NCBI GenBank assembly: GCA_937951625.1
Contig: CALFBP010000057.1
Coordinates: forward strand, 1-61,497
Length of the DNA: 61,497 bases
Direction: 5' to 3'
Source of the DNA: an uncultured Thermoguttaceae bacterium
GTDB lineage: Bacteria > Planctomycetota > Planctomycetia > Pirellulales > Thermoguttaceae
Both the position numbers and the translations under genes were made by a program. Positions 1 through 61,497 of this stretch are shown in pieces. The notes below the pieces were generated by a model. The model searched no databases. It was not told where the DNA came from and worked only from the letters and a program-made list of their open reading frames with translations. Positions within the stretch are counted from its first letter, which is position 1; each line of letters begins with the position of its first letter.

Positions 1-58
1 CAAGAGTGGCGAGCAGCAGAATGAGTCCTGCAAGGGCTTGTTTGGAATCCCCGTTCAT
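1..58 (-). CDS. N-terminus of a truncated membrane or exported protein
   Basis: Reading leftward from an ATG at 58 (or an in-frame ATG at 70) gives a short polar N-terminus and then a hydrophobic run (ALAGLILLLATL) that continues to the window edge. This looks like a signal peptide or first membrane helix. The start at 58 has a GGGG stretch a few bases upstream; the one at 70 has no clear ribosome binding site. The gene would be divergent from the NAD kinase gene. Only about 19-23 codons are visible, so the family cannot be named and the call is tentative. Confidence 0.35.
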   Translation of the reverse strand, partial: MNGDSKQALAGLILLLATL

Positions 59-155
59 CTCACGCCCCATTTTGTCCAACTCAATCGAAGCGTATCATAG
101 TGCTCACCAGATCGGCCTGCGACTTGCGTGATCCCGCGGCGCGACCGTTCGCCGT

Positions 156-185
156 TTCAGAAATCGGTTCAACGCTTTTTATATA
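156..185 (+). promoter_or_regulatory. possible sigma-70 promoter for NAD kinase
   Basis: A TATATA -10-like hexamer lies at 180-185. The -35 candidate, TTCAGA at 156-161 with an 18-nt spacer, is poor. A start near 192 would leave a leader of about 20 nt before the ATG at 211. Weak call based on the -10 alone. Confidence 0.28.
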
Positions 186-210
186 GCCTTTCGCTTTTGA
201 GAACCTTTTC

Positions 211-1065
211 ATGGGACGCTCACTGCGAGTGCTGTTTCTTGGATTCGGCAAACGACCAGGGGTCGTGCAGGAAGCTGAACGGCTTCGGCCGCTGGTCGAG
301 CAATATGCGGAAATCGTCGCGGCCGACTTCAGCGGCGAAACGAACCTAGGCGACCTCGACGCCGACCTCGCCATTGTACTCGGGGGCGATGGCTCGATTC
401 TACGCGCAGCCCATCAAATGGGAGAAAACCAATTACCGGTCCTTGCCGTTAATTTGGGGCGATTGGGCTTTCTGGCCGATCTTTCGCCGGACGAACTCCC
501 AGAGATTCTGGGCCAAATTGCCGCTGAGGGGCTCGAAAACCGGGTGATCGAGCACCTCATGTTCCGTTGTCGCGTGTATCGGAACGGGACGTTGCTCGCC
601 GAGGAACTTGCCCTGAATGAAGTCAGCATTCAAACCGGTCCTGCCCTGACGATGGTGGACATCGATCTTTACATTGACTCAGAATGGGTGACCACTTATA
701 GTGGCGACGGCGTGATTTTGAGCACCCCTGTGGGATCGACGGCGCATAGCCTTTCGGCAGGAGGACCGATTCTCCGTAAGGATTTGCAGGCCATCGTAAT
801 CTGCCCAATGAGTCCGCACACGCTTACCAACCGTCCGGTCGTCGACTCGGCTGAGCGGATTTACGAGTTGGTCCTGTCGAGGGGCGAGCCGGGCACGGCG
901 GCGGTGGTCGATGGTCGGGCCCTGTGCAGGCTTGAACTTGGGGATCGCGTTCGCGTGGAGAAGGCCGGGGTCCGCTTCAAGCTGGTCGCCGCCCCAAAGC
1001 ACAGTTATTACCGAACGTTGAGGGAAAAACTCGGCTGGGGGGGGCAGGTTCCCGCGCGGGGCTAG
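211..1065 (+). CDS. nadK: NAD kinase (ATP-NAD kinase)
   Basis: This cytosolic enzyme phosphorylates NAD to NADP and sets the NADPH supply. The 284-aa product has the usual family length. The diagnostic GGDGS motif is at residues 58-62, with the catalytic Asp at 60, followed by NLGRLGFLAD. The conserved ALNE segment is near residue 138, and the family's nucleotide-binding stretch appears as STPVGSTAHSLSAGG near residues 171-185. The start at 211 places the first beta strand (LRVLFLG) directly at the N-terminus, as expected. It is divergent from the truncated gene at 1-58 and separated by about 110 nt from the secreted-protein gene at 1175. Function is confident by family; nothing unusual was seen. 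Confidence 0.95.
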   Translation: MGRSLRVLFLGFGKRPGVVQEAERLRPLVEQYAEIVAADFSGETNLGDLDADLAIVLGGDGSILRAAHQMGENQLPVLAVNLGRLGFLADLSPDELPEILGQIAAEGLENRVIEHLMFRCRVYRNGTLLAEELALNEVSIQTGPALTMVDIDLYIDSEWVTTYSGDGVILSTPVGSTAHSLSAGGPILRKDLQAIVICPMSPHTLTNRPVVDSAERIYELVLSRGEPGTAAVVDGRALCRLELGDRVRVEKAGVRFKLVAAPKHSYYRTLREKLGWGGQVPARG

Positions 1066-1126
1066 TTGAGGGGACGCTGGCCGCAACTGAAGACCGCCTG
1101 AGCGCAACCGACGCCTGAGTTGGACG

Positions 1127-1150
1127 GCCTAAGCTATCTCCCCCTTAGGC
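1127..1150 (+). other. hairpin between nadK and the next gene
   Basis: GCCTAAG (1127-1133) and CTTAGGC (1144-1150) form a perfect 7-bp stem with a 10-nt loop. No T-run follows, so it is not a standard intrinsic terminator. It ends 25 nt before the start of the next gene, just ahead of that gene's AAAGGAG ribosome binding site, and could shape the leader of that gene. Confidence 0.3.
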
Positions 1151-1174
1151 AAAGACAGAGGAAAGGAGTCGCGT

Positions 1175-2152
1175 ATGGCGAGGGGTTTTTCGAACGGGGC
1201 GGTTGTTTTCGTGGGGATGGCGGTCCTGGCCGCCGCCGTAGTCGCGGACTCGCCGGACACGAAAAGCGAAAGCAAACCCGATACCAAATACACGCTTCGC
1301 TATCGTTTTCGCCCCGGTGAAACGATCCGCTGGAAAGTGGTTCACCGGGCTAGGGTGGATGCTTCGGTCGCCGGAACCAGCCAAACGACGGAAACGGTGA
1401 GCAGTTCAGTCAAAGTCTGGAAGATCAAGGACGTCGCAGCCGATGGCTCCGCTACTTTTGAACAGTCCGTCGAGAACGTCGACATGTGGCAGAAGCTCAG
1501 CGGCCGGATGGAAGTCCGCTACAATAGTCAAACCGATAAGACGCCGCCGGCAGGGTTCGAACATGTAGCCAAATCGATCGGGGTCCCTATCTCCAGGACG
1601 ACGATCGATCCCCTGGGAAAGGTGCTTCGACGCGAGCAGTTGGCGGCCACGGCCAACGTGCCACACGACGGCATGATCACCATCCCCCTGCCCGAGTCGC
1701 CCGTCGCCATTGGCGACACCTGGTCTTTCCCCTGCGATATTGAAATCCCGTTGGAGGGCGGCCGGGTCAAGATCATCAAGTCCCGGCAGTCCTTCACACT
1801 GGAAGAGGTAAAGAACTCGGTGGCCACGGTTCGGGTAGCGACGCAGATCCTCACGCCGGTCGACGATCCGGCGATCGAGGCCCAACTCATGCAGCGCGAC
1901 TCCTCCGGCACTGTCCGCTTCGACATCGAGCAGGGTCGCGTGGTGGGCCAGCAAATGGACACCGACAAGCGCGTGGTGGGATTTCGCGGTAAGGCCAGCA
2001 GCCTACACTACCAAACCCGATTCACTGAGGAATTGTTGGCCCAGACCCCGGCGGTCGATCCAGCCAATTCCAACCAGCCGCTACCGAGCCCTCCCCCATC
2101 GCCTGAAACGCGAACGACCTCGAACCTCAGCCCTCAGAAAACCGCGAAATGA
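1175..2152 (+). CDS. exported protein of unknown function
   Basis: This 325-aa protein was not recognised. The N-terminus is a classical signal peptide (residues 1-25, hydrophobic core VVFVGMAVLAAAVV), so the protein is exported. The mature part begins with a charged stretch and continues as an apparently all-beta domain with alternating hydrophobic residues (YTLRYRFRPGETIRWKV). The last 35 residues are a Pro/Ser/Thr-rich tail. No catalytic motif, cysteine pair or lipobox was seen. AAAGGAG about 8 nt upstream of the ATG supports the start. It resembles planctomycetal exported beta-rich proteins of unknown role (DUF6263-like), but that link is a guess. It follows nadK in the same direction and is convergent with the SH3-like gene. 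Confidence 0.75.
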   Translation: MARGFSNGAVVFVGMAVLAAAVVADSPDTKSESKPDTKYTLRYRFRPGETIRWKVVHRARVDASVAGTSQTTETVSSSVKVWKIKDVAADGSATFEQSVENVDMWQKLSGRMEVRYNSQTDKTPPAGFEHVAKSIGVPISRTTIDPLGKVLRREQLAATANVPHDGMITIPLPESPVAIGDTWSFPCDIEIPLEGGRVKIIKSRQSFTLEEVKNSVATVRVATQILTPVDDPAIEAQLMQRDSSGTVRFDIEQGRVVGQQMDTDKRVVGFRGKASSLHYQTRFTEELLAQTPAVDPANSNQPLPSPPPSPETRTTSNLSPQKTAK

Positions 2153-2194
2153 TCGAACCGGGAGGAGCGGCCATTCTGGAGCCGAGTCCCATTC

Positions 2195-3442
2195 TTAGCG
2201 GAGCTGAGCATCGAGCGGGGTGACGTGTTTGGCGGTGAGGTGCTCTGCGTGTTGCTCGGGCAGGTATTGCCGAACGCCGTTGATTCCTACTTGGCGACCC
2301 AAGTACGATTGGACGTTCACGCCTGGGGCGGGGCTGACGTAGGCCCTGACATTCCCGTGCTCATCGAGCAGCGCGAATCGCGGCGCTCCGAATCTGGCCG
2401 ATTGGACGCGAGTCAGACGTCCTACGCCGTCAAAACGCTCCGTGTCGATTGGCGGTGATTGGCTGCCCACGTCTCGACGAGTTGCGTTCGGCGCGGCGAG
2501 GCGGCCAACCCCAATCTGTCCCTCCGCGCTCGCAGCCAGCGCGCGGCGTTTCACGTCTGCGGCTTGAGCGATGCGCTGAACGAGCATCCGGGCGTGGGCG
2601 CGATCCACCGCGGTCTGCGCCTGCTCGAGAATCGCTCGAGCCCGACGCTCCAGTGGCTCGCATTCCCACAGGGTGGGATCGTGAGCCAACATCAAGGATA
2701 ATTCCGAATTGATCTCGTCCAATTCCTTCTGGAGGTCGCGCGGCGGGGGTGAACTTTTGCCTTGCGGCGGATTTGCCTCGGAGGAAGTAATGGCACTCGA
2801 AGCCGTGGACGAATTCCCCGGCTCCGCATTGGGCGCTGGACTCCAACCGGGTTTCGCTCCGCTGCTCGACTCGGTTCGTCCCACCGACTTGCTCGGCTCG
2901 GAAGTTGTCGCAGCATTGTTCGTGAGCTTCAAGTTTGCGGCTGCGGGCGGTGAGAGATCCACGTCGCTTCCATGCACCCAGCGAAACTCACCAGAGGGGG
3001 GGGCAATCTTGACCCAAACTGAGTCCGATGAATTTGATGACTTTGGCTGATGGGGAAGCAACTCCAAGAGTTCGCCCCGGGTGACACGGACTTGGACCAC
3101 GTCCCGGCGGTCGCTAAGTTCCGTTCCTACCCGAACCGCAACCCTCTCTCCCGTGACCTCCGCCACACCATCGCCCAGATGTTTCACGTAACGGCGGCCA
3201 ATCCAACTGAAGCTTCCCTCTGGTGGGCGAATGGCGTACCAGCCTCCAGGATCGTGCCGATAGACCTCAATCTCTGTCCCGGCAGGGAGTTTTGCAGTCG
3301 GGTAGAAGTTTTCACCTGGTCCGCTCCGAACGTAGGTATCGTTGGCTGCAATGTACGCCTTGTAGGGAAAGGCTTGTTGCGCGACGACCGAGTTGGGAAT
3401 CATCGCGACCACAGTGGCGAGAATCGCAAATCGCAGGCCCAT
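2195..3442 (-). CDS. exported SH3-like (bacterial SH3b) domain protein
   Basis: The product is about 415 aa. The signal peptide is MGLRFAILATVVAMIPNSVVAQ. Two SH3b-type modules follow: residues about 28-85 (ANDTYVRSGPGENFYPTAKLPAGTEIEVY) and about 92-165 (ERVAVRVGT... WVKIAPPSGEFRWV). SH3b domains often bind peptidoglycan or cell-wall peptides, so a periplasmic envelope role is inferred. The middle (about 170-240) is a Ser/Pro/Gly-rich linker, then a helical segment (about 240-300) and a C-terminal beta region ending near the stop. The frame is also open from a TTG at 3457. ATG 3442 was chosen because it begins the signal peptide and because the promoter-like sequence at 3468-3496 would place 3457 almost at the transcript end. 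No enzyme domain was seen. Confidence 0.8.
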   Translation of the reverse strand: MGLRFAILATVVAMIPNSVVAQQAFPYKAYIAANDTYVRSGPGENFYPTAKLPAGTEIEVYRHDPGGWYAIRPPEGSFSWIGRRYVKHLGDGVAEVTGERVAVRVGTELSDRRDVVQVRVTRGELLELLPHQPKSSNSSDSVWVKIAPPSGEFRWVHGSDVDLSPPAAANLKLTNNAATTSEPSKSVGRTESSSGAKPGWSPAPNAEPGNSSTASSAITSSEANPPQGKSSPPPRDLQKELDEINSELSLMLAHDPTLWECEPLERRARAILEQAQTAVDRAHARMLVQRIAQAADVKRRALAASAEGQIGVGRLAAPNATRRDVGSQSPPIDTERFDGVGRLTRVQSARFGAPRFALLDEHGNVRAYVSPAPGVNVQSYLGRQVGINGVRQYLPEQHAEHLTAKHVTPLDAQLR

Positions 3443-3467
3443 GGGAGTCTTACCCAACAGATAAGGC

Positions 3468-3496
3468 TATAAAAAGGTGGGGCTGGCCCACGCCAA
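3468..3496 (-). promoter_or_regulatory. sigma-70-like promoter for the SH3-like gene
   Basis: On the minus strand TTGGCG (3496-3491) and TTTATA (3473-3468) are separated by 17 nt. The expected transcript start near 3461 gives a leader of about 20 nt to the ATG at 3442. Confidence 0.4.
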
Positions 3497-3714
3497 CAAA
3501 GCGGCAGACCGCAGGCTTGTATCCAAATTTGTCCTGGGGTACAAGGCCGGTTTTTCGAGTTTGAGGCGAGAGGCCTGGCGGCCTGGCGAGGCTAGGCAGC
3601 CTACCGAGGATTGTAAGTTTGCGAAGTCTGCGAAATCGCCTTGATCTTGCCATCGGCTCCACCGCCCCGCGGATTTGGCCGAATCCGGTGTGGTTTTCCG
3701 GGCATCATTGCGGC

Positions 3715-3720
3715 TATAAT
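3715..3720 (+). promoter_or_regulatory. -10 box ahead of the glycosidase-like gene
   Basis: A consensus TATAAT sits at 3715-3720 in the 339-nt divergent region between the SH3-like gene and the gene at 3782. No good -35 hexamer lies at the right distance. Transcription from here would give a leader of about 55 nt. The rest of the region (3497-3714) showed no gene or RNA. Confidence 0.4.
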
Positions 3721-3781
3721 TCTCGCCCTACGATACTCGAAACTTTAAAGCCCTCCGGTCGTTGCGGCGATACGTGGAACG

Positions 3782-6700
3782 ATGTTCGGACAAGGATGTC
3801 CGCCACCCGTAGCATCGTGGGGAGGCAGCCCCCCAGGGTGCCGATCCCGTCCGAGCCGTTGGCGTTTGTTAACGGCGGGCTGGCTGTGTGCGTTGGTGGC
3901 GACGGTCAACGCACAGGCTGCGGACAACGTCCGATTGCGAATCGCCTGGGGTGGCGGGCCGGAGCGTATCTGGCAAGGACAAATCGGGATCACCGAAGGA
4001 ACGATCTCCGACCCGACCGCGCTAGGGATCGAGGCCGACGAAGTCGGCTCGATGTGGCTGGCCAGCGGACGATCGGACGCGGGGACCACTGGCAGCGCAG
4101 CCGGGGCGGGTCGATCTTTGCCCCAACGCGACGAACGCTTTCTCGCCATTCGCCAACGCAGCCCGCGAACCTACGACGCCGTGGATTTGTCGGTCACGGC
4201 TCCCCGGGACGCGAAACTAGTGATCGATCTCCAGGGGGTCGATGAGCCGCGGCGGTCAGGAGGGATCGAGGTCCGCTTGGCCGACGTGCTTCACGGATCC
4301 TACAGCGCGGAATTGGATAACCAGGGCAGCCGGCTGGTCGTGCGGCGGGTACCGGGCGACGAACTCCGCGTGCGTCTGGCTAATCGATCGTTGGTCTTCG
4401 CATCCGGGGAAACCTTGAAATTCGAATTGGAGCCCAATCTCCTGCCGGTGGAACCCGGAACGAAGCTTCGCCTGAAGATTCAACTTTGCTCGGCGCGGAC
4501 AAACCAAGAGGTCCGTGCGAGCGAGGAGATAGCGTTCACGGCGGGCCAAGCCGCGCCGCTGGCGATTGAGGTGCCTCTCCATGTGCCGGAAGGGGCGTAT
4601 GACCTGGTGGCAACCGTCGCCGCGCCAGCGAAAATCCAGTGGCCCCAAGCAGTTCGCTCGCCGCTAACGCTAAGACCGCCGCTTGCCGAACGGACAATTC
4701 AACTGCTGGTCCTGGGGGGAAGGAACAAGGGGCCGGAGGCGACGGAGGCTCGCCTCAGCGTGGTTCAGGAGATTGACCCGGCTAATCCCAAGTGGTGGGC
4801 GAAATTCCCCAGTCTGCCCCAGCTTCCGCGGTGGCCGAAGATTCCTAAGGGACCGCTAGGAAACGGGATGGTCCGCACGTGGAATCACCCGCTAGGCCCC
4901 GTCGCGCAGTTGGCTCCCAACTCCCAATCGCCAGACGTGAGTTGGGAGGCTTATCCCCTCCCGAGGCCTTTGCGCCCCGGTGAGCCCCACGTGCTCGAAA
5001 TCGAATATCCCAGCGACGTCTCCCAAACGCTTGGCATCAGCATCATCGAGGCGAACGCGGCGGGAGCGGTGATCCCGGTCGGGCTGGACTCGGGGATCGA
5101 TCAGGCCGAGGAAATCGTGCCGTGGAGTTCCTCGCCCCAGTGGCTCCGGCATCGGCTTGTTTTTTGGCCGCGAACGGAGACGCCCATCGTGTTGATCACC
5201 AATCTCCGCGAGAACCAGCCGGCCGTTTATGGGAAAATTCGCGTGTTGGCGGGTTGGCAGCGTTTGCCACGCGCGGCGGCGGACAAGGAGCGGCCTTCGC
5301 GTCTTATCGCTGGGTACATGGATCGCCCCCTGTTTCCCGAAAACTTCTCGGCCAGCGAGGCCACGGGCGCCTCGCGGGATTTGAGCGTGGACGACTGGGT
5401 CACGTTTTATGAAGGCGGGTCGCGACTGGTCGAATACTTGCAGTACGTGGGGTACGGCGGGTTGATGCTGACGGTCTTCGCCGACGGGAGCACGATTTAC
5501 CCCAGTTCGGTCCTCGAACCGACTCCCCGCTACGACACCGGCGCTTTTCTCCCCAACGGACATGATCCCGCGCGCAAGGACGTGTTGGAAATGCTGCTTC
5601 GCCTCTTCGATCGCGAGAAGTTGGCCCTCATCCCTACGGTAGAATTCGCCTCGCCCCTGCCAGAGCTGGAAGCCGTGCTTCGACGTGGGGGAGAAGAGGC
5701 GGTGGGAATGCTGTGGGTAGGTGCGGACGGCGCCACGTGGCAGGAGACCTATCCCAGCCAGCGTGGACGGTCGCCCTACTACAATGTCCTCCATCCGCGC
5801 GTGCAAGAGGCGATGCTCGCCGTGGTCCGCGAGCTGGTGACCACTTATGCCCACCATCCGTCCTTCGCCGGCCTGGCGATCCAACTGTCCTCGCAGGGCT
5901 ACGCCCACTTGCTCGGGCCCGCTTGGGGCATGGACGACGCGACGATCGAGCGATTCGAACGGGAGACCCAAGTGAAAGTACCGGGGCAGGGGGCGCGGCG
6001 TTACTACCAGCGGGCCCGATTCCTCAACGGCGAGGCCCGCAAGACATGGCTGGAATGGCGGGCCGCTCAACTGAGCCGTTTCTACGCCCGCGTCCGCGCC
6101 GAATTGACCGCCGTGCGCAAGGACCTTCCGCTCTATCTGGCCGCCACCGATCTATTCGCCAATCCCGAGGTCCGTCGCGACCTCGAGCCTGCCTTGCCGC
6201 AACGTAGCACGATAACCGACGCCCTGCTTCGCCTGGGGATCGACAGACGGCTCTTGGCTGCCGAAGGGAATGTGGTCTTGGTGCGTCCGGAACGAATCGG
6301 AGTGGGGTGGCCGCTGGCCCGCCGGGCCATCGACTTGGAAATCCAGCAGATGCCCGACATAGACCGCTTTTTTCAAGCGTTCAGTCGCCCCGCAAGCCTG
6401 TTTTTCCATCCGCCGGGCGAGGTCCGCATTCCCTCGTTCGACGACAAATGCCCGTTTAAGCCGTGCTACACCTGGCTCGCATCGCAGCCAGCGCCTTCCG
6501 CCGCTCAGAACCGCCGCCGCTTCGTCCACGCCCTCGCCACCCTGGATGTCCAGGAGATGTTCGACGGCGGCTGGCTGTTGTCGATGGGCCAGGAGGAGGC
6601 GATCCGCGACCTGATCGCCGTCTACCGGCAGCTTCCGCCAATCAGGATGGAAGGACTCGCCGAGCAGAGCGATGCGCCCACAACTCAACCGGTGACCGTG

Positions 6701-7786
6701 CGTTGCGGCACATGGAACAACCGGACCTACGCCTACGCCGTGAACGATGCCCCATTTCCGGTGTCGGCCCAGGTGCGGGTCGAGGGGCCGGCGGGTTTTC
6801 GCATGGAAGGGCTTCCTGGGGCCAAGTCGCCGGGACTGCTGCGGCGCGACGCCGACGGGGCCTATTGGGCCATCGAGCTCGGCCCTTACGACGTCGCCGC
6901 CGCGTCCTTCTCCGCTCCCGATGTCCGCCTGTTCAAACCGCGAGTAGCTTGGCCAAGCGAGGTGCGTGCGGTACTCGAAAACCGTTTGAGCGAGCTTGGC
7001 TCGCGCGCTGCGGCCCTCCGCAGCCCGCCACTGCTGGAGGCCCTCGAAAATCCCAGCTTCGACCTGGCGCCGGGCCCTCAAGGCCAAATTCCCGGCTGGA
7101 TCCCCTTGGCCCCCTCTGGCTTTTCGATCCGGCTAGACAGGACGGTGCAACGCGGCGGGCCCCAGAGCGTGCATCTTTCCAGCGCGGGCGCGGCGGGTGG
7201 CTTGGTAAGCCATGCCTTCGCCCCGCCCCGCACCGGGCGACTCGCCATCTCGGTCTGGCTCCGCACCGCCGAGCAAGGGCAGCAACCCCCGTTCCGGGTC
7301 GCAATCGAGGGCCGGACCACCGGACCGACGTACTATCGTTTCCATCAGTTTGGCCGGGAGGCCCAGGGTCAGGAAGCCGTGCGACCCATTCCCGCCCAGT
7401 GGACTCAATTCGTCATCGAAGCCAACGATTTGCCGCTCGAGGGGTTGAGCGCGGTGCGGGTCCGCCTGGAATTGCTCGGGGCGGGCGAGGTCTGGGTCGA
7501 CGAGTTGCAACTGTGCGAACTTGCCTTCGACCGCCGCGAACACAAGGAGTTGCTGCGGTTGCTCACGCCTGGCGACGTCCAGCTTCAAAACGGCCGCATC
7601 AGCGATTGCATCCAATTGCTCGAAGGCTATTGGCCTCGATTCCTGGTCGAGTACGTCCCCTACGCCCAACAACCGCCGATGACCCGCGCGGAAGCCTCGC
7701 CCCCGCGTTCGCCCCAGGACGCCGAGCGATCCTCCGGGCTGCTCGACCGATTCAAAAACTTCATCCCTCACCGACTGCGGTTCTAA
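3782..7786 (+). CDS. large exported glycosyl hydrolase family 10-like protein
   Basis: The product is 1334 aa. A long basic N-terminus leads into a signal sequence (about residues 27-47, ending VNAQA). Residues about 50-520 are beta-rich repeats typical of carbohydrate-binding or adhesive ectodomains. Residues about 530-890 look like a TIM-barrel hydrolase of the family-10-like / DUF187 type found in planctomycetes: GGLMLTVFADGSTIYPSS, then LIPTVEFASPLPELE, then HPRVQEAMLAVVRELVTTYAHHPSFAGLAIQ. Residues about 1085-1245 form a galactose-binding-like module (ENPSFDLAPG ... VWVDELQL) as in CBM4/9 proteins. The substrate cannot be read. The start has only a weak ribosome binding site, so the first 25 residues are uncertain. 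It is convergent with the ferritin gene. Long open frames overlapping it on both strands are codon-bias shadows. Confidence 0.8.
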   Translation: MFGQGCPPPVASWGGSPPGCRSRPSRWRLLTAGWLCALVATVNAQAADNVRLRIAWGGGPERIWQGQIGITEGTISDPTALGIEADEVGSMWLASGRSDAGTTGSAAGAGRSLPQRDERFLAIRQRSPRTYDAVDLSVTAPRDAKLVIDLQGVDEPRRSGGIEVRLADVLHGSYSAELDNQGSRLVVRRVPGDELRVRLANRSLVFASGETLKFELEPNLLPVEPGTKLRLKIQLCSARTNQEVRASEEIAFTAGQAAPLAIEVPLHVPEGAYDLVATVAAPAKIQWPQAVRSPLTLRPPLAERTIQLLVLGGRNKGPEATEARLSVVQEIDPANPKWWAKFPSLPQLPRWPKIPKGPLGNGMVRTWNHPLGPVAQLAPNSQSPDVSWEAYPLPRPLRPGEPHVLEIEYPSDVSQTLGISIIEANAAGAVIPVGLDSGIDQAEEIVPWSSSPQWLRHRLVFWPRTETPIVLITNLRENQPAVYGKIRVLAGWQRLPRAAADKERPSRLIAGYMDRPLFPENFSASEATGASRDLSVDDWVTFYEGGSRLVEYLQYVGYGGLMLTVFADGSTIYPSSVLEPTPRYDTGAFLPNGHDPARKDVLEMLLRLFDREKLALIPTVEFASPLPELEAVLRRGGEEAVGMLWVGADGATWQETYPSQRGRSPYYNVLHPRVQEAMLAVVRELVTTYAHHPSFAGLAIQLSSQGYAHLLGPAWGMDDATIERFERETQVKVPGQGARRYYQRARFLNGEARKTWLEWRAAQLSRFYARVRAELTAVRKDLPLYLAATDLFANPEVRRDLEPALPQRSTITDALLRLGIDRRLLAAEGNVVLVRPERIGVGWPLARRAIDLEIQQMPDIDRFFQAFSRPASLFFHPPGEVRIPSFDDKCPFKPCYTWLASQPAPSAAQNRRRFVHALATLDVQEMFDGGWLLSMGQEEAIRDLIAVYRQLPPIRMEGLAEQSDAPTTQPVTVRCGTWNNRTYAYAVNDAPFPVSAQVRVEGPAGFRMEGLPGAKSPGLLRRDADGAYWAIELGPYDVAAASFSAPDVRLFKPRVAWPSEVRAVLENRLSELGSRAAALRSPPLLEALENPSFDLAPGPQGQIPGWIPLAPSGFSIRLDRTVQRGGPQSVHLSSAGAAGGLVSHAFAPPRTGRLAISVWLRTAEQGQQPPFRVAIEGRTTGPTYYRFHQFGREAQGQEAVRPIPAQWTQFVIEANDLPLEGLSAVRVRLELLGAGEVWVDELQLCELAFDRREHKELLRLLTPGDVQLQNGRISDCIQLLEGYWPRFLVEYVPYAQQPPMTRAEASPPRSPQDAERSSGLLDRFKNFIPHRLRF

Positions 7787-7865
7787 ACGCCTCGCTCCCG
7801 CACCGGTCGGCACCCACTGGTTCGCATGAGGCGGCCGCAAGTCCCGACAATCGGAAGCGCCGCCA

Positions 7866-8378
7866 TCAGCTTGCGTCGGTGGCGGGCGTCAGCGTGCGTT
7901 GTCCGAGCTCCCGATCGATCATCAGCAAAGCCACGGGAACGTCGCCCGCCATCTTCAATTGCTTCACGATCGTATCGACCGAGGCCTCTTCCTCGACTTG
8001 CTCGTTGACAAACCACTGGAGCAAGGCATGGGTCGGGTGGTCGCCCTCCGCGTTGGCCAGCTCGACCAATTTGCCGATGCGGCTCGTAATATGTCTTTCG
8101 TGGGCTAGCGCGGCCTCGAACACGCCAAGCGCCGAGGGCCACGTCGTCGGCGGGGCTTCAATCGCCGTGAGCGTAACCTCGCCCCCTCGATCCAGGACGT
8201 AGTCGAAAAACTTCATCACGTGGATCATCTCCTCCTGCGATTGAATCCGGAACCAGTGGCTGAAGCCCTTCAAGTCGACCCGTTCGCAGTAAGCCGCCAT
8301 CGCAAGATACAGATACGAAGAGTAGTATTCGGCGTTGATCTGGCTATTCAAAGCCTCTTGCATCTTCGAGCTCAGCAT
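7866..8378 (-). CDS. ftnA: bacterial non-haem ferritin
   Basis: This iron-storage protein assembles as a 24-mer shell, oxidises Fe(II) and stores Fe(III). The 170-aa product matches FtnA closely. With the start at 8378 the ferroxidase residues fall exactly on E. coli numbering: E17, E50, H53, E94, Q127 and E130, with Y24 also present. The four-helix bundle begins MLSSKMQEALNSQINAEYYS. The frame stays open upstream to 8663, but the ATG at 8378 is supported by the residue numbering and by AAAGGAA about 7 nt upstream. It stands alone, convergent with the glycosidase-like gene, with its own promoter-like sequence at 8442-8470. No clear Fur box was seen. Confidence 0.95.
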   Translation of the reverse strand: MLSSKMQEALNSQINAEYYSSYLYLAMAAYCERVDLKGFSHWFRIQSQEEMIHVMKFFDYVLDRGGEVTLTAIEAPPTTWPSALGVFEAALAHERHITSRIGKLVELANAEGDHPTHALLQWFVNEQVEEEASVDTIVKQLKMAGDVPVALLMIDRELGQRTLTPATDAS

Positions 8379-8441
8379 GGAACGTTCCTTTCTCGCTCGA
8401 GGCCACTCTTTTCGTGCTTCCCGAATGAGCTGGGAAATTGA

Positions 8442-8470
8442 ATTATTCGAGCGGGCGTCGGTTTCGACAA
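8442..8470 (-). promoter_or_regulatory. sigma-70-like promoter for ferritin
   Basis: On the minus strand TTGTCG (8470-8465) and AATAAT (8447-8442) are separated by exactly 17 nt. The inferred transcript start near 8435 gives a leader of about 57 nt to the ferritin ATG. Confidence 0.45.
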
Positions 8471-9193
8471 GCCGTGGATGGCAAATCCATGATTTTTTCC
8501 GCTCGACGATCACTCGGGATCGGAAGGGCGGAACGCCGGGGCAGTTTCCTTGGTCCCAACCGGCCGTTCCTCGACGGTCTAACCGCGTGCGCCACGCTCT
8601 TTCTGGAAATGCCGCGCCTGCGCCGTCTCTTCCGGGCCCCCAGGGACGCTGCGGATGAACCATTGCGAAAAATGTTATTGGAACCCAGTTGCCGTGGGGC
8701 TTGAAAAGCCTTAGCTACCTTATCTTGAGTCACCACAACCATTTTGATCGCTGAAAGTTATGCGCAGCGGTGACTCCCCGCAATTCTGGAATCGAGCAGT
8801 ACTACGCCAGTACACCCGATTGGGGTGTTGCAAGAACAGATTTTGGCGATTAGGCTAGCTGGTTGATATCCTTCAAGCTAACAGCACTCCGAACGACACG
8901 CCTCTGGTACGATTGGGCGTCGAAACCACTAGGGGACGACGCCATTGCCTGCCCTTAAGAATAATTGTCGCGAGGACGCTGACCTCCATTCCATGAGGTA
9001 AAACGCCCCGCGCTAATCAACGACACATGCCCGGCAAGGTCTGGGAGAAGGACCATGCCAAGACGACTCGATCGATTCGGATGATGGTGTCGAGCTACCG
9101 GGATCCACAACGACCGAGGCCATACTTTCTGGGACGCGGGACTTCCTGTTGAACAAGGTCTGTCGGCCCGATTCCTCCTCCAGGGGATTTTCC
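8471..9193. other. 723-nt intergenic region, no gene recognised
   Basis: This lies between the divergent ferritin and coiled-coil/DUF1549 genes. No convincing ORF, tRNA or repeat was found. It contains two overlapping short hairpins: GTACT/AGTAC (8799-8813) and ACACCC/GGGTGT (8812-8828). These share two bases and so exclude each other. No strong promoter for the rightward operon was identified, although it must begin here. A small RNA cannot be excluded. Confidence 0.5.
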
Positions 9194-12100
9194 ATGAAAC
9201 TGAAGATTATCGTATCGTTACTTCCACTTGCGGTCGCCGCCACTTTGTTGATACACGCCGCAGAGCAGCCTGGCCCGTCCGCCCCGGGGGCCGCAAACGA
9301 TGCGGAGGCGGCGGCAAGGGCAGCTTATGAGGCGGCGGAGAAGGCGGCCCAGGAGGCAGAGGCCGCTGTGGCGCCGTTGCGGGCCGCCATGCAGAAAGCG
9401 GATAAGGAGTTCGCCGATGCCAGTCGTACGGCCAACGCCAAGCGGCAGCTTGCGACCGAGACGAAGAACCTTGCGGGCGAGCAAGGCGCCGCCGAGCTGA
9501 AGCAGGCCGAGGCCAACCTGCCCGAGGCCATCAAGGCCTTGACCGAAGCGACCAACGCCAAGCCCCCTTTGGATCAGGCGCTTGCCGAGGCCAAGGCCGC
9601 GGCAGCGCCGTTGCAGCAAGCGTATGATGCGGCTGAGAAGGCCGCCCGAGAAGCAGAGGCCGCGGCGAAAACCGCCGCCGACGCGGCCAACAAGATCGAT
9701 GAGGACGCCAAGAGGGCCACAGCCGAAGCTGCGGCCAAGCGGAGGACCGCGGACCTCGCCAAGGCCACCCTGACCCGCCTCCAACAAAACGAACAACAAG
9801 CCATTGCCCAGATCAGCGCTGCCGATCAAAAGTTGCCTGAATTGGAGGCCCAAAAGAAAACTGCGGACGATGCCTTGGCCGCGGCCAAGAGTCAGTTGGA
9901 TGCCGCCATGGCGGCGCTCCAAGCCGCCGAACAGGCTGCTCAAGCCGCCGAGGCCAACGCAAAGCCAGTCTCCGACGCTGAAAAGCAGCAAGCTGAGGCC
10001 GACGCCGCGGCCAAGCGCAAGGCCGCCGATGACGCCAAGGCGTCTCTCGCTCAGGCCCAGCAGGCTGAGCAGCAAGCCCAGGCCCAAGTCAACGCCGCGG
10101 CGAAGGTCTTAGCCGACGCTCCGGCCCAAAAGCAGGCAGCGGACGACGCCTTGGCCAACGCCAAGAACCAACTGGCCGCGGCCGCCGCCGCGCATCAGGC
10201 GGCGGAACAAGCGGCCCAGGCCGCCGAGGCTGCCGCCAAGGCGATTTCGGCCGACGCGGCGAAATCGGCGGAGGAAAAGAAGAAGGCCGAAGACGATGCC
10301 GTGGCCAAGCGCAAGGCCGCTGACGCGGCCAAGGCGGCCCTGGATCAGGCCCAGCAAGCCGAGCAGCAAGCCCAGGCCCAAGCCAACGCCGCGGCGAAGG
10401 TCTTAGCCGACGCTCCGGCCCAAAAGCAGGCAGCGGACGACGCCTTGGCCAACGCCAAGAACCAACTGGCCGCGGCCGCCGCCGCGCATCAAGCGGCCGA
10501 GCAAGCGGCCCAGGCCGCGGAGGCCGTCGCCAAGGCGGTCGCGGAGCGGGCCAACCGTTCCGAGCAGCAGAAGCAGCAAGCAGCCGCCGACGCCGCGGCC
10601 AAGCGTCAAGCGGCGGATGCAGCGAAGGCGGCCTTGGCTCAGGCTCAGGCCGCCCACCAAAACGCCCAGAAGCAGGCCGCTGCCGTGGAGCAGAAGTGGG
10701 CCCGTGGCCAGGCCCAGAAGAAACTCGCGGAGACATCTCTGGCGAACGTAAGAAAACAGATCGCCAACGCCACGGCGGCGTTGGCCGCGGCCGAAGCGGC
10801 GGCCCAGGAGTCGGCGAAAATTGCCGAGGCCAAGAACCAACTGGCGGCTCAAGCCGCGGCGAAACGCAAAGCAGCCGCTGATGCCGCCGCCGCACTGGCC
10901 CAAGCCCAACAGGCCGAGCAACAAGCCCAAGTCCAGGCCGATGCGGCCGCCAAGGCGGTGGCAGATGTCGCCGAGCAGAAGAAAGCGGCCGACGCGGCTT
11001 TGGCCAATGCCAAGAACCAAGCAGCCGCGGCGGCGGCCGCCGCAGACGCCGCGGAGAAAGCTGCCCAAGAAGCCGCCGCCAAAGCCCAGCAGCTCTCCGC
11101 CGACGCGGCCAAGCCGGATGCCGAGAAAAAGCAGGCGGCCGACGACGCCGCGGCCAAGCGCCAAGCCGCCGATGCGGCCAAGGCAGCCTTGGCCCAGGCG
11201 CAGCAGGCCGAGCAAGCCGCCCAGGCCCAAGTCGCCGCCGTAGAAAAGAAATTGGCCGAGGCCGACGCCCAGAAAAAAGCAGCCGACACAGCCTTAGCCA
11301 ATGCCAAGAATCAAGTGGCCGCGGCAGCCGCCGCGCATCAGGCGGCGCGGGAGGCGGGAAAGGACGTTTTGGCCCTCGACGATGCCGCCCGGCAGGCCGC
11401 CGCGGACGCCGCCGCCAAACGCCAGGCCGCCAACGCCGCCAAGGCGGCTCTGGCCCCCTTGGCCCAGAAACTGGAGCAAGCCGCGGTGCAGGCCAATGCC
11501 GCCGCGCAGAACCTGGCCCGCGCTGAGGCTCGGAAAAAAGCGGCGGAGGAAAATCTTGCCAACTTGAGGCAGCGTATCGCTTCGGCGAAGCAGACCCACG
11601 AGGCCGACGAAAAAGCGGCCCAGGAAGCGGAAGCGATCGCCGCGCCCTTGAAGGTCGAGGCCGAGAAGACCCGCGCAGCCTACCTGGCTGCCATGAAGGT
11701 GGCCGACGAGAAGCGGGCGGCGGCCGAGCAGGCCAAGGCCGCGCTCTACCGGCTGGTCGCCGCTCGACAAGTGGCCAGCTTGATGGACAGTCCCGATCCG
11801 CCGCAACCGGCCAACGGCATCGATGCCATCGTGTTCGGAAAGCTGAAGGCCTTGGGCATTCAGCCCGTTCTCTGTTCCGACGCGGTCTTCGTCCGCCGTG
11901 CCTATTTGGACTTGACGGGCAAGTTGCCCAAGGCCGAAGAGGCCAAGGCGTTCATTCAGAACCCGGACAAGAACAAGCGGGTAGCGCTGGTCGACCGGCT
12001 GCTCGACGAACCGGCGCATTTCGATTATTGGGCCATGAAATGGAGCGACATCCTTCGGGTGAAGGCCGAGTTCCCCGTCAAGGTCTGGCCCAACGCCGCT

Positions 12101-13366
12101 CAGGCCTATCATCGTTGGCTGTGGGAATCCGTCGCCCGCAACAAGCGTTACGACCAGTTCGCCCGCGAATTGCTCACTTCCAGCGGAAGTAATTTCCGGG
12201 TCGGCCCGGTCAATTTCTATCGGGCGATTCAGAACCGAACTCCCGAAGGAATTGCTTCGGCGGTGGCGATGGGGCTGATGGGCACGCGGATTCGCTCCTG
12301 GCCGGAGGAACGTCAAAAGGGAATGGCCGCCTTTTTCTCGCAGGTTGGCTACAAGCCCACGAGCGAATGGAAGGAAGAGATCGTGTTTTGGGATCCTCTC
12401 CACTCGGTTGCGGTGCCCGGCAGCATTGCCCGCGGCGAGGACGCGGTCGCCAAGGCGATCGCGGCGACCAATCAGATCCCCCAGGCGCTGCCCCAGCCGC
12501 TAAGCGAGAATGGGCCCTTGGAGGCCATGTTTCCCGACGGCACGAAGATCACCATTCCGCCAAACCGCGATCCGCGCGAGGTCTTCGCCGAGTGGCTCAT
12601 CCGACCGGAGAATCCCTGGTTCGCGAAGGCCATTGCCAACCGCACATGGGCCTGGGCGATGGGACGGGGCATCATTCATGAACCGGACGACATCCGCGAC
12701 GATAACCCGCCCAGCGTCCCCGAGCTTTTGGCCTATCTGGAAAAGGAACTCGTCTCCAGTGGGTTCGACCTGAAGCATCTCAAACGGCTGATCTTCACGT
12801 CGACGGTGTACCAATTCTCGTCGATTCCGCGGTTCAAGGGCCCAGAGGCGAGGGCCAACTTCGCCACCTACCTTCTCCGCCGCGTCGAGGCCGAGGTGCT
12901 GATCGACGCCTTGAATGAAATCACCGGCAGCACCGATTTGTACACCAGCGCCGTTCCTGAGCCGTTCACGTACATCCCCAAGGACATTTCCGCCGTGGCG
13001 CTGGCCGACGGCAGTGTGACCAGCTCTTTCCTTACGCTGTTCGGCCGGTCCTCGCGCTCCACAGGAATGGAATCGGAACGAGTCAACGAGCTCGCCTCGA
13101 CCCAGTGGCTGCACATGCTTAATTCGGCCGCCATCCAAAGGAAGCTCCAAGATGGTCCGAAGCTGAACGCATTGCTGTCTTCGGGCGGGACGACTCAGGA
13201 AATCGCCGAGCGCTTATACTTGACGATCCTCTCCCGGCTTCCCACCGAGGCCGACCTGACGACTTTAGAGGAATATTCCAAGCATGGAGTCAGCAAAGGG
13301 CGGGACATGTGGATCGACGTCGCCTGGGCGCTGGTCAACAGTCCCGAATTCCTGCTGCGGCATTGA
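9194..13366 (+). CDS. exported repeat-helix protein fused to DUF1549/DUF1553
   Basis: The product is 1390 aa. A signal peptide (MKLKIIVSLLPLAVAATLLIHA) is followed by a very long Ala/Gln/Lys/Glu-rich helical region, about residues 26-865, without proline breaks typical of globular domains. Nine Lys-Arg heads (residues about 83, 182, 274, 372, 470, 557, 655, 742 and 840) mark repeat units of mostly 98 or 87 residues. Residues about 874-1080 are DUF1549 (FVRRAYLDLTGKLP) and about 1130-1385 are DUF1553 (DPREVFAEWLIRPENPWFAKAIANR ending VNSPEFLLRH). This pair usually follows a cytochrome c (PSCyt1) domain; here there is no CxxCH. The open frame extends to 9149, but AGGGG before the ATG at 9194 and the signal peptide fix the start. 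It is first in an operon with DUF1501 and PPC genes, the usual planctomycetal arrangement; biochemical role unknown. Confidence 0.88.
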   Translation: MKLKIIVSLLPLAVAATLLIHAAEQPGPSAPGAANDAEAAARAAYEAAEKAAQEAEAAVAPLRAAMQKADKEFADASRTANAKRQLATETKNLAGEQGAAELKQAEANLPEAIKALTEATNAKPPLDQALAEAKAAAAPLQQAYDAAEKAAREAEAAAKTAADAANKIDEDAKRATAEAAAKRRTADLAKATLTRLQQNEQQAIAQISAADQKLPELEAQKKTADDALAAAKSQLDAAMAALQAAEQAAQAAEANAKPVSDAEKQQAEADAAAKRKAADDAKASLAQAQQAEQQAQAQVNAAAKVLADAPAQKQAADDALANAKNQLAAAAAAHQAAEQAAQAAEAAAKAISADAAKSAEEKKKAEDDAVAKRKAADAAKAALDQAQQAEQQAQAQANAAAKVLADAPAQKQAADDALANAKNQLAAAAAAHQAAEQAAQAAEAVAKAVAERANRSEQQKQQAAADAAAKRQAADAAKAALAQAQAAHQNAQKQAAAVEQKWARGQAQKKLAETSLANVRKQIANATAALAAAEAAAQESAKIAEAKNQLAAQAAAKRKAAADAAAALAQAQQAEQQAQVQADAAAKAVADVAEQKKAADAALANAKNQAAAAAAAADAAEKAAQEAAAKAQQLSADAAKPDAEKKQAADDAAAKRQAADAAKAALAQAQQAEQAAQAQVAAVEKKLAEADAQKKAADTALANAKNQVAAAAAAHQAAREAGKDVLALDDAARQAAADAAAKRQAANAAKAALAPLAQKLEQAAVQANAAAQNLARAEARKKAAEENLANLRQRIASAKQTHEADEKAAQEAEAIAAPLKVEAEKTRAAYLAAMKVADEKRAAAEQAKAALYRLVAARQVASLMDSPDPPQPANGIDAIVFGKLKALGIQPVLCSDAVFVRRAYLDLTGKLPKAEEAKAFIQNPDKNKRVALVDRLLDEPAHFDYWAMKWSDILRVKAEFPVKVWPNAAQAYHRWLWESVARNKRYDQFARELLTSSGSNFRVGPVNFYRAIQNRTPEGIASAVAMGLMGTRIRSWPEERQKGMAAFFSQVGYKPTSEWKEEIVFWDPLHSVAVPGSIARGEDAVAKAIAATNQIPQALPQPLSENGPLEAMFPDGTKITIPPNRDPREVFAEWLIRPENPWFAKAIANRTWAWAMGRGIIHEPDDIRDDNPPSVPELLAYLEKELVSSGFDLKHLKRLIFTSTVYQFSSIPRFKGPEARANFATYLLRRVEAEVLIDALNEITGSTDLYTSAVPEPFTYIPKDISAVALADGSVTSSFLTLFGRSSRSTGMESERVNELASTQWLHMLNSAAIQRKLQDGPKLNALLSSGGTTQEIAERLYLTILSRLPTEADLTTLEEYSKHGVSKGRDMWIDVAWALVNSPEFLLRH
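10091..10491 (+). repeat. in-frame direct DNA repeat within the helical repeat region
   Basis: Bases 10091-10197 and 10385-10491 are identical over 107 nt, offset by 294 nt (98 codons). Flanking bases stay similar with scattered third-position changes. Other units of the region are related at protein level but more diverged in DNA, so this pair is the most recent duplication or gene-conversion event. Confidence 0.85.
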
Positions 13367-13568
13367 TGGATGCGAAGCGATATGGGAATAATGAACGGGC
13401 GACGAGAATCGTGTTGCCAAGGCTTTTTGTACAACGGCGGGTAGCAAGGCGGTCGCTCTCTCGGTTAGGACATTTGCGTTTCAAGGCCTTTCGTGGCGGA
13501 ACGATTTTTTGTGGTGGATATCGAGCGGTTGGTTGACACGACGCCAAACAAAGGAGGAGGTGGAAATC

Positions 13569-14987
13569 ATGACCCGTAATTCCAAACGCAAGACCGCTGG
13601 GGAGGTTTCCCGGCGTGAAGCCATGCGGCGGGGCTTTTGGGGAGCGGCGGGAATTGTCGCGGCCAGCGGCCTGAACTACCGTGTCTACGCCGCCGAGCCC
13701 GTCAAGACGCCTGAGCAAAAACTGGCCGACGAGAAAGCGGCTCGCGACGAGGCGGCCAAGGCCAAGGCTAAGACGAAGAAGACGCAGATCAAGTCGGTCA
13801 TCCAAATCTTCCTCTGGGGCGGTATGTCGCACAACGACACATGGGACCCTAAGCCGGGAACCGGCTACGACTACCTCGGCGAATTCGACAAGTTCATTCC
13901 CACCAATGTGCCAGGAATTCAACTCGGTGCGCTGTTTCCCAAACTCGCCCAACAGGCCGACAAGTTTTCCTTGATCCGCAGCATGACCCACGGCAACAAC
14001 GGCCACGAGACAGCGGCCTACCTGATGCAGACCGGCCACGACCCCGCCGGCCGTCTGGCGTATCCCAGCGTCGGCGCGATCTTCACCTTCTTCAAAAAGG
14101 AACAGTACAAGGGATTGCTGCCGCCGTACGTGGTGATGCTGGAGGCGGCCGGGCGGTTCTCGGAGGAGGGTTTCCTGGGGCCGGCGTACAAACCCTTTGC
14201 CACGGGCGGCGATCCCAACGCCCCCCGTTTCGAGGTCCAAGGCATCATCAACCGCGGAATCGACGACAATCGGCAAAAGGCCCGCCGCGATTTGCTCGAC
14301 AAAATGAACCTCGTCGGCTACGGTCTGGCCGACGTCCCCGAAATGGCCGCCGCCGAAGAGGCCCGGCAAAAAGCCTACGGCCTGATCTTGGGCAGCGGCC
14401 GCGAGGTCTTCAATCTCGACAACGAGCCGACGGAGCTGCGCGATCGGTACGGACGGAACACCTTCGGGCAGGAATGCCTCGTGGCAAGACGGCTGGTCGA
14501 GGCGGGCGTCCCCTACATCACCATCAGCTTCCCCGGCGGCTGGGACACCCATTCCAACCACTTCGCGACCATGCGGGCGCAATGCGCAAGCTTGGATCAA
14601 GGGCTGGCCACTTTGCTGGGGGACCTGAGCGACCGAGGATTGCTCGATAGCACCCTTGTCTGGTGCACCGGCGAGTTCGGCCGGACTCCACGGGTTTCCT
14701 GGGAGCCGCCGTGGAATGGCGGCCGTCATCATCACGGCGACGTATTCACCGTGCTTGTGGCGGGCGGCGGTTTCAAAGGAGGCCTGGTCGTCGGCGCGTC
14801 GGACGAGAAAGGCGAAAAAGTGAAGGAACGGCCGGTATATCCCGCCGACTTGCTTGGCAGTTTCTATCTCTTGGCCGGTATCGACGCCGCGGCCAAGCTG
14901 CCGCATCCTTGGGGAGAGGACGCCCACGTCCTCGATCCGGAACACGAGAACATGAAATCGGCGGGCATGTTGGAAGAAATCATGTAA
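13569..14987 (+). CDS. DUF1501 family protein with Tat signal
   Basis: The product is 472 aa. The N-terminus has a twin-arginine signal (SRREAMRRGF followed by WGAAGIVAASG), so folded export is expected. The rest is the DUF1501 domain, a sulfatase/alkaline-phosphatase-like fold: IQIFLWGGMSHNDTWDPKPG, PKLAQQADKFSLIRSMTHG, ISFPGGWDTHSNHF, TLVWCTGEFGRTPRV and GGRHHHGD. Asp and His residues in these motifs are likely metal ligands by analogy with that superfamily. The frame is open from 13509, but ATG 13569 is preceded by AAAGGAGG with a 10-nt spacer. It is the second gene of the DUF1549/1553-DUF1501-PPC operon, about 200 nt after the first gene. In planctomycetes DUF1501 nearly always follows DUF1553, and the two are thought to act together in the periplasm; the substrate is unknown. 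Confidence 0.92.
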   Translation: MTRNSKRKTAGEVSRREAMRRGFWGAAGIVAASGLNYRVYAAEPVKTPEQKLADEKAARDEAAKAKAKTKKTQIKSVIQIFLWGGMSHNDTWDPKPGTGYDYLGEFDKFIPTNVPGIQLGALFPKLAQQADKFSLIRSMTHGNNGHETAAYLMQTGHDPAGRLAYPSVGAIFTFFKKEQYKGLLPPYVVMLEAAGRFSEEGFLGPAYKPFATGGDPNAPRFEVQGIINRGIDDNRQKARRDLLDKMNLVGYGLADVPEMAAAEEARQKAYGLILGSGREVFNLDNEPTELRDRYGRNTFGQECLVARRLVEAGVPYITISFPGGWDTHSNHFATMRAQCASLDQGLATLLGDLSDRGLLDSTLVWCTGEFGRTPRVSWEPPWNGGRHHHGDVFTVLVAGGGFKGGLVVGASDEKGEKVKERPVYPADLLGSFYLLAGIDAAAKLPHPWGEDAHVLDPEHENMKSAGMLEEIM

Positions 14988-15001
14988 ACAAGGAGAGTCA
15001 A

Positions 15002-15100
15002 GGGTCGGGCCCCAACGTCCGCGCCACCAGACGCGGAGGGGCGACAGGTCCCTTGGGCGAAAAAAATAGGCCGGGCCGAGCAGCGAGTTCGGCCCGACCC
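15002..15100 (+). promoter_or_regulatory. mutually exclusive hairpins between DUF1501 and PPC genes
   Basis: GGGTCGGGCC (15002-15011) is perfectly complementary to GGCCCGACCC (15091-15100). The same 3' arm also closes a compact hairpin, CGGGCCGA (15072-15079) with TCGGCCCG (15089-15096), loop 9 nt. Only one can form at a time. No T-run follows. The layout could tune expression of the third gene, but chance complementarity is possible in GC-rich DNA. Confidence 0.3.
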
Positions 15101-15167
15101 CGCAACGGTTGACCCCCTTGGCGACGACTGCGGAAGAAAAACATTCGCAAGCAAAGCGGAGAAGTCC

Positions 15168-17369
15168 ATGCGCAGAATCACTCGATTTTCGATCCTTACG
15201 CTGACCGTCGTCATGGCGGCGGCCCCTTCGATCTGGGCGCAGAGCCAGTACATCGGTTACGTCTACCCCGCCGGTGGGCAGCAAGGGAGCACGTTTTCGA
15301 TCCGAATTGGCGGCCAGAGCCTCCGGCATTGCGACAGCGTGATCGTCACCGGCGAGGGGGTTTCCTGCCGCTTGGTCGATTACTATCGGGTGCTCGACAA
15401 TCAGGAGCTGGCCTTCCTTCGGCAGCAACTCAATGAGTTGAAGAACCAGAAGAAGGACTTGGACGACGTGCTGGCCGCCAAGATGGCCTCGTTCGAGTTT
15501 CCCGCCCCGATCGGCCCCCCGGTCGATGAAAGCAAACAGAACGGGGCCGCCGCGAAGCCGCCCGCGCCTCAGTCCGAGAAGGAAATCGCCCGGCAAAAGC
15601 TGATCGAGCGGATCGAGAAACGGTTTGCCGAGGACGAGCGGTTGCCTGCGGTCCGTTCGCAGACGGAACTCGTCTTCGCCGAAGTCACGGTGGAACCGGA
15701 CGCGAAGCCTGGGCGGCGCGAGATCCGCGTGGTGACCAAGTTGGGCGTTTCCAACCCCCTGCCGTTTTACATTGGACAGGTCCCCGAGGTCGCCCGCAAG
15801 CCAATGAAGACTTGCCAGTTGCCCATCCTGGGCAAGGAGCACTTGGCCCAACGGTATCGCCCACCCGAAGAGGAGGAGTTGCGGATCACGGTGCCATGTA
15901 CGATGAACGGGCAGATTGCGCCGGGCGAGATGAACCGCTATCGGTTCCAAGCGACGAAGGGGCAACGGCTGGTCATTGCCGCCAAGGCCCGAGACCTCGT
16001 GCCCTATGTGGCCGACGGCGTGCCTGGCTGGTTCCAGGCGGTGATGCGAGTCCACGACGCCAACGGCAGGGAACTGGCCTACAGCGATGATTTCTATTTC
16101 AACCCAGACCCGCTCATCTATTTCGAGGTCCCCGAGGACGGCGAATACGTCCTGACGATCAATGAGGCCCTTTTCCGCGGCCGCGAAAGCTTCGTGTATC
16201 GGATTACCATCGGCGAGCTGCCGTATGTGGCCAGCATCTTCCCGTTGGGAGCAAGGATAGGTGAGCCGGTCAAGATCGAGGCCCTCGGTTGGAACCTGGA
16301 AAACACGACCATCGCTCCGCCCAAGGAAACGAAACCGGGGCAATACCTGATCACTGCCACCAACGGCGGCGTCATCTCCAATCAGGTGCTTTTCGCTCTC
16401 GACACCCTGCCCGAGTGCCTCGACCAGGAACCCAACGATGAACCGGCCAAGGCCCAGAAAGTGGCCCTGCCGATCATCGTCAACGGTCGATCGGATCGGC
16501 CGGGGGATTGGGACGTGTTTGAAGTCGATGGGAAAGCAGGCGAGACGATCGTGGCGGAAGTCCATGCCCGGCGTCTGGGTTCGCCGCTGGATTCCTTCCT
16601 CAAGGTCACCGGCCCGGACGGCAAGATTCTCGCCCTGAACGACGATCATTACGACGCGGGCTCGGGGTTCAACACGGACCACGCCGACTCCTACCTGATG
16701 GTCAAACTCCCGGCCGACGGCAAGTACTTCGTCCACCTTGGCGACACGCGGCGGCAGGCGGGCAAGGAGTACGCTTACCGCCTCCGCATCAGCGCGCCCC
16801 AGCCGGATTTCGCCCTTCGCGTGGTGCCTTCACGGATTTGTATTCCTCGCAAGGGCTCCGCGGCGGTCACGGTGTTTGCCATCCGCAAGGACGGCTTCGA
16901 GGGGCCAATCCAACTGAGCTTCAAGGACTTGCCTAAGGGCCTCGAATCGCCCGGCGCGACGCTTGGGCCGAAGCAAGAGGCCGTAGGGCTGGCCTTGAAG
17001 ACTACGCTAGACGACATGGAGAAGCCGATCAACGTGGTGGTGTTGGGGACGGCCAAGGTTGGCGACCGCGAGATCATCCATGAAGCCGTGCCCGCCGAGG
17101 ACCGGATGCAGGCCTTCCTCTGGCGCCACCTGTTGCCGGCGGAGACCCTGCCGGTGCTGGTCTTCAATCCCGGCTATCAGCCGCCCGCCGATCGCATCCG
17201 CCCGCCCATCCGCGACGAGGACCGGCCCAAGAACGTGCAACGCAACCTGACCCGGGGCTCGGTCGACTATTACTTGAGACAGATCGAAGGGCTTTACCAG
17301 GAGTGGTTCCTGACCGACGAGTTCGTCAATCGCGAAATCGCCAACGTCGAAGCCCGACTGATTCAGTGA
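15168..17369 (+). CDS. exported PPC-domain (pre-peptidase C-terminal) protein
   Basis: The product is 733 aa with a signal peptide (residues 1-25, TLTVVMAAAPSIWAQ). Residues about 26-75 resemble an IPT/TIG-like beta module (IGYVYPAGGQQGSTFSIRIGGQSL). A charged helical insert follows (about 80-165). Two PPC-type beta-sandwiches are visible at about 240-345 (IAPGEMNRYRFQATKGQRLVI ... DGEYVLTINE) and about 440-545 (DWDVFEVDGKAGETIVAEV ... DGKYFVHLGD). No peptidase domain is present. PPC domains usually aid secretion or binding of extracellular enzymes, so a surface-associated partner of the upstream DUF1549/1553 and DUF1501 proteins is inferred. GGAG lies about 6 nt upstream of the ATG. It is third and last in the operon, with a terminator-like structure just after the stop. 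Confidence 0.88.
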   Translation: MRRITRFSILTLTVVMAAAPSIWAQSQYIGYVYPAGGQQGSTFSIRIGGQSLRHCDSVIVTGEGVSCRLVDYYRVLDNQELAFLRQQLNELKNQKKDLDDVLAAKMASFEFPAPIGPPVDESKQNGAAAKPPAPQSEKEIARQKLIERIEKRFAEDERLPAVRSQTELVFAEVTVEPDAKPGRREIRVVTKLGVSNPLPFYIGQVPEVARKPMKTCQLPILGKEHLAQRYRPPEEEELRITVPCTMNGQIAPGEMNRYRFQATKGQRLVIAAKARDLVPYVADGVPGWFQAVMRVHDANGRELAYSDDFYFNPDPLIYFEVPEDGEYVLTINEALFRGRESFVYRITIGELPYVASIFPLGARIGEPVKIEALGWNLENTTIAPPKETKPGQYLITATNGGVISNQVLFALDTLPECLDQEPNDEPAKAQKVALPIIVNGRSDRPGDWDVFEVDGKAGETIVAEVHARRLGSPLDSFLKVTGPDGKILALNDDHYDAGSGFNTDHADSYLMVKLPADGKYFVHLGDTRRQAGKEYAYRLRISAPQPDFALRVVPSRICIPRKGSAAVTVFAIRKDGFEGPIQLSFKDLPKGLESPGATLGPKQEAVGLALKTTLDDMEKPINVVVLGTAKVGDREIIHEAVPAEDRMQAFLWRHLLPAETLPVLVFNPGYQPPADRIRPPIRDEDRPKNVQRNLTRGSVDYYLRQIEGLYQEWFLTDEFVNREIANVEARLIQ

Positions 17370-17372
17370 GAT

Positions 17373-17445
17373 CGCGGCGCGGCCTCCAGGGCGCGGCAGG
17401 CCACGGTTGCCAAAGGTGGGGTCCGCCGCGTCGCGCCGCGTTTTT
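17373..17445 (+). terminator. probable intrinsic terminator of the DUF1549-DUF1501-PPC operon
   Basis: CGCGGCGCG (17373-17381) pairs with CGCGCCGCG (17432-17440), immediately followed by TTTTT (17441-17445). The 50-nt interval contains a nested GGCCT/AGGCC stem. It starts 3 nt after the PPC stop codon and lies between convergent genes. The T-run is on the plus strand only, so it serves the rightward operon. Confidence 0.45.
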
Positions 17446-17448
17446 CCC

Positions 17449-19434
17449 CTACCGAGGCTGCCATTGGCGAACGTTGGCGATCACGCGGATGCGATCGCCC
17501 ACTCCCAGTTTCTGATACAGTTGCCGAGTCCATTCGTAGGCCGCTGGGATTTTGCCGACGAATGTGATCGGTCGCGGATAAACGAGCGCGAGGTTTTGGG
17601 GCAGGTCGCCCACGCGGAGGATGCCGAGGAACTCGGGCGTTTTCGGGTCGGCGTGGGTTTCCGGGGGATCGGCGAGGATCACTTCGGTAATCTGGGGATC
17701 GAGGACCGCGGCGTAAATGGCCAAAGGAGCCGTGTCGCCTTGGCCGAACACGGCTATAGGACCGGTCGCTGCTTCGCGCCGCAGAACGGCGATACCGGCG
17801 AGAAGGTCGCCGACCTGCCGTTCCGGCAGGGTTTGTCCCAGCAAGGGGTAAACACGCCGCAACGTCCAAAGATATCCCGGCCCGACTGAAGTAGCGCCCG
17901 TGTTCCGCACTTCCACCGCGGCTGTCGCGAACTCGGAAGCGAACGCCGGGCGGGAGGGGCCGCCGCCGGCAAACGTGCTCCGCGCGTCGGCCTGTACCGC
18001 GAAGACCACTGTTGGGGTGTGCCAGGCATCCGTTCTTGGTCGCGCGGTCCTGATGCGGAGCGTCAAGCCGTCCGACGTGTCGAAGGCGTAAGTTCCATAG
18101 GTGGCCCCTCCGCGTGCGGCGCCGTCCGCGCGGTACTCCCGCAGATTCGGGTATAACGCTGAGGGGATGTGGCGAAAGGTCGATTCCCGCAGCCGTCGCA
18201 GGGTCGCTTCCTGAAATGCCCGCCACTCCGCGTCGTTCGCGGCGCTGGGGACCTCAGCCCGGCGGACCAGCAACGTGTCGATCTGCTTCATCCGGTCGTC
18301 TTGGGGAAGCTTGCCGCCGAAGACGAGCAGGTTTTCCTCAGGCTCGACGAAATCAGTCACGTCGTCCGTGACGGGCGTAGGATCGTTTTTCAGGTGCTTG
18401 TTGAACCAGGTGAAGACGGCCTGTCGAAGTTTGGGCGTGTAGCCGTGGGGGGTGAGGTCCTCGACCAAATCGAACTTCTCTGCCGCGCCCAGCACCGCGT
18501 ACTGATGCCGGATGCGGTGCGCTACGTCGCGGTAACCATAGGGGCGCCAAAGCTCGTCTTCGCTGCCTGAGGCGATCAATAGCGCGCGAGGTGCGATCAA
18601 AGCGCCGATGTCAGGCCAGCACCAGCGGTAGTAGTTGATCCAGAACGCGCAATCGCAGTGGCCGTCCGTCGCCCGATCCACCACCACGTGCTCGATGCTC
18701 CCGGTCTGACAGACGGGCGCGACGACCTTCACCCGCTCGTCCGCCGCCCCGAGGCACCATGAGATCACGCCGCCGCCGCTCAGGCCCGTCACGCCCATCC
18801 GCTCTTTATCCACGTCCGAACGGGTTTCCAGGTAATCCAGGGCCCGCATCGCGTTCCACACCTCCGTGCCCGCCGGTGTGTATCCCCGGCTAGGCCAGTC
18901 CCAGCGTCCCTCGCGATACGTCCCATGGTGCATTCCCTGGGACTCGCCCAGTTGGATCGGGTCCAAAACGAGGGCCACGTAACCGTGCTGGGCGAACCAG
19001 CGTGGGTTCGCCTGGTAGGGAGGATTGACCTTGCCTTTGGTGTGGCCACAGAGGTACAAGACCGCGGGCAACCGCCCCGCGATCTTGGCCGGACGATAAA
19101 GGTTGCCAATCACATAGGCCCCAGGAATGCTTTGGAAATGGAGTTTCTCCACCACATAGTCGCCGCGATCGAGCACGCCCGTCACGGTCGCGTGCAGGGG
19201 CGTGCGTTCGGGCAGAGGCAGCAACCCCAGCATTTCCAACCACATCGCACGTCGGCGGGCCAGGGTGGCCTTCCACTCCTCGGGCGGCAAGGGCACGGCC
19301 AGCGAAGTGCTGGAGACCTGTCGGGCTTCGCGGCAAACGCTCGCGTAGATCGTCTCTTCGGCGGCCAGCTTCGCCAAGGCGCTCCCCCAGAAGCAAAACA
19401 ACCAGATGGCGGTACATTTCCGGCACGTCGACAT
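17449..19434 (-). CDS. exported AXE1-like acetyl xylan esterase / alpha-beta hydrolase
   Basis: The product is 661 aa. The hydrophobic N-terminus (AIWLFCFWGSALAKLAAEE) indicates export. Residues about 85-380 form an alpha/beta hydrolase of the acetyl xylan esterase / dienelactone hydrolase group. The nucleophile elbow is GLSGG with Ser219; the oxyanion-side strand is LPAVLYLCGHTKG; a later Asp (SGSEDELW) and His (DLTPHGYTP) are candidate triad members. Residues about 420-661 form a second domain with a degenerate hydrolase look (AVFGQGDTAPLAIYAA has Gly-Gln-Gly instead of Gly-x-Ser). The expected role is removing ester groups from polysaccharides in the periplasm. AAAGGAG 9 nt upstream supports the start. 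It is a lone leftward gene, convergent with the PPC operon and divergent from the HEAT operon. Confidence 0.85.
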   Translation of the reverse strand: MSTCRKCTAIWLFCFWGSALAKLAAEETIYASVCREARQVSSTSLAVPLPPEEWKATLARRRAMWLEMLGLLPLPERTPLHATVTGVLDRGDYVVEKLHFQSIPGAYVIGNLYRPAKIAGRLPAVLYLCGHTKGKVNPPYQANPRWFAQHGYVALVLDPIQLGESQGMHHGTYREGRWDWPSRGYTPAGTEVWNAMRALDYLETRSDVDKERMGVTGLSGGGVISWCLGAADERVKVVAPVCQTGSIEHVVVDRATDGHCDCAFWINYYRWCWPDIGALIAPRALLIASGSEDELWRPYGYRDVAHRIRHQYAVLGAAEKFDLVEDLTPHGYTPKLRQAVFTWFNKHLKNDPTPVTDDVTDFVEPEENLLVFGGKLPQDDRMKQIDTLLVRRAEVPSAANDAEWRAFQEATLRRLRESTFRHIPSALYPNLREYRADGAARGGATYGTYAFDTSDGLTLRIRTARPRTDAWHTPTVVFAVQADARSTFAGGGPSRPAFASEFATAAVEVRNTGATSVGPGYLWTLRRVYPLLGQTLPERQVGDLLAGIAVLRREAATGPIAVFGQGDTAPLAIYAAVLDPQITEVILADPPETHADPKTPEFLGILRVGDLPQNLALVYPRPITFVGKIPAAYEWTRQLYQKLGVGDRIRVIANVRQWQPR

Positions 19435-19751
19435 GGCAAGGCTCTCCTTTCAGAAACAGACGCCTGGTTTCAACGCGAAGCGGTCCGAAGAGCAAGAAGT
19501 CCCCCGGACTGTGCACGATAACGGGACTCAGGGTTGCCGGGCAGGATCGCCGTGTCAAGGGGCCACCTCACGAAGCGAAAGAAGGAAGAGGCTGTCAGCC
19601 GTTTCCTCGCTGCCGGCCCGGGGGGGAACAAACCCGACGACGCAGTACGGTTGAAAAAAGCAACCGTGCCGTAGGAACAGCTCCCCGCCCGTGGGCAATA
19701 ACGACCAATTCGTGGAGAGCGTTTAACGGAGTTGGAGGGATTGGGAGAGGT
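19435..19751. other. divergent intergenic region with two hairpins
   Basis: This is a 317-nt region between the esterase and HEAT genes. GTACGGTTG (19645-19653) pairs with CAACCGTGC (19661-19669), nine pairs including one G-T, around a loop of AAAAAAG. A second hairpin lies near 19584-19606 (GGAAGAGGCT / AGCCGTTTCC with a small bubble). No T-run, tRNA or clear promoter was seen. A TATAGT at 19844-19849 lies downstream, inside the proposed HEAT frame. Confidence 0.35.
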
Positions 19752-21503
19752 GTGGGGGTCGCGACGGCAGAAGCGGTTTGGTGGGATCTTCGCGGGAGGG
19801 CTTTCCTTGAAACTGTTTGCGCCGAGGCGCGCGATTTCCACCCTATAGTTGAGTGGGAATTTTACGGAGCGGGGGAGTTGGACTGCATCGAAGCTCAAGC
19901 AAAAGACGCACGCGCAGTGAGTGACGGACTGAAAAAGACCTTCGAGGTGTTGTATCGCACGGAAAACGAAGCGGCCGTGCGCGCGCTGATTCCGGCCTTG
20001 GACTCCCCATTCCTTGGGATTCGCGATCGGGCGTTGGAGACGTTGTTGAGACGGCGCAGCTTGGCGGGTCACCGGGAGATCCTAGCTCGCCTCCACACCT
20101 TTGACGACGCTTGGCGCACGATGGTTGCGGAACATCGCGCCCGACTTGCCCCCGCCTTCCGCGAGGCCATCGTCGCTTCCGAGCAGCAACTATGCATGAA
20201 TGCCTGTCAGGCTGCGGTCTGGCTGCGTCAATACGATCTGGCGATTGCGATGATCGCTGGGCTGGAGGATGCCGAAAACCCGAACGCCACGACCCTGGCC
20301 GACGCCCTCCTGGAGCTGGCGCAATTACTTGCCGAGGAATTGAGCGCGCCGCGGTCCCGCGCCGAGGCGGGAGACTTGCAGTTCGTGCGTCGCCGCGTGG
20401 TGGAAGCCTTGGGAAGCGCGGTGGCCCGTTTTTCCAAGCATCGGCGGCGGGAGATCGTCGAGGCGTTCTTATTACTGACCTACCGGGACGACGCCGTGCT
20501 CCGCCACGTGCTCCAGGATCCTTACCACGCGGCCTTCGTCGCGCTGGTGGATTTATTGTCCAAGTCGCCGCACGAGGCCGTCATGGGATTGCTACTCAGT
20601 TTTCTTGATGACCCTCGGCCGCCTTCGGCGGCAATCTCGATCCTCTCCAAGCGATCCGATCTCAAATTCGTGCAACGGCTCCTCCAAAAAATCGGACGCG
20701 ATACGTCGGGGCCTGTCGCCCGAAACCTGAAAAGGATCGAGAGTCTCTCTTGGGCGGGAAACACCGCCGTGTTGGACGCGCTCAGTGATTGGGAACAGGA
20801 AGCTGCGGTCCGGCTGGCAATGGAGTCCGGCATTGCGCGGAGCCAAGCCTACGTGCTGGTGGAATACCTCCTTCGGCGAGGCAATACGGCCGGACGCCGC
20901 GCCGCCGCCGACGCGCTGGAACAATTCCGAGGCGTCGACGCCAATCTTGCCGCCTTGGCCGCTTTGGATAGCGAGGACCCCGAGGTTCAGGCCCGAATTC
21001 TCGTCCAATTACGGAGCCGTGGCATCCCGGGGGCCCTGGCGCGCCTGGTCGAGATGCTCGACAGCCCGCACGCCGTGGTCCGCAGCGCTGCCCGCTCGTG
21101 TCTCGAAGAGTTCACGTTTCCTCGTTACCTCGCTAGCTTCGACCTGCTGGACGACGAGGTTCGCAGCAGCACGGGTGAGTTGGTCAAGAAAGTGGATCCC
21201 CAGACCGTGCCCTTGCTCCAAGCGGAACTGGAATCGATGGTCCGCTCCCGGCGGTTGCGGGGATTGGCCATGACGCGGGCCTTGCGATTGGTTCCGGAAG
21301 TCGAGGGGACGATCGTTGCATTGCTTCGGGACGAAGACCACTTGATCCGTGCCGAGGCGGCCACGACTTTGGGGGAATCGAAATCCGAACAGGCTCGCCA
21401 GGCGCTCGCCGAGGCGCTCCACGATCGCAGTCTGGCAGTTCGTGAGGCGGCGCAGAAAAGCCTCGGGCTGAATGTCAAGGAATTGGCGGAGGCAACCCCA
21501 TGA
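19752..21503 (+). CDS. HEAT-repeat protein, first gene of a five-gene ABC operon
   Basis: The product is up to 583 aa and almost entirely helical. Clear HEAT-like repeats lie at about residues 390-470 (DSEDPEVQARILVQLRSRG, DSPHAVVRSAARSCLEEF) and 515-575 (DEDHLIRAEAATTLGESK, DRSLAVREAAQKSLG); the N-terminal half has weaker helical repeats. No signal peptide or membrane helix, so it is cytosolic and likely a protein-binding scaffold. The start is uncertain. GTG 19752 has GGGAG 4 nt upstream. A TTG at 19878 has GGAG at the ideal 8-nt spacing, and the 42 residues between look atypical for protein, so a 541-aa product is plausible. The stop overlaps the next ATG (ATGA), so translation is coupled to the small membrane protein, and the operon runs on to an ABC exporter. 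Confidence 0.8.
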   Translation: MGVATAEAVWWDLRGRAFLETVCAEARDFHPIVEWEFYGAGELDCIEAQAKDARAVSDGLKKTFEVLYRTENEAAVRALIPALDSPFLGIRDRALETLLRRRSLAGHREILARLHTFDDAWRTMVAEHRARLAPAFREAIVASEQQLCMNACQAAVWLRQYDLAIAMIAGLEDAENPNATTLADALLELAQLLAEELSAPRSRAEAGDLQFVRRRVVEALGSAVARFSKHRRREIVEAFLLLTYRDDAVLRHVLQDPYHAAFVALVDLLSKSPHEAVMGLLLSFLDDPRPPSAAISILSKRSDLKFVQRLLQKIGRDTSGPVARNLKRIESLSWAGNTAVLDALSDWEQEAAVRLAMESGIARSQAYVLVEYLLRRGNTAGRRAAADALEQFRGVDANLAALAALDSEDPEVQARILVQLRSRGIPGALARLVEMLDSPHAVVRSAARSCLEEFTFPRYLASFDLLDDEVRSSTGELVKKVDPQTVPLLQAELESMVRSRRLRGLAMTRALRLVPEVEGTIVALLRDEDHLIRAEAATTLGESKSEQARQALAEALHDRSLAVREAAQKSLGLNVKELAEATP

Positions 21504-21961
21504 TCCACTGGATGGCTTCACTCTGGGTGGTGGCTGAGCCAACGGGCCTTGGGGACATGGCCGCCCAGGCGCTCGATGGCCTCCAACGCGATCGCGCCGC
21601 GGTCGATTCCACCCGATTGATCCTTATCGCGGCTGGCTTCGTAGTCGTTGTGGTCCTCGTGGGCTTGCTTTGCCGTTGTTCCGAGTCGCGGCGACGCGCC
21701 GCGGTTTTTCATAGCCCCTACCGGTTGTTTCTCGCCTTGGCCAGGGCCCATCGCTTGGGCATTAGGGATTCGTGGCTCTTGTGGCGCACGGCACGCGCCC
21801 ACCAACTTGACGACCCGGCCCGCGTGTTCCTCGAACCTGACCGACTTGATCCTCAAGGGTTGCCGCGGCATCTGGCCCGCCATGCCGGACGCCTGGAGGG
21901 CCTGAAAAACCGTCTTTTTGTGGATCTCGGAGAGCTTGCTCAACCGCCGCGATCTCCGTAG
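21500..21961 (+). CDS. small single-pass membrane protein of unknown function
   Basis: The 153-aa protein was not recognised. One strong transmembrane helix spans about residues 41-60 (RLILIAAGFVVVVVLVGLLC), preceded by about 40 mostly polar residues and followed by a basic stop-transfer segment (RCSESRRR). The C-terminal half is helical and rich in Leu, Arg and Ala (RLFLALARAHRLGIRDSWLLWRTARAHQL). This pattern suggests an N-out, C-in anchor whose cytosolic tail could bind the HEAT protein; that is inference. The ATG overlaps the HEAT stop by 4 nt. It was kept as a real gene because of that coupling, the helix and its place in the operon. Confidence 0.65.
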   Translation: MIHWMASLWVVAEPTGLGDMAAQALDGLQRDRAAVDSTRLILIAAGFVVVVVLVGLLCRCSESRRRAAVFHSPYRLFLALARAHRLGIRDSWLLWRTARAHQLDDPARVFLEPDRLDPQGLPRHLARHAGRLEGLKNRLFVDLGELAQPPRSP

Positions 21962-22079
21962 ACTGGGGCGAGTGACTAAAGGGCTGCGGACAGTCGTTCC
22001 CAAGGGGGCGTGCTCCCAGCGAGAGGAAAAAGCTGAGGAAGCTTTGCCTGCCCTCCATCACGCTGCGCTGGTTGTCCCC

Positions 22080-23054
22080 ATGTCGTATTTGGCCCAAATG
22101 ACCCTCCGTTTATCGGCTGGTGCGACACGGTTCAGCGAGGCATTTCGTCAGCGGCACACGGTGTTTCTCATGGCCGCCCAAAATCCAGACGGAGGTTTTT
22201 CCGGCCGGGAAGGGCCAAGCGACCTGTATTACACCGGTTTCGCCCTTCGCGGGTTGGCGCTGCTGGGGCGGCTCGACGGGGAAGTGGCCTGCCGGTCGGG
22301 AGAGTTTCTCGCACGACACATCGACCAACCGCTTCCGCCGGTGGATTTTCTCTCCCTGGTCTTAAGCGCGGCGCTCCTTGAAACCGTGGCGGGATTTGAC
22401 ATTTACGCACAGACGGGTTGCGATGGCGCGGCGGCGCTCGGCGAAAACCTCGAGCGCTTCCGCCGACCGGACGGCGGTTATGCCAAGACCGCGCGGAGCG
22501 GGACCAGCAGCACTTATCACACGTTCCTCGCGGCCGCCTGTCTGGAACTGCTCGGCATGGAGATTCCGGACCCCGGGCAAATGGTTGCCCTGATTCGATC
22601 GCGGCAGCGCTCCGACGGCGGCTTCGTGGAACAGGAAGGGCTCGCCTACAGCGGCACGAACCCGACCGCGGCTGCCGTGGGGCTGCTCAGCCTGCTTGGC
22701 GTTCTGGACGACGCGACCCGCTCACAAACCGCCTCGTTCCTCTCAGCCATGCAGACGCTTGAGGGCGGTCTTCGCGCGAACACGCGAATTTCGGTCGCCG
22801 ACCTGTTGAGTACGTTCACTGGAATGACGGCCTTGGTCGATCTCGAGGCGTTCTCCGTTATCGATGCGGCGGCCGCGAGGCGATATGTCGCATCTTTGGA
22901 AGCGACCGATGGGGGCTTTCGCGGCGCGGTTTGGGATGACCAAGCCGATGCCGAGTACACGTTCTACGGGCTTGGCGCCCTGGCCCTCTTGGAAACCGTT
23001 GCTGTTCCCTACCCGATTTTTCTTTCCGGCGGCTTGGGGCCAATCCGGGGATGA
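22080..23054 (+). CDS. prenyltransferase/squalene-oxidase-repeat (alpha-alpha toroid) protein
   Basis: The product is about 324 aa. Four clear repeats carry the family signature: NPDGGFSG, RPDGGYAK, RSDGGFVE and ATDGGFRG, each followed by paired helices, as in the alpha-alpha barrel of protein prenyltransferase beta subunits. The zinc site of that enzyme family appears lost. The segment matching the Asp-x-Cys motif reads VADLLSTFTGM with Leu for Cys, and the His before the last helix is replaced (EYTFYGLGALALL). It may therefore be a binding or structural protein rather than an enzyme. The start is unsure: the frame is open from 21918 and has a GTG at 21972; ATG 22080 was chosen because the family fold begins just after it. 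The stop overlaps the ABC ATPase start by 4 nt. Confidence 0.8.
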   Translation: MSYLAQMTLRLSAGATRFSEAFRQRHTVFLMAAQNPDGGFSGREGPSDLYYTGFALRGLALLGRLDGEVACRSGEFLARHIDQPLPPVDFLSLVLSAALLETVAGFDIYAQTGCDGAAALGENLERFRRPDGGYAKTARSGTSSTYHTFLAAACLELLGMEIPDPGQMVALIRSRQRSDGGFVEQEGLAYSGTNPTAAAVGLLSLLGVLDDATRSQTASFLSAMQTLEGGLRANTRISVADLLSTFTGMTALVDLEAFSVIDAAAARRYVASLEATDGGFRGAVWDDQADAEYTFYGLGALALLETVAVPYPIFLSGGLGPIRG

Positions 23055-23767
23055 GCCGACTGACCGTGGACAACGTCGTCAAGGAGTTTCCCACCCGGGA
23101 CGAGCCGCTCGTGGTGCTTCGCGGCATTTCGTTGGAATTGAACGCGGGCGACTGCGTGGCGATTACCGGTCCGAGCGGGTCAGGCAAAAGCACTCTGTTG
23201 CATATCTTGGGAACGTTGGAACCGCCAACGCGCGGGCGAGTGATTTTGGACGGAGAGGATATGGCTACCTTGCCCGACGACGCCTTGGCCCGGCTGCGAA
23301 ACCGCCGCATCGGGTTCGTGTTTCAGGACCACCATTTGCTGCCGCAGTGTTCGGTGTTGGAAAACGTGTTGGTTCCCGCGATTGCGAGGGGTCGGGTGGA
23401 GCGCAAGCTCGTCCAGCGTGCTCAAGACCTGCTTGCCCGAGTGGGACTCGCCTCGCGCATGGATCATCGGCCGGCCGAACTGTCGGGGGGCGAGCGGCAA
23501 CGCGCTGCCCTTGCCCGAGCCTTGATCCACAAGCCCGCCTTGCTGCTGGCCGACGAGCCCACGGGAAACTTGGACCGGAGCAATGCCGCCAAGGTGGCAG
23601 AACTCTTGTTGGAACTCCAGTCGCAAGAGGGAACCATGTTGGTCGTCGCCACCCATAGCCTTGCGCTGGCGGCACGCATGGGTCGCCGTTTCGAACTCGA
23701 CGACGGCTACCTGAGGGAATCTGAGCCGTCGGGCGTGACGGCCAGGGCCGGGAGAGAATCAACGTGA
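23051..23767 (+). CDS. ABC transporter ATP-binding protein, LolD/MacB-like
   Basis: The product is 238 aa, a complete ATPase. Walker A is GPSGSGKST (about residues 38-46), the Q-loop region is VFQDHHLLPQ, the signature is LSGGERQRAALARAL, Walker B is LLLADEPTGNLD and the switch His is in VVATHS. DEPTGNLD and the short length are typical of the LolD/MacB/FtsE group, which drives type VII (mechanotransmission) transporters working on envelope substrates rather than moving solutes through a channel. The ATG overlaps the upstream stop (ATGA) and its own stop overlaps the permease GTG, so it is coupled on both sides. Its partner is the large FtsX-like permease immediately downstream. Confidence 0.93.
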   Translation: MSRLTVDNVVKEFPTRDEPLVVLRGISLELNAGDCVAITGPSGSGKSTLLHILGTLEPPTRGRVILDGEDMATLPDDALARLRNRRIGFVFQDHHLLPQCSVLENVLVPAIARGRVERKLVQRAQDLLARVGLASRMDHRPAELSGGERQRAALARALIHKPALLLADEPTGNLDRSNAAKVAELLLELQSQEGTMLVVATHSLALAARMGRRFELDDGYLRESEPSGVTARAGREST

Positions 23768-26700
23768 GCAGCGAGGCGAAGTCCTCCGCCATTCCCATCT
23801 CCAAATGGCGACTGCTTCTGGTTTCGCTGGCCTACCATGGCAGGGCGAGCGCCGCGGTGGCCTGCGCGGTGGCGGTTGGCACGGCTGTCGTGACCGGCGC
23901 GCTGCTCGTGGGCGACTCGATGCGGGGCAGCCTGCGTCAATTGACTTTGGAACGCCTGGGACGCATCGATCAGGCCCTTGTCGCCCCACGCTTTTTTCGC
24001 GCCAAGCTGGCTGATGAACTTGCCTCCCATCCCCGGTTTCCGCCCCATGCCGCGGCCATTCCGGCCATCTTGCTCCGCACCAGCATCGAAAAGGCCGACG
24101 GAACTGACCCGAGGGCGCGGGCCAATCGTGTGCAACTGATCGGCTGCGACGCGCGCTTCTGGTCGCTCTCCGCGGAGGAAAACCTCGCGGGAGCAGACGC
24201 TTCCCAGCCGCCTCGCGGGGACGCCACGAAGGACGTGGTCCAGTCCCTTCAGGATACCCCTGAAAAGATTGCCTCGCCCGGGCCACGCGAGGTGGTGTTG
24301 AATCAGCCCCTGGCCGAACGCTTGCAGGTCCAGGTCGGCGATGCGGTGCTGCTTCGCCTGCCTGAAGTCAGCTCGATCCCGGCCGAAAGCCCTTTGGGAC
24401 GCCGATCCGAGACCGTCCGCGGCCTCCGCGCGACCGTCGCGGCAATCATTCCCGCACAGGGATTTGGTCGCTTCAGCCTCGATGCTAGCCAACAGACGCC
24501 GCTCAATGCTTACGTATCGCTCGAGTGGCTTCAGGAGCGGCTTGGCCAGCCGCATCGCGTCAATACGATTCTCGTCGCGGGAACCTCGCAGTCCGTTCAA
24601 CCCCTGCTCGAGCCGACGTTGGAGGACTATGGGATTCGCGTCGAGCGAACCCGTCGGGGCTACATCCAGGTCACGTCGGATCGGATGCTGTTGGAACCCG
24701 AGGTCGAACGGGCCGCCTTAGCGATGGCGCTCGCCTCGCAGGAAGCGCAACCGGCATTCACCTATTTGGCCAACACCCTGGCTTGCGGAAACCGCGAGAT
24801 TCCCTACTCGACGATCACCGCGGTGGATTTCGCCGACCGGCCACCTTTGGGTCCGATGCGGTCGCTCGATGGTAAGCCAGTTCCACCGCTAGCCGACGGA
24901 GAAATTGCCCTGAACCGTTGGGCGGCCGAGGACCTTCAGGCCCAGCCGGGAGACACCATTCTCGTCACGTATTTCGAGCCGGAAAGCAGCCGGGGCGAGG
25001 TCCGCGAGCGATCCGCGACCTTCCGCCTTGCCGCCATCCTTGAACTGGAGGGTGCCGCCGCCGACCCGGACTTCACGCCCGAGGTCCCCGGCGTCACCGA
25101 TCAGAAAACGATCAACGAATGGGATCCCCCCTTTCCCTTCGATGCCCAACGGGTGCGAAAAAAAGACGATGAGTATTGGCAAATCCACCGCGCCACGCCG
25201 AAGGCATTTGTCTCGCTGAGCACGGGCCGGAAGCTGTGGGCGAGCCGGTTCGGCCAGACCACGTCGCTTCGCTTCGCCTCGCTCGATCCAGCGGCCGTGG
25301 AGCGGATACGTCACGAGCTTCGACCGCGTCCGGCTGTCATGGGCTTTGCGTTTGAGCCGGTCAAGGCCCAGGGGCTTGCGTCCGCCGCGGGGACCACGCC
25401 CTTCGAGCTGCTATTCCTTGGCTTCAGCTTTTTTTTGATTGCTTCGGCGGCGATGCTCGTGGCCCTCGTCTTCCGTTTGGGAGTCGACCGCCGAGCCAGG
25501 GAAATCGGCATTCTCCTGGCCGTGGGATGGGGACGCGGCGCCGTGACGCGACTGTTGTTCGCCGAGGCCCTGCTCATTGCCGCGCTGGGAAGCGCTCTAG
25601 GGCTGGTGGCAGGCGTGGGCTACGCGGTCCTGTTGATCGCGGGGCTGCACACGCTTTGGTTGGCCGCTGTGGTGACTCCCTTCCTGACGCTCCACGTCCA
25701 ATGGACGAGCCTGGTCATTGGATATACCAGCGGACTGGCCGTGGCTATGGCGTCGATGAGCTTTTCGGCTTGGCGAGCGGGCCGCGGGCGTCCGCGCCGC
25801 CTGCTGGCCGACGAGATCGACTCCGCTCCGACCAGCATCGGCGCTCCCGTTCGCCGCGCCGCCCAACTGGCGGGATTCACCTTTGCCGCGGCTGTGGGCT
25901 TGGCCGCACTAGCTGCCCGAGCCAGCGACGACGTTCAGGCCCCCGCCTTTTTCGTCGCAGGGGCTTTGGTCTTGACCGCAAGTCTCCTTGCGGTTTGGTC
26001 GCGGCTGCAAAGCGGGGCTACGGGCCCGGCCGTAACCGTCGGACGCGGTAATCTCGCCCGTCTGGCCGCGCGGACCGCCGCCCGAAATCCCCTAAGAAGC
26101 ACCCTTTCCATCGGGCTAGTGGCCGCCGCCACGTTTTTGATCGTGGCGGTCAGCGCGTTCCGCCGCGAACTCGACCAGGCCAAGCCGGATTTGCACAGCG
26201 GAAATGGGGGATTCACGCTCGTTGCCCAGACCGATCAACCCATTCATTACGATCTCAATACGGCGGAAGGACGGGAGCGACTTGGATTCGCACCCGACGA
26301 CTCCCAGTCTTTGGCCGCCACCCGCACGTTTCCCTTGCGAGTGCGGCCCGGCGACGACGCCAGTTGCCTGAACCTTTACCGTCCGCGGCAACCGCGAATC
26401 TTGGGCCTGCCCAGCGAGTTCTTGGAACGTGGCGGATTCGCATGGGCAGCCGTAGCCTCAGGGGCGGACGTCGCCGCGGCTCATGCGGACCGGCGGCTCG
26501 AAAATCCGTGGCGCCTCCTCGAGGCCGAACTCGCTCCTGACAAGGACGGCGTGCCCCGCGTGCCCGTGGTCCTGGAAAAGAACACGGCCAATTACTCGCT
26601 CCAGCTTTGGAAGGGAGTGGGCGAGAGCTTTGAGATTCAGGATGGCGCCAGCCGACCCGTTCGACTGGTCGTCGTCGGCCTGTTGAAAGCGAGCCTCTTC

Positions 26701-27285
26701 CAAGGCGACCTGCTAATCAGCGAGAAGGCCTTTTTGAATCTTTTCCCGGAACAAGTGGGATTCCGCTTCTTCCTGATCGAGACCGACGCGAACGCCACGA
26801 AGGTCGAGGAAGTGCAACGGATTCTGGAGAGGACGCTCGGCGATTACGGAATTTGGACCCAAACCGCCGACCAACGCCTGGCCGCGTTCCAAGCTGTGGA
26901 AAACACTTACTTGTCGACATTCCAGAGTCTTGGTGGACTGGGCCTGTTGCTCGGTACGTTCGGGCTCGCCGCGGTCCAATTGCGGAGTGTCTTAGAACGC
27001 CGGCGGGAACTGGCGATTCTGAGGGCCACCGGCTTTCGCCGCCGCACGCTGGCCGCCTTGGTGACGCTGGAAAACGCCGTGCTGCTGAGCACGGGGCTCG
27101 CATGCGGCGTAGTGGCGGCGGCGGTGGCAGTCTGGCCGCATATTCGCAGCGGGGCGGCTGCGATTCCTTGGGCTTCCCTCGCCGGGACACTCGGGCTGGT
27201 CCTCGGCAGCGGTTTAGCGGCCAATATTGCTGCTGTACACGCCGCGCTTCGTTGGCCCCTGCTTGCTACCTTGCGGGGAGATTAA
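23764..27285 (+). CDS. giant FtsX/LolE-like ABC transporter permease
   Basis: The product is 1173 aa, about three times a single LolC/LolE protein. Membrane helix 1 (about residues 30-47) is followed by a large periplasmic domain (about 50-535). A three-helix FtsX core lies at about 540-665 (ELLFLGFSFFLIASAAMLVALVF, with the cytosolic REIGILLAVGWGRG coupling motif). Two or three more helices follow to about 800, then a second periplasmic domain (about 805-1045) and a second FtsX core (about 1050-1170, with RRELAILRATGFRRR). It therefore resembles two FtsX units fused in one chain, as in the ten-helix members of the family. It would act with the upstream ATPase at the inner membrane. It starts at a GTG overlapping the ATPase stop. 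Substrate unknown; lipoprotein or peptide release is a family-based guess. Confidence 0.9.
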   Translation: MSSEAKSSAIPISKWRLLLVSLAYHGRASAAVACAVAVGTAVVTGALLVGDSMRGSLRQLTLERLGRIDQALVAPRFFRAKLADELASHPRFPPHAAAIPAILLRTSIEKADGTDPRARANRVQLIGCDARFWSLSAEENLAGADASQPPRGDATKDVVQSLQDTPEKIASPGPREVVLNQPLAERLQVQVGDAVLLRLPEVSSIPAESPLGRRSETVRGLRATVAAIIPAQGFGRFSLDASQQTPLNAYVSLEWLQERLGQPHRVNTILVAGTSQSVQPLLEPTLEDYGIRVERTRRGYIQVTSDRMLLEPEVERAALAMALASQEAQPAFTYLANTLACGNREIPYSTITAVDFADRPPLGPMRSLDGKPVPPLADGEIALNRWAAEDLQAQPGDTILVTYFEPESSRGEVRERSATFRLAAILELEGAAADPDFTPEVPGVTDQKTINEWDPPFPFDAQRVRKKDDEYWQIHRATPKAFVSLSTGRKLWASRFGQTTSLRFASLDPAAVERIRHELRPRPAVMGFAFEPVKAQGLASAAGTTPFELLFLGFSFFLIASAAMLVALVFRLGVDRRAREIGILLAVGWGRGAVTRLLFAEALLIAALGSALGLVAGVGYAVLLIAGLHTLWLAAVVTPFLTLHVQWTSLVIGYTSGLAVAMASMSFSAWRAGRGRPRRLLADEIDSAPTSIGAPVRRAAQLAGFTFAAAVGLAALAARASDDVQAPAFFVAGALVLTASLLAVWSRLQSGATGPAVTVGRGNLARLAARTAARNPLRSTLSIGLVAAATFLIVAVSAFRRELDQAKPDLHSGNGGFTLVAQTDQPIHYDLNTAEGRERLGFAPDDSQSLAATRTFPLRVRPGDDASCLNLYRPRQPRILGLPSEFLERGGFAWAAVASGADVAAAHADRRLENPWRLLEAELAPDKDGVPRVPVVLEKNTANYSLQLWKGVGESFEIQDGASRPVRLVVVGLLKASLFQGDLLISEKAFLNLFPEQVGFRFFLIETDANATKVEEVQRILERTLGDYGIWTQTADQRLAAFQAVENTYLSTFQSLGGLGLLLGTFGLAAVQLRSVLERRRELAILRATGFRRRTLAALVTLENAVLLSTGLACGVVAAAVAVWPHIRSGAAAIPWASLAGTLGLVLGSGLAANIAAVHAALRWPLLATLRGD

Positions 27286-27379
27286 AAGTATTTTCGGCGA
27301 GCGGAATGAGAAAATCCCTACCACGAGAACACACCCCACTGATGCAAAATATCTACCCAGTTAGAGTGGGTTTTTCCCC

Positions 27380-27409
27380 TTGCGATTCATGGTATAGATT
27401 GTCTATTCT
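27380..27409 (+). promoter_or_regulatory. possible sigma-70 promoter for the UPF0104 gene
   Basis: TTGCGA (27380-27385) and TATTCT (27404-27409) are 18 nt apart in a locally AT-richer stretch. The inferred leader is about 30-35 nt. It lies in the 159-nt gap after the permease gene, suggesting that the next gene is a separate unit. Confidence 0.33.
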
Positions 27410-27444
27410 ATGACTCTTCCCTACAGCACGAGTTTGTTTCACGC

Positions 27445-28476
27445 GTGTCCGCAATGAAGTCCCTGGCGCGGATTGTTCGTCCCCTGGTGCTCTTGGCGAT
27501 TTTCGTCGGGGCGGGTTGGCTGTTGTATCACCTGTTGCGGGATCTCGATTTCAACAAGCTCGCGCACGATCTGAAAGCGATGCGGGCAGATCAGATCGGC
27601 ATGGCCATTGCTTTGACGGCCATGAATTATGTGATCCTCATGGGGTACGATTGGCTGGCGATCAGGTACCTGGGCCATGCCTTGCCGGTGGGCAAACTGG
27701 CGGTGGCCTCGTTCATCGGCCATGTCAGCAGCTTCAATTTAGGGGCCATGTTCGGCGGTTCGTCGATGCGCTATCGCATCTACTCGGCCTGGAAGTTTTC
27801 GATGGTCGAGATCGTTCAACTGGTGGCGATCCTCGGTGTGACGTTCTGGCTAGGCGTGCTAGCATTGGCAGGGGTGATGTTCCTGCTGGTTCCCCTGCCA
27901 ATTCCTCCGGGACTCCTTACTTTGTTACCGCCTTGGGCGGGCGATTGGTTGGCTTCGCGGGGTCTGCCGTGGCTTGGCCTGATCCTATTGGCCCATGTGC
28001 TCGCGTACCTTGGCATTTGCGCCATACGGCGCAAACCGCTTCGGATCTGGCGTTGGGACTTGCCGCTGCCACCGCCTACGCTTTCCTTAGCACAAATCGG
28101 CGTCTCCTGCGCGGACCTGATGATTGCAGCCGCCGTCTTCTACGTGCTGTTGCCGTCGGGCATTTCCGTCACCTACCCGACGTTTCTCAGCGTGTTTCTG
28201 TTAGCCTTGGTGGTCCAAGTCTTCTTACACGTGCCCGCAGGTATTGGTGTGTTCGATGCGGTCATGGTGGCCTTCTTTTTGGATCAGAAAGAGGCCATGA
28301 CCGCGGCACTTCTTGTCTTTCGCGGCATCTACTATTTGTTGCCGCTGGCGGTTGCGGGGGTGGTTTGGCTTGGGCTGGAGATCGTCCTGGGGCGGCAATT
28401 CCTCCGCGAGGTCTCTGCAAAACTCCAGGCCGCTCAAGCCAAGGCGGCAACCGCTCCCGAGCGAACCCCTGGCTGA
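27445..28476 (+). CDS. UPF0104 / LPG-synthase TM-domain flippase-like membrane protein
   Basis: The product is 343 aa with about eight predicted membrane helices and little extramembrane sequence. The N-terminal MKSLARIVRPLVLLAIFVGAG, the FIGHVSSFNLGAMFGGSSMRYRIY region and the C-terminal HVPAGIGVFDAVMVAFFL segment match the lysylphosphatidylglycerol synthetase TM / UPF0104 family. Members move or modify lipid-linked substrates, but the exact substrate cannot be read. The C-terminal tail is short and Ala/Lys-rich. The start may be GTG 27445 or ATG 27454; neither has a clear ribosome binding site. It lies between the ABC operon and the sigma-54 signalling operon, in the same direction as both. 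Confidence 0.85.
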   Translation: MSAMKSLARIVRPLVLLAIFVGAGWLLYHLLRDLDFNKLAHDLKAMRADQIGMAIALTAMNYVILMGYDWLAIRYLGHALPVGKLAVASFIGHVSSFNLGAMFGGSSMRYRIYSAWKFSMVEIVQLVAILGVTFWLGVLALAGVMFLLVPLPIPPGLLTLLPPWAGDWLASRGLPWLGLILLAHVLAYLGICAIRRKPLRIWRWDLPLPPPTLSLAQIGVSCADLMIAAAVFYVLLPSGISVTYPTFLSVFLLALVVQVFLHVPAGIGVFDAVMVAFFLDQKEAMTAALLVFRGIYYLLPLAVAGVVWLGLEIVLGRQFLREVSAKLQAAQAKAATAPERTPG

Positions 28477-28532
28477 CGGCCCCACATCCGAGCCGGCCGC
28501 CTCTCCCACGCCTAGCCCTGCCGGTCCCAAAC

Positions 28533-28556
28533 TGTATTATTAGTTATACACTGTAT
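28533..28556 (+). other. palindromic AT-rich element
   Basis: TGTAT (28533-28537), ATACA (28546-28550) and TGTAT (28552-28556) form repeated inverted half-sites; ATACA-C-TGTAT is a perfect 11-nt palindrome. It lies about 200 nt upstream of the sigma-54 promoter and could be a regulator site. Confidence 0.3.
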
Positions 28557-28646
28557 GATTTCACACACGGAGCCGATGACACTTTGACTTCAGCAGTCTT
28601 GAAACCGGCTGCCTGAAGACAGCATCTGGGATATTTGCTGGACCAT

Positions 28647-28673
28647 GTAACGTTCTATCTCTCAAATAGTTAC
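28647..28673 (+). promoter_or_regulatory. possible upstream activator site (dyad)
   Basis: GTAAC (28647-28651) and GTTAC (28669-28673) form a dyad with a 17-nt spacer. Its centre is about 100 nt upstream of the start expected from the sigma-54 promoter, the usual distance for NtrC-type activator binding. The half-sites are short, so this is only suggestive. Confidence 0.3.
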
Positions 28674-28731
28674 GGACTAACCACTAAGACCGCCGCAGAT
28701 CGTCCGCGATTGACGACTGACCATCTAGACA

Positions 28732-28748
28732 TTGGCACGGATATTGCT
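28732..28748 (+). promoter_or_regulatory. sigma-54 (-24/-12) promoter
   Basis: TTGGCACGGATATTGCT fits the 17-position sigma-54 consensus YTGGCACGRNNNTTGCW at every defined position. It lies 88 nt upstream of the first gene of the operon, which itself encodes an NtrC-type sigma-54 activator. The 359-nt region from 28477 to 28835 holds no other gene; an open frame from 28635 spans the promoter and should be trimmed to the ATG at 28836. Confidence 0.8.
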
Positions 28749-28835
28749 GAAGAGGTCGGTCGACGCTTGGGTGGGCCGGGGGAAAGTCGCCCTGGCATCC
28801 GGGGGGGCATTTACCGACTGCTGGGAGAACAAGCT

Positions 28836-30410
28836 ATGGCGGACAATCCAAAACTGTTGGTAGTGGACGACGAGGAAGTCGTGTGCCAAGCCTGTCGGCG
28901 CATCTTTTCACGGCAAGGTTTCGAGGTGGAGACGACCGTCGATGCCCGAGAAGGACTTGCCTGGGCGCAACAAAAGAAATACCGGATCATCTTGTTGGAC
29001 ATCAAAATGCCCAACATGGACGGCATCCAATTCTTGGAGGCCCTTCGCCAAACGGACCCGGAAGTACCCGTGTTGATCATCACCGGGTACCCAAGCATCC
29101 CCAACGCCGCGGCGGCGATGCGTTTGGGCGCCAGCGACTATGTGACCAAACCGTTCACATCGGAGGAAATCACCCGGGCCGTACAGCGGGTATTGGCGAC
29201 TCGCCCGGAGCCGGTGGAGGTCGGCACGGCGGAAGAACCCGCCGCGGCGGATGTTGGTTCCGACGAGCAAGTCCTGTTTTGGCATGAGTCGTGGTTTCGA
29301 CTGGAGGCCGACGGGTCGGCCTGCGTGGGGGTGGTGCTGTCAGGACTTGCCCACGCGAATCGGATCGCCATTCGCTTGCCCAAAATCGGCGAGGTGGTGT
29401 ACCAGGGGCTTCCCATGGCAAGCGTTGCCGCGGAAGACTCGCCGCCTGTTTTCATCCCGGCCCCCATCTCCGGCGTCGTGGTGGCGGTGAACGAAAGTTT
29501 GCCGCAACATACCGACTGGCTGGTCAGCGATCCCTGCGGCGAGGGTTGGTTGGCGTGCGTCTGCTCGACACGTTATGAGGAGGAATTGAAGAACTGCCGA
29601 CCGCGTCAAGTCCTCTTGGTCAATGCCGATCCGCGCTCGGCCGAGCAGCAGGCAAAGAGACTGGCGACTTTGGGTTGCCAAGTCCAAGTGCTTTCGGACC
29701 GCGACGCGGCGTCGGCTGCTTTGAACGACATCGAGGACCGGGTGCTGATTTTGGATGCGGCGTCGTGGGGCGACGATGGTCCGGAGTTGGTGGGCATGAT
29801 CAATAGCCGGGCGCCGGGGCTTCGGGTGGTGGTGGCGGCCCCGAACGCGGCCCTGGAAACCGCCTATCGCAAGAAGAAAATCTTCTATTATGCCGTGGAA
29901 CCGTTCGCCGATAGCGAAATCGCCGATATCTTGGCCGCGGCGTTTCGCATGCAGGAGCCGCCTAAGCCGGAACGCCCCAAAGGCCCCTCGGAACCGATCA
30001 GCATGATTGCGATCACCAATCGCCAGGGGCACAAGGTCCAGCTCATGGCGGCGCCGGGATTGTTGTGGCGGAACGAAGGACTAGGTCAGGAGATCAGCCA
30101 GAAGCTCTTGGCCATGATGTTGCCGGTGGTCATCACGCCGGGCGAGGCCAACCTTACGCCGGCCAACATCTTGAAGACTGCCGCTGCGTGCGATCGAGTG
30201 TTGGTCCTTCTCGCCCGCGACAGTGGTCTGCTCCCCGGCGGACTCGCTCGGCATAGCAAGCCAGAGTTCGCTGTAGAGTCGGGCGACGCGGCCGGTAAGA
30301 TCACAACGCTGGCAGTGCAGCCGGACGCGGTGGGAGGGTTCGCCGGCCTGGATGCCCGTACCTGTTCCGCCCTGGCCGATCACATCGTGCGCGAGATGGC
30401 GTCGTATTGA
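28836..30410 (+). CDS. response regulator with GcvH-like and pseudo-receiver domains
   Basis: The product is 524 aa. Residues 5-120 are a receiver domain: acidic DDEE at 11-14, phospho-acceptor Asp55 (IILLDIKMP), TGYP and the TKPF Lys. Residues about 147-245 resemble the glycine-cleavage H protein (RLEADGSACVGVV, LPKIGEVVYQGLP, GVVVAVNES, DPCGEGWLACV), but the lipoyl-Lys position is not Lys (SVAAEDSPPV). Residues about 257-372 look like a second receiver (VLLVNADP, VLILDAAS, VVVAAP, YAVEPF) with the conserved Lys changed to Glu and Thr to Ala, hence probably not phosphorylated. The C-terminal 135 residues were not recognised. ATG 28836 has GGGAG at 8-nt spacing and lies downstream of the sigma-54 promoter. 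There is no DNA-binding domain, so it probably acts through protein contacts. The next gene, a histidine kinase, starts 1 nt after its stop. Confidence 0.85.
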   Translation: MADNPKLLVVDDEEVVCQACRRIFSRQGFEVETTVDAREGLAWAQQKKYRIILLDIKMPNMDGIQFLEALRQTDPEVPVLIITGYPSIPNAAAAMRLGASDYVTKPFTSEEITRAVQRVLATRPEPVEVGTAEEPAAADVGSDEQVLFWHESWFRLEADGSACVGVVLSGLAHANRIAIRLPKIGEVVYQGLPMASVAAEDSPPVFIPAPISGVVVAVNESLPQHTDWLVSDPCGEGWLACVCSTRYEEELKNCRPRQVLLVNADPRSAEQQAKRLATLGCQVQVLSDRDAASAALNDIEDRVLILDAASWGDDGPELVGMINSRAPGLRVVVAAPNAALETAYRKKKIFYYAVEPFADSEIADILAAAFRMQEPPKPERPKGPSEPISMIAITNRQGHKVQLMAAPGLLWRNEGLGQEISQKLLAMMLPVVITPGEANLTPANILKTAAACDRVLVLLARDSGLLPGGLARHSKPEFAVESGDAAGKITTLAVQPDAVGGFAGLDARTCSALADHIVREMASY

Positions 30411-30411
30411 C

Positions 30412-31701
30412 ATGAAGCTTCCTCCGGAAGGCGCGCGCTGGCTGGTTTCTCTGCGGTTTTTGGCCTGCGCGGCCGTGTTCGTGGGAACCACGCTGGGGTG
30501 GACCATCGGGGTCTTGCCTCGTCCTACGCCCCTTTACGTGGTCGGCGCGGCCATGCTCGGCGTCAATTTGCTGTTTTGGCTCAGCCAGCGCGATTGGGGC
30601 GAGATCCGCCAACGGGTGGAGCGGAACATCCTGATTCAAATCCTGGTGGACCTCGCCTCGCTCACGCTGCTGTTGTCTTTTTCCGATCTCCCCAGGAATC
30701 CTTTCTTGCCGTTTTACGTGTTTCACATGATCATCGCCGGTATGTACTTGCGCGGGCGGACGCCTTACCTGGTGTGCCTGACGGCGGTGGGAATGGTCGG
30801 CGCCGTGATGCTCCTGCAATGGTTGGGAGTGGCTCAGCCCGCCGCGCTCCACTTCCGGTCCGACCCTCCAGGCGGCTGGCAGCCCGACGGGATCTATTTG
30901 TTGATGGTGTTCACGGGCCTGACCAGCACACTGGCGATGGCCACCTACTTCACTACCTCGATCCGCCATTACGTGGACCGGGCCCACGCCGAAATCCGTC
31001 AGAAAGAGAAACTTCTGGGCATCGGGCAATTGGTCGCCGGTATCGCGCATCAGATTGCCAACCCGCTCGACGGACTGCAAAACTGCCTTCAACGCATCGG
31101 CGAACGGCTCAAGGACGACGCCCAATTGAAGGACTACGTGCAGATGATGGTCGATGCCTTGAACCGCATCGAACGGACAGCCAAGCGAGTCCAATCGTTT
31201 GCCCGACCCCACGGCCTCACCGTCGTGCCCACGGACGTCAACGCGGTCGTGGAAGCCACCTTGCAATTCCTATCTATCCCTCAACAGAAGGGGATCGAGA
31301 TTCGCACCGAACTGGGCGAGGTTCCCTTGGTCAATGGCGATTCGTATACTCTCCAAGAAGTCTTGTTCAATCTGTGCATGAACGCCTTTGCCGCCATGCC
31401 CGAGGGGGGAACCCTGACGCTGCGCACGCGCACCTTGAGCACCCGTGACGAGGAATCCACGGAAGGCGTTGTCATCGAGGTGATCGATACGGGAGTAGGG
31501 ATTCCTCGGGTTCATCTGGAGAAGGTGTTTGAGCCGTTTTTCACCACGCGTGCGGAAAGCGGGGGAACGGGCTTGGGGCTGGGGTTGTGCCGGATGTTGG
31601 TCAGCGAGATGGGGGGACGCATGGAGGTGCAAAGCGTGGTGGGGCGAGGGACAGTGTTTCGAGTCATCCTCGAACCTGCCAAAGGCGTCTCGAGTCGCTA
31701 A
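30412..31701 (+). CDS. membrane sensor histidine kinase
   Basis: The product is 429 aa. Six hydrophobic segments (about residues 10-30, 37-56, 70-88, 95-112, 115-138 and 161-184) form an integral sensor with almost no periplasmic domain, suggesting sensing within the membrane. The HisKA box GIAHQIANPLDG places the phospho-His at 213. HATPase motifs follow: N box NLCMNAFAAMPEGG, G1 DTGVGIP, F box FEPFFTT and G2 GGTGLGLGL. A kinase of NtrB-like catalytic type fits the downstream NtrC-type regulator. The ATG lies 1 nt after the preceding stop and 7 nt separate its stop from the next ATG, so the three genes form one transcript. Two possible phosphorylation targets, the flanking REC proteins, are encoded alongside. 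Confidence 0.9.
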   Translation: MKLPPEGARWLVSLRFLACAAVFVGTTLGWTIGVLPRPTPLYVVGAAMLGVNLLFWLSQRDWGEIRQRVERNILIQILVDLASLTLLLSFSDLPRNPFLPFYVFHMIIAGMYLRGRTPYLVCLTAVGMVGAVMLLQWLGVAQPAALHFRSDPPGGWQPDGIYLLMVFTGLTSTLAMATYFTTSIRHYVDRAHAEIRQKEKLLGIGQLVAGIAHQIANPLDGLQNCLQRIGERLKDDAQLKDYVQMMVDALNRIERTAKRVQSFARPHGLTVVPTDVNAVVEATLQFLSIPQQKGIEIRTELGEVPLVNGDSYTLQEVLFNLCMNAFAAMPEGGTLTLRTRTLSTRDEESTEGVVIEVIDTGVGIPRVHLEKVFEPFFTTRAESGGTGLGLGLCRMLVSEMGGRMEVQSVVGRGTVFRVILEPAKGVSSR

Positions 31702-31708
31702 GCTAACC

Positions 31709-33043
31709 ATGAGAATTCTGGTCGCCGACGACGAGAAGATGAAGCGCGTCACCCTGGCCCAGGACTTGGCCGATCAGGGCCATGAGGTCGTCACGGCCGC
31801 AGATGGATTGGAGGCATTGGAACGCCTCAAGGCTGAGCGGTTCGACGTGGTGATCACGGACTTGAAGATGCCCAAGCTCGACGGCATCGAACTGCTCAAA
31901 CAGATAAAACGTGACCCCACTGTCGACACCGAGGTGATCATCATGACCGCCTACGGGAGCATTCCCTTGGCCGTGGAGGCAGGAAAACTCGGCGCCTATG
32001 ACTTCGTGACCAAGCCCTTCCGCAACGAAGACATCTTTCCGCTTCTGGCCCAGATCCAGGCCGCACGCCGTCCCTGTCCGCCAGGCCGCAGGGCCACGCT
32101 CGAGTCGGCCAGCGAAAATATCGATCAGACGGTGATTGGCCAATCGGCCGCCATGCAACGGGTGCGGCGGATGATCGAGATTTGCGTGCGGTCCGACGCC
32201 AACGTGTTGCTTTACGGCGAGACGGGGACCGGCAAGGACCTGATCGCCGCCGCCATCCATCGCAACTCGCCCCGCCGCGCGTGTCCTTTCGTCAAGGTCG
32301 GATGCACCCTCTTTCCCAGCCAACTCATCGAAAGCGAGCTGTATGGCCACGAACGCGGGTCGTTCACCGGCGCCGACCAACGGCGGCCCGGCCGGTTCGA
32401 GCTGGCCGAAGGCGGGACGCTCTATCTGGACGACGTGGACGATATTCCCATGGAACATCAGGCCAAACTGCTCCGCGCCATCGAAGAAAAGATTTTCGAG
32501 CGTGTCGGGGGCACGACCCCCATCCGCGCCAATGTGCGGATTGTGGCCTCGACCAAGAAGAACCTGCTGGAGAAGGTGGCCTGCGGCACGTTTCGCCAGG
32601 ACCTCTATTACCGGCTGGACGTGCTCCGCGTGAACATTCCCCCGCTCCGCGAACGGCGCGAAGACATTCCGCTGTTGGCCCAACACCTTTTGAGGCGCAT
32701 CGCGCCCGACCAGCCGGTCTCCTTGGAAGCCTCGGCCGTGGAGGTCCTTCAGCGACACGATTGGCCGGGCAACGTCCGCGAATTGTTTCACGTGCTGCAA
32801 CGGGCCTATCTCGTCGGGTCGGGCGTGATCAGCGGCGACCTGTTATTGGCCGAAATCGACGGCCTCTCCCAGCATCTATCTCCGGCCCCCTGTTCGTTCC
32901 AAGCCACGATCCAAAAGACCGAACGCGAGTTATTGGAAAGCGCCCTCCAGGCCGCGGGAGGCAACAAAAATGCCGCGGCCGCCGCCTTGGGCATGAAACC
33001 TTCCACCTTCCGCGACAAACTGGCCAAGTACGGACTGCTATGA
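31709..33043 (+). CDS. sigma-54-dependent NtrC-family response regulator
   Basis: The product is 444 aa. The receiver domain (residues 1-120) has DDE at 7-9, Asp51 (VVITDLKMPKLDG) and the TKPF Lys. The AAA+ domain (about 145-380) has Walker A GETGTGKD (near 170), Walker B LYLDDVDD and the sigma-54 contact loop GSFTGA (near 216), a Ser-for-Ala variant of the usual GAFTGA. A Fis-type helix-turn-helix closes the protein (NKNAAAAALGMKPSTFRDKL). It should bind enhancer DNA and drive sigma-54 promoters; the promoter at 28732-28748 upstream of its own operon is the obvious target. The frame is open from 31529, but ATG 31709 begins the receiver. Its stop overlaps the sulfatase ATG. Confidence 0.93.
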   Translation: MRILVADDEKMKRVTLAQDLADQGHEVVTAADGLEALERLKAERFDVVITDLKMPKLDGIELLKQIKRDPTVDTEVIIMTAYGSIPLAVEAGKLGAYDFVTKPFRNEDIFPLLAQIQAARRPCPPGRRATLESASENIDQTVIGQSAAMQRVRRMIEICVRSDANVLLYGETGTGKDLIAAAIHRNSPRRACPFVKVGCTLFPSQLIESELYGHERGSFTGADQRRPGRFELAEGGTLYLDDVDDIPMEHQAKLLRAIEEKIFERVGGTTPIRANVRIVASTKKNLLEKVACGTFRQDLYYRLDVLRVNIPPLRERREDIPLLAQHLLRRIAPDQPVSLEASAVEVLQRHDWPGNVRELFHVLQRAYLVGSGVISGDLLLAEIDGLSQHLSPAPCSFQATIQKTERELLESALQAAGGNKNAAAAALGMKPSTFRDKLAKYGLL

Positions 33044-34434
33044 ACTGCCTCGTCATGCTTTTGGCGTCAGTTGGAACTATCACCTCGCCCGGTACGGCCG
33101 CGGATCGGCCCAACATCCTCGTCCTGCTCACCGACGATCACCGCTGGGACGCCCTGGGCTGCGCCGGCAACCCCATCGTCCGCACGCCGGAGATGGATCG
33201 CCTTGCGGCCGAGGGAACACGGTTCGTCAACGCCTTCGCCACCAGCTCGATCTGCGCCGCCAGCCGGGCCTCGATCTTCCTCGGCCAGTACGAACGGGCC
33301 CACCGCTGCAACTTCCACACCGACTGCTTGCGGCGATCGCAACTGGAACACAGCTACCCGATGCTGCTGCGCAAGGCGGGATATTTCACCGGCTTCATCG
33401 GCAAGTACGGCGTCGGCGATGTGCCCCGGGGCAGGCCGCCGCGCGACATCGAGGGCAGCGAGGTTTTCGACCGCTGGTACGGGTTCTACGGCCAAGGCGT
33501 CTATTTTCCCAAGGAACATCCCGGCAAGCACCTCAACCAGATCATGGTCGAGCAGGCCCGCGATTTTCTCGCCGCCGCCCCGCCGGGAAAGCCTTGGTGC
33601 TTGTCGATCAGCTTCAAGGCCCCGCACTCCGGCGAGGGCTACGTTGGCTACCACGCGGAAAAGGACCTAAAATCGCTTTACGCCGAGGTCCTCGTTCCCG
33701 AGCCGCCCACCATGCGTTCGGAGTTTTTCCACGCCCTGCCAGAGTTCCTCCGCAAGTGCAATGCCCGCACCAGCTATTGGGAGCTTCGCTTCAGCACGCC
33801 GGAGAAATACCAGGCGACGATGAAGGACTATTATCGCCTGATCACGGGGGCGGACCGGGCCATCGGCCAGATCCGTCTACACCTGGCCGCCCGCGGCTTC
33901 GCCGATAACACCGTGATCGTCTTCCTAGGCGACAACGGGGACATGATGGGCGACTATCAGCTTGGCGGGAAGGAATTGCTCTACGACGCCTCGATCCGCA
34001 TTCCGCTTCTTGTCTTCGACCCTCGCGCGCCCAAGTCGGCTCGCGGCCAGAAGCGGACCGAGCTGGCGTTGAACCTCGACGTGGCCGCCACAGTGTTGGA
34101 CGCGGCGGGAATCGCGCGGCCCGCGGCGATGCAGGGCCGAAGCCTCTTGCCGTTGGTGCGGGGCGAGCACGTCGCGTGGCGCAAGGATTTCTTTTGCGAA
34201 AACCATTTCGTCCTGCCTGAACAATACTATCCCGTCATCGAGGGCGTCCGCAGCGAATGCTGGAAGTACGTCCGCTACCCGGAAATGACGCCCGTCCACG
34301 AGCAGTTGTTCGACTTGGCCAATGACCCCTTGGAAGTGAATGACCTGGCCCGAAATCCGCAATATCAAGAGGTGCTCTCGTCGCTGCGCCAACGTTGCGC
34401 GGAGCTTCGACGGGAGGCGGGTCACGGATCGTAG
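33040..34434 (+). CDS. exported type I sulfatase
   Basis: The product is 464 aa with a signal peptide ([21 protein letters not shown]). It is an arylsulfatase-type enzyme that removes sulfate esters, probably from polysaccharides in the periplasm. The N-terminal metal motif is [13 protein letters not shown] (Asp32, Asp33). The formylglycine signature is Cys72-Ala-Ala-Ser-Arg76, a C-x-A-x-R variant of C-x-P-x-R, so activation by a formylglycine-generating enzyme is expected; that enzyme is not in the window. Later motifs [16 protein letters not shown] and [17 protein letters not shown] are typical. The ATG overlaps the NtrC-type stop by 4 nt, tying expression to the signalling operon. Its stop overlaps the convergent metH stop by 13 nt. 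Exact substrate unknown. Confidence 0.92.
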
Positions 34435-37400
34435 CCCAGGTTCGGCGCCAACCAGCGTTCGGCTTCCGCGACGGTCCAGCCCTTGCGCCGTGCATAGTCT
34501 TGCACTTGATCGCGCGTGATCCGGTCCACGGAAAAATAGCGTGCCTCGGGGTGGGCGAAATAGAGGCCGCACACCGAAGCAGCCGGGTCCATCGCCAACG
34601 TTTCCGTCAGCCGTATCCCGGTATGATGCTCGGCATCCAACAGGCGGAAGAGCGTCCATTTTTCCGTGTGGTCCGGGCAAGCTGGATAACCGGGGGCGGG
34701 CCGAATTCCCCGGTATTTCTCGGCGATCAGGTCTTCGTTGGTCAATCGCTCCTCGCGGCCGTAGCCCCAATCCTGACGAGCGATTTGGTGCAACCGCTCC
34801 GCAAAAGCCTCGGCCAGACGATCCGCCAAGGCTTTGACCATGATCGCCCGATAGTCGTCGTGCTCCGCCTCGAATCGCGCGACCAGCTCGCGTACACCGA
34901 TGCCTGCCGTGACGGCGAAGGCCCCCAAATAATCCCTGCGACCGCTCTCTTTGGGCGCGATGTAATCCGCGAGGGAAAGGAAATGCTTTTGACCCTTGCG
35001 CTGCCATTGCTGGCGCAGGGTATGGAAGCAGGTCAACTCGCCGTGGTCGGGCTTGCCGTTGTACACCAGAATATCGTCGCCCATCGACGAAGCTTGCCAA
35101 AAACCGTACACTCCCCGCGCAAGCAGCAGCTTTTGGCGGACGATCTGGCTTAGAAGCTCTTGGGCGTCGTCAAACAGACGCCGGGCCTCGGCGCCGACCT
35201 TCGGGTCGTCGAAGATTTTCGGGTATTTTCCACGCAATTCCCAAGTCATGAAGAACGGCGACCAGTCGATGTAGTGGACCAGATCGTCGAGCGGATAATC
35301 CTCCAGCACTTTCACCCCGAGAAAGGCCGGTTCGTCGATCCGCACGGAGTTCCAGTCGGTGGGGAACCGCCGCGCGAGGGCCTCGGCGTAAGGCACGAGT
35401 TCGGCCTGCAATCTTTGCTGGTAGGCCGCGGCGAGGCGTTTCTGCTCCGCGCGATTTTCGGCGTCCAAGGCCCGCCGCGTCTGGGGCTGCATCAGCCGGT
35501 CGACCACACCCACGCTCCGTGAGGCGTCGGGCACATGGATCGTGATGTGTCGATAGGCCGGGGCGATCTTGACGGCGGTGTGCTTGGCGCTGGTCGTCGC
35601 CCCGCCGATAAGCAGCGGCAGGTCCATCCCGCGGCGGTCCATTTCCTTGGCCACGTGAACCATCTCATCGAGGCTGGGGGTGATCAGGCCGCTCAAGCCG
35701 ATCATGTCGGCCCGTTCGTCCAACGCCGTCTGGAGGATCTTTTCGCACGGCACCATCACGCCCAGGTCGATGACTCGATAGTTATTGCACGCCAACACGA
35801 TGCCTACGATGTTCTTGCCGATGTCGTGGACATCGCCCTTGACCGTAGCCAACACGATCGTGCCGCGGCCCTGTTGTGCAGCGGGTTCCTTTTTTTTCTC
35901 CTGTTCCATAAAGGGCATCAGGTAGGCCACGGCCTTTTTCATCACGCGGGCGCTTTTGACCACTTGAGGCAGGAACATCTTTCCCTCGCCGAACAGGTCG
36001 CCCACCACCTGCATGCCGGCCATGAGCGGGCCCTCGATGATCGCCAGGCAACTGGGATACTTCCCCCGGGCCTCCTCCACGTCCTGCTCGATGTACTCGG
36101 TGATGCCCTCGATCAAGGCGTGACGCAGGCGCTCTTCCACCGAGCCCTCGCGCCAGGCGAGTTTGGCCTTGGCCTGTTCCGGCTGCCCCGCCAAGGATTC
36201 GGCATAGGCGATGAGCCGTTCCGTGGCATCGGGACGGCGATCCAAAAGCACGTCTTCGACACGTTCGCGCAGCTCGGGCGGGATTTCCTCATAGATGTCC
36301 AACTGACCGGCGTTGACGATCGCCATGTCCAGTCCCGCGCGAATCCCGTGGTAGAGGAACGCCGCGTGCATGGCCCGGCGGACCGGTTCCGCGCTGCGGA
36401 AGGCAAAGGATACATTGCTGATCCCGCCCGAAACCTTGACTTGTGGAAAAAGCTCCTTGATCTGCCGCGTGGCTTCGATGAACGCCACGGCGTAATGGTT
36501 GTGCTCTTCAATGCCGGTGCCAACGGTCAGCACGTTGGGATCGAAGATGATGTCGGCGGGGTTCATGCCGACCTTTTCGGTCAGGAGTCGATAGGCGCGG
36601 CGGGCGATGGCCACTTTACGCTCGACTGTCACCGCTTGGCCCTCTTCGTCGAACATCATCACCACGCAGGCCGCCCCATATCGCTTGATTAACTTCGCCT
36701 GGTGAAGAAACGCCTCCTCACCCTCCTTGAGGCTGATCGAGTTGACGATCGCCTTGCCCTGGATGCATTTCAATCCGGCCTCCAGAATCGACCATTTGGA
36801 GCTGTCGATCATGAAGGGCACTCGGGCGACGTCGGGCTCCGCAGCCAAGAGGTTGAGGAAACGGGTCATGACGGATTCACCGTCGAGCAGGGCATCGTCG
36901 AAATTGATGTCGATGACGTTCGCCCCATTTTCGACCTGCTGCCGGGCCACGGCCACGGCTTCTTCCAGGCGTCCCTCGCGAACCATCCGCGCAAAGGCCC
37001 GCGACCCTGAAACGTTCGTCCGTTCGCCGATCATCAAGAAGGTGCTTTCCGGGCGGAGCACCACGGGCTCGAGCCCAGCAAAGGAGGTGTAAGGTCTGGG
37101 TGCTGGGGGCTTACGTGGCGGATGATCGCCGACCGCGGCAGCGATCGCGCGGATGTGCCCCGGCGTCGTGCCGCAGCAACCGCCGACAATGTTCAACCAG
37201 CCATTCGCCGCGAATTCACCCAGCGCCTGGGCCATCTGCTCCGGCGTCTCGTCGTAGCCGCCGAACTCATTGGGCAGGCCGGCGTTGGGATGGCAGCTCG
37301 TCCAAATGGGGGCTAGGGACGAAAGCTCCTCGACGTAGGGACGCATCAACTCCGGTCCCAATGCACAATTGATTCCCACGCTGAAAAGCTCGGCGTGGGA

Positions 37401-38225
37401 GATGGAAATCCAAAACGCCTCCAACGTCTGGCCCGACAGCGTCCGCCCGCTGCGATCCGTAATCGTCACCGAAACCATTACCGGAAGCCGCAGACCGTGC
37501 TTCTCGAAATAATCCTCGATGGCGAATAGGCAGGCCTTCAGGTTGAGCGTGTCGAACACGGTCTCCGCCAGCAAAAGATCGGCGCCCCCTTCGACGAGGG
37601 CCGCTACCTGTTCACCATAAGCGATCACCAGATCGTCGAAGGTCACGGCCCGATAGCCGGGATCGTTCACGTCGGGCGACATCGAAGCCGTGCGGTTCGT
37701 CGGGCCGATCGATCCGGCCACGAAACGGGGTCGTTTCAAGCGAGTCGCGTCTCCGACTTGCTGGGTGCTGGGAGTCGCACGTACACCAAGCGAGTCACTC
37801 ACCGCGCATTGGCTTTGGCTTGCGACTGACAACTGGCTTTCCCCCCCAATCGTGTAGACTTCCTCCACGGCCCTTCGGGCGCAGCGGACCGCGGCCAAAT
37901 TGATCTCGCGGACGTAATGCGTGAGTTCATAATCGGCCAAGGAGATGCGATTGGCATTGAAGGTGTTCGTGCAGATGATGTCCGCCCCGGCTTCCAGATA
38001 CGCCCGGTGAATCGCCGTAATATCGTCGGGCCGGGTGACGCAGAGCAGATCGTTGCATCCTTTCAATTCGCGTGGATGGTCGGCAAACTCCCGCCCACGG
38101 AAGGCAGCCTCGTCCAAGCCGAGCTGCTGGATCATCGTGCCCATGGCCCCGTCGAGGATTAGAATCCGCTGGCGGACGAGCGCTTCCAGAGAACTAAGTT
38201 GGCTGCTGGGACGATCTTGCACCAT
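34422..38225 (-). CDS. metH: cobalamin-dependent methionine synthase
   Basis: The product is 1267 aa and transfers a methyl group from 5-methyltetrahydrofolate to homocysteine through cobalamin. Domains in order: homocysteine-binding (about 15-385) with zinc ligands in INCALGP (near 287) and GGCCGT (near 350); pterin-binding (about 400-660, [12 protein letters not shown]); B12 cap and binding (about 680-905) with the cobalt-ligating His in GDVHDIGKN near 800; and the SAM-dependent reactivation domain (about 930-1267, [15 protein letters not shown]). Residues about 123-163 are an insert not expected from the family (see findings). ATG 38225 was chosen; the frame is open to a GTG at 38279, and neither has a strong ribosome binding site. 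No cobalamin or SAM riboswitch was recognised upstream. The 3' end overlaps the sulfatase gene by 13 nt. Confidence 0.97.
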
Positions 38226-38295
38226 AGAAACTTCGTTCAGTTCACGCGATCTGCATGGGTCGTGGGCGGAAACGTCCACGTAGTAAATCTAGAAT

Positions 38296-38323
38296 TATTT
38301 AGCAATCCCGGGCAATCGAGCAA
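38296..38323 (-). promoter_or_regulatory. possible metH promoter
   Basis: On the minus strand TTGCTC (38323-38318) and TAAATA (38301-38296) are 16 nt apart. The inferred leader to ATG 38225 is about 60 nt, too short for a cobalamin or S-box riboswitch. Confidence 0.33.
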
Positions 38324-38647
38324 CTTCTTCCGATGGTGAGGTTTTTTACGCCTCATCGCGCGCGAACCGAACTCCTTTTCGTAAGTTCCTTAATGATAAC
38401 ATGTTGGGTTGCCAGCAAGCCTGCTTACAAGCCAGCGAAAGCCTTGAACAGGGCCCCATGAAGGGCGTTGGAAGGGTATCAACCAAACCCATCGCATGGG
38501 TGGGGGCTCATTGGTATGCTCCTTTCGAACACCGGCGTGCCGGGCACAGCTTTTCGCCGGACAACATTGCGTTGCCCTGACCCATCGTCCCTGCCGCGTT
38601 TGTGGATTCGTAGTTTACGCTTGCGTTGAATGGCGAGCCGGGGAACG
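38324..38647 (-). other. intergenic region before metH, no gene recognised
   Basis: It lies between the methyltransferase stop and the metH promoter candidate. It contains hairpins, including ACCCAT/ATGGGT with a 3-nt loop near 38488-38502 and CCGGCG (38532-38537) with CGCCGG (38555-38560), the latter with a nested GTGC/GCAC stem. None is followed by a T-run. No B12 box, S-box or SAH-riboswitch core and no tRNA could be recognised. Confidence 0.4.
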
Positions 38648-41020
38648 TCAACTTGTCCAAAGCTCGGAGACCCAAGCATCGATCTGGCCCTGCGTGTTTG
38701 CGATATTGCCGCCGGCGGCAAGAGTTTCATGGGCACTCTTGCTCGCGGCCGCCAGTGCCCGGTGAATTGCGTGTGTTGGATCATAGCGGCGGATGCGCAG
38801 GTACTCGAACATGCCTGGGCTGCCGAAGCCCTTTCCGCCGCGGACGCTGTGCGATCGGATCAGAAAGTCCACCGGGGCGCTGTTGAGGATGGCGCACAGA
38901 TAGTGGGCCTCGTCGGCCGAATCCGTGGCCACCAGGGCACAGGTTTCCTGGGGAACGATCGGGCGTTCCCCCAGGCTGGGATGATGGAAAGGGCCTAGCA
39001 CCGCTGCTCGGATGCGGCGATCCATGCGACGCCAGACCACTTTGAAGGGGGCCAAGGTGTAGGGCCCGACGTCGTACATCGAATAGAAAGCGGCCTGGGA
39101 TTGGTAACGTCGGTAGGCCGCCCGATGGATCAGCAGCTCCCGAAAACGGCTGAAATAAGCGTAGGCGTTCGGGTACTGCTCGCGGAACGTGTTTTCCGCG
39201 ATGCCCCGTCGCGTGGAGATGTCTTGGGGCAAGATCAGCCAGGCCGAGGGCCGGGCGGAAAAACGATCCACGTCGGTCCAGCGGACCAAAGGAAAAAGCA
39301 ACCCACGCTCGATCCGGTGTTCCACAACCTCGACGGGTTGCTTACCGCGATTGGCGAGATTACGGACACGGATCGATCGGGAAGCGTCATCCAGGCTGCT
39401 CTCGCTGCACAGCGCGACCCAGTAAACGCCATTCGCTCCGCCCGTGTTGGCGCCCAAATGGGCTTCGTAGTCCGAGGGTCCGATCCTCGTAAGGGTCGAG
39501 CCGTACCATCCATCCGAGACGACGAACCACGGCGAATTCGGCCGATTCGAATCGACCGGCATCGCTTGCAGGGTTTCCACGCCGCCCGTGGCGAGGTACT
39601 TGACGTAGGGCACGGGAAAGAGGGTCTCGCTCCCTTTTTCCAAGAGGATCGTAGCACTCCAGTTGGACGCGCCCGGAAATGGCTTGCGGTCCACAAAATC
39701 GTTCACCCGCAAGACCTTCAGCGGCTCCCCCTGGTCTCCCAATTGGAAACGGCGGAAGCCGTCGCCCGCTCCCCGGGTCTGGAAGACGGTTTGCGTCACG
39801 ACCATGGCCAGCCGACCGCCCGATTTCAGATAACGATCGGCCGCGGCGTGGATCATCAGCATCGAGAGGTCCTTTTTGCCGCCGCCGTGCCGGGCGTCGG
39901 TGGCCGAGAGCGTAAACAGGCCGTATCTCCGCCACAACGGCGCGGTGGCCCGGCGGAGATCACTGGGAAGGTCGTCCCAAGCGATCCACGGCGGGTTGCC
40001 CACCACATAGTCAAAACCCATGGTTCCGCCGGGCAAGGGCTCGTGGTGTCCGAGAATGGAATCGCCCCAAATCACGGGCACGTCGAACTGGCTCCCCCCG
40101 GAAAGCAAATCGAGAACAGCCAAAAGGTAATTTGCCCGAGCGGTAAGGACCGCCAAGGGATTCAAGTCGATGCCCACGATACCGACACGCATCACTCGGA
40201 GCAGCGCGGCGGCACCCGCGCCGTCGCGATCCAGCCGCACTGCCTGTTTCGATCGCAAACGCCGAATCGCGGCCACCAAAAACCCGCCGGAACCGCAGGC
40301 TGGGTCGAGCAGACGCACGTCCGGCGATCCCGTGTAACCGGCTTCATCCAGCAACTGTTCGACAAGCCACGGTGGCGTGTAATATTCGCCCAATGCGTGG
40401 CGAAACCGCCGCGGAAATAAGCTCTGATACACGGCCTGCAACAGGTCGCCCGGGCCATCACCGTCTTCCACGATGCTGGAAAAATCGAAGGCACTCCAAA
40501 CCTCTGCCATTGCCCGGAACCAAGAAGCCACCGCTTCCGTCCAAGCCTGGAGATACCAGGCCCAGAGGTCCTGTAAATCCGCCGCCGCGCCCCACCAAGC
40601 GAACTGGGATTCCAAATCCTCAAGGTCTTGCCGCAACTGGGCGTCTCTTCGGTTTGCGTTAAGGAGGATCTCTGCGGGAGGAGGAATCTGGCGGACCTGG
40701 GCGACGGCTTGCCAGACGAGAAACTTTACAATCAACGCGTAGTACGTTTGGACGGCAAACAACACGTTGTGCGGATCGGCGCCGTCGCCGTCTGGGTGTT
40801 TTTGGGTCAGCGACCGGAGGCCCCGTTCCACGCGGCGAGGATCGCTGCCGAACACGGCCCGCATCGCTTCTATCCATCGTTCCCTGGCCTTAACGACGGC
40901 AGTCGTATGTTGGCCATCGTGAAGCGATTCGAGGAATGCCGTCACGCCCGTCTCCGCGATCGGCGAGCCTCCACCGAAGGCGGCAGCGAGCGTGGCGGCG
41001 TTAAGTTCCCGTTTTCTCAT
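38648..41020 (-). CDS. Eco57I-like N6-adenine DNA methyltransferase, apparently solitary
   Basis: The product is 790 aa. Residues about 1-220 are helical and not recognised. Motif I of the SAM-binding fold is LLDPACGSGGF (near 240), IGIDLNPLAVLTARANYLLA follows, and catalytic motif IV is NPPW (near 341), placing it among gamma-type N6-adenine methyltransferases related to Eco57I/TaqI and type IIG enzymes. The C-terminal 230 residues probably recognise the target. No PD-(D/E)xK nuclease motif was seen in the chain, and no restriction gene lies nearby. It could be an epigenetic or anti-restriction methylase, or part of a defence system whose other parts are elsewhere. It starts 31 nt after the sialidase-like stop and may share its transcript with that gene and the TatD gene. 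Confidence 0.87.
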   Translation of the reverse strand: MRKRELNAATLAAAFGGGSPIAETGVTAFLESLHDGQHTTAVVKARERWIEAMRAVFGSDPRRVERGLRSLTQKHPDGDGADPHNVLFAVQTYYALIVKFLVWQAVAQVRQIPPPAEILLNANRRDAQLRQDLEDLESQFAWWGAAADLQDLWAWYLQAWTEAVASWFRAMAEVWSAFDFSSIVEDGDGPGDLLQAVYQSLFPRRFRHALGEYYTPPWLVEQLLDEAGYTGSPDVRLLDPACGSGGFLVAAIRRLRSKQAVRLDRDGAGAAALLRVMRVGIVGIDLNPLAVLTARANYLLAVLDLLSGGSQFDVPVIWGDSILGHHEPLPGGTMGFDYVVGNPPWIAWDDLPSDLRRATAPLWRRYGLFTLSATDARHGGGKKDLSMLMIHAAADRYLKSGGRLAMVVTQTVFQTRGAGDGFRRFQLGDQGEPLKVLRVNDFVDRKPFPGASNWSATILLEKGSETLFPVPYVKYLATGGVETLQAMPVDSNRPNSPWFVVSDGWYGSTLTRIGPSDYEAHLGANTGGANGVYWVALCSESSLDDASRSIRVRNLANRGKQPVEVVEHRIERGLLFPLVRWTDVDRFSARPSAWLILPQDISTRRGIAENTFREQYPNAYAYFSRFRELLIHRAAYRRYQSQAAFYSMYDVGPYTLAPFKVVWRRMDRRIRAAVLGPFHHPSLGERPIVPQETCALVATDSADEAHYLCAILNSAPVDFLIRSHSVRGGKGFGSPGMFEYLRIRRYDPTHAIHRALAAASKSAHETLAAGGNIANTQGQIDAWVSELWTS

Positions 41021-41051
41021 GAACCGCGATCGGCCCCGGGGAAGGCCGCGG

Positions 41052-42635
41052 CTAAGGAGCCAACCACTCGATGCCGTCCTTCGTTGCCCGGAACCGCTTG
41101 CACCGAATACTCGACCCCGGCCCCTCTTCGTAATAGACGATCAGCACCGAGCCATCCTTGAGATTGACCATGGACGGATAGGCGCCGATGTGCTGATCGA
41201 CCACGACATTTTTACTCCAGGTCTGGCACTCGTCGAGGCTGTAATGGAGGCTGGTGTGGGGGAGTCGATGGGCCAAGAGAATGATGTTGTCGCGGGTACG
41301 ATGGAGGTAAGGGCTGTGGCCGGGAAAGCCGATGGGCTGTGAGACGCTCCAGCTCTCGCCGCGATCCTTGGAAATCGAAAAACACATTTTGTCGCGCTGC
41401 ACGGCATACAGGGTTCCATCGGCGAGTTCGATGACGTCGGTCTCCGCGTCGAGACGATAGCCGCCATTCGGAATATCGACCACGCGCCAAGTCTTCGCCC
41501 CGTCGTCGCTGATGCCCACCGCGCCAAAGGCCGTGTTGCTGCTTTCTTTGTACAAACCGAGGATCAGTCGGCCGCCGGAAATCGGACGGATGGGCGAACT
41601 ACAATAGTAGTCTTTGGCGATAAGCTTCGGATCGGACCAAGTACGCCCCAGATCCGTGGATTCCACGAACCAACTCCCCAAGCACTCCCAGGGCGGCGAC
41701 TTGCCCTGGGCCTTGCGGAGCGAGAAGAAACTGCACAGCAGCCGTCCGTCCGGGAGTTGGACGATCGAGGGATCGCGGTCGTCGTCGGGGCCGTCGTACA
41801 GGACCTCGGCCTTGCTCCAGGTATGGCCTTCGTCCGAGGACGTGCAGTAGGAAATTCTTCCGCCTTTGGGCAACTGCTCGTTTGGCAAGGCCACGTGGCC
41901 GTAGCCAGCGTAGAAGACCGCCATGAGGCGGCCATCGCTCAACCGACAGACGTCGGGGAACGCCTCGTAACCGCCTGCCCCGGCGTCCTCGCACACGTAG
42001 CGAAACAGCGGCGCAGGCACGACCAAATCGCCCTCCGCCTTGGTCGCTTCGCCGAGGACCGTGATGTTTTTGACTCGGACCAAGCCTTGGCTGGCGTAGA
42101 ACCCGATCCGCCCCCGATGGAGCTTCGCGTCTTTGGCCTCGTAAAGCAGTTTGCCGTTCAACGAGACTCGGAGCGTGTCGCCTTGAGCGGTCAGTTCGCC
42201 CGTGTGCCAGGCGCCGGCTGGTTTATCCAAGCCGCTGGCTCGGCGAATCTCGTTCCACGACTGCTCGATATCGGAACGCACGAGAATGGCCTGGGCGCGA
42301 TCGAAATGCACATAGTAATAGGTCGAAGCGTCCGCCAAGCGGACCATGAACCCACACGCCAAAACGCCTTCGGCCGCTGGCTCGACGTAGAAACTGGCCC
42401 GCAGCGTCACGTCGCCCCACTCCCAAGGCAAGAACACGGCCCGGGAAGGCGCCTTGCGTCCATCAAGAACCAATTCGCCATTGGCGATCGAAGCCGTCGG
42501 ATCCAGCATCTTCCACTCCGAGGCGGCTTCGGGCGAAGAAAGATCGATCGCCAGTTCCGCGGCGAATGCACTCGATACCATAAGCGCCGCGAATGATATC
42601 ACGGCATGTCCAACCAAGTTTGTCAGCCAATGCAT
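41052..42635 (-). CDS. exported sialidase-like (BNR-repeat) protein
   Basis: The product is 527 aa. A signal peptide (MHWLTNLVGHAVISFAALMVSSAFA) is followed by a concanavalin-like beta domain (about 30-190). A six-bladed propeller domain (about 195-527) then carries Asp-box repeats: SSDEGHTW, STDLGRTW, SDDGAKTW, SKDRGESW and SLDECQTW. This architecture occurs in sialidases and related glycoside hydrolases. The catalytic Arg triad could not be assigned from the sequence alone, so the substrate may not be sialic acid. AGGGGGA upstream of ATG 42635 fixes the start; the frame is open to 42662. It begins 10 nt after the TatD stop, and the methyltransferase gene follows at 31 nt. Confidence 0.85.
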   Translation of the reverse strand: MHWLTNLVGHAVISFAALMVSSAFAAELAIDLSSPEAASEWKMLDPTASIANGELVLDGRKAPSRAVFLPWEWGDVTLRASFYVEPAAEGVLACGFMVRLADASTYYYVHFDRAQAILVRSDIEQSWNEIRRASGLDKPAGAWHTGELTAQGDTLRVSLNGKLLYEAKDAKLHRGRIGFYASQGLVRVKNITVLGEATKAEGDLVVPAPLFRYVCEDAGAGGYEAFPDVCRLSDGRLMAVFYAGYGHVALPNEQLPKGGRISYCTSSDEGHTWSKAEVLYDGPDDDRDPSIVQLPDGRLLCSFFSLRKAQGKSPPWECLGSWFVESTDLGRTWSDPKLIAKDYYCSSPIRPISGGRLILGLYKESSNTAFGAVGISDDGAKTWRVVDIPNGGYRLDAETDVIELADGTLYAVQRDKMCFSISKDRGESWSVSQPIGFPGHSPYLHRTRDNIILLAHRLPHTSLHYSLDECQTWSKNVVVDQHIGAYPSMVNLKDGSVLIVYYEEGPGSSIRCKRFRATKDGIEWLAP

Positions 42636-42645
42636 TTGAATCCCC

Positions 42646-43488
42646 CTAAACAACGTCAACAACAGTTTTTTCGCTCAATTTGTGGAACAGGGTCCTCGCG
42701 TTCCTGCTGGTCAGGGCGGCCAGCTCGTCGACCGGTTGGCCGCGAAGATCGGCAAGGGCTTGCGCGGTCCACGGCAGATAAGCAGGCTCGTTCCGTTTTT
42801 CTTTACCGCGCAACGGATGGGGTGTCAAATAAGGGCTATCCGTTTCGAGGAGGAGTCGATCCGGATCGACTCGCTTGGCCGCCTCGCGCAGGGCGATGAA
42901 CTTTTTGTTCGTGTACGTTACAGACCCCGCGAAGCTAAGGTATAAGCCCTGATCCAGGCAAGCCTGAGCAAAGGCCCAGTCGCCGCTGAAGGCATGGATC
43001 ACCCCCCGCACTGGTCCGCGTTGGGAGGCCTCGCGGAGCATGGCCAGCGTCTCCGCTTCGGCCTCGCGGCAGTGGATGATCACGGGCAAATCGAGCGACT
43101 GGGCCAATCGCAAGTGTCGATCGAAGAACGCTTGCTGCGTGTCGAACGGGGTGAAATCCCAATGCCGGTCCAGCCCGGTCTCGCCGATCGCGAGCACCCC
43201 TGGTTCCGTGGCCAAGGCGACGATCCGATCCCAATCGCCGTCGCGGGCCTCCGCGGCGTAGTTAGGCTGAATCCCGACGGCTCCGAACACGCCCGGGAAC
43301 GACTGCGCCAGACGGACCACCGCCTCGCTCGAGGCCGCGCTAATTGCCGGACAGATCACCGCAACCACGCCGGCGGCCCAAGCCCTCTCCAGCGCTGCCT
43401 CCCGATCTGCGTTGAATTCGACGCCATCCAGATGCGCGTGGGTGTCGATCCATCCTCCGATTTGCGAGCACGTTACAGAATACGTCAC
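42646..43488 (-). CDS. tatD: TatD-family metal-dependent hydrolase / DNase
   Basis: The product is 280 aa, a TIM-barrel hydrolase. Metal ligands visible: His17 and His19 in DTHAHLDG, Glu in AIGETGLDRHW, His in VIIHCREAE, His in HAFSGD and Asp in LLETDSPYLTPHPLRG. TatD proteins act as 3'-5' exonucleases on damaged DNA or in DNA turnover; that role is by family. The start is a GTG at 43488 without a strong ribosome binding site, giving about ten residues before the first strand. It is first of a leftward trio with the sialidase-like and methyltransferase genes, spaced 10 and 31 nt; the functional link is unclear. Confidence 0.92.
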   Translation of the reverse strand: MTYSVTCSQIGGWIDTHAHLDGVEFNADREAALERAWAAGVVAVICPAISAASSEAVVRLAQSFPGVFGAVGIQPNYAAEARDGDWDRIVALATEPGVLAIGETGLDRHWDFTPFDTQQAFFDRHLRLAQSLDLPVIIHCREAEAETLAMLREASQRGPVRGVIHAFSGDWAFAQACLDQGLYLSFAGSVTYTNKKFIALREAAKRVDPDRLLLETDSPYLTPHPLRGKEKRNEPAYLPWTAQALADLRGQPVDELAALTSRNARTLFHKLSEKTVVDVV

Positions 43489-43610
43489 GGCGCTGACCCT
43501 ATTGCTTGCGAAAGAGGCGATCGCCCGGCTCCCGGCCGCTCAAAGCGACGCTGCGTCACAGCGGACCCGGAATGTCGCCATGCCGCCAAACGATTCCGAA
43601 TCATGCGCGA

Positions 43611-45452
43611 TCAGGTTCCTTCGTTGGGCGTTTCAGGGATGTCCTGGGTCGGCAAGATCAAGGGCAACGCGATGCGGACCCGCGTCCCTTGGCCGGGGGA
43701 ACTCTCAATGCTCGCTGTTCCGCCGAGCAATCGCGCTCGTTCTCGAATCCCCGCCAAACCGAAATGGCTCTCGCCGATCGTTTCCGGTTGGAACCCGACG
43801 CCTTGATCGCGGACCTCGATGCGGATCATCTCGCCTTCTTGCACCATCTCCACACGAACCAAATCGCTTTTGCTGTGTCGACACGCATTGTTCAGGGCCT
43901 CCTGAACGATGCGATAGATGGCGTTTTCCAGGATCGGGCTGAGGCGTTCGAATGCGACGCGGTGGTCGAAAACAATCTCGGGTGCTCCCCTGCGTCGCTC
44001 CTCGTTCACTAAGTGAGCAACGGCGGCCACGATGCCGGCCTCATCCAAGATTGGTGGCCGAACGCCGCTGATCAGCCTCCGGGCCTCGAAATGGCCTTGA
44101 CGAAGCATCGCCACACCGGCCTGGAAGGCCTTGGTCGCCAGCTCGGGAAGCCGATCTTTTTGATACAGGTAGGTCTCGAATTGCATCAGCGCGGCGGCCA
44201 ATTGTTGTGCAAGCCCGTCGTGAATCTCGTAGGCGATCAGTTGTCGTTCGTGATCACTCGATTGCAAGAGAAGCTTCAGCGTGCGATGTTCTCGGGCCAA
44301 AGCTTCATGGGCTTGCTTGCGTTCCGTTACGTCATGAAACAGGCAAATGTAGCAGGAACGATCATTATACCAGATCGGCCGGACGATCACGTCGGCATAG
44401 ATCGTCTTTCCGTCTTTTCGGATAAATGGCAGGTCTGCGAGCCGAGCCACCTGCCCTGATTGGAGTTTTCTCACTTGTTCTCGAATCTTAGGCAGCACGT
44501 CGGGCGGGTGGACCCGCTCCGGCGTCAAGTCGAAGGCTTCCTTTTCCGAATAGCCCACCATCCGGCAAAAAGCGGAATTGACGCGCAAGGGTCGCCGGGA
44601 TCCACCATCGACAATGATGATGCCATCCACAATGTGGTCGTAGATCGCCTGCAATTCGTCGCGGCTTTGCCGCAGCGCCGCTTCGGTTCTTTTACGCTGC
44701 GTAATGTCCCGGAAGATCCCCAGCAGGGCCAGCCGCCCGCGGTAGGTCAACACGCTGCACGAGATATCGGCGTCGAAAATGGTCCCATCGCGGCGGAGCA
44801 CCGGCATGTCGCAGGCGACGCGGGCGCGGCCATGAACCTGATCCTCGAACGCCGCGAGCGCTTCCTGCCGTTTCTCCGCGGGATGAATATCCACGACGGA
44901 TAGCTTGAGCAGCTCTTCCTCGGAGTATCCCAGCATGGCGCAGATGGCCGAGTTCGCTCGAAGGAATCGCTTGGTCTCGGTGTCGGCGATGAGCAAGCCA
45001 TCGACCATCGCGTCGTAGATGGCGAGGACTTCATCCCGCGTCTGCCGGAGCACCTCCTCCATGCGCTTTCGTTCGGTAATATCGAGCGAGAAAATCCGTA
45101 GGATGCCCTTCGCCACGGCGTAGCAAATCGTCTGTTGATAAATACGACCTTTGAATTCGACTTCAAGGACGGTCGTGAAGCTTTCCTTTGAAGTGGCCTG
45201 TTTGATGATCGTGACGCACGGCGCCAACCAGGGATGCGCGAGTCCTTGTTCGCGCATATCCGGGAAAAGCGTCGCAGCGGCGGGATTCATGTAGCGGATG
45301 TTCCCATCCACATCCATCTCGACGATTGGGCTGGGATTTTGTTCGGGGATAGATGAAAACAATACCCGCTCCTCCTGTTCGGCTCTGGTCGCCTCGCCAT
45401 GGACCGCTGCCTCCGCTGCGGCGGGACGGATCGGTTCGGTTTCGGGGATCAT
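43611..45452 (-). CDS. soluble three-PAS sensor histidine kinase, NarL-partner type
   Basis: The product is 613 aa with no membrane helix or signal peptide, so it is cytosolic. Three PAS domains lie at about residues 30-130, 135-260 and 265-385, each ending in a typical PAC linker (DITERKR, DITQRKR, DVTERKQ). The HisKA_3 dimerisation box is HERQLIAYEIHDGLAQQLAA, with the phospho-His near 409, followed by HATPase motifs NAIYRIVQEALNNACRHS, VRDQGVGF and GLAGIRERARLLGG. Kinases of this class normally phosphorylate NarL/LuxR-type regulators, but none is encoded in the window. GAAGGG lies about 8 nt before the ATG. The gene starts 19 nt after the VWA gene stop, so it is probably co-transcribed with the DUF58-BatA-VWA group. 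Confidence 0.9.
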   Translation of the reverse strand: MIPETEPIRPAAAEAAVHGEATRAEQEERVLFSSIPEQNPSPIVEMDVDGNIRYMNPAAATLFPDMREQGLAHPWLAPCVTIIKQATSKESFTTVLEVEFKGRIYQQTICYAVAKGILRIFSLDITERKRMEEVLRQTRDEVLAIYDAMVDGLLIADTETKRFLRANSAICAMLGYSEEELLKLSVVDIHPAEKRQEALAAFEDQVHGRARVACDMPVLRRDGTIFDADISCSVLTYRGRLALLGIFRDITQRKRTEAALRQSRDELQAIYDHIVDGIIIVDGGSRRPLRVNSAFCRMVGYSEKEAFDLTPERVHPPDVLPKIREQVRKLQSGQVARLADLPFIRKDGKTIYADVIVRPIWYNDRSCYICLFHDVTERKQAHEALAREHRTLKLLLQSSDHERQLIAYEIHDGLAQQLAAALMQFETYLYQKDRLPELATKAFQAGVAMLRQGHFEARRLISGVRPPILDEAGIVAAVAHLVNEERRRGAPEIVFDHRVAFERLSPILENAIYRIVQEALNNACRHSKSDLVRVEMVQEGEMIRIEVRDQGVGFQPETIGESHFGLAGIRERARLLGGTASIESSPGQGTRVRIALPLILPTQDIPETPNEGT

Positions 45453-45471
45453 GGCGACACCCTTCTTCCTC

Positions 45472-47733
45472 TCAGACCAAACCCCATTGCTTCCGCAAGT
45501 ACCATTCGACCGATAGGAGCCCGATCAAGACAAGAAGGAACGGCCAAGTGTCCCAAAACGTCTTCTTGGTCTCCGTCTCGATCTGGTAATCTTCGGTGGC
45601 TTCCGCCAGTTCTCGCAAGACCGCTGGCAATTGCTCCGGCACCAGGGCCTTCCCGCCGGTCATCGCGGCGAGGTTATCCATCAGAGTGGCATCCGCCATG
45701 GGATTGTCCAGCTCGAGGTCCTGATCCATGACGAGGAAGCGGATCGATGCGGAGCCTAGCTCGCGGCCGTCCTGCGTTGCGGTGACGCGAATCGTGTAGT
45801 CGCCCGCCGCTTGCGTGTCCCGAAAGCTCCCCGTAGTGGCTTCGGGCGACTGCACCAAAGCGACCGGCGTTTTCTTGCCACCGGGCATTTCGACTTCGAC
45901 CTGAAACGCGGCGTTGGGGAGCGGCTCGCCTGACGGCCCCTGCGCGCCGACGGTAAACTCGACCCTTTGGCCGGGCGTGAAACGTCGGTGGTTGAGCCGG
46001 ACCCAAACGTTCCCCTCGGTGGCCTCGTCCTTTTTGGCGAGCCAGAGGATGACTTGGCGCCAAAAACGTTTGTGGGGCAGTTCGAACCCCCGCATCCACC
46101 ATTGCCAGGTCGAATCGGCGGCGAAGGCCAGCACACGACCTTCGCCCACAGTTTGGGCCACAAGTAGCGGTTGCTTTTGTTCGCTCTCCGCCAGCACGAT
46201 GGCGCCGGGCTTGACGCCCACGAACTTGTTGGCGCCTTCGCGGAGGGGGGGGAGTTGGCCCCAGACCGTAGCGCTCTCCTCCGCCGTGGCCGCCAGGCGG
46301 AGGCAGTAGTTCGTCGTTCCCACCGCGGTGGGCCGCATCTTGATTGGCCCCAATAGGTGCAGGTCTCTGGAAACGGCTGAACCCGGCCGCTGACGCTCGA
46401 GTCGATCCATTTTCACCGGCAGCACCTCGGCCAGCGGCGTCTCCGCATAGCCGCCTGGTCCGAAACTTTGTAGCCCGCCGCTCATCAGCAACCCAGCGCC
46501 CCGTTTTACCGTGGCGGCTAGCTCGGCGAGTTCCTCTTTGCGGAAGGCCTCGGCGTCGATGTTGCCCAGCAAATACACGTCGTATTTTCCAGGTTGGAAG
46601 CGTTCGGAGAAATCTGGGGGCCGCGTCTCCGGGGCTTGCACGTTCAGCAGCACGGCATCCACGCCGATGTCGGGCGAGCCGGCGAGCGATTGGACCAGGA
46701 AGCGCCGCTCCACACGGCCCGGGAACGCCTCGATATACAACACCCGAATCCCGCCCTTGAGTACCTGCACGAACGTGCTCAAACGGTTGTTTGTGGTCAC
46801 GAGTTCACCCGGCTGCTGTTCGAGTTGGAGCGTGAGCTTGTATTCACCGGGCGTATCGGGCAAGAAGCGGAACTTGAGCGGGACGCGCTGGCCGTCCTCG
46901 GTCGCTTGGACCGTCTGCTGGGCGATGGTTTCCGTCTTTCCCGTTGGAGTTTCTACAACAAACGCGGCGGGAATTTGGCGATTGAGATAGCCGTCGATCC
47001 GCACCTGGGCGGCGACCGCCAGCTCATTTTTGACGAAAACGGTCGAGTCGGCCACCAGGTCGGTGACCGCCACGTCCTGCACCTGCCCCAGCCCCCGCGA
47101 CTGTCCAAAGCGAATCGTGTACAGGGGCTGGCCGAGATGTTTCAAGCGAGCTGCCGCGTTCTGAGGCAGCACGTCGCGTGGTGGAATGGTCCGCTGGGCC
47201 CCATCGCTGAAGAGAAACACCCCCAACACGCGTTTCCCTGTTTCCTGGCGTAGTACTTCTTCCAACGTGTAGCCAATCGCGGTTTGGGGGCCGTCGGGGA
47301 CTTCGGGCAGCTCCACCCGGCCGTCAACGAACTTCGCCGGACGAGGTTCCGAGTCGAACGTGTAGGCCTTGACCTCGATTTCGCTTCCCAAAGCCTGCAA
47401 CGCGCCGCGCGCAGCCCCCAGGGCCTCGCACAACGCCTCCCAACGCGAACGCCCGTTGAGGTCGTCGCGGATCGTCATGCTCCGCGATTGATCGGCGAGA
47501 AGGATGAGCGTGGCCGACTGTTTGCGGGTCTCCAAGACAACCAGTGTAGGTCGGAGCATGGCCAGAATGATCATCCCGAAGATCGCACAACGTAAGGCGA
47601 TCAACACCCTTCGCCGATGCGGGCCCAGCTTCTCGCTCGATGGCCCGATCCGCAACAGCAAGAACAACAACAAGGCCGCGGCCGCCGCTACCAAATAGCT
47701 ATCACCAACCGGATAGAGGAACCAGCGGATCAT
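45472..47733 (-). CDS. membrane VWA / glutamine-amidotransferase-like protein
   Basis: The product is 753 aa. Two N-terminal membrane helices (about 12-28 and 45-63) precede a von Willebrand A domain (about 70-220) with an intact MIDAS start DQSRS. A beta-sandwich segment (about 225-330) follows, then a class I glutamine amidotransferase-like fold without a catalytic Cys seen (about 335-570: IRVLYIEAFPGRVERRFL, YDVYLLGNIDAE, GAGLLMSGGLQSFG). A further beta domain and a C-terminal helix (near 728-745) complete it. Such proteins accompany BatA/DUF58 genes in planctomycetes and are thought to form membrane complexes with MoxR ATPases. It is third in the leftward DUF58-BatA-VWA order, with a 188-nt gap before it that showed no gene or terminator. 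Confidence 0.85.
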   Translation of the reverse strand: MIRWFLYPVGDSYLVAAAAALLLFLLLRIGPSSEKLGPHRRRVLIALRCAIFGMIILAMLRPTLVVLETRKQSATLILLADQSRSMTIRDDLNGRSRWEALCEALGAARGALQALGSEIEVKAYTFDSEPRPAKFVDGRVELPEVPDGPQTAIGYTLEEVLRQETGKRVLGVFLFSDGAQRTIPPRDVLPQNAAARLKHLGQPLYTIRFGQSRGLGQVQDVAVTDLVADSTVFVKNELAVAAQVRIDGYLNRQIPAAFVVETPTGKTETIAQQTVQATEDGQRVPLKFRFLPDTPGEYKLTLQLEQQPGELVTTNNRLSTFVQVLKGGIRVLYIEAFPGRVERRFLVQSLAGSPDIGVDAVLLNVQAPETRPPDFSERFQPGKYDVYLLGNIDAEAFRKEELAELAATVKRGAGLLMSGGLQSFGPGGYAETPLAEVLPVKMDRLERQRPGSAVSRDLHLLGPIKMRPTAVGTTNYCLRLAATAEESATVWGQLPPLREGANKFVGVKPGAIVLAESEQKQPLLVAQTVGEGRVLAFAADSTWQWWMRGFELPHKRFWRQVILWLAKKDEATEGNVWVRLNHRRFTPGQRVEFTVGAQGPSGEPLPNAAFQVEVEMPGGKKTPVALVQSPEATTGSFRDTQAAGDYTIRVTATQDGRELGSASIRFLVMDQDLELDNPMADATLMDNLAAMTGGKALVPEQLPAVLRELAEATEDYQIETETKKTFWDTWPFLLVLIGLLSVEWYLRKQWGLV

Positions 47734-47921
47734 GGCGCGTCAGGGGTTCTTGGCCGAAGGTCAACCAAACGGGACGCGGAAAACACTCACGGCAAGATCG
47801 CGCTCGTCGCACTGCCGGGCATTCGCCCGACGGACGTTGGACGTGAACACGATCCTGAGAGGCGCCTTAAGTGCATCTCCCGAAGGATCGATTCGGAACG
47901 TCTGCGCGAGTCTTCCATGGT

Positions 47922-50084
47922 TTATCCTTTCTTGTAGAAACGGTTGGCCAGGACATGCTCCAGGCCCAACACGGCCGCGACGGCCAGGATCAAGACTCCA
48001 AATAGCTCCCGACCCACGCGGCCCGTGTGGACGTTGAGTTCGATTTGCTCCTTGCTCCGGGCGAGGCGGAAAGGGTAGGTTCCGAAAAATTGGGCAAGCT
48101 CCTGATCCGACCAGCGTTCCAGGCGCGTCTGCTCGGGGGCGAGGTTGACGCTGAAGCCGCGATCTACGCCTTCCTCGGGTCCGCCCGCTTGGACGCGATA
48201 GTTGCCAGGCAGCTCGGTCGAGGTGATCATCAACCGATGTTGCTTCACGTCCGGCGCGATTCTCGCTTGCGTCCCATCAGGACCGGTGAGCAAATAGCTG
48301 GGGGCGATTCGGTCGGCGGGCAGCTCTAGCGCAACCGTCTGCCCTGCCCGATAGTTCAATTCCTCGCTCCCGCTTCCTACGAGGTACGCCATCATTTCAT
48401 TGGCCAGGATCACGAAGGGCCAAGCCTCGCCGATGGGGAGGAGGTTCCAAGGATCGCGGTTCGGGTCGTCCGACACGGGGGTGGTCACCGTGATGGCCCG
48501 GCCTCGGCCCAAGGGCCGCTCCACGATCGCCGGCCCAGCGTCGTTGAAAGGCGCGATCACATGGGCGCCTTCGGCGAGGGCGTCGAGTTGCCAATAGCGG
48601 TACACGGGGTGGCGCGACCACGGAACCCCCCCCGCCAAGCCGCGAAAGGCAACCAAGGCCGGATGTTCCAAGTTTTCTGGGGCGAGCGTCAGCTTTCCCT
48701 CCGGCGATCGCGCCTGGCGCAGCAATTTGCCCGCCAACACGTCTTGTGCCGGCGGCTCATTGAACGTCTTGACCGGTTCCGCATTGCGCCCGAGCCAAAC
48801 CGCCAGCCCATGCCCTTCGGCCACGTAATCGGCCAGCTTCTGCCACACCAGCGGCTCCAAAGGCTTTGGATCCAATAAACACACGGCCGCATAGGGGGCA
48901 AGGTCTTTTTGTGGCAGATCGTCCAACGGGGCCACGTCGCAAGCAAAGCGGGCCAGGCCGCTACGACGGAAACTCTCCGGCGCCAACGCTTCGCGCAGAA
49001 ACACTGCGTAGGTGTTCTCCGGCTTGGGGGCCGCGATCAGGATCCGCCAGGCGGGCTTGACCTCGACGGTGAAATACCGTCGATCGTCGGCTCCCAGACC
49101 GTCCTGGCCGAGGATCTGCACGTAGCCCTGGTGGGTCCCCTGGTTCAGATTGCTCACCCGGAATTCCAGGGACCGCGATTGGCCAGGCGTGAGCGAAACC
49201 GTCTGTTCGCCGCGTTTTTCCGGCCGCCTCGCGCCGGGGACTTTGGCGGCAGGATCAGGCTCGAGAACGTACAACTCCACAGTGTGCTTGTCCCCCATCC
49301 CGATCGATATCAACTCGGTCTCGATCCGCAGCGTGCTCCGGCTCGACACGATCTGTCCGGAAAGTCGCAGTTCGCCGAGGGCCAGGTTGGCGGGCTGCGC
49401 CACGCCTACGTCGATCAAATACAGCCCGGCGTCCGGGGCCTCGTTCAATCGCTCTTGGAGGCGTCCCGCCGCGTCGATGGGCCAAGCGGCCCGCGCCAGG
49501 TCCGTGAAGACATACATCTCTTTTCTCGCCAACTCGCTCCCAGCCAGCAGCCGTGCCGCCTCGGCAAGCACATGGGGTATGGGCTGGGCGTCGGCCGTGG
49601 TCTCCAAACGCTCGATGCGATGCCGGGCCGCGCCCAGGTCGACTTGAAACGCAGCCGGGCCCCGCCGGCTGTCGAGCACCGCCACCTGACTCTCTGGCGG
49701 CAATTGGGCCAAAAGCCACAAGGCCAATTCCTGGGCCGCCTCGAGCCGAGTGCGGTTTTCGTGGCGGTATTCCATGCGCGGCGACGTGTCGAAGACCAAC
49801 GCGGCGGCCACCGGCGCCCGCTGGCTTCCGATCGGTCCGGCCGAAAGCCTCAGGCTGGGACGCGCCAGCGCCAACGCCGCCAACACGATGGCCAGCATCC
49901 GCAGCAACAGCAGCAGCAGATGCCGCAACCGCAATTGCCGCTGGTTGGTTTCGTGCCTCAGCCGAACGAAGCGCAAGGCGGGGAACTCCACCAGGCGAGG
50001 CCTGCGACGCATCACCAAGTGGAGCACCAGCGGAATCACCACTAGTCCCGCCCCGGCCAAAAGCAAAGGATTGACAAACGTCAT
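47922..50084 (-). CDS. BatA-like aerotolerance-family membrane protein
   Basis: The product is 720 aa. The N-terminus matches the BatA N-terminal domain (FVNPLLLAGAGLVVIPLVLHLVMRRRPRLVEFPALRFVR), with membrane helices at about 6-24 and 55-75. The VWA-like domain (about 90-260) opens with VFDTSPRMEY, where the second Ser of the DxSxS metal site is replaced by Arg, so metal binding is probably weak or lost. Later beta domains (about 330-690) resemble those of its neighbour, and a C-terminal membrane helix lies near 697-713. It likely assembles with the DUF58 protein, whose gene ends 4 nt upstream, and the VWA protein. Confidence 0.87.
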   Translation of the reverse strand: MTFVNPLLLAGAGLVVIPLVLHLVMRRRPRLVEFPALRFVRLRHETNQRQLRLRHLLLLLLRMLAIVLAALALARPSLRLSAGPIGSQRAPVAAALVFDTSPRMEYRHENRTRLEAAQELALWLLAQLPPESQVAVLDSRRGPAAFQVDLGAARHRIERLETTADAQPIPHVLAEAARLLAGSELARKEMYVFTDLARAAWPIDAAGRLQERLNEAPDAGLYLIDVGVAQPANLALGELRLSGQIVSSRSTLRIETELISIGMGDKHTVELYVLEPDPAAKVPGARRPEKRGEQTVSLTPGQSRSLEFRVSNLNQGTHQGYVQILGQDGLGADDRRYFTVEVKPAWRILIAAPKPENTYAVFLREALAPESFRRSGLARFACDVAPLDDLPQKDLAPYAAVCLLDPKPLEPLVWQKLADYVAEGHGLAVWLGRNAEPVKTFNEPPAQDVLAGKLLRQARSPEGKLTLAPENLEHPALVAFRGLAGGVPWSRHPVYRYWQLDALAEGAHVIAPFNDAGPAIVERPLGRGRAITVTTPVSDDPNRDPWNLLPIGEAWPFVILANEMMAYLVGSGSEELNYRAGQTVALELPADRIAPSYLLTGPDGTQARIAPDVKQHRLMITSTELPGNYRVQAGGPEEGVDRGFSVNLAPEQTRLERWSDQELAQFFGTYPFRLARSKEQIELNVHTGRVGRELFGVLILAVAAVLGLEHVLANRFYKKG

Positions 50085-50088
50085 CGCA

Positions 50089-50985
50089 TCAATACCGCGC
50101 CTTCCTGCCGGCCAGATACCCTGCCAGGGCCTTGTCGAATTGCATGCTCGTGTCCAGCGGGACGTAGTCGATGCCCGCCTGAAAGCATTCGCGGCGATAC
50201 ATCTCCCGAAAGGCCTCGATCTCCGCGAGGTAATCGTGGCGGAAGTTGTCTGCGTCGAGGGTCAGACGCTCGCCGGATTCTGGCTCTTCCAATTCGACCA
50301 TGCCCTCGAAGGGGAATCGGGCCTCGGCCTCGTCCAAGACGTGGAACAAGATCACGTCGTGCCCACGGTGCCGAAGGCGGTGCAGGGCTTGAACGATCGG
50401 CTCGGGCTCCGCCAACAGGTCCGAAAAGATCATCACCAGGCTTGCGTGACGAAGCATCGCCGCGATCTGCGTCAGGCTGGCGGCCACATCGGTCTTGCCC
50501 GTCGGCTTCAGATTGGCCAAAACCGAGAGTACCGTCGCGAGCTGGCCGCGCCGCGATTTGGGCGGCAAGCTCTTGCGGATCTTCTCGTCGAACACGAGCA
50601 AACCCACCGGGTCCTGCTGCGAGATCATCAGGTAACATAAGGCCGCCGCCAGGCAGATCGTGTAATCGAACTTCGTCATGTCTTGGCGGTGCGTGTAGCC
50701 CATCGAGCGGCTGATGTCCATGGCCAGATAGCCAGTGATGTTCGTCTCCGCCTCGTACTTCTTGACGTAGTACTTATCGGTCTTGGCATAGATCAACCAG
50801 TCGATGTCCTTGGGGTCATCGCCCGGCGTGTACTTCCGGTGCTCGCTGAACTCGACGGAAAATCCGTGGAACGGGCTGGCGTGCAAGCCGTGGAGAAAAC
50901 CCTTGACGATGAATTGGGCGCGGAGATCCAGCCGCTTGATCTGCCGAATGACTTCTGGCTTGAGGTACTTTTCGACCGTCGACAT
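50089..50985 (-). CDS. DUF58 (VWA-like) protein
   Basis: The product is 298 aa and soluble. The DUF58 signature near residues 45-65 (EFSEHRKYTPGDDPKDIDW) is clear. The VWA-like metal site is AMDISRSM (Asp-x-Ser-x-Ser intact), and TDVAASL and VMIFSDLLAEPE are further VWA-fold strands. DUF58 proteins usually sit between a MoxR AAA+ ATPase gene and BatA-type genes; here the gene directly upstream on this strand is asnB, and no MoxR gene is in the window. The stop is 4 nt from the BatA-like start, indicating co-translation. Confidence 0.93.
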   Translation of the reverse strand: MSTVEKYLKPEVIRQIKRLDLRAQFIVKGFLHGLHASPFHGFSVEFSEHRKYTPGDDPKDIDWLIYAKTDKYYVKKYEAETNITGYLAMDISRSMGYTHRQDMTKFDYTICLAAALCYLMISQQDPVGLLVFDEKIRKSLPPKSRRGQLATVLSVLANLKPTGKTDVAASLTQIAAMLRHASLVMIFSDLLAEPEPIVQALHRLRHRGHDVILFHVLDEAEARFPFEGMVELEEPESGERLTLDADNFRHDYLAEIEAFREMYRRECFQAGIDYVPLDTSMQFDKALAGYLAGRKARY

Positions 50986-51074
50986 GGATTCGCCGCGAGT
51001 TGACGCGCATTCCCCCTCATTACCGACCGCCTACGCTATTCTACTCTTCTTGCCCCCGGCGTTCGAGGACGCCC

Positions 51075-52859
51075 CTAGCCGAAGAAAAGCCGTTGCCATC
51101 GGCTCAAACAGAGGACTTTCCAAGCCGCACGACGGTAAGGAGCGCCTCGGGTCTCGGCCAAGGCCTGGCGGAGCAAGCGGCGTGTGCCGGGCCAATCCAA
51201 TTCGCGCCAAAAGCGGTCCGCAGCCGCTTCCTGCACGGCGCCTTTCAACTCGTGTTGCATCCAGCGGGCCTGCGGCACGGCGAAAGCGAACTTGTCTGTG
51301 CGTGCGAGCAGTTCCTCGGGCAAACGATCCTTCATGGCCCGCCGCAGCAGGACTTTGGTGTAGCCGTCGCAAGCCACGTCTTCCAGCCGGAGTCGCGCGG
51401 TGGCCTCAATCAAACGGTGATCGAGGAAGGGCAAACGCACCTCGACCCCGAACGTCAGCGCGTTGCGGTCGCCTTGGCGGAGGAGAGTTGGAAGACCCAG
51501 GTGGGTGAAGGAAGCGGCCAGGGCGTTGCCGAGATCATTGGGAAACTCGCGTTTGCCGTCAGGCAGACAGCGGGCCAAGGTCTGCACGAGCAGGCGTGGC
51601 AGGGGAAACCGCGGGCCGGAAAACTTTTGGAGTTGTCGGGCCGCAGCCAACCATCCCCGCTGAGTCGCACAGGCCGCAATCACGCGAGGCACGGCCCAAT
51701 CGTACCCCCCGAGCAACTCGTCCGCCCCTTGGCCGTCAAGCATCACCTTCAGTCCCAACTCCGTGGCACGGCGGAAGACGCAGCGTTGCGCATAGATCGA
51801 AGGATCGAGGAAGGGAAACTCCTGGCGGACGATCAAGTCATCCAATTCAGCGTGAAGGCCGCTACCGGTCACCTCGACAAAATCGACCGCGATCCCAAGC
51901 TGCCTGGCCAGCCGATGGACATAGGCCCGTTCGTCGGCCTCGGGAACGGGGGCGTAGGCATGGATCCCTTGATAGCGGAAGGCCGAGCTTTCGGACCTGG
52001 AGGCGGCGCGGACCACGCACGCGGCCACGCTCGGCGAATCCAGACCGCCACTCAAACAGGTGCCGACGGGCACATCGCTGCGGAGCCGGATGCGGACCGC
52101 GTCGTCGAGCAGCGCCGCTAGCTCCTCGGCCGCAAGCGGAGGGCCCCCGCTTGCCCGATCGGGAAAGGCCCAATAGCGCGTTATCGTTGGGCATGGCGAG
52201 TCTTCTTCCAGCGAGAGCCTCAAGGCATGGCCCGGCAGCAATTCCAAAATGCCCTCAAAATATGTGGTTTCGCCGAGCGGCTGGAACCCCTTGGCTAGAT
52301 ACTCGTGGACCCGCCGCCAATTCGCCGCGCGCGGCACCGGCGGCCCGACTGCCAACAGGGCTTGAATCTCCGAGGCGAACACGAAGTGTCCCGAATCCCG
52401 ATAGTAATAGAACGGCCTTTCCCCTGCCCGGTCTCGCGCGCAAAACAGCTTCGCCTCGTTGGCGTCCCAAATGGCCAAGGCGAACATGCCGTTCAAGCGC
52501 TCCAGGCACGCTTCGCCCCATTGCTGGTAAGCGGCCAACAAGACCTCGGTATCGCTGCGTGTGACGAAGCGGTGGCCGAACGTCTCCAATTCCCGCCGAA
52601 GCTCGAGGTAGTTGTAGATCTCGCCGTTGAAGACGATCGAAAGCTTCCCGCGGCGCATCGGTTGGGCGGCGGCCTCCGAAAGATCGAGAATGGCCAGGCG
52701 GCGGTGGCCGAGGCCGATCGTCCAGCGACCGTGCAGCGCCACCTGCGTTCCTTGACCATCCGGGCCTCGCATTCGCATCGGCTGGAGCATTTGGACGAGT
52801 TTTTGTTCCACGTCCGGCCCGGGAATGCCGGCCGCCAGCAAGCCTGCGATGCCGCACAT
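51075..52859 (-). CDS. asnB: asparagine synthetase B (glutamine-hydrolysing) or related amidotransferase
   Basis: The product is 594 aa. The N-terminal class II glutaminase domain starts with catalytic Cys2 (MCGIAGLL), which fixes the start at 52859 although the frame is open to 52916. RRLAILDLSEAAAQPM and IVFNGEIYNY are typical. The C-terminal synthetase domain (about 225-594) has the pyrophosphate loop CLSGGLDSPS near 265. It transfers glutamine-derived ammonia to aspartate, or to another carboxylate in the AsnB-like members found in polysaccharide and natural-product clusters. It starts 5 nt after the epimerase stop, at the end of the six-gene glycan-type cluster, so a carboxyl-amidating role in that pathway is plausible. 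No asparagine-specific evidence was seen. Confidence 0.92.
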   Translation of the reverse strand: MCGIAGLLAAGIPGPDVEQKLVQMLQPMRMRGPDGQGTQVALHGRWTIGLGHRRLAILDLSEAAAQPMRRGKLSIVFNGEIYNYLELRRELETFGHRFVTRSDTEVLLAAYQQWGEACLERLNGMFALAIWDANEAKLFCARDRAGERPFYYYRDSGHFVFASEIQALLAVGPPVPRAANWRRVHEYLAKGFQPLGETTYFEGILELLPGHALRLSLEEDSPCPTITRYWAFPDRASGGPPLAAEELAALLDDAVRIRLRSDVPVGTCLSGGLDSPSVAACVVRAASRSESSAFRYQGIHAYAPVPEADERAYVHRLARQLGIAVDFVEVTGSGLHAELDDLIVRQEFPFLDPSIYAQRCVFRRATELGLKVMLDGQGADELLGGYDWAVPRVIAACATQRGWLAAARQLQKFSGPRFPLPRLLVQTLARCLPDGKREFPNDLGNALAASFTHLGLPTLLRQGDRNALTFGVEVRLPFLDHRLIEATARLRLEDVACDGYTKVLLRRAMKDRLPEELLARTDKFAFAVPQARWMQHELKGAVQEAAADRFWRELDWPGTRRLLRQALAETRGAPYRRAAWKVLCLSRWQRLFFG

Positions 52860-52864
52860 TGCTT

Positions 52865-53761
52865 TCAACGCGCTCCTGGAAAACTCGCGGCTACGGCTTG
52901 AGAGAAGGGAGTCCACCGCGGCTCCAGCAGGGCTTCCAGTCGGCGAACATCGGCCACCAGATCGTGGGTTCGGGGCGTGGCGGCCCTCGTAAACTTGGGC
53001 TCGATGCCCACCACTGTTCCGATTTCGATGCTGAAGCGGCGGATGGAAATCGCCTCAGGTCCGGCCACGTTGAGCAGTCTCGGAAGCGCCGTCCCAGCCA
53101 ACGCCAGCCGGGCCAACCGCTCCAGACACCAAGCCGCGTCAGCTACGTAGGTCAAGGAAATGCGAAGTCCGTCGGGGTCTGGCGTTTCATTCGGGGCGGG
53201 CTCGAGAAGGATCGCTTGTCCTGATCGGATGCGCGAGAGTAAGACCGCCGGCAACATCCGTTTCTGTTCTGGCCCGAACAGCCCAAACAATCGCGTGCAA
53301 ACGACGGTCATCTTCGCGGAAAACAGGGCGAGCGCTTCCTCCGCGGCGAGCTTACTCAAGGCATACGGGTCGTCGCGCCGGACGGGATGGTCTTCCGACA
53401 TCGGATCGAAGGAGGGAGCGTATACGTTCCCCGTCGAGGTGTAGCAAAAAAACCGCACTCCAGCGGCACAAGCCGCCTGCGCCGCCCGGATCGCGCCATA
53501 AGTGTTCACGCCAAATAGATCGTCGGCCGCCTGAGGAAATTCGCGGTATCGCTCGGACTGAGCCAGATAGTAGACGGCCGTGGCTTGAGGGGGCAACTGG
53601 ATTTCGTCCCGCAGCACGTCAAATTGTTCAAAGGCAAGCCAGGGGGGCTTTAATTCGGGCGCGATCCGGTCGTAGCCGAACACCTCCCAGCCGCAGGCAA
53701 GCAAATGCTGCGATAGCGTCGCACCGAGAAAACCCGATGCCCCGATGATGACCGCTTTCAT
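52865..53761 (-). CDS. NAD-dependent epimerase/dehydratase (extended SDR)
   Basis: The product is 298 aa. The Rossmann dinucleotide motif is GASGFLG at residues 7-13, the catalytic Ser lies in YTSTGNVY, and the Tyr-x-x-x-Lys pair is in DPYALSKLAAEE. LTYVADAAWCLERL and LLNVAGPEAIS are typical of sugar-nucleotide epimerases/dehydratases. It likely converts an NDP-sugar used by the neighbouring glycosyltransferases; the sugar cannot be specified. Its ATG overlaps the stop of the glycosyltransferase gene upstream by 4 nt, and asnB follows after 5 nt. Confidence 0.93.
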   Translation of the reverse strand: MKAVIIGASGFLGATLSQHLLACGWEVFGYDRIAPELKPPWLAFEQFDVLRDEIQLPPQATAVYYLAQSERYREFPQAADDLFGVNTYGAIRAAQAACAAGVRFFCYTSTGNVYAPSFDPMSEDHPVRRDDPYALSKLAAEEALALFSAKMTVVCTRLFGLFGPEQKRMLPAVLLSRIRSGQAILLEPAPNETPDPDGLRISLTYVADAAWCLERLARLALAGTALPRLLNVAGPEAISIRRFSIEIGTVVGIEPKFTRAATPRTHDLVADVRRLEALLEPRWTPFSQAVAASFPGAR

Positions 53762-55443
53762 GCGTGTGTTTCCCTCGCTTTCGCCTCCACGGACAGACCC
53801 GATTTCGGCAGGGGCGGTTCTGTGCTTGCTTCCAGGGCCTCGCGAATGGCTTGCAGGAACGTCCGCGCGATGACGGCGTTGGAATGATACTTGGCGTACC
53901 AGGCACGGCCCTGTCGGATCAAATCTTGGGCATATTCCGGATCGCGATACAGGCGGACCAGACCCTCGAACACCTGCTCAGGCGTTCGGGCGTTGACGAC
54001 CGGCGGCATCTCGGGAAAGCACCAGCGGTGGCGCTCCTCGTCCAGATACAGCATGGCGGGGCAGCCGTGTAAGAGGGCCTTGGGCATGGTGCTGCCGAAC
54101 GCGCCGAGGAAGAATTGGTCGGCTAACAGGTCGCACGCTTGGACATAGCGGATCATGGCCACGTTGGGTTGCGGGGGGATCCACAGCACGCGATCGGCCA
54201 CGCCCAGCGACGCCAGCAAGTCCTTCGATGCTTGGATCGTCTGCCCCCACTCGACCAACACCGCGCCGGCCCGTGGGTTCGCCTCGTGGACGAATCGGGC
54301 AAAGCCGCGAAGGAAGACGTCGTTGCCTTTTTCCCAGTCGGGGTGACGCCGCGGTTCCCAATGCTGTCGGGGCGGATGGAAGACAATGAAATCGCTATCG
54401 AGTCGCGATCGCAATTCTCCGCGCAGGTGCTCCGCGGCCTGCCGGTCGCCCCCCAAGTCTTCATTCACCGGGTGGGGGATGAACCGATAGTTCTTTAAGC
54501 CCAAACGTTGGGCCGCAACGATGTTGTCGCAATTCGTGATGAACACGCCGTCGGCCGCGCGATAGGTCATCGCGCAGACGCGGCCCTGCTCGTCCTCCTC
54601 GAAAGGAATATTGCGGATCGTGCCGTGTTCGTAAGCGAAATAGGGCCTTGTGCCGGTCAACAGCGGCCACTGCCCTTCGATCGCGTAGCCGATCACCACG
54701 TCGTAATGCGGCAACAACCGTTGCCACCAGCCCGCGGCCACCCGCTTGCGACTCAAGTCCCCGGCCGTGAGGTGATCGTTCCGCTCGGGAAAATACTCCG
54801 CGAAGGCGTCAATCAACGATTCGATCCGTCGATCGAAGGCATCGCTGCGTGAAGCACGTTGGCCGATCGCGGCTAGCCCTCCCGCCGTCGGTTGAACGAG
54901 TCGCCGAAGCCGGGCAAGCAGCAAACCACCAGCGCAGGCAGTCCAAACCACGCTTCGCCGCAAACGCCCCAGGATGCGACCGAGCCAGCCCCCGCGAATC
55001 CTATTCATCGCTTTGCGCAGCCCGCGAAGCCGCCAGGAACAGGTATACCACCGTCGCGCCCGAAGAGCCGCGTCAAGCCATGCAGCCGCTAGTCGCTTCC
55101 CGCTTCGCCGCGCGGCAAGATAAGCAAGGCACAACCGCATGGGACCTTGGGCGAACCATGCCGGCCGCCGAAACCCGCGAAGGTCCACGCTCCCCCAGTC
55201 GGGAAAAAATTGGTCTTGAATCGACCCGCGGAAATCGGCGTCCTCCCACTCGGGGCAGGCCATGATGTGGTAGTAGTCGGCACAGACCACGTCGCAGTCG
55301 ATTCCTCGGGCACGGAGGATTTTCGCGTTGAGATACGCATTGTTCGCCACGTTGCCGATGTGCAGGACCCGCAGCGGCCTCCCGTGCGTTCGCTCGAAGC
55401 GGGCCAACCAAAGCTCGTTCGCCTCATGGTCGCAGGGGGTCAT
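53758..55443 (-). CDS. GT-B type glycosyltransferase
   Basis: The product is 561 aa. The N-terminal Rossmann part starts LRVLHIGNVANNAYLNAKIL (about 25-45). Residues about 105-225 are basic and Trp/Arg-rich, probably membrane-associating. The C-terminal Rossmann part (about 325-530) has IVFHPPRQHWEP, VLVEWG, VLWIPPQPNVAMIRYVQACDLLADQF and GSTMPKALLHGCPAMLY, matching the nucleotide-sugar-binding half of GT4-like enzymes. The N-terminus is clearly related to that of the next gene upstream (GNIANNAF). It transfers a sugar of unknown type, presumably at the cytosolic face of the inner membrane. Both its start and stop overlap neighbours by 4 nt. Confidence 0.87.
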   Translation of the reverse strand: MTPCDHEANELWLARFERTHGRPLRVLHIGNVANNAYLNAKILRARGIDCDVVCADYYHIMACPEWEDADFRGSIQDQFFPDWGSVDLRGFRRPAWFAQGPMRLCLAYLAARRSGKRLAAAWLDAALRARRWYTCSWRLRGLRKAMNRIRGGWLGRILGRLRRSVVWTACAGGLLLARLRRLVQPTAGGLAAIGQRASRSDAFDRRIESLIDAFAEYFPERNDHLTAGDLSRKRVAAGWWQRLLPHYDVVIGYAIEGQWPLLTGTRPYFAYEHGTIRNIPFEEDEQGRVCAMTYRAADGVFITNCDNIVAAQRLGLKNYRFIPHPVNEDLGGDRQAAEHLRGELRSRLDSDFIVFHPPRQHWEPRRHPDWEKGNDVFLRGFARFVHEANPRAGAVLVEWGQTIQASKDLLASLGVADRVLWIPPQPNVAMIRYVQACDLLADQFFLGAFGSTMPKALLHGCPAMLYLDEERHRWCFPEMPPVVNARTPEQVFEGLVRLYRDPEYAQDLIRQGRAWYAKYHSNAVIARTFLQAIREALEASTEPPLPKSGLSVEAKARETHA

Positions 55444-58190
55444 CGTGGTTCCTCCTGCGCGGCAGCATCTGGAAACATCGGCTGGCGTGGCGATTCCAAT
55501 GGAAACGGGCGGGCGGTGACGGCCGTTTGGGACCCAGCCAAGGGAAACGGTGGTGGATGGGGCACCGGCCAGGCAACGATCCGCTCTTCGGAATCAAGCG
55601 TGTGTTGGTGATAGCATCGGCAGGGGGTCCGTCGCCCGTCGCGGCCGGCGATCTCGATTTCCAGCACGCGCACTGGCCCCCGCAAACGCAGACTCACCCC
55701 GGCAAGGTCTTTTTCGTTCAACTCGTCACGATGGCCGCTGAGCACCAGGACGACGCCCTCCGGCTGGCATTCTACGTCCAAACGCAACTGCCCGACCGTG
55801 TCCAAGTAGCGTAGAAAAGCGGCGCAGGGGGCGATCCAGATTCGCTTCGCATGGTAACGCGAAGCGAGGTCGTGAAGCTGCTCGATCGCAGGCTGCGGCA
55901 GCAAGCGTCCGCGGCCGCACTCGGGCCGTCCGTCCACATGGCGGAAGCACCCCAAGTGTTGATACACGATCACCGCCCCGGCGGATGATTCCAAATGGTC
56001 GAGGTTCTGTGGGGAAATCTGCTCGGCCAGGCTGGTGGGATCGGGGGCCCAACGGCGTTTGCCGCGAAATCGTCGAAAGGCGAGAATCGCCTGACCGTCG
56101 CGGAGTCGGTCCGCACAGAGGATGCGATCGCCCCACGGCGATAAATCCGGCGCAGCAAGCCCAAGCTCGAATGTTCTTCCAGACGGCGTACCGAGACTGA
56201 AGCGGTTCGTCGCGTAGGCATCGAGCCAGAAATAGCGAAATCCAGCCTGAGCCAGAAGATCCGCGTGGTACGCCGCCTGGCCAGGCACGTCGCCCTGGGC
56301 ATAGTCGTTGGCCCAGAGGCCACCGAGGTTTTGTACGTTCATGGCGTTGCCATGGTTGGTCCATACCGAAAGCCGCGTTCCGAGTCGATCCAATTCCTCC
56401 AGGGCTGCCTCGGCATGTTTCCGGCGAAAACCGCCGCGAAGGTCGAATCCGCCGTAGGTGTGAAGCGTGTCGAGAAATCCGCAACGCAATAGCTCGGCCA
56501 AGCGCGATGCGAAGGGGCTTTTCCGCGTCCAATCGCTGCCCTCGAAATAGCTGAAACCCAGTCCCTCGGGATCTTCAGAGTAGAACCAGAAACTCGCCGA
56601 CACGGGCAGCCCCAGCCCCGGTCCGAGCGGCGTCGCCTCCTTGGTGGCCAGCCAGCGGTAGATGGCGACGAAATCCTCCCAGGTAAAGTATTCGCAGTCG
56701 TTGGCCAACGCGAACCCAGCGCGATACGGATAGGGCCAGGGCAGGATACGCACGCTGGCCTGATGATCGGGCAACGGAATCTCGGCGCTGGGCAGAGGAT
56801 GTTGGCGAAAGTCCTGGGACGCGATCCATTTTCGCGGTCCTAAGCCCACGAGCCCTCGCACGCATGAGGCAACGTTCTCCTCGGCGTAGACCTGGGCATA
56901 CCATTCGGCCGATTGCCGGCCGATCCGCTGGAGGGCCTCGGGCTGGGTGGCGCAAAACTCGAGTTGTCGGCGAATGTCGTTCTGGGTGCGGGCGTTGAGG
57001 ATCGGCGGCGGCGTGGGATAACACAACAGATTGAAGGGCGCCACGTAGGTCAGCACCGGCTTGCCCATGCAAAGGGCCTCGTAACTCACGCTGCCCAACG
57101 AGCCGAGCTTGAATTGATCCACGATCACGTCCGCGGCCGCATAGCGTTCAAAAAGACCGGGTTTTGAAAAGCATTGGTCGAGAAACACCACTCGGTCGGC
57201 CAGTCCTTGACGGTTGATGCGCTGGCGCGCGTCTTCGTAGTCGTTTCCCCAGCCTGTCACGACCAGAAGGACATCGCCGTGCCGTTTCGCGAAGGCGCTG
57301 AAGGCGTCGAGAAACAGTTCGGATTGTTTCCAAGTGTAATCCACGCGCGAGGCCAGAAAGAAGATCAACTTGTCATGAGGCCATCCCAGACTGGCCCTGG
57401 CCGTTTGGCGAGCGTAGGGCCGGCGAAACAACTCCGTGTTGACGTTCGGCAGAAACGCATAGGCTACCTTTTCCAAAAGCCCTCGGGCACGCAGGACCTC
57501 GTGGATCTCCTGGTCGCATCCGTACCCTTCGATGGCGAAGCGTTCGGAGGCCAACATGTGGGCAAAGACCCTCGCTTGCAAGGCCCGCGAGCCGTCGCGG
57601 TTGGCCAATTCCACCCGGCAGTCGCCGCCATAGGTGAAATACAGGGTGGGCCGCTCGGCGAGATACGCACAGGCGGCGGCCAAAAACCCGAAAGCGATCA
57701 CCACGTCGTGATCACGAAGCGCGCGAATCGTGGGCCCATAGCGGCGCACCACGTCGCGGAGGTAATCGCAGGCCTCACGATCCAGTCCTGATCGCGCCAG
57801 GGCCGATTCGACCTCGTCCGCCGTGGCTTCCGCTTGGCGCCGCGAGCAGGGCCACAAAGACCGCGCTCGACGCCCAGGTGCGACAACCCGGCCCGCGTTG
57901 CGCCAACCCCAACGCCTTTCCAGCCGGGTCCAATCGGCGGGTGTGCGCTGGGCGTGCATGACCTCGGCATAGCTCAGCGCGACGCCGCACTCTTCCCAAG
58001 CCGGTCGCGAAAACGCGAAGGTGTTGGTGTCATCGTCGATCAACGCTGCCGTGATTCCCTGACGGCGGAGGATATTCACCATGTTGAAGGCGTTATTGGC
58101 GATATTGCCCACCAGGGCCACGCGGATTCCCTCGCGGGGGCGGCTTACCCAACGGCAGCGGTCGGCGATGGTCTTCAGCAGGCGGATCAT
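55440..58190 (-). CDS. glycosyltransferase fused to a polysaccharide-deacetylase-like domain
   Basis: The product is 916 aa. Residues about 22-470 are a GT-B glycosyltransferase: VALVGNIANNAFNMVNILRR at the start, FLASRVDYTWKQSELFLDAF and VIVDQFKLGSLGSVSYEALCMGKPVLTY in the nucleotide-binding half. Residues about 485-760 look like a carbohydrate-esterase-4-like barrel: FALANDCEYFTWEDF, then HTYGGFDLRGGF and WTNHGNAMN supply candidate Asp and His ligands. The last 150 residues are beta-rich with a Pro-rich tail. This suggests one protein that adds a sugar and trims or processes it, though the second activity is inferred from weak motifs. The frame is open to 58310; ATG 58190 is right because it overlaps the upstream stop (ATGA) and follows GGGGAGG. 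Confidence 0.85.
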   Translation of the reverse strand: MIRLLKTIADRCRWVSRPREGIRVALVGNIANNAFNMVNILRRQGITAALIDDDTNTFAFSRPAWEECGVALSYAEVMHAQRTPADWTRLERRWGWRNAGRVVAPGRRARSLWPCSRRQAEATADEVESALARSGLDREACDYLRDVVRRYGPTIRALRDHDVVIAFGFLAAACAYLAERPTLYFTYGGDCRVELANRDGSRALQARVFAHMLASERFAIEGYGCDQEIHEVLRARGLLEKVAYAFLPNVNTELFRRPYARQTARASLGWPHDKLIFFLASRVDYTWKQSELFLDAFSAFAKRHGDVLLVVTGWGNDYEDARQRINRQGLADRVVFLDQCFSKPGLFERYAAADVIVDQFKLGSLGSVSYEALCMGKPVLTYVAPFNLLCYPTPPPILNARTQNDIRRQLEFCATQPEALQRIGRQSAEWYAQVYAEENVASCVRGLVGLGPRKWIASQDFRQHPLPSAEIPLPDHQASVRILPWPYPYRAGFALANDCEYFTWEDFVAIYRWLATKEATPLGPGLGLPVSASFWFYSEDPEGLGFSYFEGSDWTRKSPFASRLAELLRCGFLDTLHTYGGFDLRGGFRRKHAEAALEELDRLGTRLSVWTNHGNAMNVQNLGGLWANDYAQGDVPGQAAYHADLLAQAGFRYFWLDAYATNRFSLGTPSGRTFELGLAAPDLSPWGDRILCADRLRDGQAILAFRRFRGKRRWAPDPTSLAEQISPQNLDHLESSAGAVIVYQHLGCFRHVDGRPECGRGRLLPQPAIEQLHDLASRYHAKRIWIAPCAAFLRYLDTVGQLRLDVECQPEGVVLVLSGHRDELNEKDLAGVSLRLRGPVRVLEIEIAGRDGRRTPCRCYHQHTLDSEERIVAWPVPHPPPFPLAGSQTAVTARPFPLESPRQPMFPDAAAQEEPR

Positions 58191-59695
58191 GCGGTCCTCC
58201 CCAAGCGGCGAATTGCGGCGGCCCGGCGGGCAATTCGGGCCCAAACGCGGGAGCCAGCAAGCATGAACCACCTTCGCGGCGGAAACGCCGGGGCTGTCCG
58301 CGACGCACACGCCTGCCGCCGCGCCATGGCCGCGGCGATTTCCTCTTCCGCCTCGCGGACCATCCGCAGCAGCGCCTCGTCAGGGTAGCGAGAAATGTTG
58401 AAGAACAGTTTCTGGGTCATGCAATCGGCCATATCGAGCATGAATCGCTCGACATCCGCGATCCGCCCCTCGCCGCGAAGCTGCTCAAATAACGCGGTCC
58501 CAGGAAAGGGGAGCGGAAACTGGAAATAGGCGGGAATGCCCAGCCGGATGATTTCGTCCACCGATCGCCGCAAGGAAAGCTCATCGTCGCCAGGAAATCC
58601 GTAAAGCATTCCCAGGTAACTGGGGGCCAAGTCATGGGCGAGCAAACGCTCGAGCGTCCCTCGCAACGTGGCCGCGTCGAGCCGCTTGCCCATCTCCGCC
58701 AGGATGCGGTCATCGAACGATTCCACGCCGACCGAGACTTCGTAGAACCGCGACTGCTTCAAGTCGCAAAGCAGGTCGTCGTCCAGCAGGTCCGCCCGGG
58801 CCCCACCGATCCAAAAAAACGTCCCTGGCAGCTCCTCCCTCGCCCGGCGAGAGAATTCCCGGACCCAACTCGGATTGGAATTGAACGTCTCGTCGTAAAA
58901 GGCGATGTTGTTGACGCCAAACTGCTCCCGGGCGAAGCGAATGTGGTCAATCACGTAGGCCACCGAATGTCGCCGGACTTGACGACCGAAGTTCCGGTAG
59001 CAAAACGTGCAGCCGAAGGGGCACCCCCGGGCGGAAAACATGATGAAGGCATTGCTCAATTCCTCCGGCGGAATTCGCTCGCGTTGGGCCATGCGGAGCA
59101 ACGAGGGTCGCTTCCCGGTCGCGTTAAGATACGACCGCATGTCGACCAGATCGTAAGCAGGCCATGGGAGTTGATCCAAGTCCTTCAGCAGCGGTCGGGA
59201 GGGCGTCTTGACCACCGTGCCGCTGGGGCTACGAAACGCAATTCCCGCGATGTCGTCTAAAGCGCGGCCTGAAAGCAAGGCCGTGACCAGGGGGACGATC
59301 GTCTGCTCGCCTTCGCCAAGGCAAACCGCATCAAGGGCCGTATGAGTGAGCACGATCTCGGGCAGCGGAGTGGCAAAGCTGCCCCCGCCAATGAGTTTTG
59401 TCGTCGGCGCGCATTGGCGAATCCACTCGACGAGCCACTTGACGTAGTAGTAAACCGTCGTCATGCCGCCGATCCCCACGACGGGAAATTGTTGCTCGCG
59501 GAAATAGTCGCGGACCTGCTCATCCGGCCAGCGCAAGGCGTTCAAGTCGAGAATCCTGACGCCGATCCCGGCCTCACGCAAAACGGCGGCCAAATACATC
59601 AGTCCAAACGGCGGGTCCGTGGGCCGGGCGTGGCGCATCACGGGCGGATAAACCAAGAGCACATCGCAGTTTTTTCCGGACCTAGGGCATATCAC
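58187..59695 (-). CDS. B12-binding-domain radical SAM protein
   Basis: The product is 502 aa. Residues about 10-145 resemble the cobalamin-binding Rossmann domain (DVLLVYPPVMRHARPTDPP, LGEGEQT), without an obvious DxHxxG His. The radical SAM core (about 215-420) has the 4Fe-4S motif CPFGCTFC near 223, then FYDETFNSN, VGVESFDD and PGDDELSLRRSVDEI. The C-terminus is basic and helical. Members of this class carry out C-methylations, ring changes or thioether chemistry on natural products and glycolipids; the specific reaction is unknown. It starts at a GTG with GGAGGAGG upstream, overlaps the preceding gene by 14 nt, and its stop overlaps the next ATG. Confidence 0.92.
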   Translation of the reverse strand: MICPRSGKNCDVLLVYPPVMRHARPTDPPFGLMYLAAVLREAGIGVRILDLNALRWPDEQVRDYFREQQFPVVGIGGMTTVYYYVKWLVEWIRQCAPTTKLIGGGSFATPLPEIVLTHTALDAVCLGEGEQTIVPLVTALLSGRALDDIAGIAFRSPSGTVVKTPSRPLLKDLDQLPWPAYDLVDMRSYLNATGKRPSLLRMAQRERIPPEELSNAFIMFSARGCPFGCTFCYRNFGRQVRRHSVAYVIDHIRFAREQFGVNNIAFYDETFNSNPSWVREFSRRAREELPGTFFWIGGARADLLDDDLLCDLKQSRFYEVSVGVESFDDRILAEMGKRLDAATLRGTLERLLAHDLAPSYLGMLYGFPGDDELSLRRSVDEIIRLGIPAYFQFPLPFPGTALFEQLRGEGRIADVERFMLDMADCMTQKLFFNISRYPDEALLRMVREAEEEIAAAMARRQACASRTAPAFPPRRWFMLAGSRVWARIARRAAAIRRLGRTA

Positions 59696-61497
59696 AGGAA
59701 GCCTCCTCCGATGGCCAGAAGTACGTCGACGGCTCCAGTGCCACGCGATCGCTCACCGCGACCACTGAGGCGTACAATCGCTTGGTTCCAGAAGGGATTG
59801 GACCTTCCACGCACAGCTCGGTGGTCTCCGTGCAAAGAACATCGGCAGAGGTCTCGGCCAGGGGGGCCTCCGCGAGAAACACGTTGTTATACGTCCAGCC
59901 CCGCGAGCGCGTGCCAACGCGCACGCGATAGCTTAACAAGCGACCCTCGCGCACGTGCGAGGCCGACCACGACACCACAAATCGTCCGCCCATGGTCTCA
60001 AAGCGGAGTATTTCCGGAAGCGACGGCGGGAAGCCGGCGGCTCGCGGCACATAGTATCCGGACACGAAACCCCGCTGCTCCGGCTCCAGGGCGTCGACGT
60101 AGCCGCGCACGGGAAAACCGAAAACCCCCTTGGTGTGCCCGCAGCCTGGCCGGGTCATCCAACCGATGGGCGGGTAACGGTCGAGCAAATAAGGATCCGC
60201 CTCGATTGCCTCCATGCTCAGCAAGTGCCCCTCCGCGTTCTCAGGAATGATTCCGCCTTTGAATGCATCGGCATCGGCGATCACCCAACGATCTCCACAC
60301 CGCACCTCGGCGACCACGTGCCGTGGGAATTGCCGCAGCCGGGCGTCGAAACCGGCGGCGTGGAACAGCTCCACGAGGATTCGGGCCGCATGACCGCAGC
60401 GGCCCCGAGCGCACAAAAGCGTTGTGAGACCGTCGGGCAACGAGCCATCGTCCAGCATGGGCTGGGCCACGGGATCGCGAAACACCGCCTTTTGCACGAA
60501 ACGGGTGATGCGGCGCACGGCTTGCTCATCGTCGCTTTCTCCGGCAACGACCGCTTGCGCTAGCCTCTTCATGTAGCACGGCCCGCCCAGGGCCGCGCTT
60601 TGCTGCTGGGCAAGATGGAGCAAGGGTAGCGGATAGGTGGAGCAGCTCGCGTTGCTGAGGACTGGATCGCGGGAATCCTCGACGTAGACTGGGTTGAGCG
60701 CCGCCTGCCGCGCCGCCCGAAAATGCCGCTCGAGCGCGACGGGCACGAACGCTCGATCCGGCTTGACCAGAAGGCACTCCCAAACGCTCAAGTGATCCTT
60801 GTAGTAACCGTCGTATTTGGGCTCGACCGCGCAAGTCCAATCGCAAGCCAAGCCTGCCTCCACCGACCACTGAAAATCCGCGAAACCGATCGCGGTGGCC
60901 AGTTCCCTCATTTCCTCGGGACGAACCGCCCGGGTCGGCCCGAATCGAAGTGGCGGGGTTCCTGTTTCCAAAAAAACTGCAACATCGTCGAGCAACAGGG
61001 GCACGAATCCTTCGCCACAGAAGCCGCGGACGCGGCGGAACAATTCCCGGCCTACGCTCGAGCGGCAAAGGGCGTCGCGGGCAAGCGACCGTTTCCAGTC
61101 CTGCCCCCCAAGAACGGCCATGCTGCGGCGGAACCACCGCCGCAGACGCCGCTGGACCTTGAATAGCAGGCGGTCCTCCCAGGGCAAAAGCCCCTCGGGA
61201 TAATCTTTGGCTCCCTCGTCGAGAGCATCTTTAAGCCCTTGCCGCAAGGCGCGGCGCCAATAGGTGGTGTAGAGCGTAGCCAAACCGGGGTTGAACGTAG
61301 CGGAATCGGCCAGACCCGGCGCTTGGCCGCCGCGTTCGGCGAGCAGGTGGCTCCAACCGTCGGCATTCAGGCAAAGATAAAGCCGTCCGCCAGGTCGCAG
61401 CACGCGGTGCAATTCAGCCAATGTCCGTTCCACGTAGGTCAGCATAATCACGCCATAACAGAACACCGCGTCGAACGTTCCATCGCCGTAGGGGAGG
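59682..61497 (-). CDS. methyltransferase-transglutaminase-like fusion, 5' end missing
   Basis: At least 605 residues are visible; the frame runs off the window edge (GDGTFDAVFCYGV just inside it). The first part is the end of a class I SAM methyltransferase (LAELHRVLRPGGRLYLCLN) followed by a long basic helical segment. Near 60410-60270 comes a transglutaminase/protease core: GRCGHAARILVELFHAAGFDAR (Cys), RHVVAEV (His) and WVIADADAF (Asp), the expected Cys-His-Asp order. The C-terminal 170 residues are a beta domain of fibronectin-III appearance. An in-frame ATG at 61466 is not the start because the methyltransferase fold needs sequence beyond it. The stop overlaps the radical SAM start by 14 nt. 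No signal peptide can be judged. Confidence 0.85.
   Translation of the reverse strand, partial: LPYGDGTFDAVFCYGVIMLTYVERTLAELHRVLRPGGRLYLCLNADGWSHLLAERGGQAPGLADSATFNPGLATLYTTYWRRALRQGLKDALDEGAKDYPEGLLPWEDRLLFKVQRRLRRWFRRSMAVLGGQDWKRSLARDALCRSSVGRELFRRVRGFCGEGFVPLLLDDVAVFLETGTPPLRFGPTRAVRPEEMRELATAIGFADFQWSVEAGLACDWTCAVEPKYDGYYKDHLSVWECLLVKPDRAFVPVALERHFRAARQAALNPVYVEDSRDPVLSNASCSTYPLPLLHLAQQQSAALGGPCYMKRLAQAVVAGESDDEQAVRRITRFVQKAVFRDPVAQPMLDDGSLPDGLTTLLCARGRCGHAARILVELFHAAGFDARLRQFPRHVVAEVRCGDRWVIADADAFKGGIIPENAEGHLLSMEAIEADPYLLDRYPPIGWMTRPGCGHTKGVFGFPVRGYVDALEPEQRGFVSGYYVPRAAGFPPSLPEILRFETMGGRFVVSWSASHVREGRLLSYRVRVGTRSRGWTYNNVFLAEAPLAETSADVLCTETTELCVEGPIPSGTKRLYASVVAVSDRVALEPSTYFWPSEEASCDMP

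Follow-up and report, generated by a model that had tools for sequence, protein, structure and literature searches.

The protein encoded in the middle of the window (the whole stretch of DNA that was analysed, 61,497 nucleotides), named RGRX, is a response regulator whose output is unusual and derived from enzymes; many of its relatives are tied to operons of heterodisulfide reductase (Hdr). Judged by its sequence, RGRX combines a receiver domain (REC) carrying a full phosphorylation site and a CxxC motif with a GcvH-like domain and two degenerate domains; a sigma-54 site is present in most relatives examined, and linkage to hdr genes is recurrent. This genomic company suggests that RGRX helps to control Hdr, an energy-saving enzyme that splits electrons, often together with hydrogenase, rather than binding DNA itself. 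The family's link to Hdr by genomics is strong, and from it a contact of the protein with Hdr is proposed. RGRX is accordingly read here, at a little under even chances, as a non-DNA-binding response regulator that would serve Hdr complexes as a phospho/redox-switched adaptor, alongside control of transcription by NtrC-type proteins.

Table 1. Features of the RGRX operon and its upstream region (positions in the window).
Feature	Position	Strand	Basis
Tandem enhancer-like repeats TGTATTATTAGTTATACA / TGTATGATTTCACACA, TGTATG-N3..9-CATACA	28533..28567	+	Pattern match, 2 and 1 mismatches
Sigma-54 (-24/-12) promoter TGGCACGGATATTGCT	28733..28748	+	11/11 against the consensus
RGRX, REC / GcvH-like / pseudo-REC / HycI-like protein, 524 aa	28836..30410	+	ORF, Pfam, profiles, alignment
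Intact receiver domain, residues 4-122, CxxC C17/C20	28845..29201	+	PF00072, E 1.6e-36
GcvH-like domain, residues 147-250, without lipoyl Lys, Cys234/241/243	29274..29585	+	PF01597, PDB GcvH profile, hairpin analysis
Degenerate receiver (pseudo-REC), residues 258-372	29607..29951	+	hhalign to REC, P 2.5e-7
C-terminal domain, residues 384-524, degenerate HycI/M52-like	29985..30407	+	AlphaFold model, Foldseek, hhalign
Membrane sensor histidine kinase	30412..31701	+	HisKA, HATPase_c (Pfam)
NtrC-type sigma-54 activator, REC-AAA-Fis	31709..33043	+	PF00072, PF00158, PF02954

Operon and domain architecture of RGRX

The coding part of the RGRX gene (28836-30407) opens with an ATG just behind GGGAGAA and closes at a TGA stop codon (30408-30410), one base before the kinase ATG. 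Gene order and the Pfam domains of the two following genes (Table 1) agree with an earlier note on this DNA, which had made RGRX the lead gene of a kinase/NtrC-type operon. Beside RGRX in relatives lie three orthologues of the window kinase (65-67% identity), and orthologues of the window NtrC-type protein (72-76%) adjoin it in six other genomes. The window operon is followed on the same strand by a sulfatase gene (33040-34434; PF00884, E 9e-44) in ATGA overlap with the NtrC-type stop codon; since its start lies inside that stop codon, the sulfatase may be translationally coupled to the RGRX operon. The gene after the matching operon of genome G456 differs from the window's sulfatase. The membrane part of the window kinase contains a D(L/F)P(R/Q)NPF segment that is kept in all four orthologues, the window's included. 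It is reminiscent of the NPF motif by which RegB binds quinone, with the GG of the RegB motif missing.

The PF00072 match of RGRX covers residues 8-116 (E 1.6e-36). Residue counts refer to 16 aligned members, 13 of which have a complete, intact REC, the decayed paralogue on contig C11 of the same genome being excluded. The acidic pair, phospho-Asp, Thr/Ser and Lys of a response regulator are all present in RGRX: D11, D12, D55 and T83 are kept in 13/13 members with a complete, intact REC, and K105 in the 14 members that have this column (again without the C11 paralogue). The same 13 members all share C17 and C20, which form a CxxC within helix 1; a handful of other receivers of the genome show no such motif.

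For the GcvH-like domain, PF01597 matches residues 150-250 (E 3.2e-11) with 43.6 bits, where the curated cut-off is 22.2. GcvH structures were retrieved from the PDB at E 4e-12 by a profile built from 16 members without their REC, and hhalign of this stretch with five true GcvH proteins of the order gave P 8e-15. The assignment as a GcvH barrel rests on these profiles because the full-length AlphaFold model (three sequences) failed, with a pLDDT of 49 overall and of 23-36 for residues 131-260. The lipoyl Lys lies in an ESVKA-type hairpin in 6/6 true GcvH proteins; this context is lost in 16/16 RGRX members, and in the window copy Ser occupies the gap-free lipoyl position and the hairpin contains no Lys. 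The earlier statement that the lipoyl lysine is lacking thus stands for the window protein but not for the whole family, given that seven of the 16 members have Lys at the gap-free position (6/15 by script, and L010 by eye). REC-GcvH proteins of other lineages, described below, have no Lys there (0/5 by script, 0/7 with two added by eye). Several cysteines are conserved in this region: Cys234 in 14 of the 16 members, Cys241 in 12, Cys243 in 11 and Cys254 in 12.

With hhalign, the second receiver-like stretch aligned to the proteins' own REC (P 2.5e-7), and the 16-row REC-less profile matched an NtrC receiver in the PDB at E 5e-6. Asp307 and Cys281 are kept in 16/16 members; the Lys is lost in all 16 and replaced by Glu in 12, in line with the Lys-to-Glu exchange of the earlier note. 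The domain order given there (REC, GcvH-like, pseudo-REC) was recovered through PF00072, PF01597 and the PDB and hhalign profile matches. Its view that RGRX lacks a DNA-binding output was upheld by Pfam, which at E up to 1 found no such domain in the protein.

The C-terminal domain had been called unrecognised. This remains true of Pfam, which at E up to 1 assigned no family to residues 384-524 of the window copy, but the domain resembles a degenerate hydrogenase maturation peptidase in Foldseek and hhalign comparisons. Across the members, Pfam returned three families for this domain with one member each (E 0.016-0.06), PF01750 matched none of 16 members at E up to 1, and the C-terminal profile, run against PDB sequences, brought up two chance-level matches only (E 0.17 and 0.18). 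The AlphaFold model of the domain (three sequences; pLDDT 75, pTM 0.73) was compared with the PDB using Foldseek, which ranked first 5zby (E 0.011, probability 0.97), the structure of HycI, a maturation peptidase of [NiFe]-hydrogenase, and second another hydrogenase maturation peptidase (E 0.13). VIA-align gave Z scores of 6.3-6.4 for HycI/HybD, up to 6.8 for amidases and 5.7 for peptidyl-tRNA hydrolases, values that by the program's own note may mean only a common arrangement; because these groups rank so close, the family cannot be named from the fold by itself.

Sixteen true HycI proteins of the order, including that of the same genome, were combined into a profile, which hhalign aligned with the C-terminal domain at P 2.1e-4 (score 31.2, probability 46%), while the controls scored at most 17.0 (60 column shuffles), 16.3 (reversed profile) and at most 17.7 (nine unrelated families). 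In this register NEGLG falls on the DD-x-x-G loop, and DRVLVL and LPGGL fall on DRxIVxDA and PGT. The metal ligands of HybD (M52) are Glu, Asp and His. The column of the Glu ligand holds Glu in 11/16 members, the aligned Asp column holds Asp in none of the 16, and in the window protein A-A-G stands opposite the His region; the three-ligand set of HybD is not kept. The domain is probably a degenerate HycI-like domain.

Association of the family with Hdr genes

Among 119 genomes of the family to which the window belongs, 23 carry RGRX, at 24 loci, and plasmid records contained no relative of residues 140-524 at E 1e-5. Among 392 genomes of the phylum (best four candidates of each), at least two own-family genomes have full-length relatives and at least four others the GcvH part alone; the C-terminal domain was seen in one own-family genome, with a weak partial match in G347.

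Hdr genes lie 3' of RGRX on the same strand at 11 of the 24 loci. They follow straight after it in eight (C11 of the window's own genome, G028, G010, G005, G036, G455, G006 and G451), with a 184-residue frame between the two in G010. In G453, G457 and G018 a kinase and/or NtrC-type gene lies between RGRX and the Hdr genes. A contig end cuts off three loci (G464, G004 and G003) within 700 bp. At 10 of the 21 untruncated loci (window, G458, G033, G031, G456, G016, G454, G022, G015 and G007) no Hdr gene was found in a stretch of about 7-12 kb, and the 61-kb window had no Hdr-type match anywhere. Two layouts recur, [HK-]NtrC-RGRX-hdrC-hdrB-hdrA and HK-NtrC-RGRX-[HK-]NtrC-hdrD-etfB-(etfA)-membrane FeS-hdrA. 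The second includes orthologues of the window NtrC-type protein and, in G453, also of the window kinase. A kinase and/or NtrC-type gene is near RGRX at 19/24 loci, with or without hdr, and in 10 of the 11 Hdr-linked loci the surrounding stretch had no [NiFe]-hydrogenase match.

In the C11 operon and in G018 and G457, NCBIfam identified HdrA2 (E 4e-244 and 2e-241), HdrB (E 3e-56), HdrC (E 2e-22), VhuA (E 7e-113), VhuG (E 7e-67) and EtfB (E 1e-20); because all these matches are below the curated equivalog cut-offs, the Hdr, Vhu and Etf names denote a family and not an exact function. A close type of HdrB (at least 430 bits) occurs in 21/23 genomes with RGRX versus 10/96 without it (Fisher p 8e-14, uncorrected for ancestry), a count that leaves out a truncated, 78%-identical piece in G465.

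Among the kinases of these loci, two near NtrC-RGRX (L050 14112-15998 and L055 4793-6892) contain an iron-only-hydrogenase-like domain (PF02906), which suggests H2 or redox sensing. The sensor of an Hdr-linked kinase (L049 4449-6434) is a phosphonate-type periplasmic binding domain (PF12974).

The C11 paralogue is 50% identical to RGRX over residues 200-522 and is followed by hdrC, hdrB, hdrA and mvhG-like and mvhA-like genes. Its REC has decayed into two frames with stops (L041 10217-10767) and reads G, P and G at the columns of D55, T83 and K105. This remnant sits 5' of the open frame, between a perfect repeat with a sigma-54-like site and the intact GcvH-like/pseudo-REC/HycI-like part. With stops in the REC and its phosphorylation-site residues lost, the body has therefore been kept without its receiver. 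Elsewhere in the same genome are a true GcvH (C22), a true HycI (C26), a second HdrA with mvhG/mvhA-like genes (C59) and, on C70, an hdrD 81% identical to the Etf-linked kind, with etfB-like and etfA-like frames that run to the contig end.

Outside the family, a match to both domains of REC-GcvH was found in at least six of the 392 genomes (best six candidates of each), one of them being an RGRX (G022), and G180 has a partial match (positions 3-224). In G098 the gene order is HK, NtrC, REC-GcvH, a second REC-GcvH with an HdrC fusion (TIGR03290, E 5.8e-35; 45% identical to the HdrC of the window's genome), a protein with an HdrA part, an MvhD/VhuD-like gene and a molybdopterin oxidoreductase. 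The HdrA-part protein (L073 2200-6516; 1438 residues), beside the MvhD/VhuD-like gene, also carries pyridine-nucleotide/NAD(P)H-oxidoreductase-type domains. No Hdr match was found near five of the six REC-GcvH loci outside the family (G098:C443, G182, G226, G197 and G280), two of these on contigs under 6 kb. A kinase gene stands immediately before the REC-GcvH gene in G182, G226, G197 and G280, where the neighbourhood of REC-GcvH gave no NtrC-type match. Directly 3' of one REC-GcvH gene lies a REC fused to a pyridine-nucleotide-disulfide oxidoreductase (L074 2558-4375; PF00072, PF07992), a further case of a receiver joined to a redox enzyme. From these loci, the GcvH-like domain seems to be a response-regulator output in its own right, and, with no Hdr match near five of them, the tie to Hdr does not hold throughout. 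The open-access literature gave no description of REC-GcvH proteins, subscription journals being mostly outside the search.

Sigma-54 sites and upstream repeats

The -24/-12 site TGGCACGGATATTGCT lies 103 bases 5' of the RGRX ATG and is the only site scoring at least 10/11 on either strand of the window. By sequence alone, the lead gene thus has the promoter of a sigma-54-controlled operon. The 4.59-Mb genome holds 12 perfect sites, this one included, against 10 in a backwards control, so most of the perfect sites could be due to chance. Another lies just before hdrD on C70 (22065-22080), and others precede glutamine-synthetase-like and GroEL-like genes (named by eye). The upstream regions of 21 of the 24 loci were compared, L047, L048 and L051 being dropped as their contigs begin inside the gene. 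Within 450 bp, a site of at least 9/11 is present in 18/21 regions and of at least 10/11 in 16/21, where about 0.017 sites of 10/11 are expected by chance per region; no site of at least 9/11 was found within this distance in L044, L045 and L054.

The repeat pattern of Table 1, with up to two mismatches, occurs in 13/21 upstream regions versus 16/751 background windows, a contrast that is inflated and partly circular because the pattern was chosen after nine of these 21 regions had been read. The C11 operon has a perfect copy (L041 10660-10678). The hdrD promoters of C70 in the same genome, L102 and L048 carry a different, CGGAAWTCCG-like repeat (by eye). The simplest reading is of two NtrC-type proteins with two targets, possibly in a cascade, in which the pairing of protein and repeat would be as follows. 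The window NtrC-type protein probably drives the C70 hdrD-etf operon, which has its own perfect sigma-54 site, and the second NtrC-type protein, that of C11, is probably the one that binds the repeats 5' of RGRX; with the C11 protein acting on RGRX and the window protein on C70, the two systems may form a cascade.

Proposed function and comparison with known systems

The module as a whole would provide two-component and sigma-54 control of Hdr electron-transfer complexes, some of them with [NiFe]-hydrogenase or Etf subunits. The neighbouring kinase is predicted to phosphorylate Asp55 of RGRX. The phosphate, perhaps with the redox state of the thiols, may then alter the docking of the GcvH-like/pseudo-REC/HycI-like body on an Hdr complex, which would tune the activity or assembly of the complex, while NtrC-type partners would set the transcription of the same hdr operons. 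This adaptor reading is drawn from the hdr genes 3' of RGRX at 11/24 loci, the co-occurrence with HdrB, the C11 body kept without a REC, the fusion to HdrC, the HycI resemblance and the promoters. It is weakened by the lack of Hdr matches in the window, at 10/21 untruncated loci and at 5/6 outside REC-GcvH loci, and also by the modest HycI resemblance, the 12 versus 10 perfect sigma-54 sites and the partly circular repeat count. The earlier note had offered docking or metabolite sensing as the role of RGRX; docking is the likeliest kind of function, and metabolite sensing lacks direct support.

A bolder form of the adaptor reading, which is rather doubtful, is that the two-component system acts post-translationally on flavin-based electron bifurcation, with REC phosphate and a CxxC/GcvH-cysteine redox state switching a pseudo-LbpA/pseudo-HycI adaptor on or off HdrABC-Mvh or Hdr-Etf. 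If so, the cell would gate low-potential electron flow directly, and sigma-54 transcription of the same enzyme would be the slow arm.

It is somewhat unlikely, if well short of far-fetched, that RGRX is instead a phosphate sink or connector, whose REC competes with the NtrC-type REC and whose body binds to the kinase or to the NtrC-type protein instead of Hdr, the Hdr link being only co-regulation. The kinase and/or NtrC-type gene near RGRX at 19/24 loci, whether hdr is there or not, fits such a role, as do the four other-lineage REC-GcvH genes directly after a kinase with no NtrC-type match found beside them and the absence of a known output domain from RGRX. However, the C11 paralogue kept its body after losing its REC, a REC-GcvH-HdrC fusion exists, and about 400 conserved residues exceed what a sink needs. 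An improbable alternative is that RGRX is an assembly or maturation chaperone of an Hdr-hydrogenase, in which the apo-enzyme is bound by the HycI-like and GcvH-like parts and the moment of its release is set by phosphorylation. The likeness of the C-terminal domain to a [NiFe]-hydrogenase maturation peptidase and the mvhG/mvhA-like genes in the C11 operon and the second Hdr cluster speak for it, but the genome has a separate true HycI on C26, the metal ligands of the HycI-like domain are incomplete, and 10/11 Hdr-linked loci have no [NiFe]-hydrogenase match in the surrounding stretch. That some members are lipoylated and extend a lipoyl arm to Hdr, as would the LbpA proteins of sulfur oxidisers, which are tied to Hdr-like complexes (PMC6067878), with the arm lost in the window copy, is very improbable: Lys stands at the lipoyl position in 7/16 members, but none of the 16 retains the ESVKA context, the window copy carries Ser, and other-lineage REC-GcvH proteins have no Lys there (0/5 by script, 0/7 with those by eye).

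Much anaerobic metabolism draws its low-potential electrons from Hdr complexes that include hydrogenase or Etf. If the adaptor reading of RGRX is right, a response regulator with a GcvH-like and hydrogenase-peptidase-like output, recurrently before hdr, would be a new phospho-relay route to a metabolic enzyme. The sigma-54 sites, the two types of inverted repeat and the pair of NtrC-type proteins also yield testable predictions. In the open-access literature no bacterial Hdr operon was found described as being under two-component control. Archaeal HdrR is reportedly a published transcription regulator of hdrBCA. For Desulfobacterium autotrophicum, a figure legend of the genome paper includes a histidine kinase, a response regulator and a regulator of the CheY-like kind among the genes drawn around hdr loci, and does not name their domains (PMC2702500).

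Several known systems resemble RGRX in part. With NtrC-type two-component/sigma-54 systems, the operon shares a kinase, a REC-AAA-Fis activator, a -24/-12 site and distal inverted repeats, but here a second, non-DNA-binding REC protein heads the operon. PleD-type regulators combine an active and a degenerate REC in one chain with GGDEF; RGRX likewise has both receivers, but no GGDEF, a GcvH-like domain between them and a HycI-like tail. The tail is like HycI/HybD (PF01750, M52) in its predicted fold, its motif order NEGLG, DRVLVL, LPGGL and its profile match (P 2e-4), and differs in having Glu in 11/16 members at the Glu column, the Asp and His positions lost, no match to the Pfam model and a fusion to other domains. 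The glycine cleavage H-protein is matched by profile over 100 residues, with PDB relatives at E 4e-12, but window RGRX has neither the lipoyl Lys nor ESVKA, carries extra cysteines and is fused to a REC, and the true GcvH of the genome is separate.

A further published parallel is LbpA of the sHdr sulfur-oxidation system, a GcvH-like protein that has a strictly conserved lipoyl Lys, is genetically tied to Hdr-type genes and has conserved cysteines absent from GcvH (PMC6067878). RGRX is also GcvH-like and equipped with extra conserved cysteines, but it has a REC and, in the window copy, no Lys; its family lies by hdr genes at 11/24 loci, the window locus not among them. A strictly conserved lipoyl Lys is not found in its family, and its partners would be HdrABC or HdrD-Etf genes under two-component/sigma-54 control in place of sHdr. 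LbpA proteins thereby offer a published example of a GcvH-like protein that partners an Hdr-like enzyme (PMC6067878).
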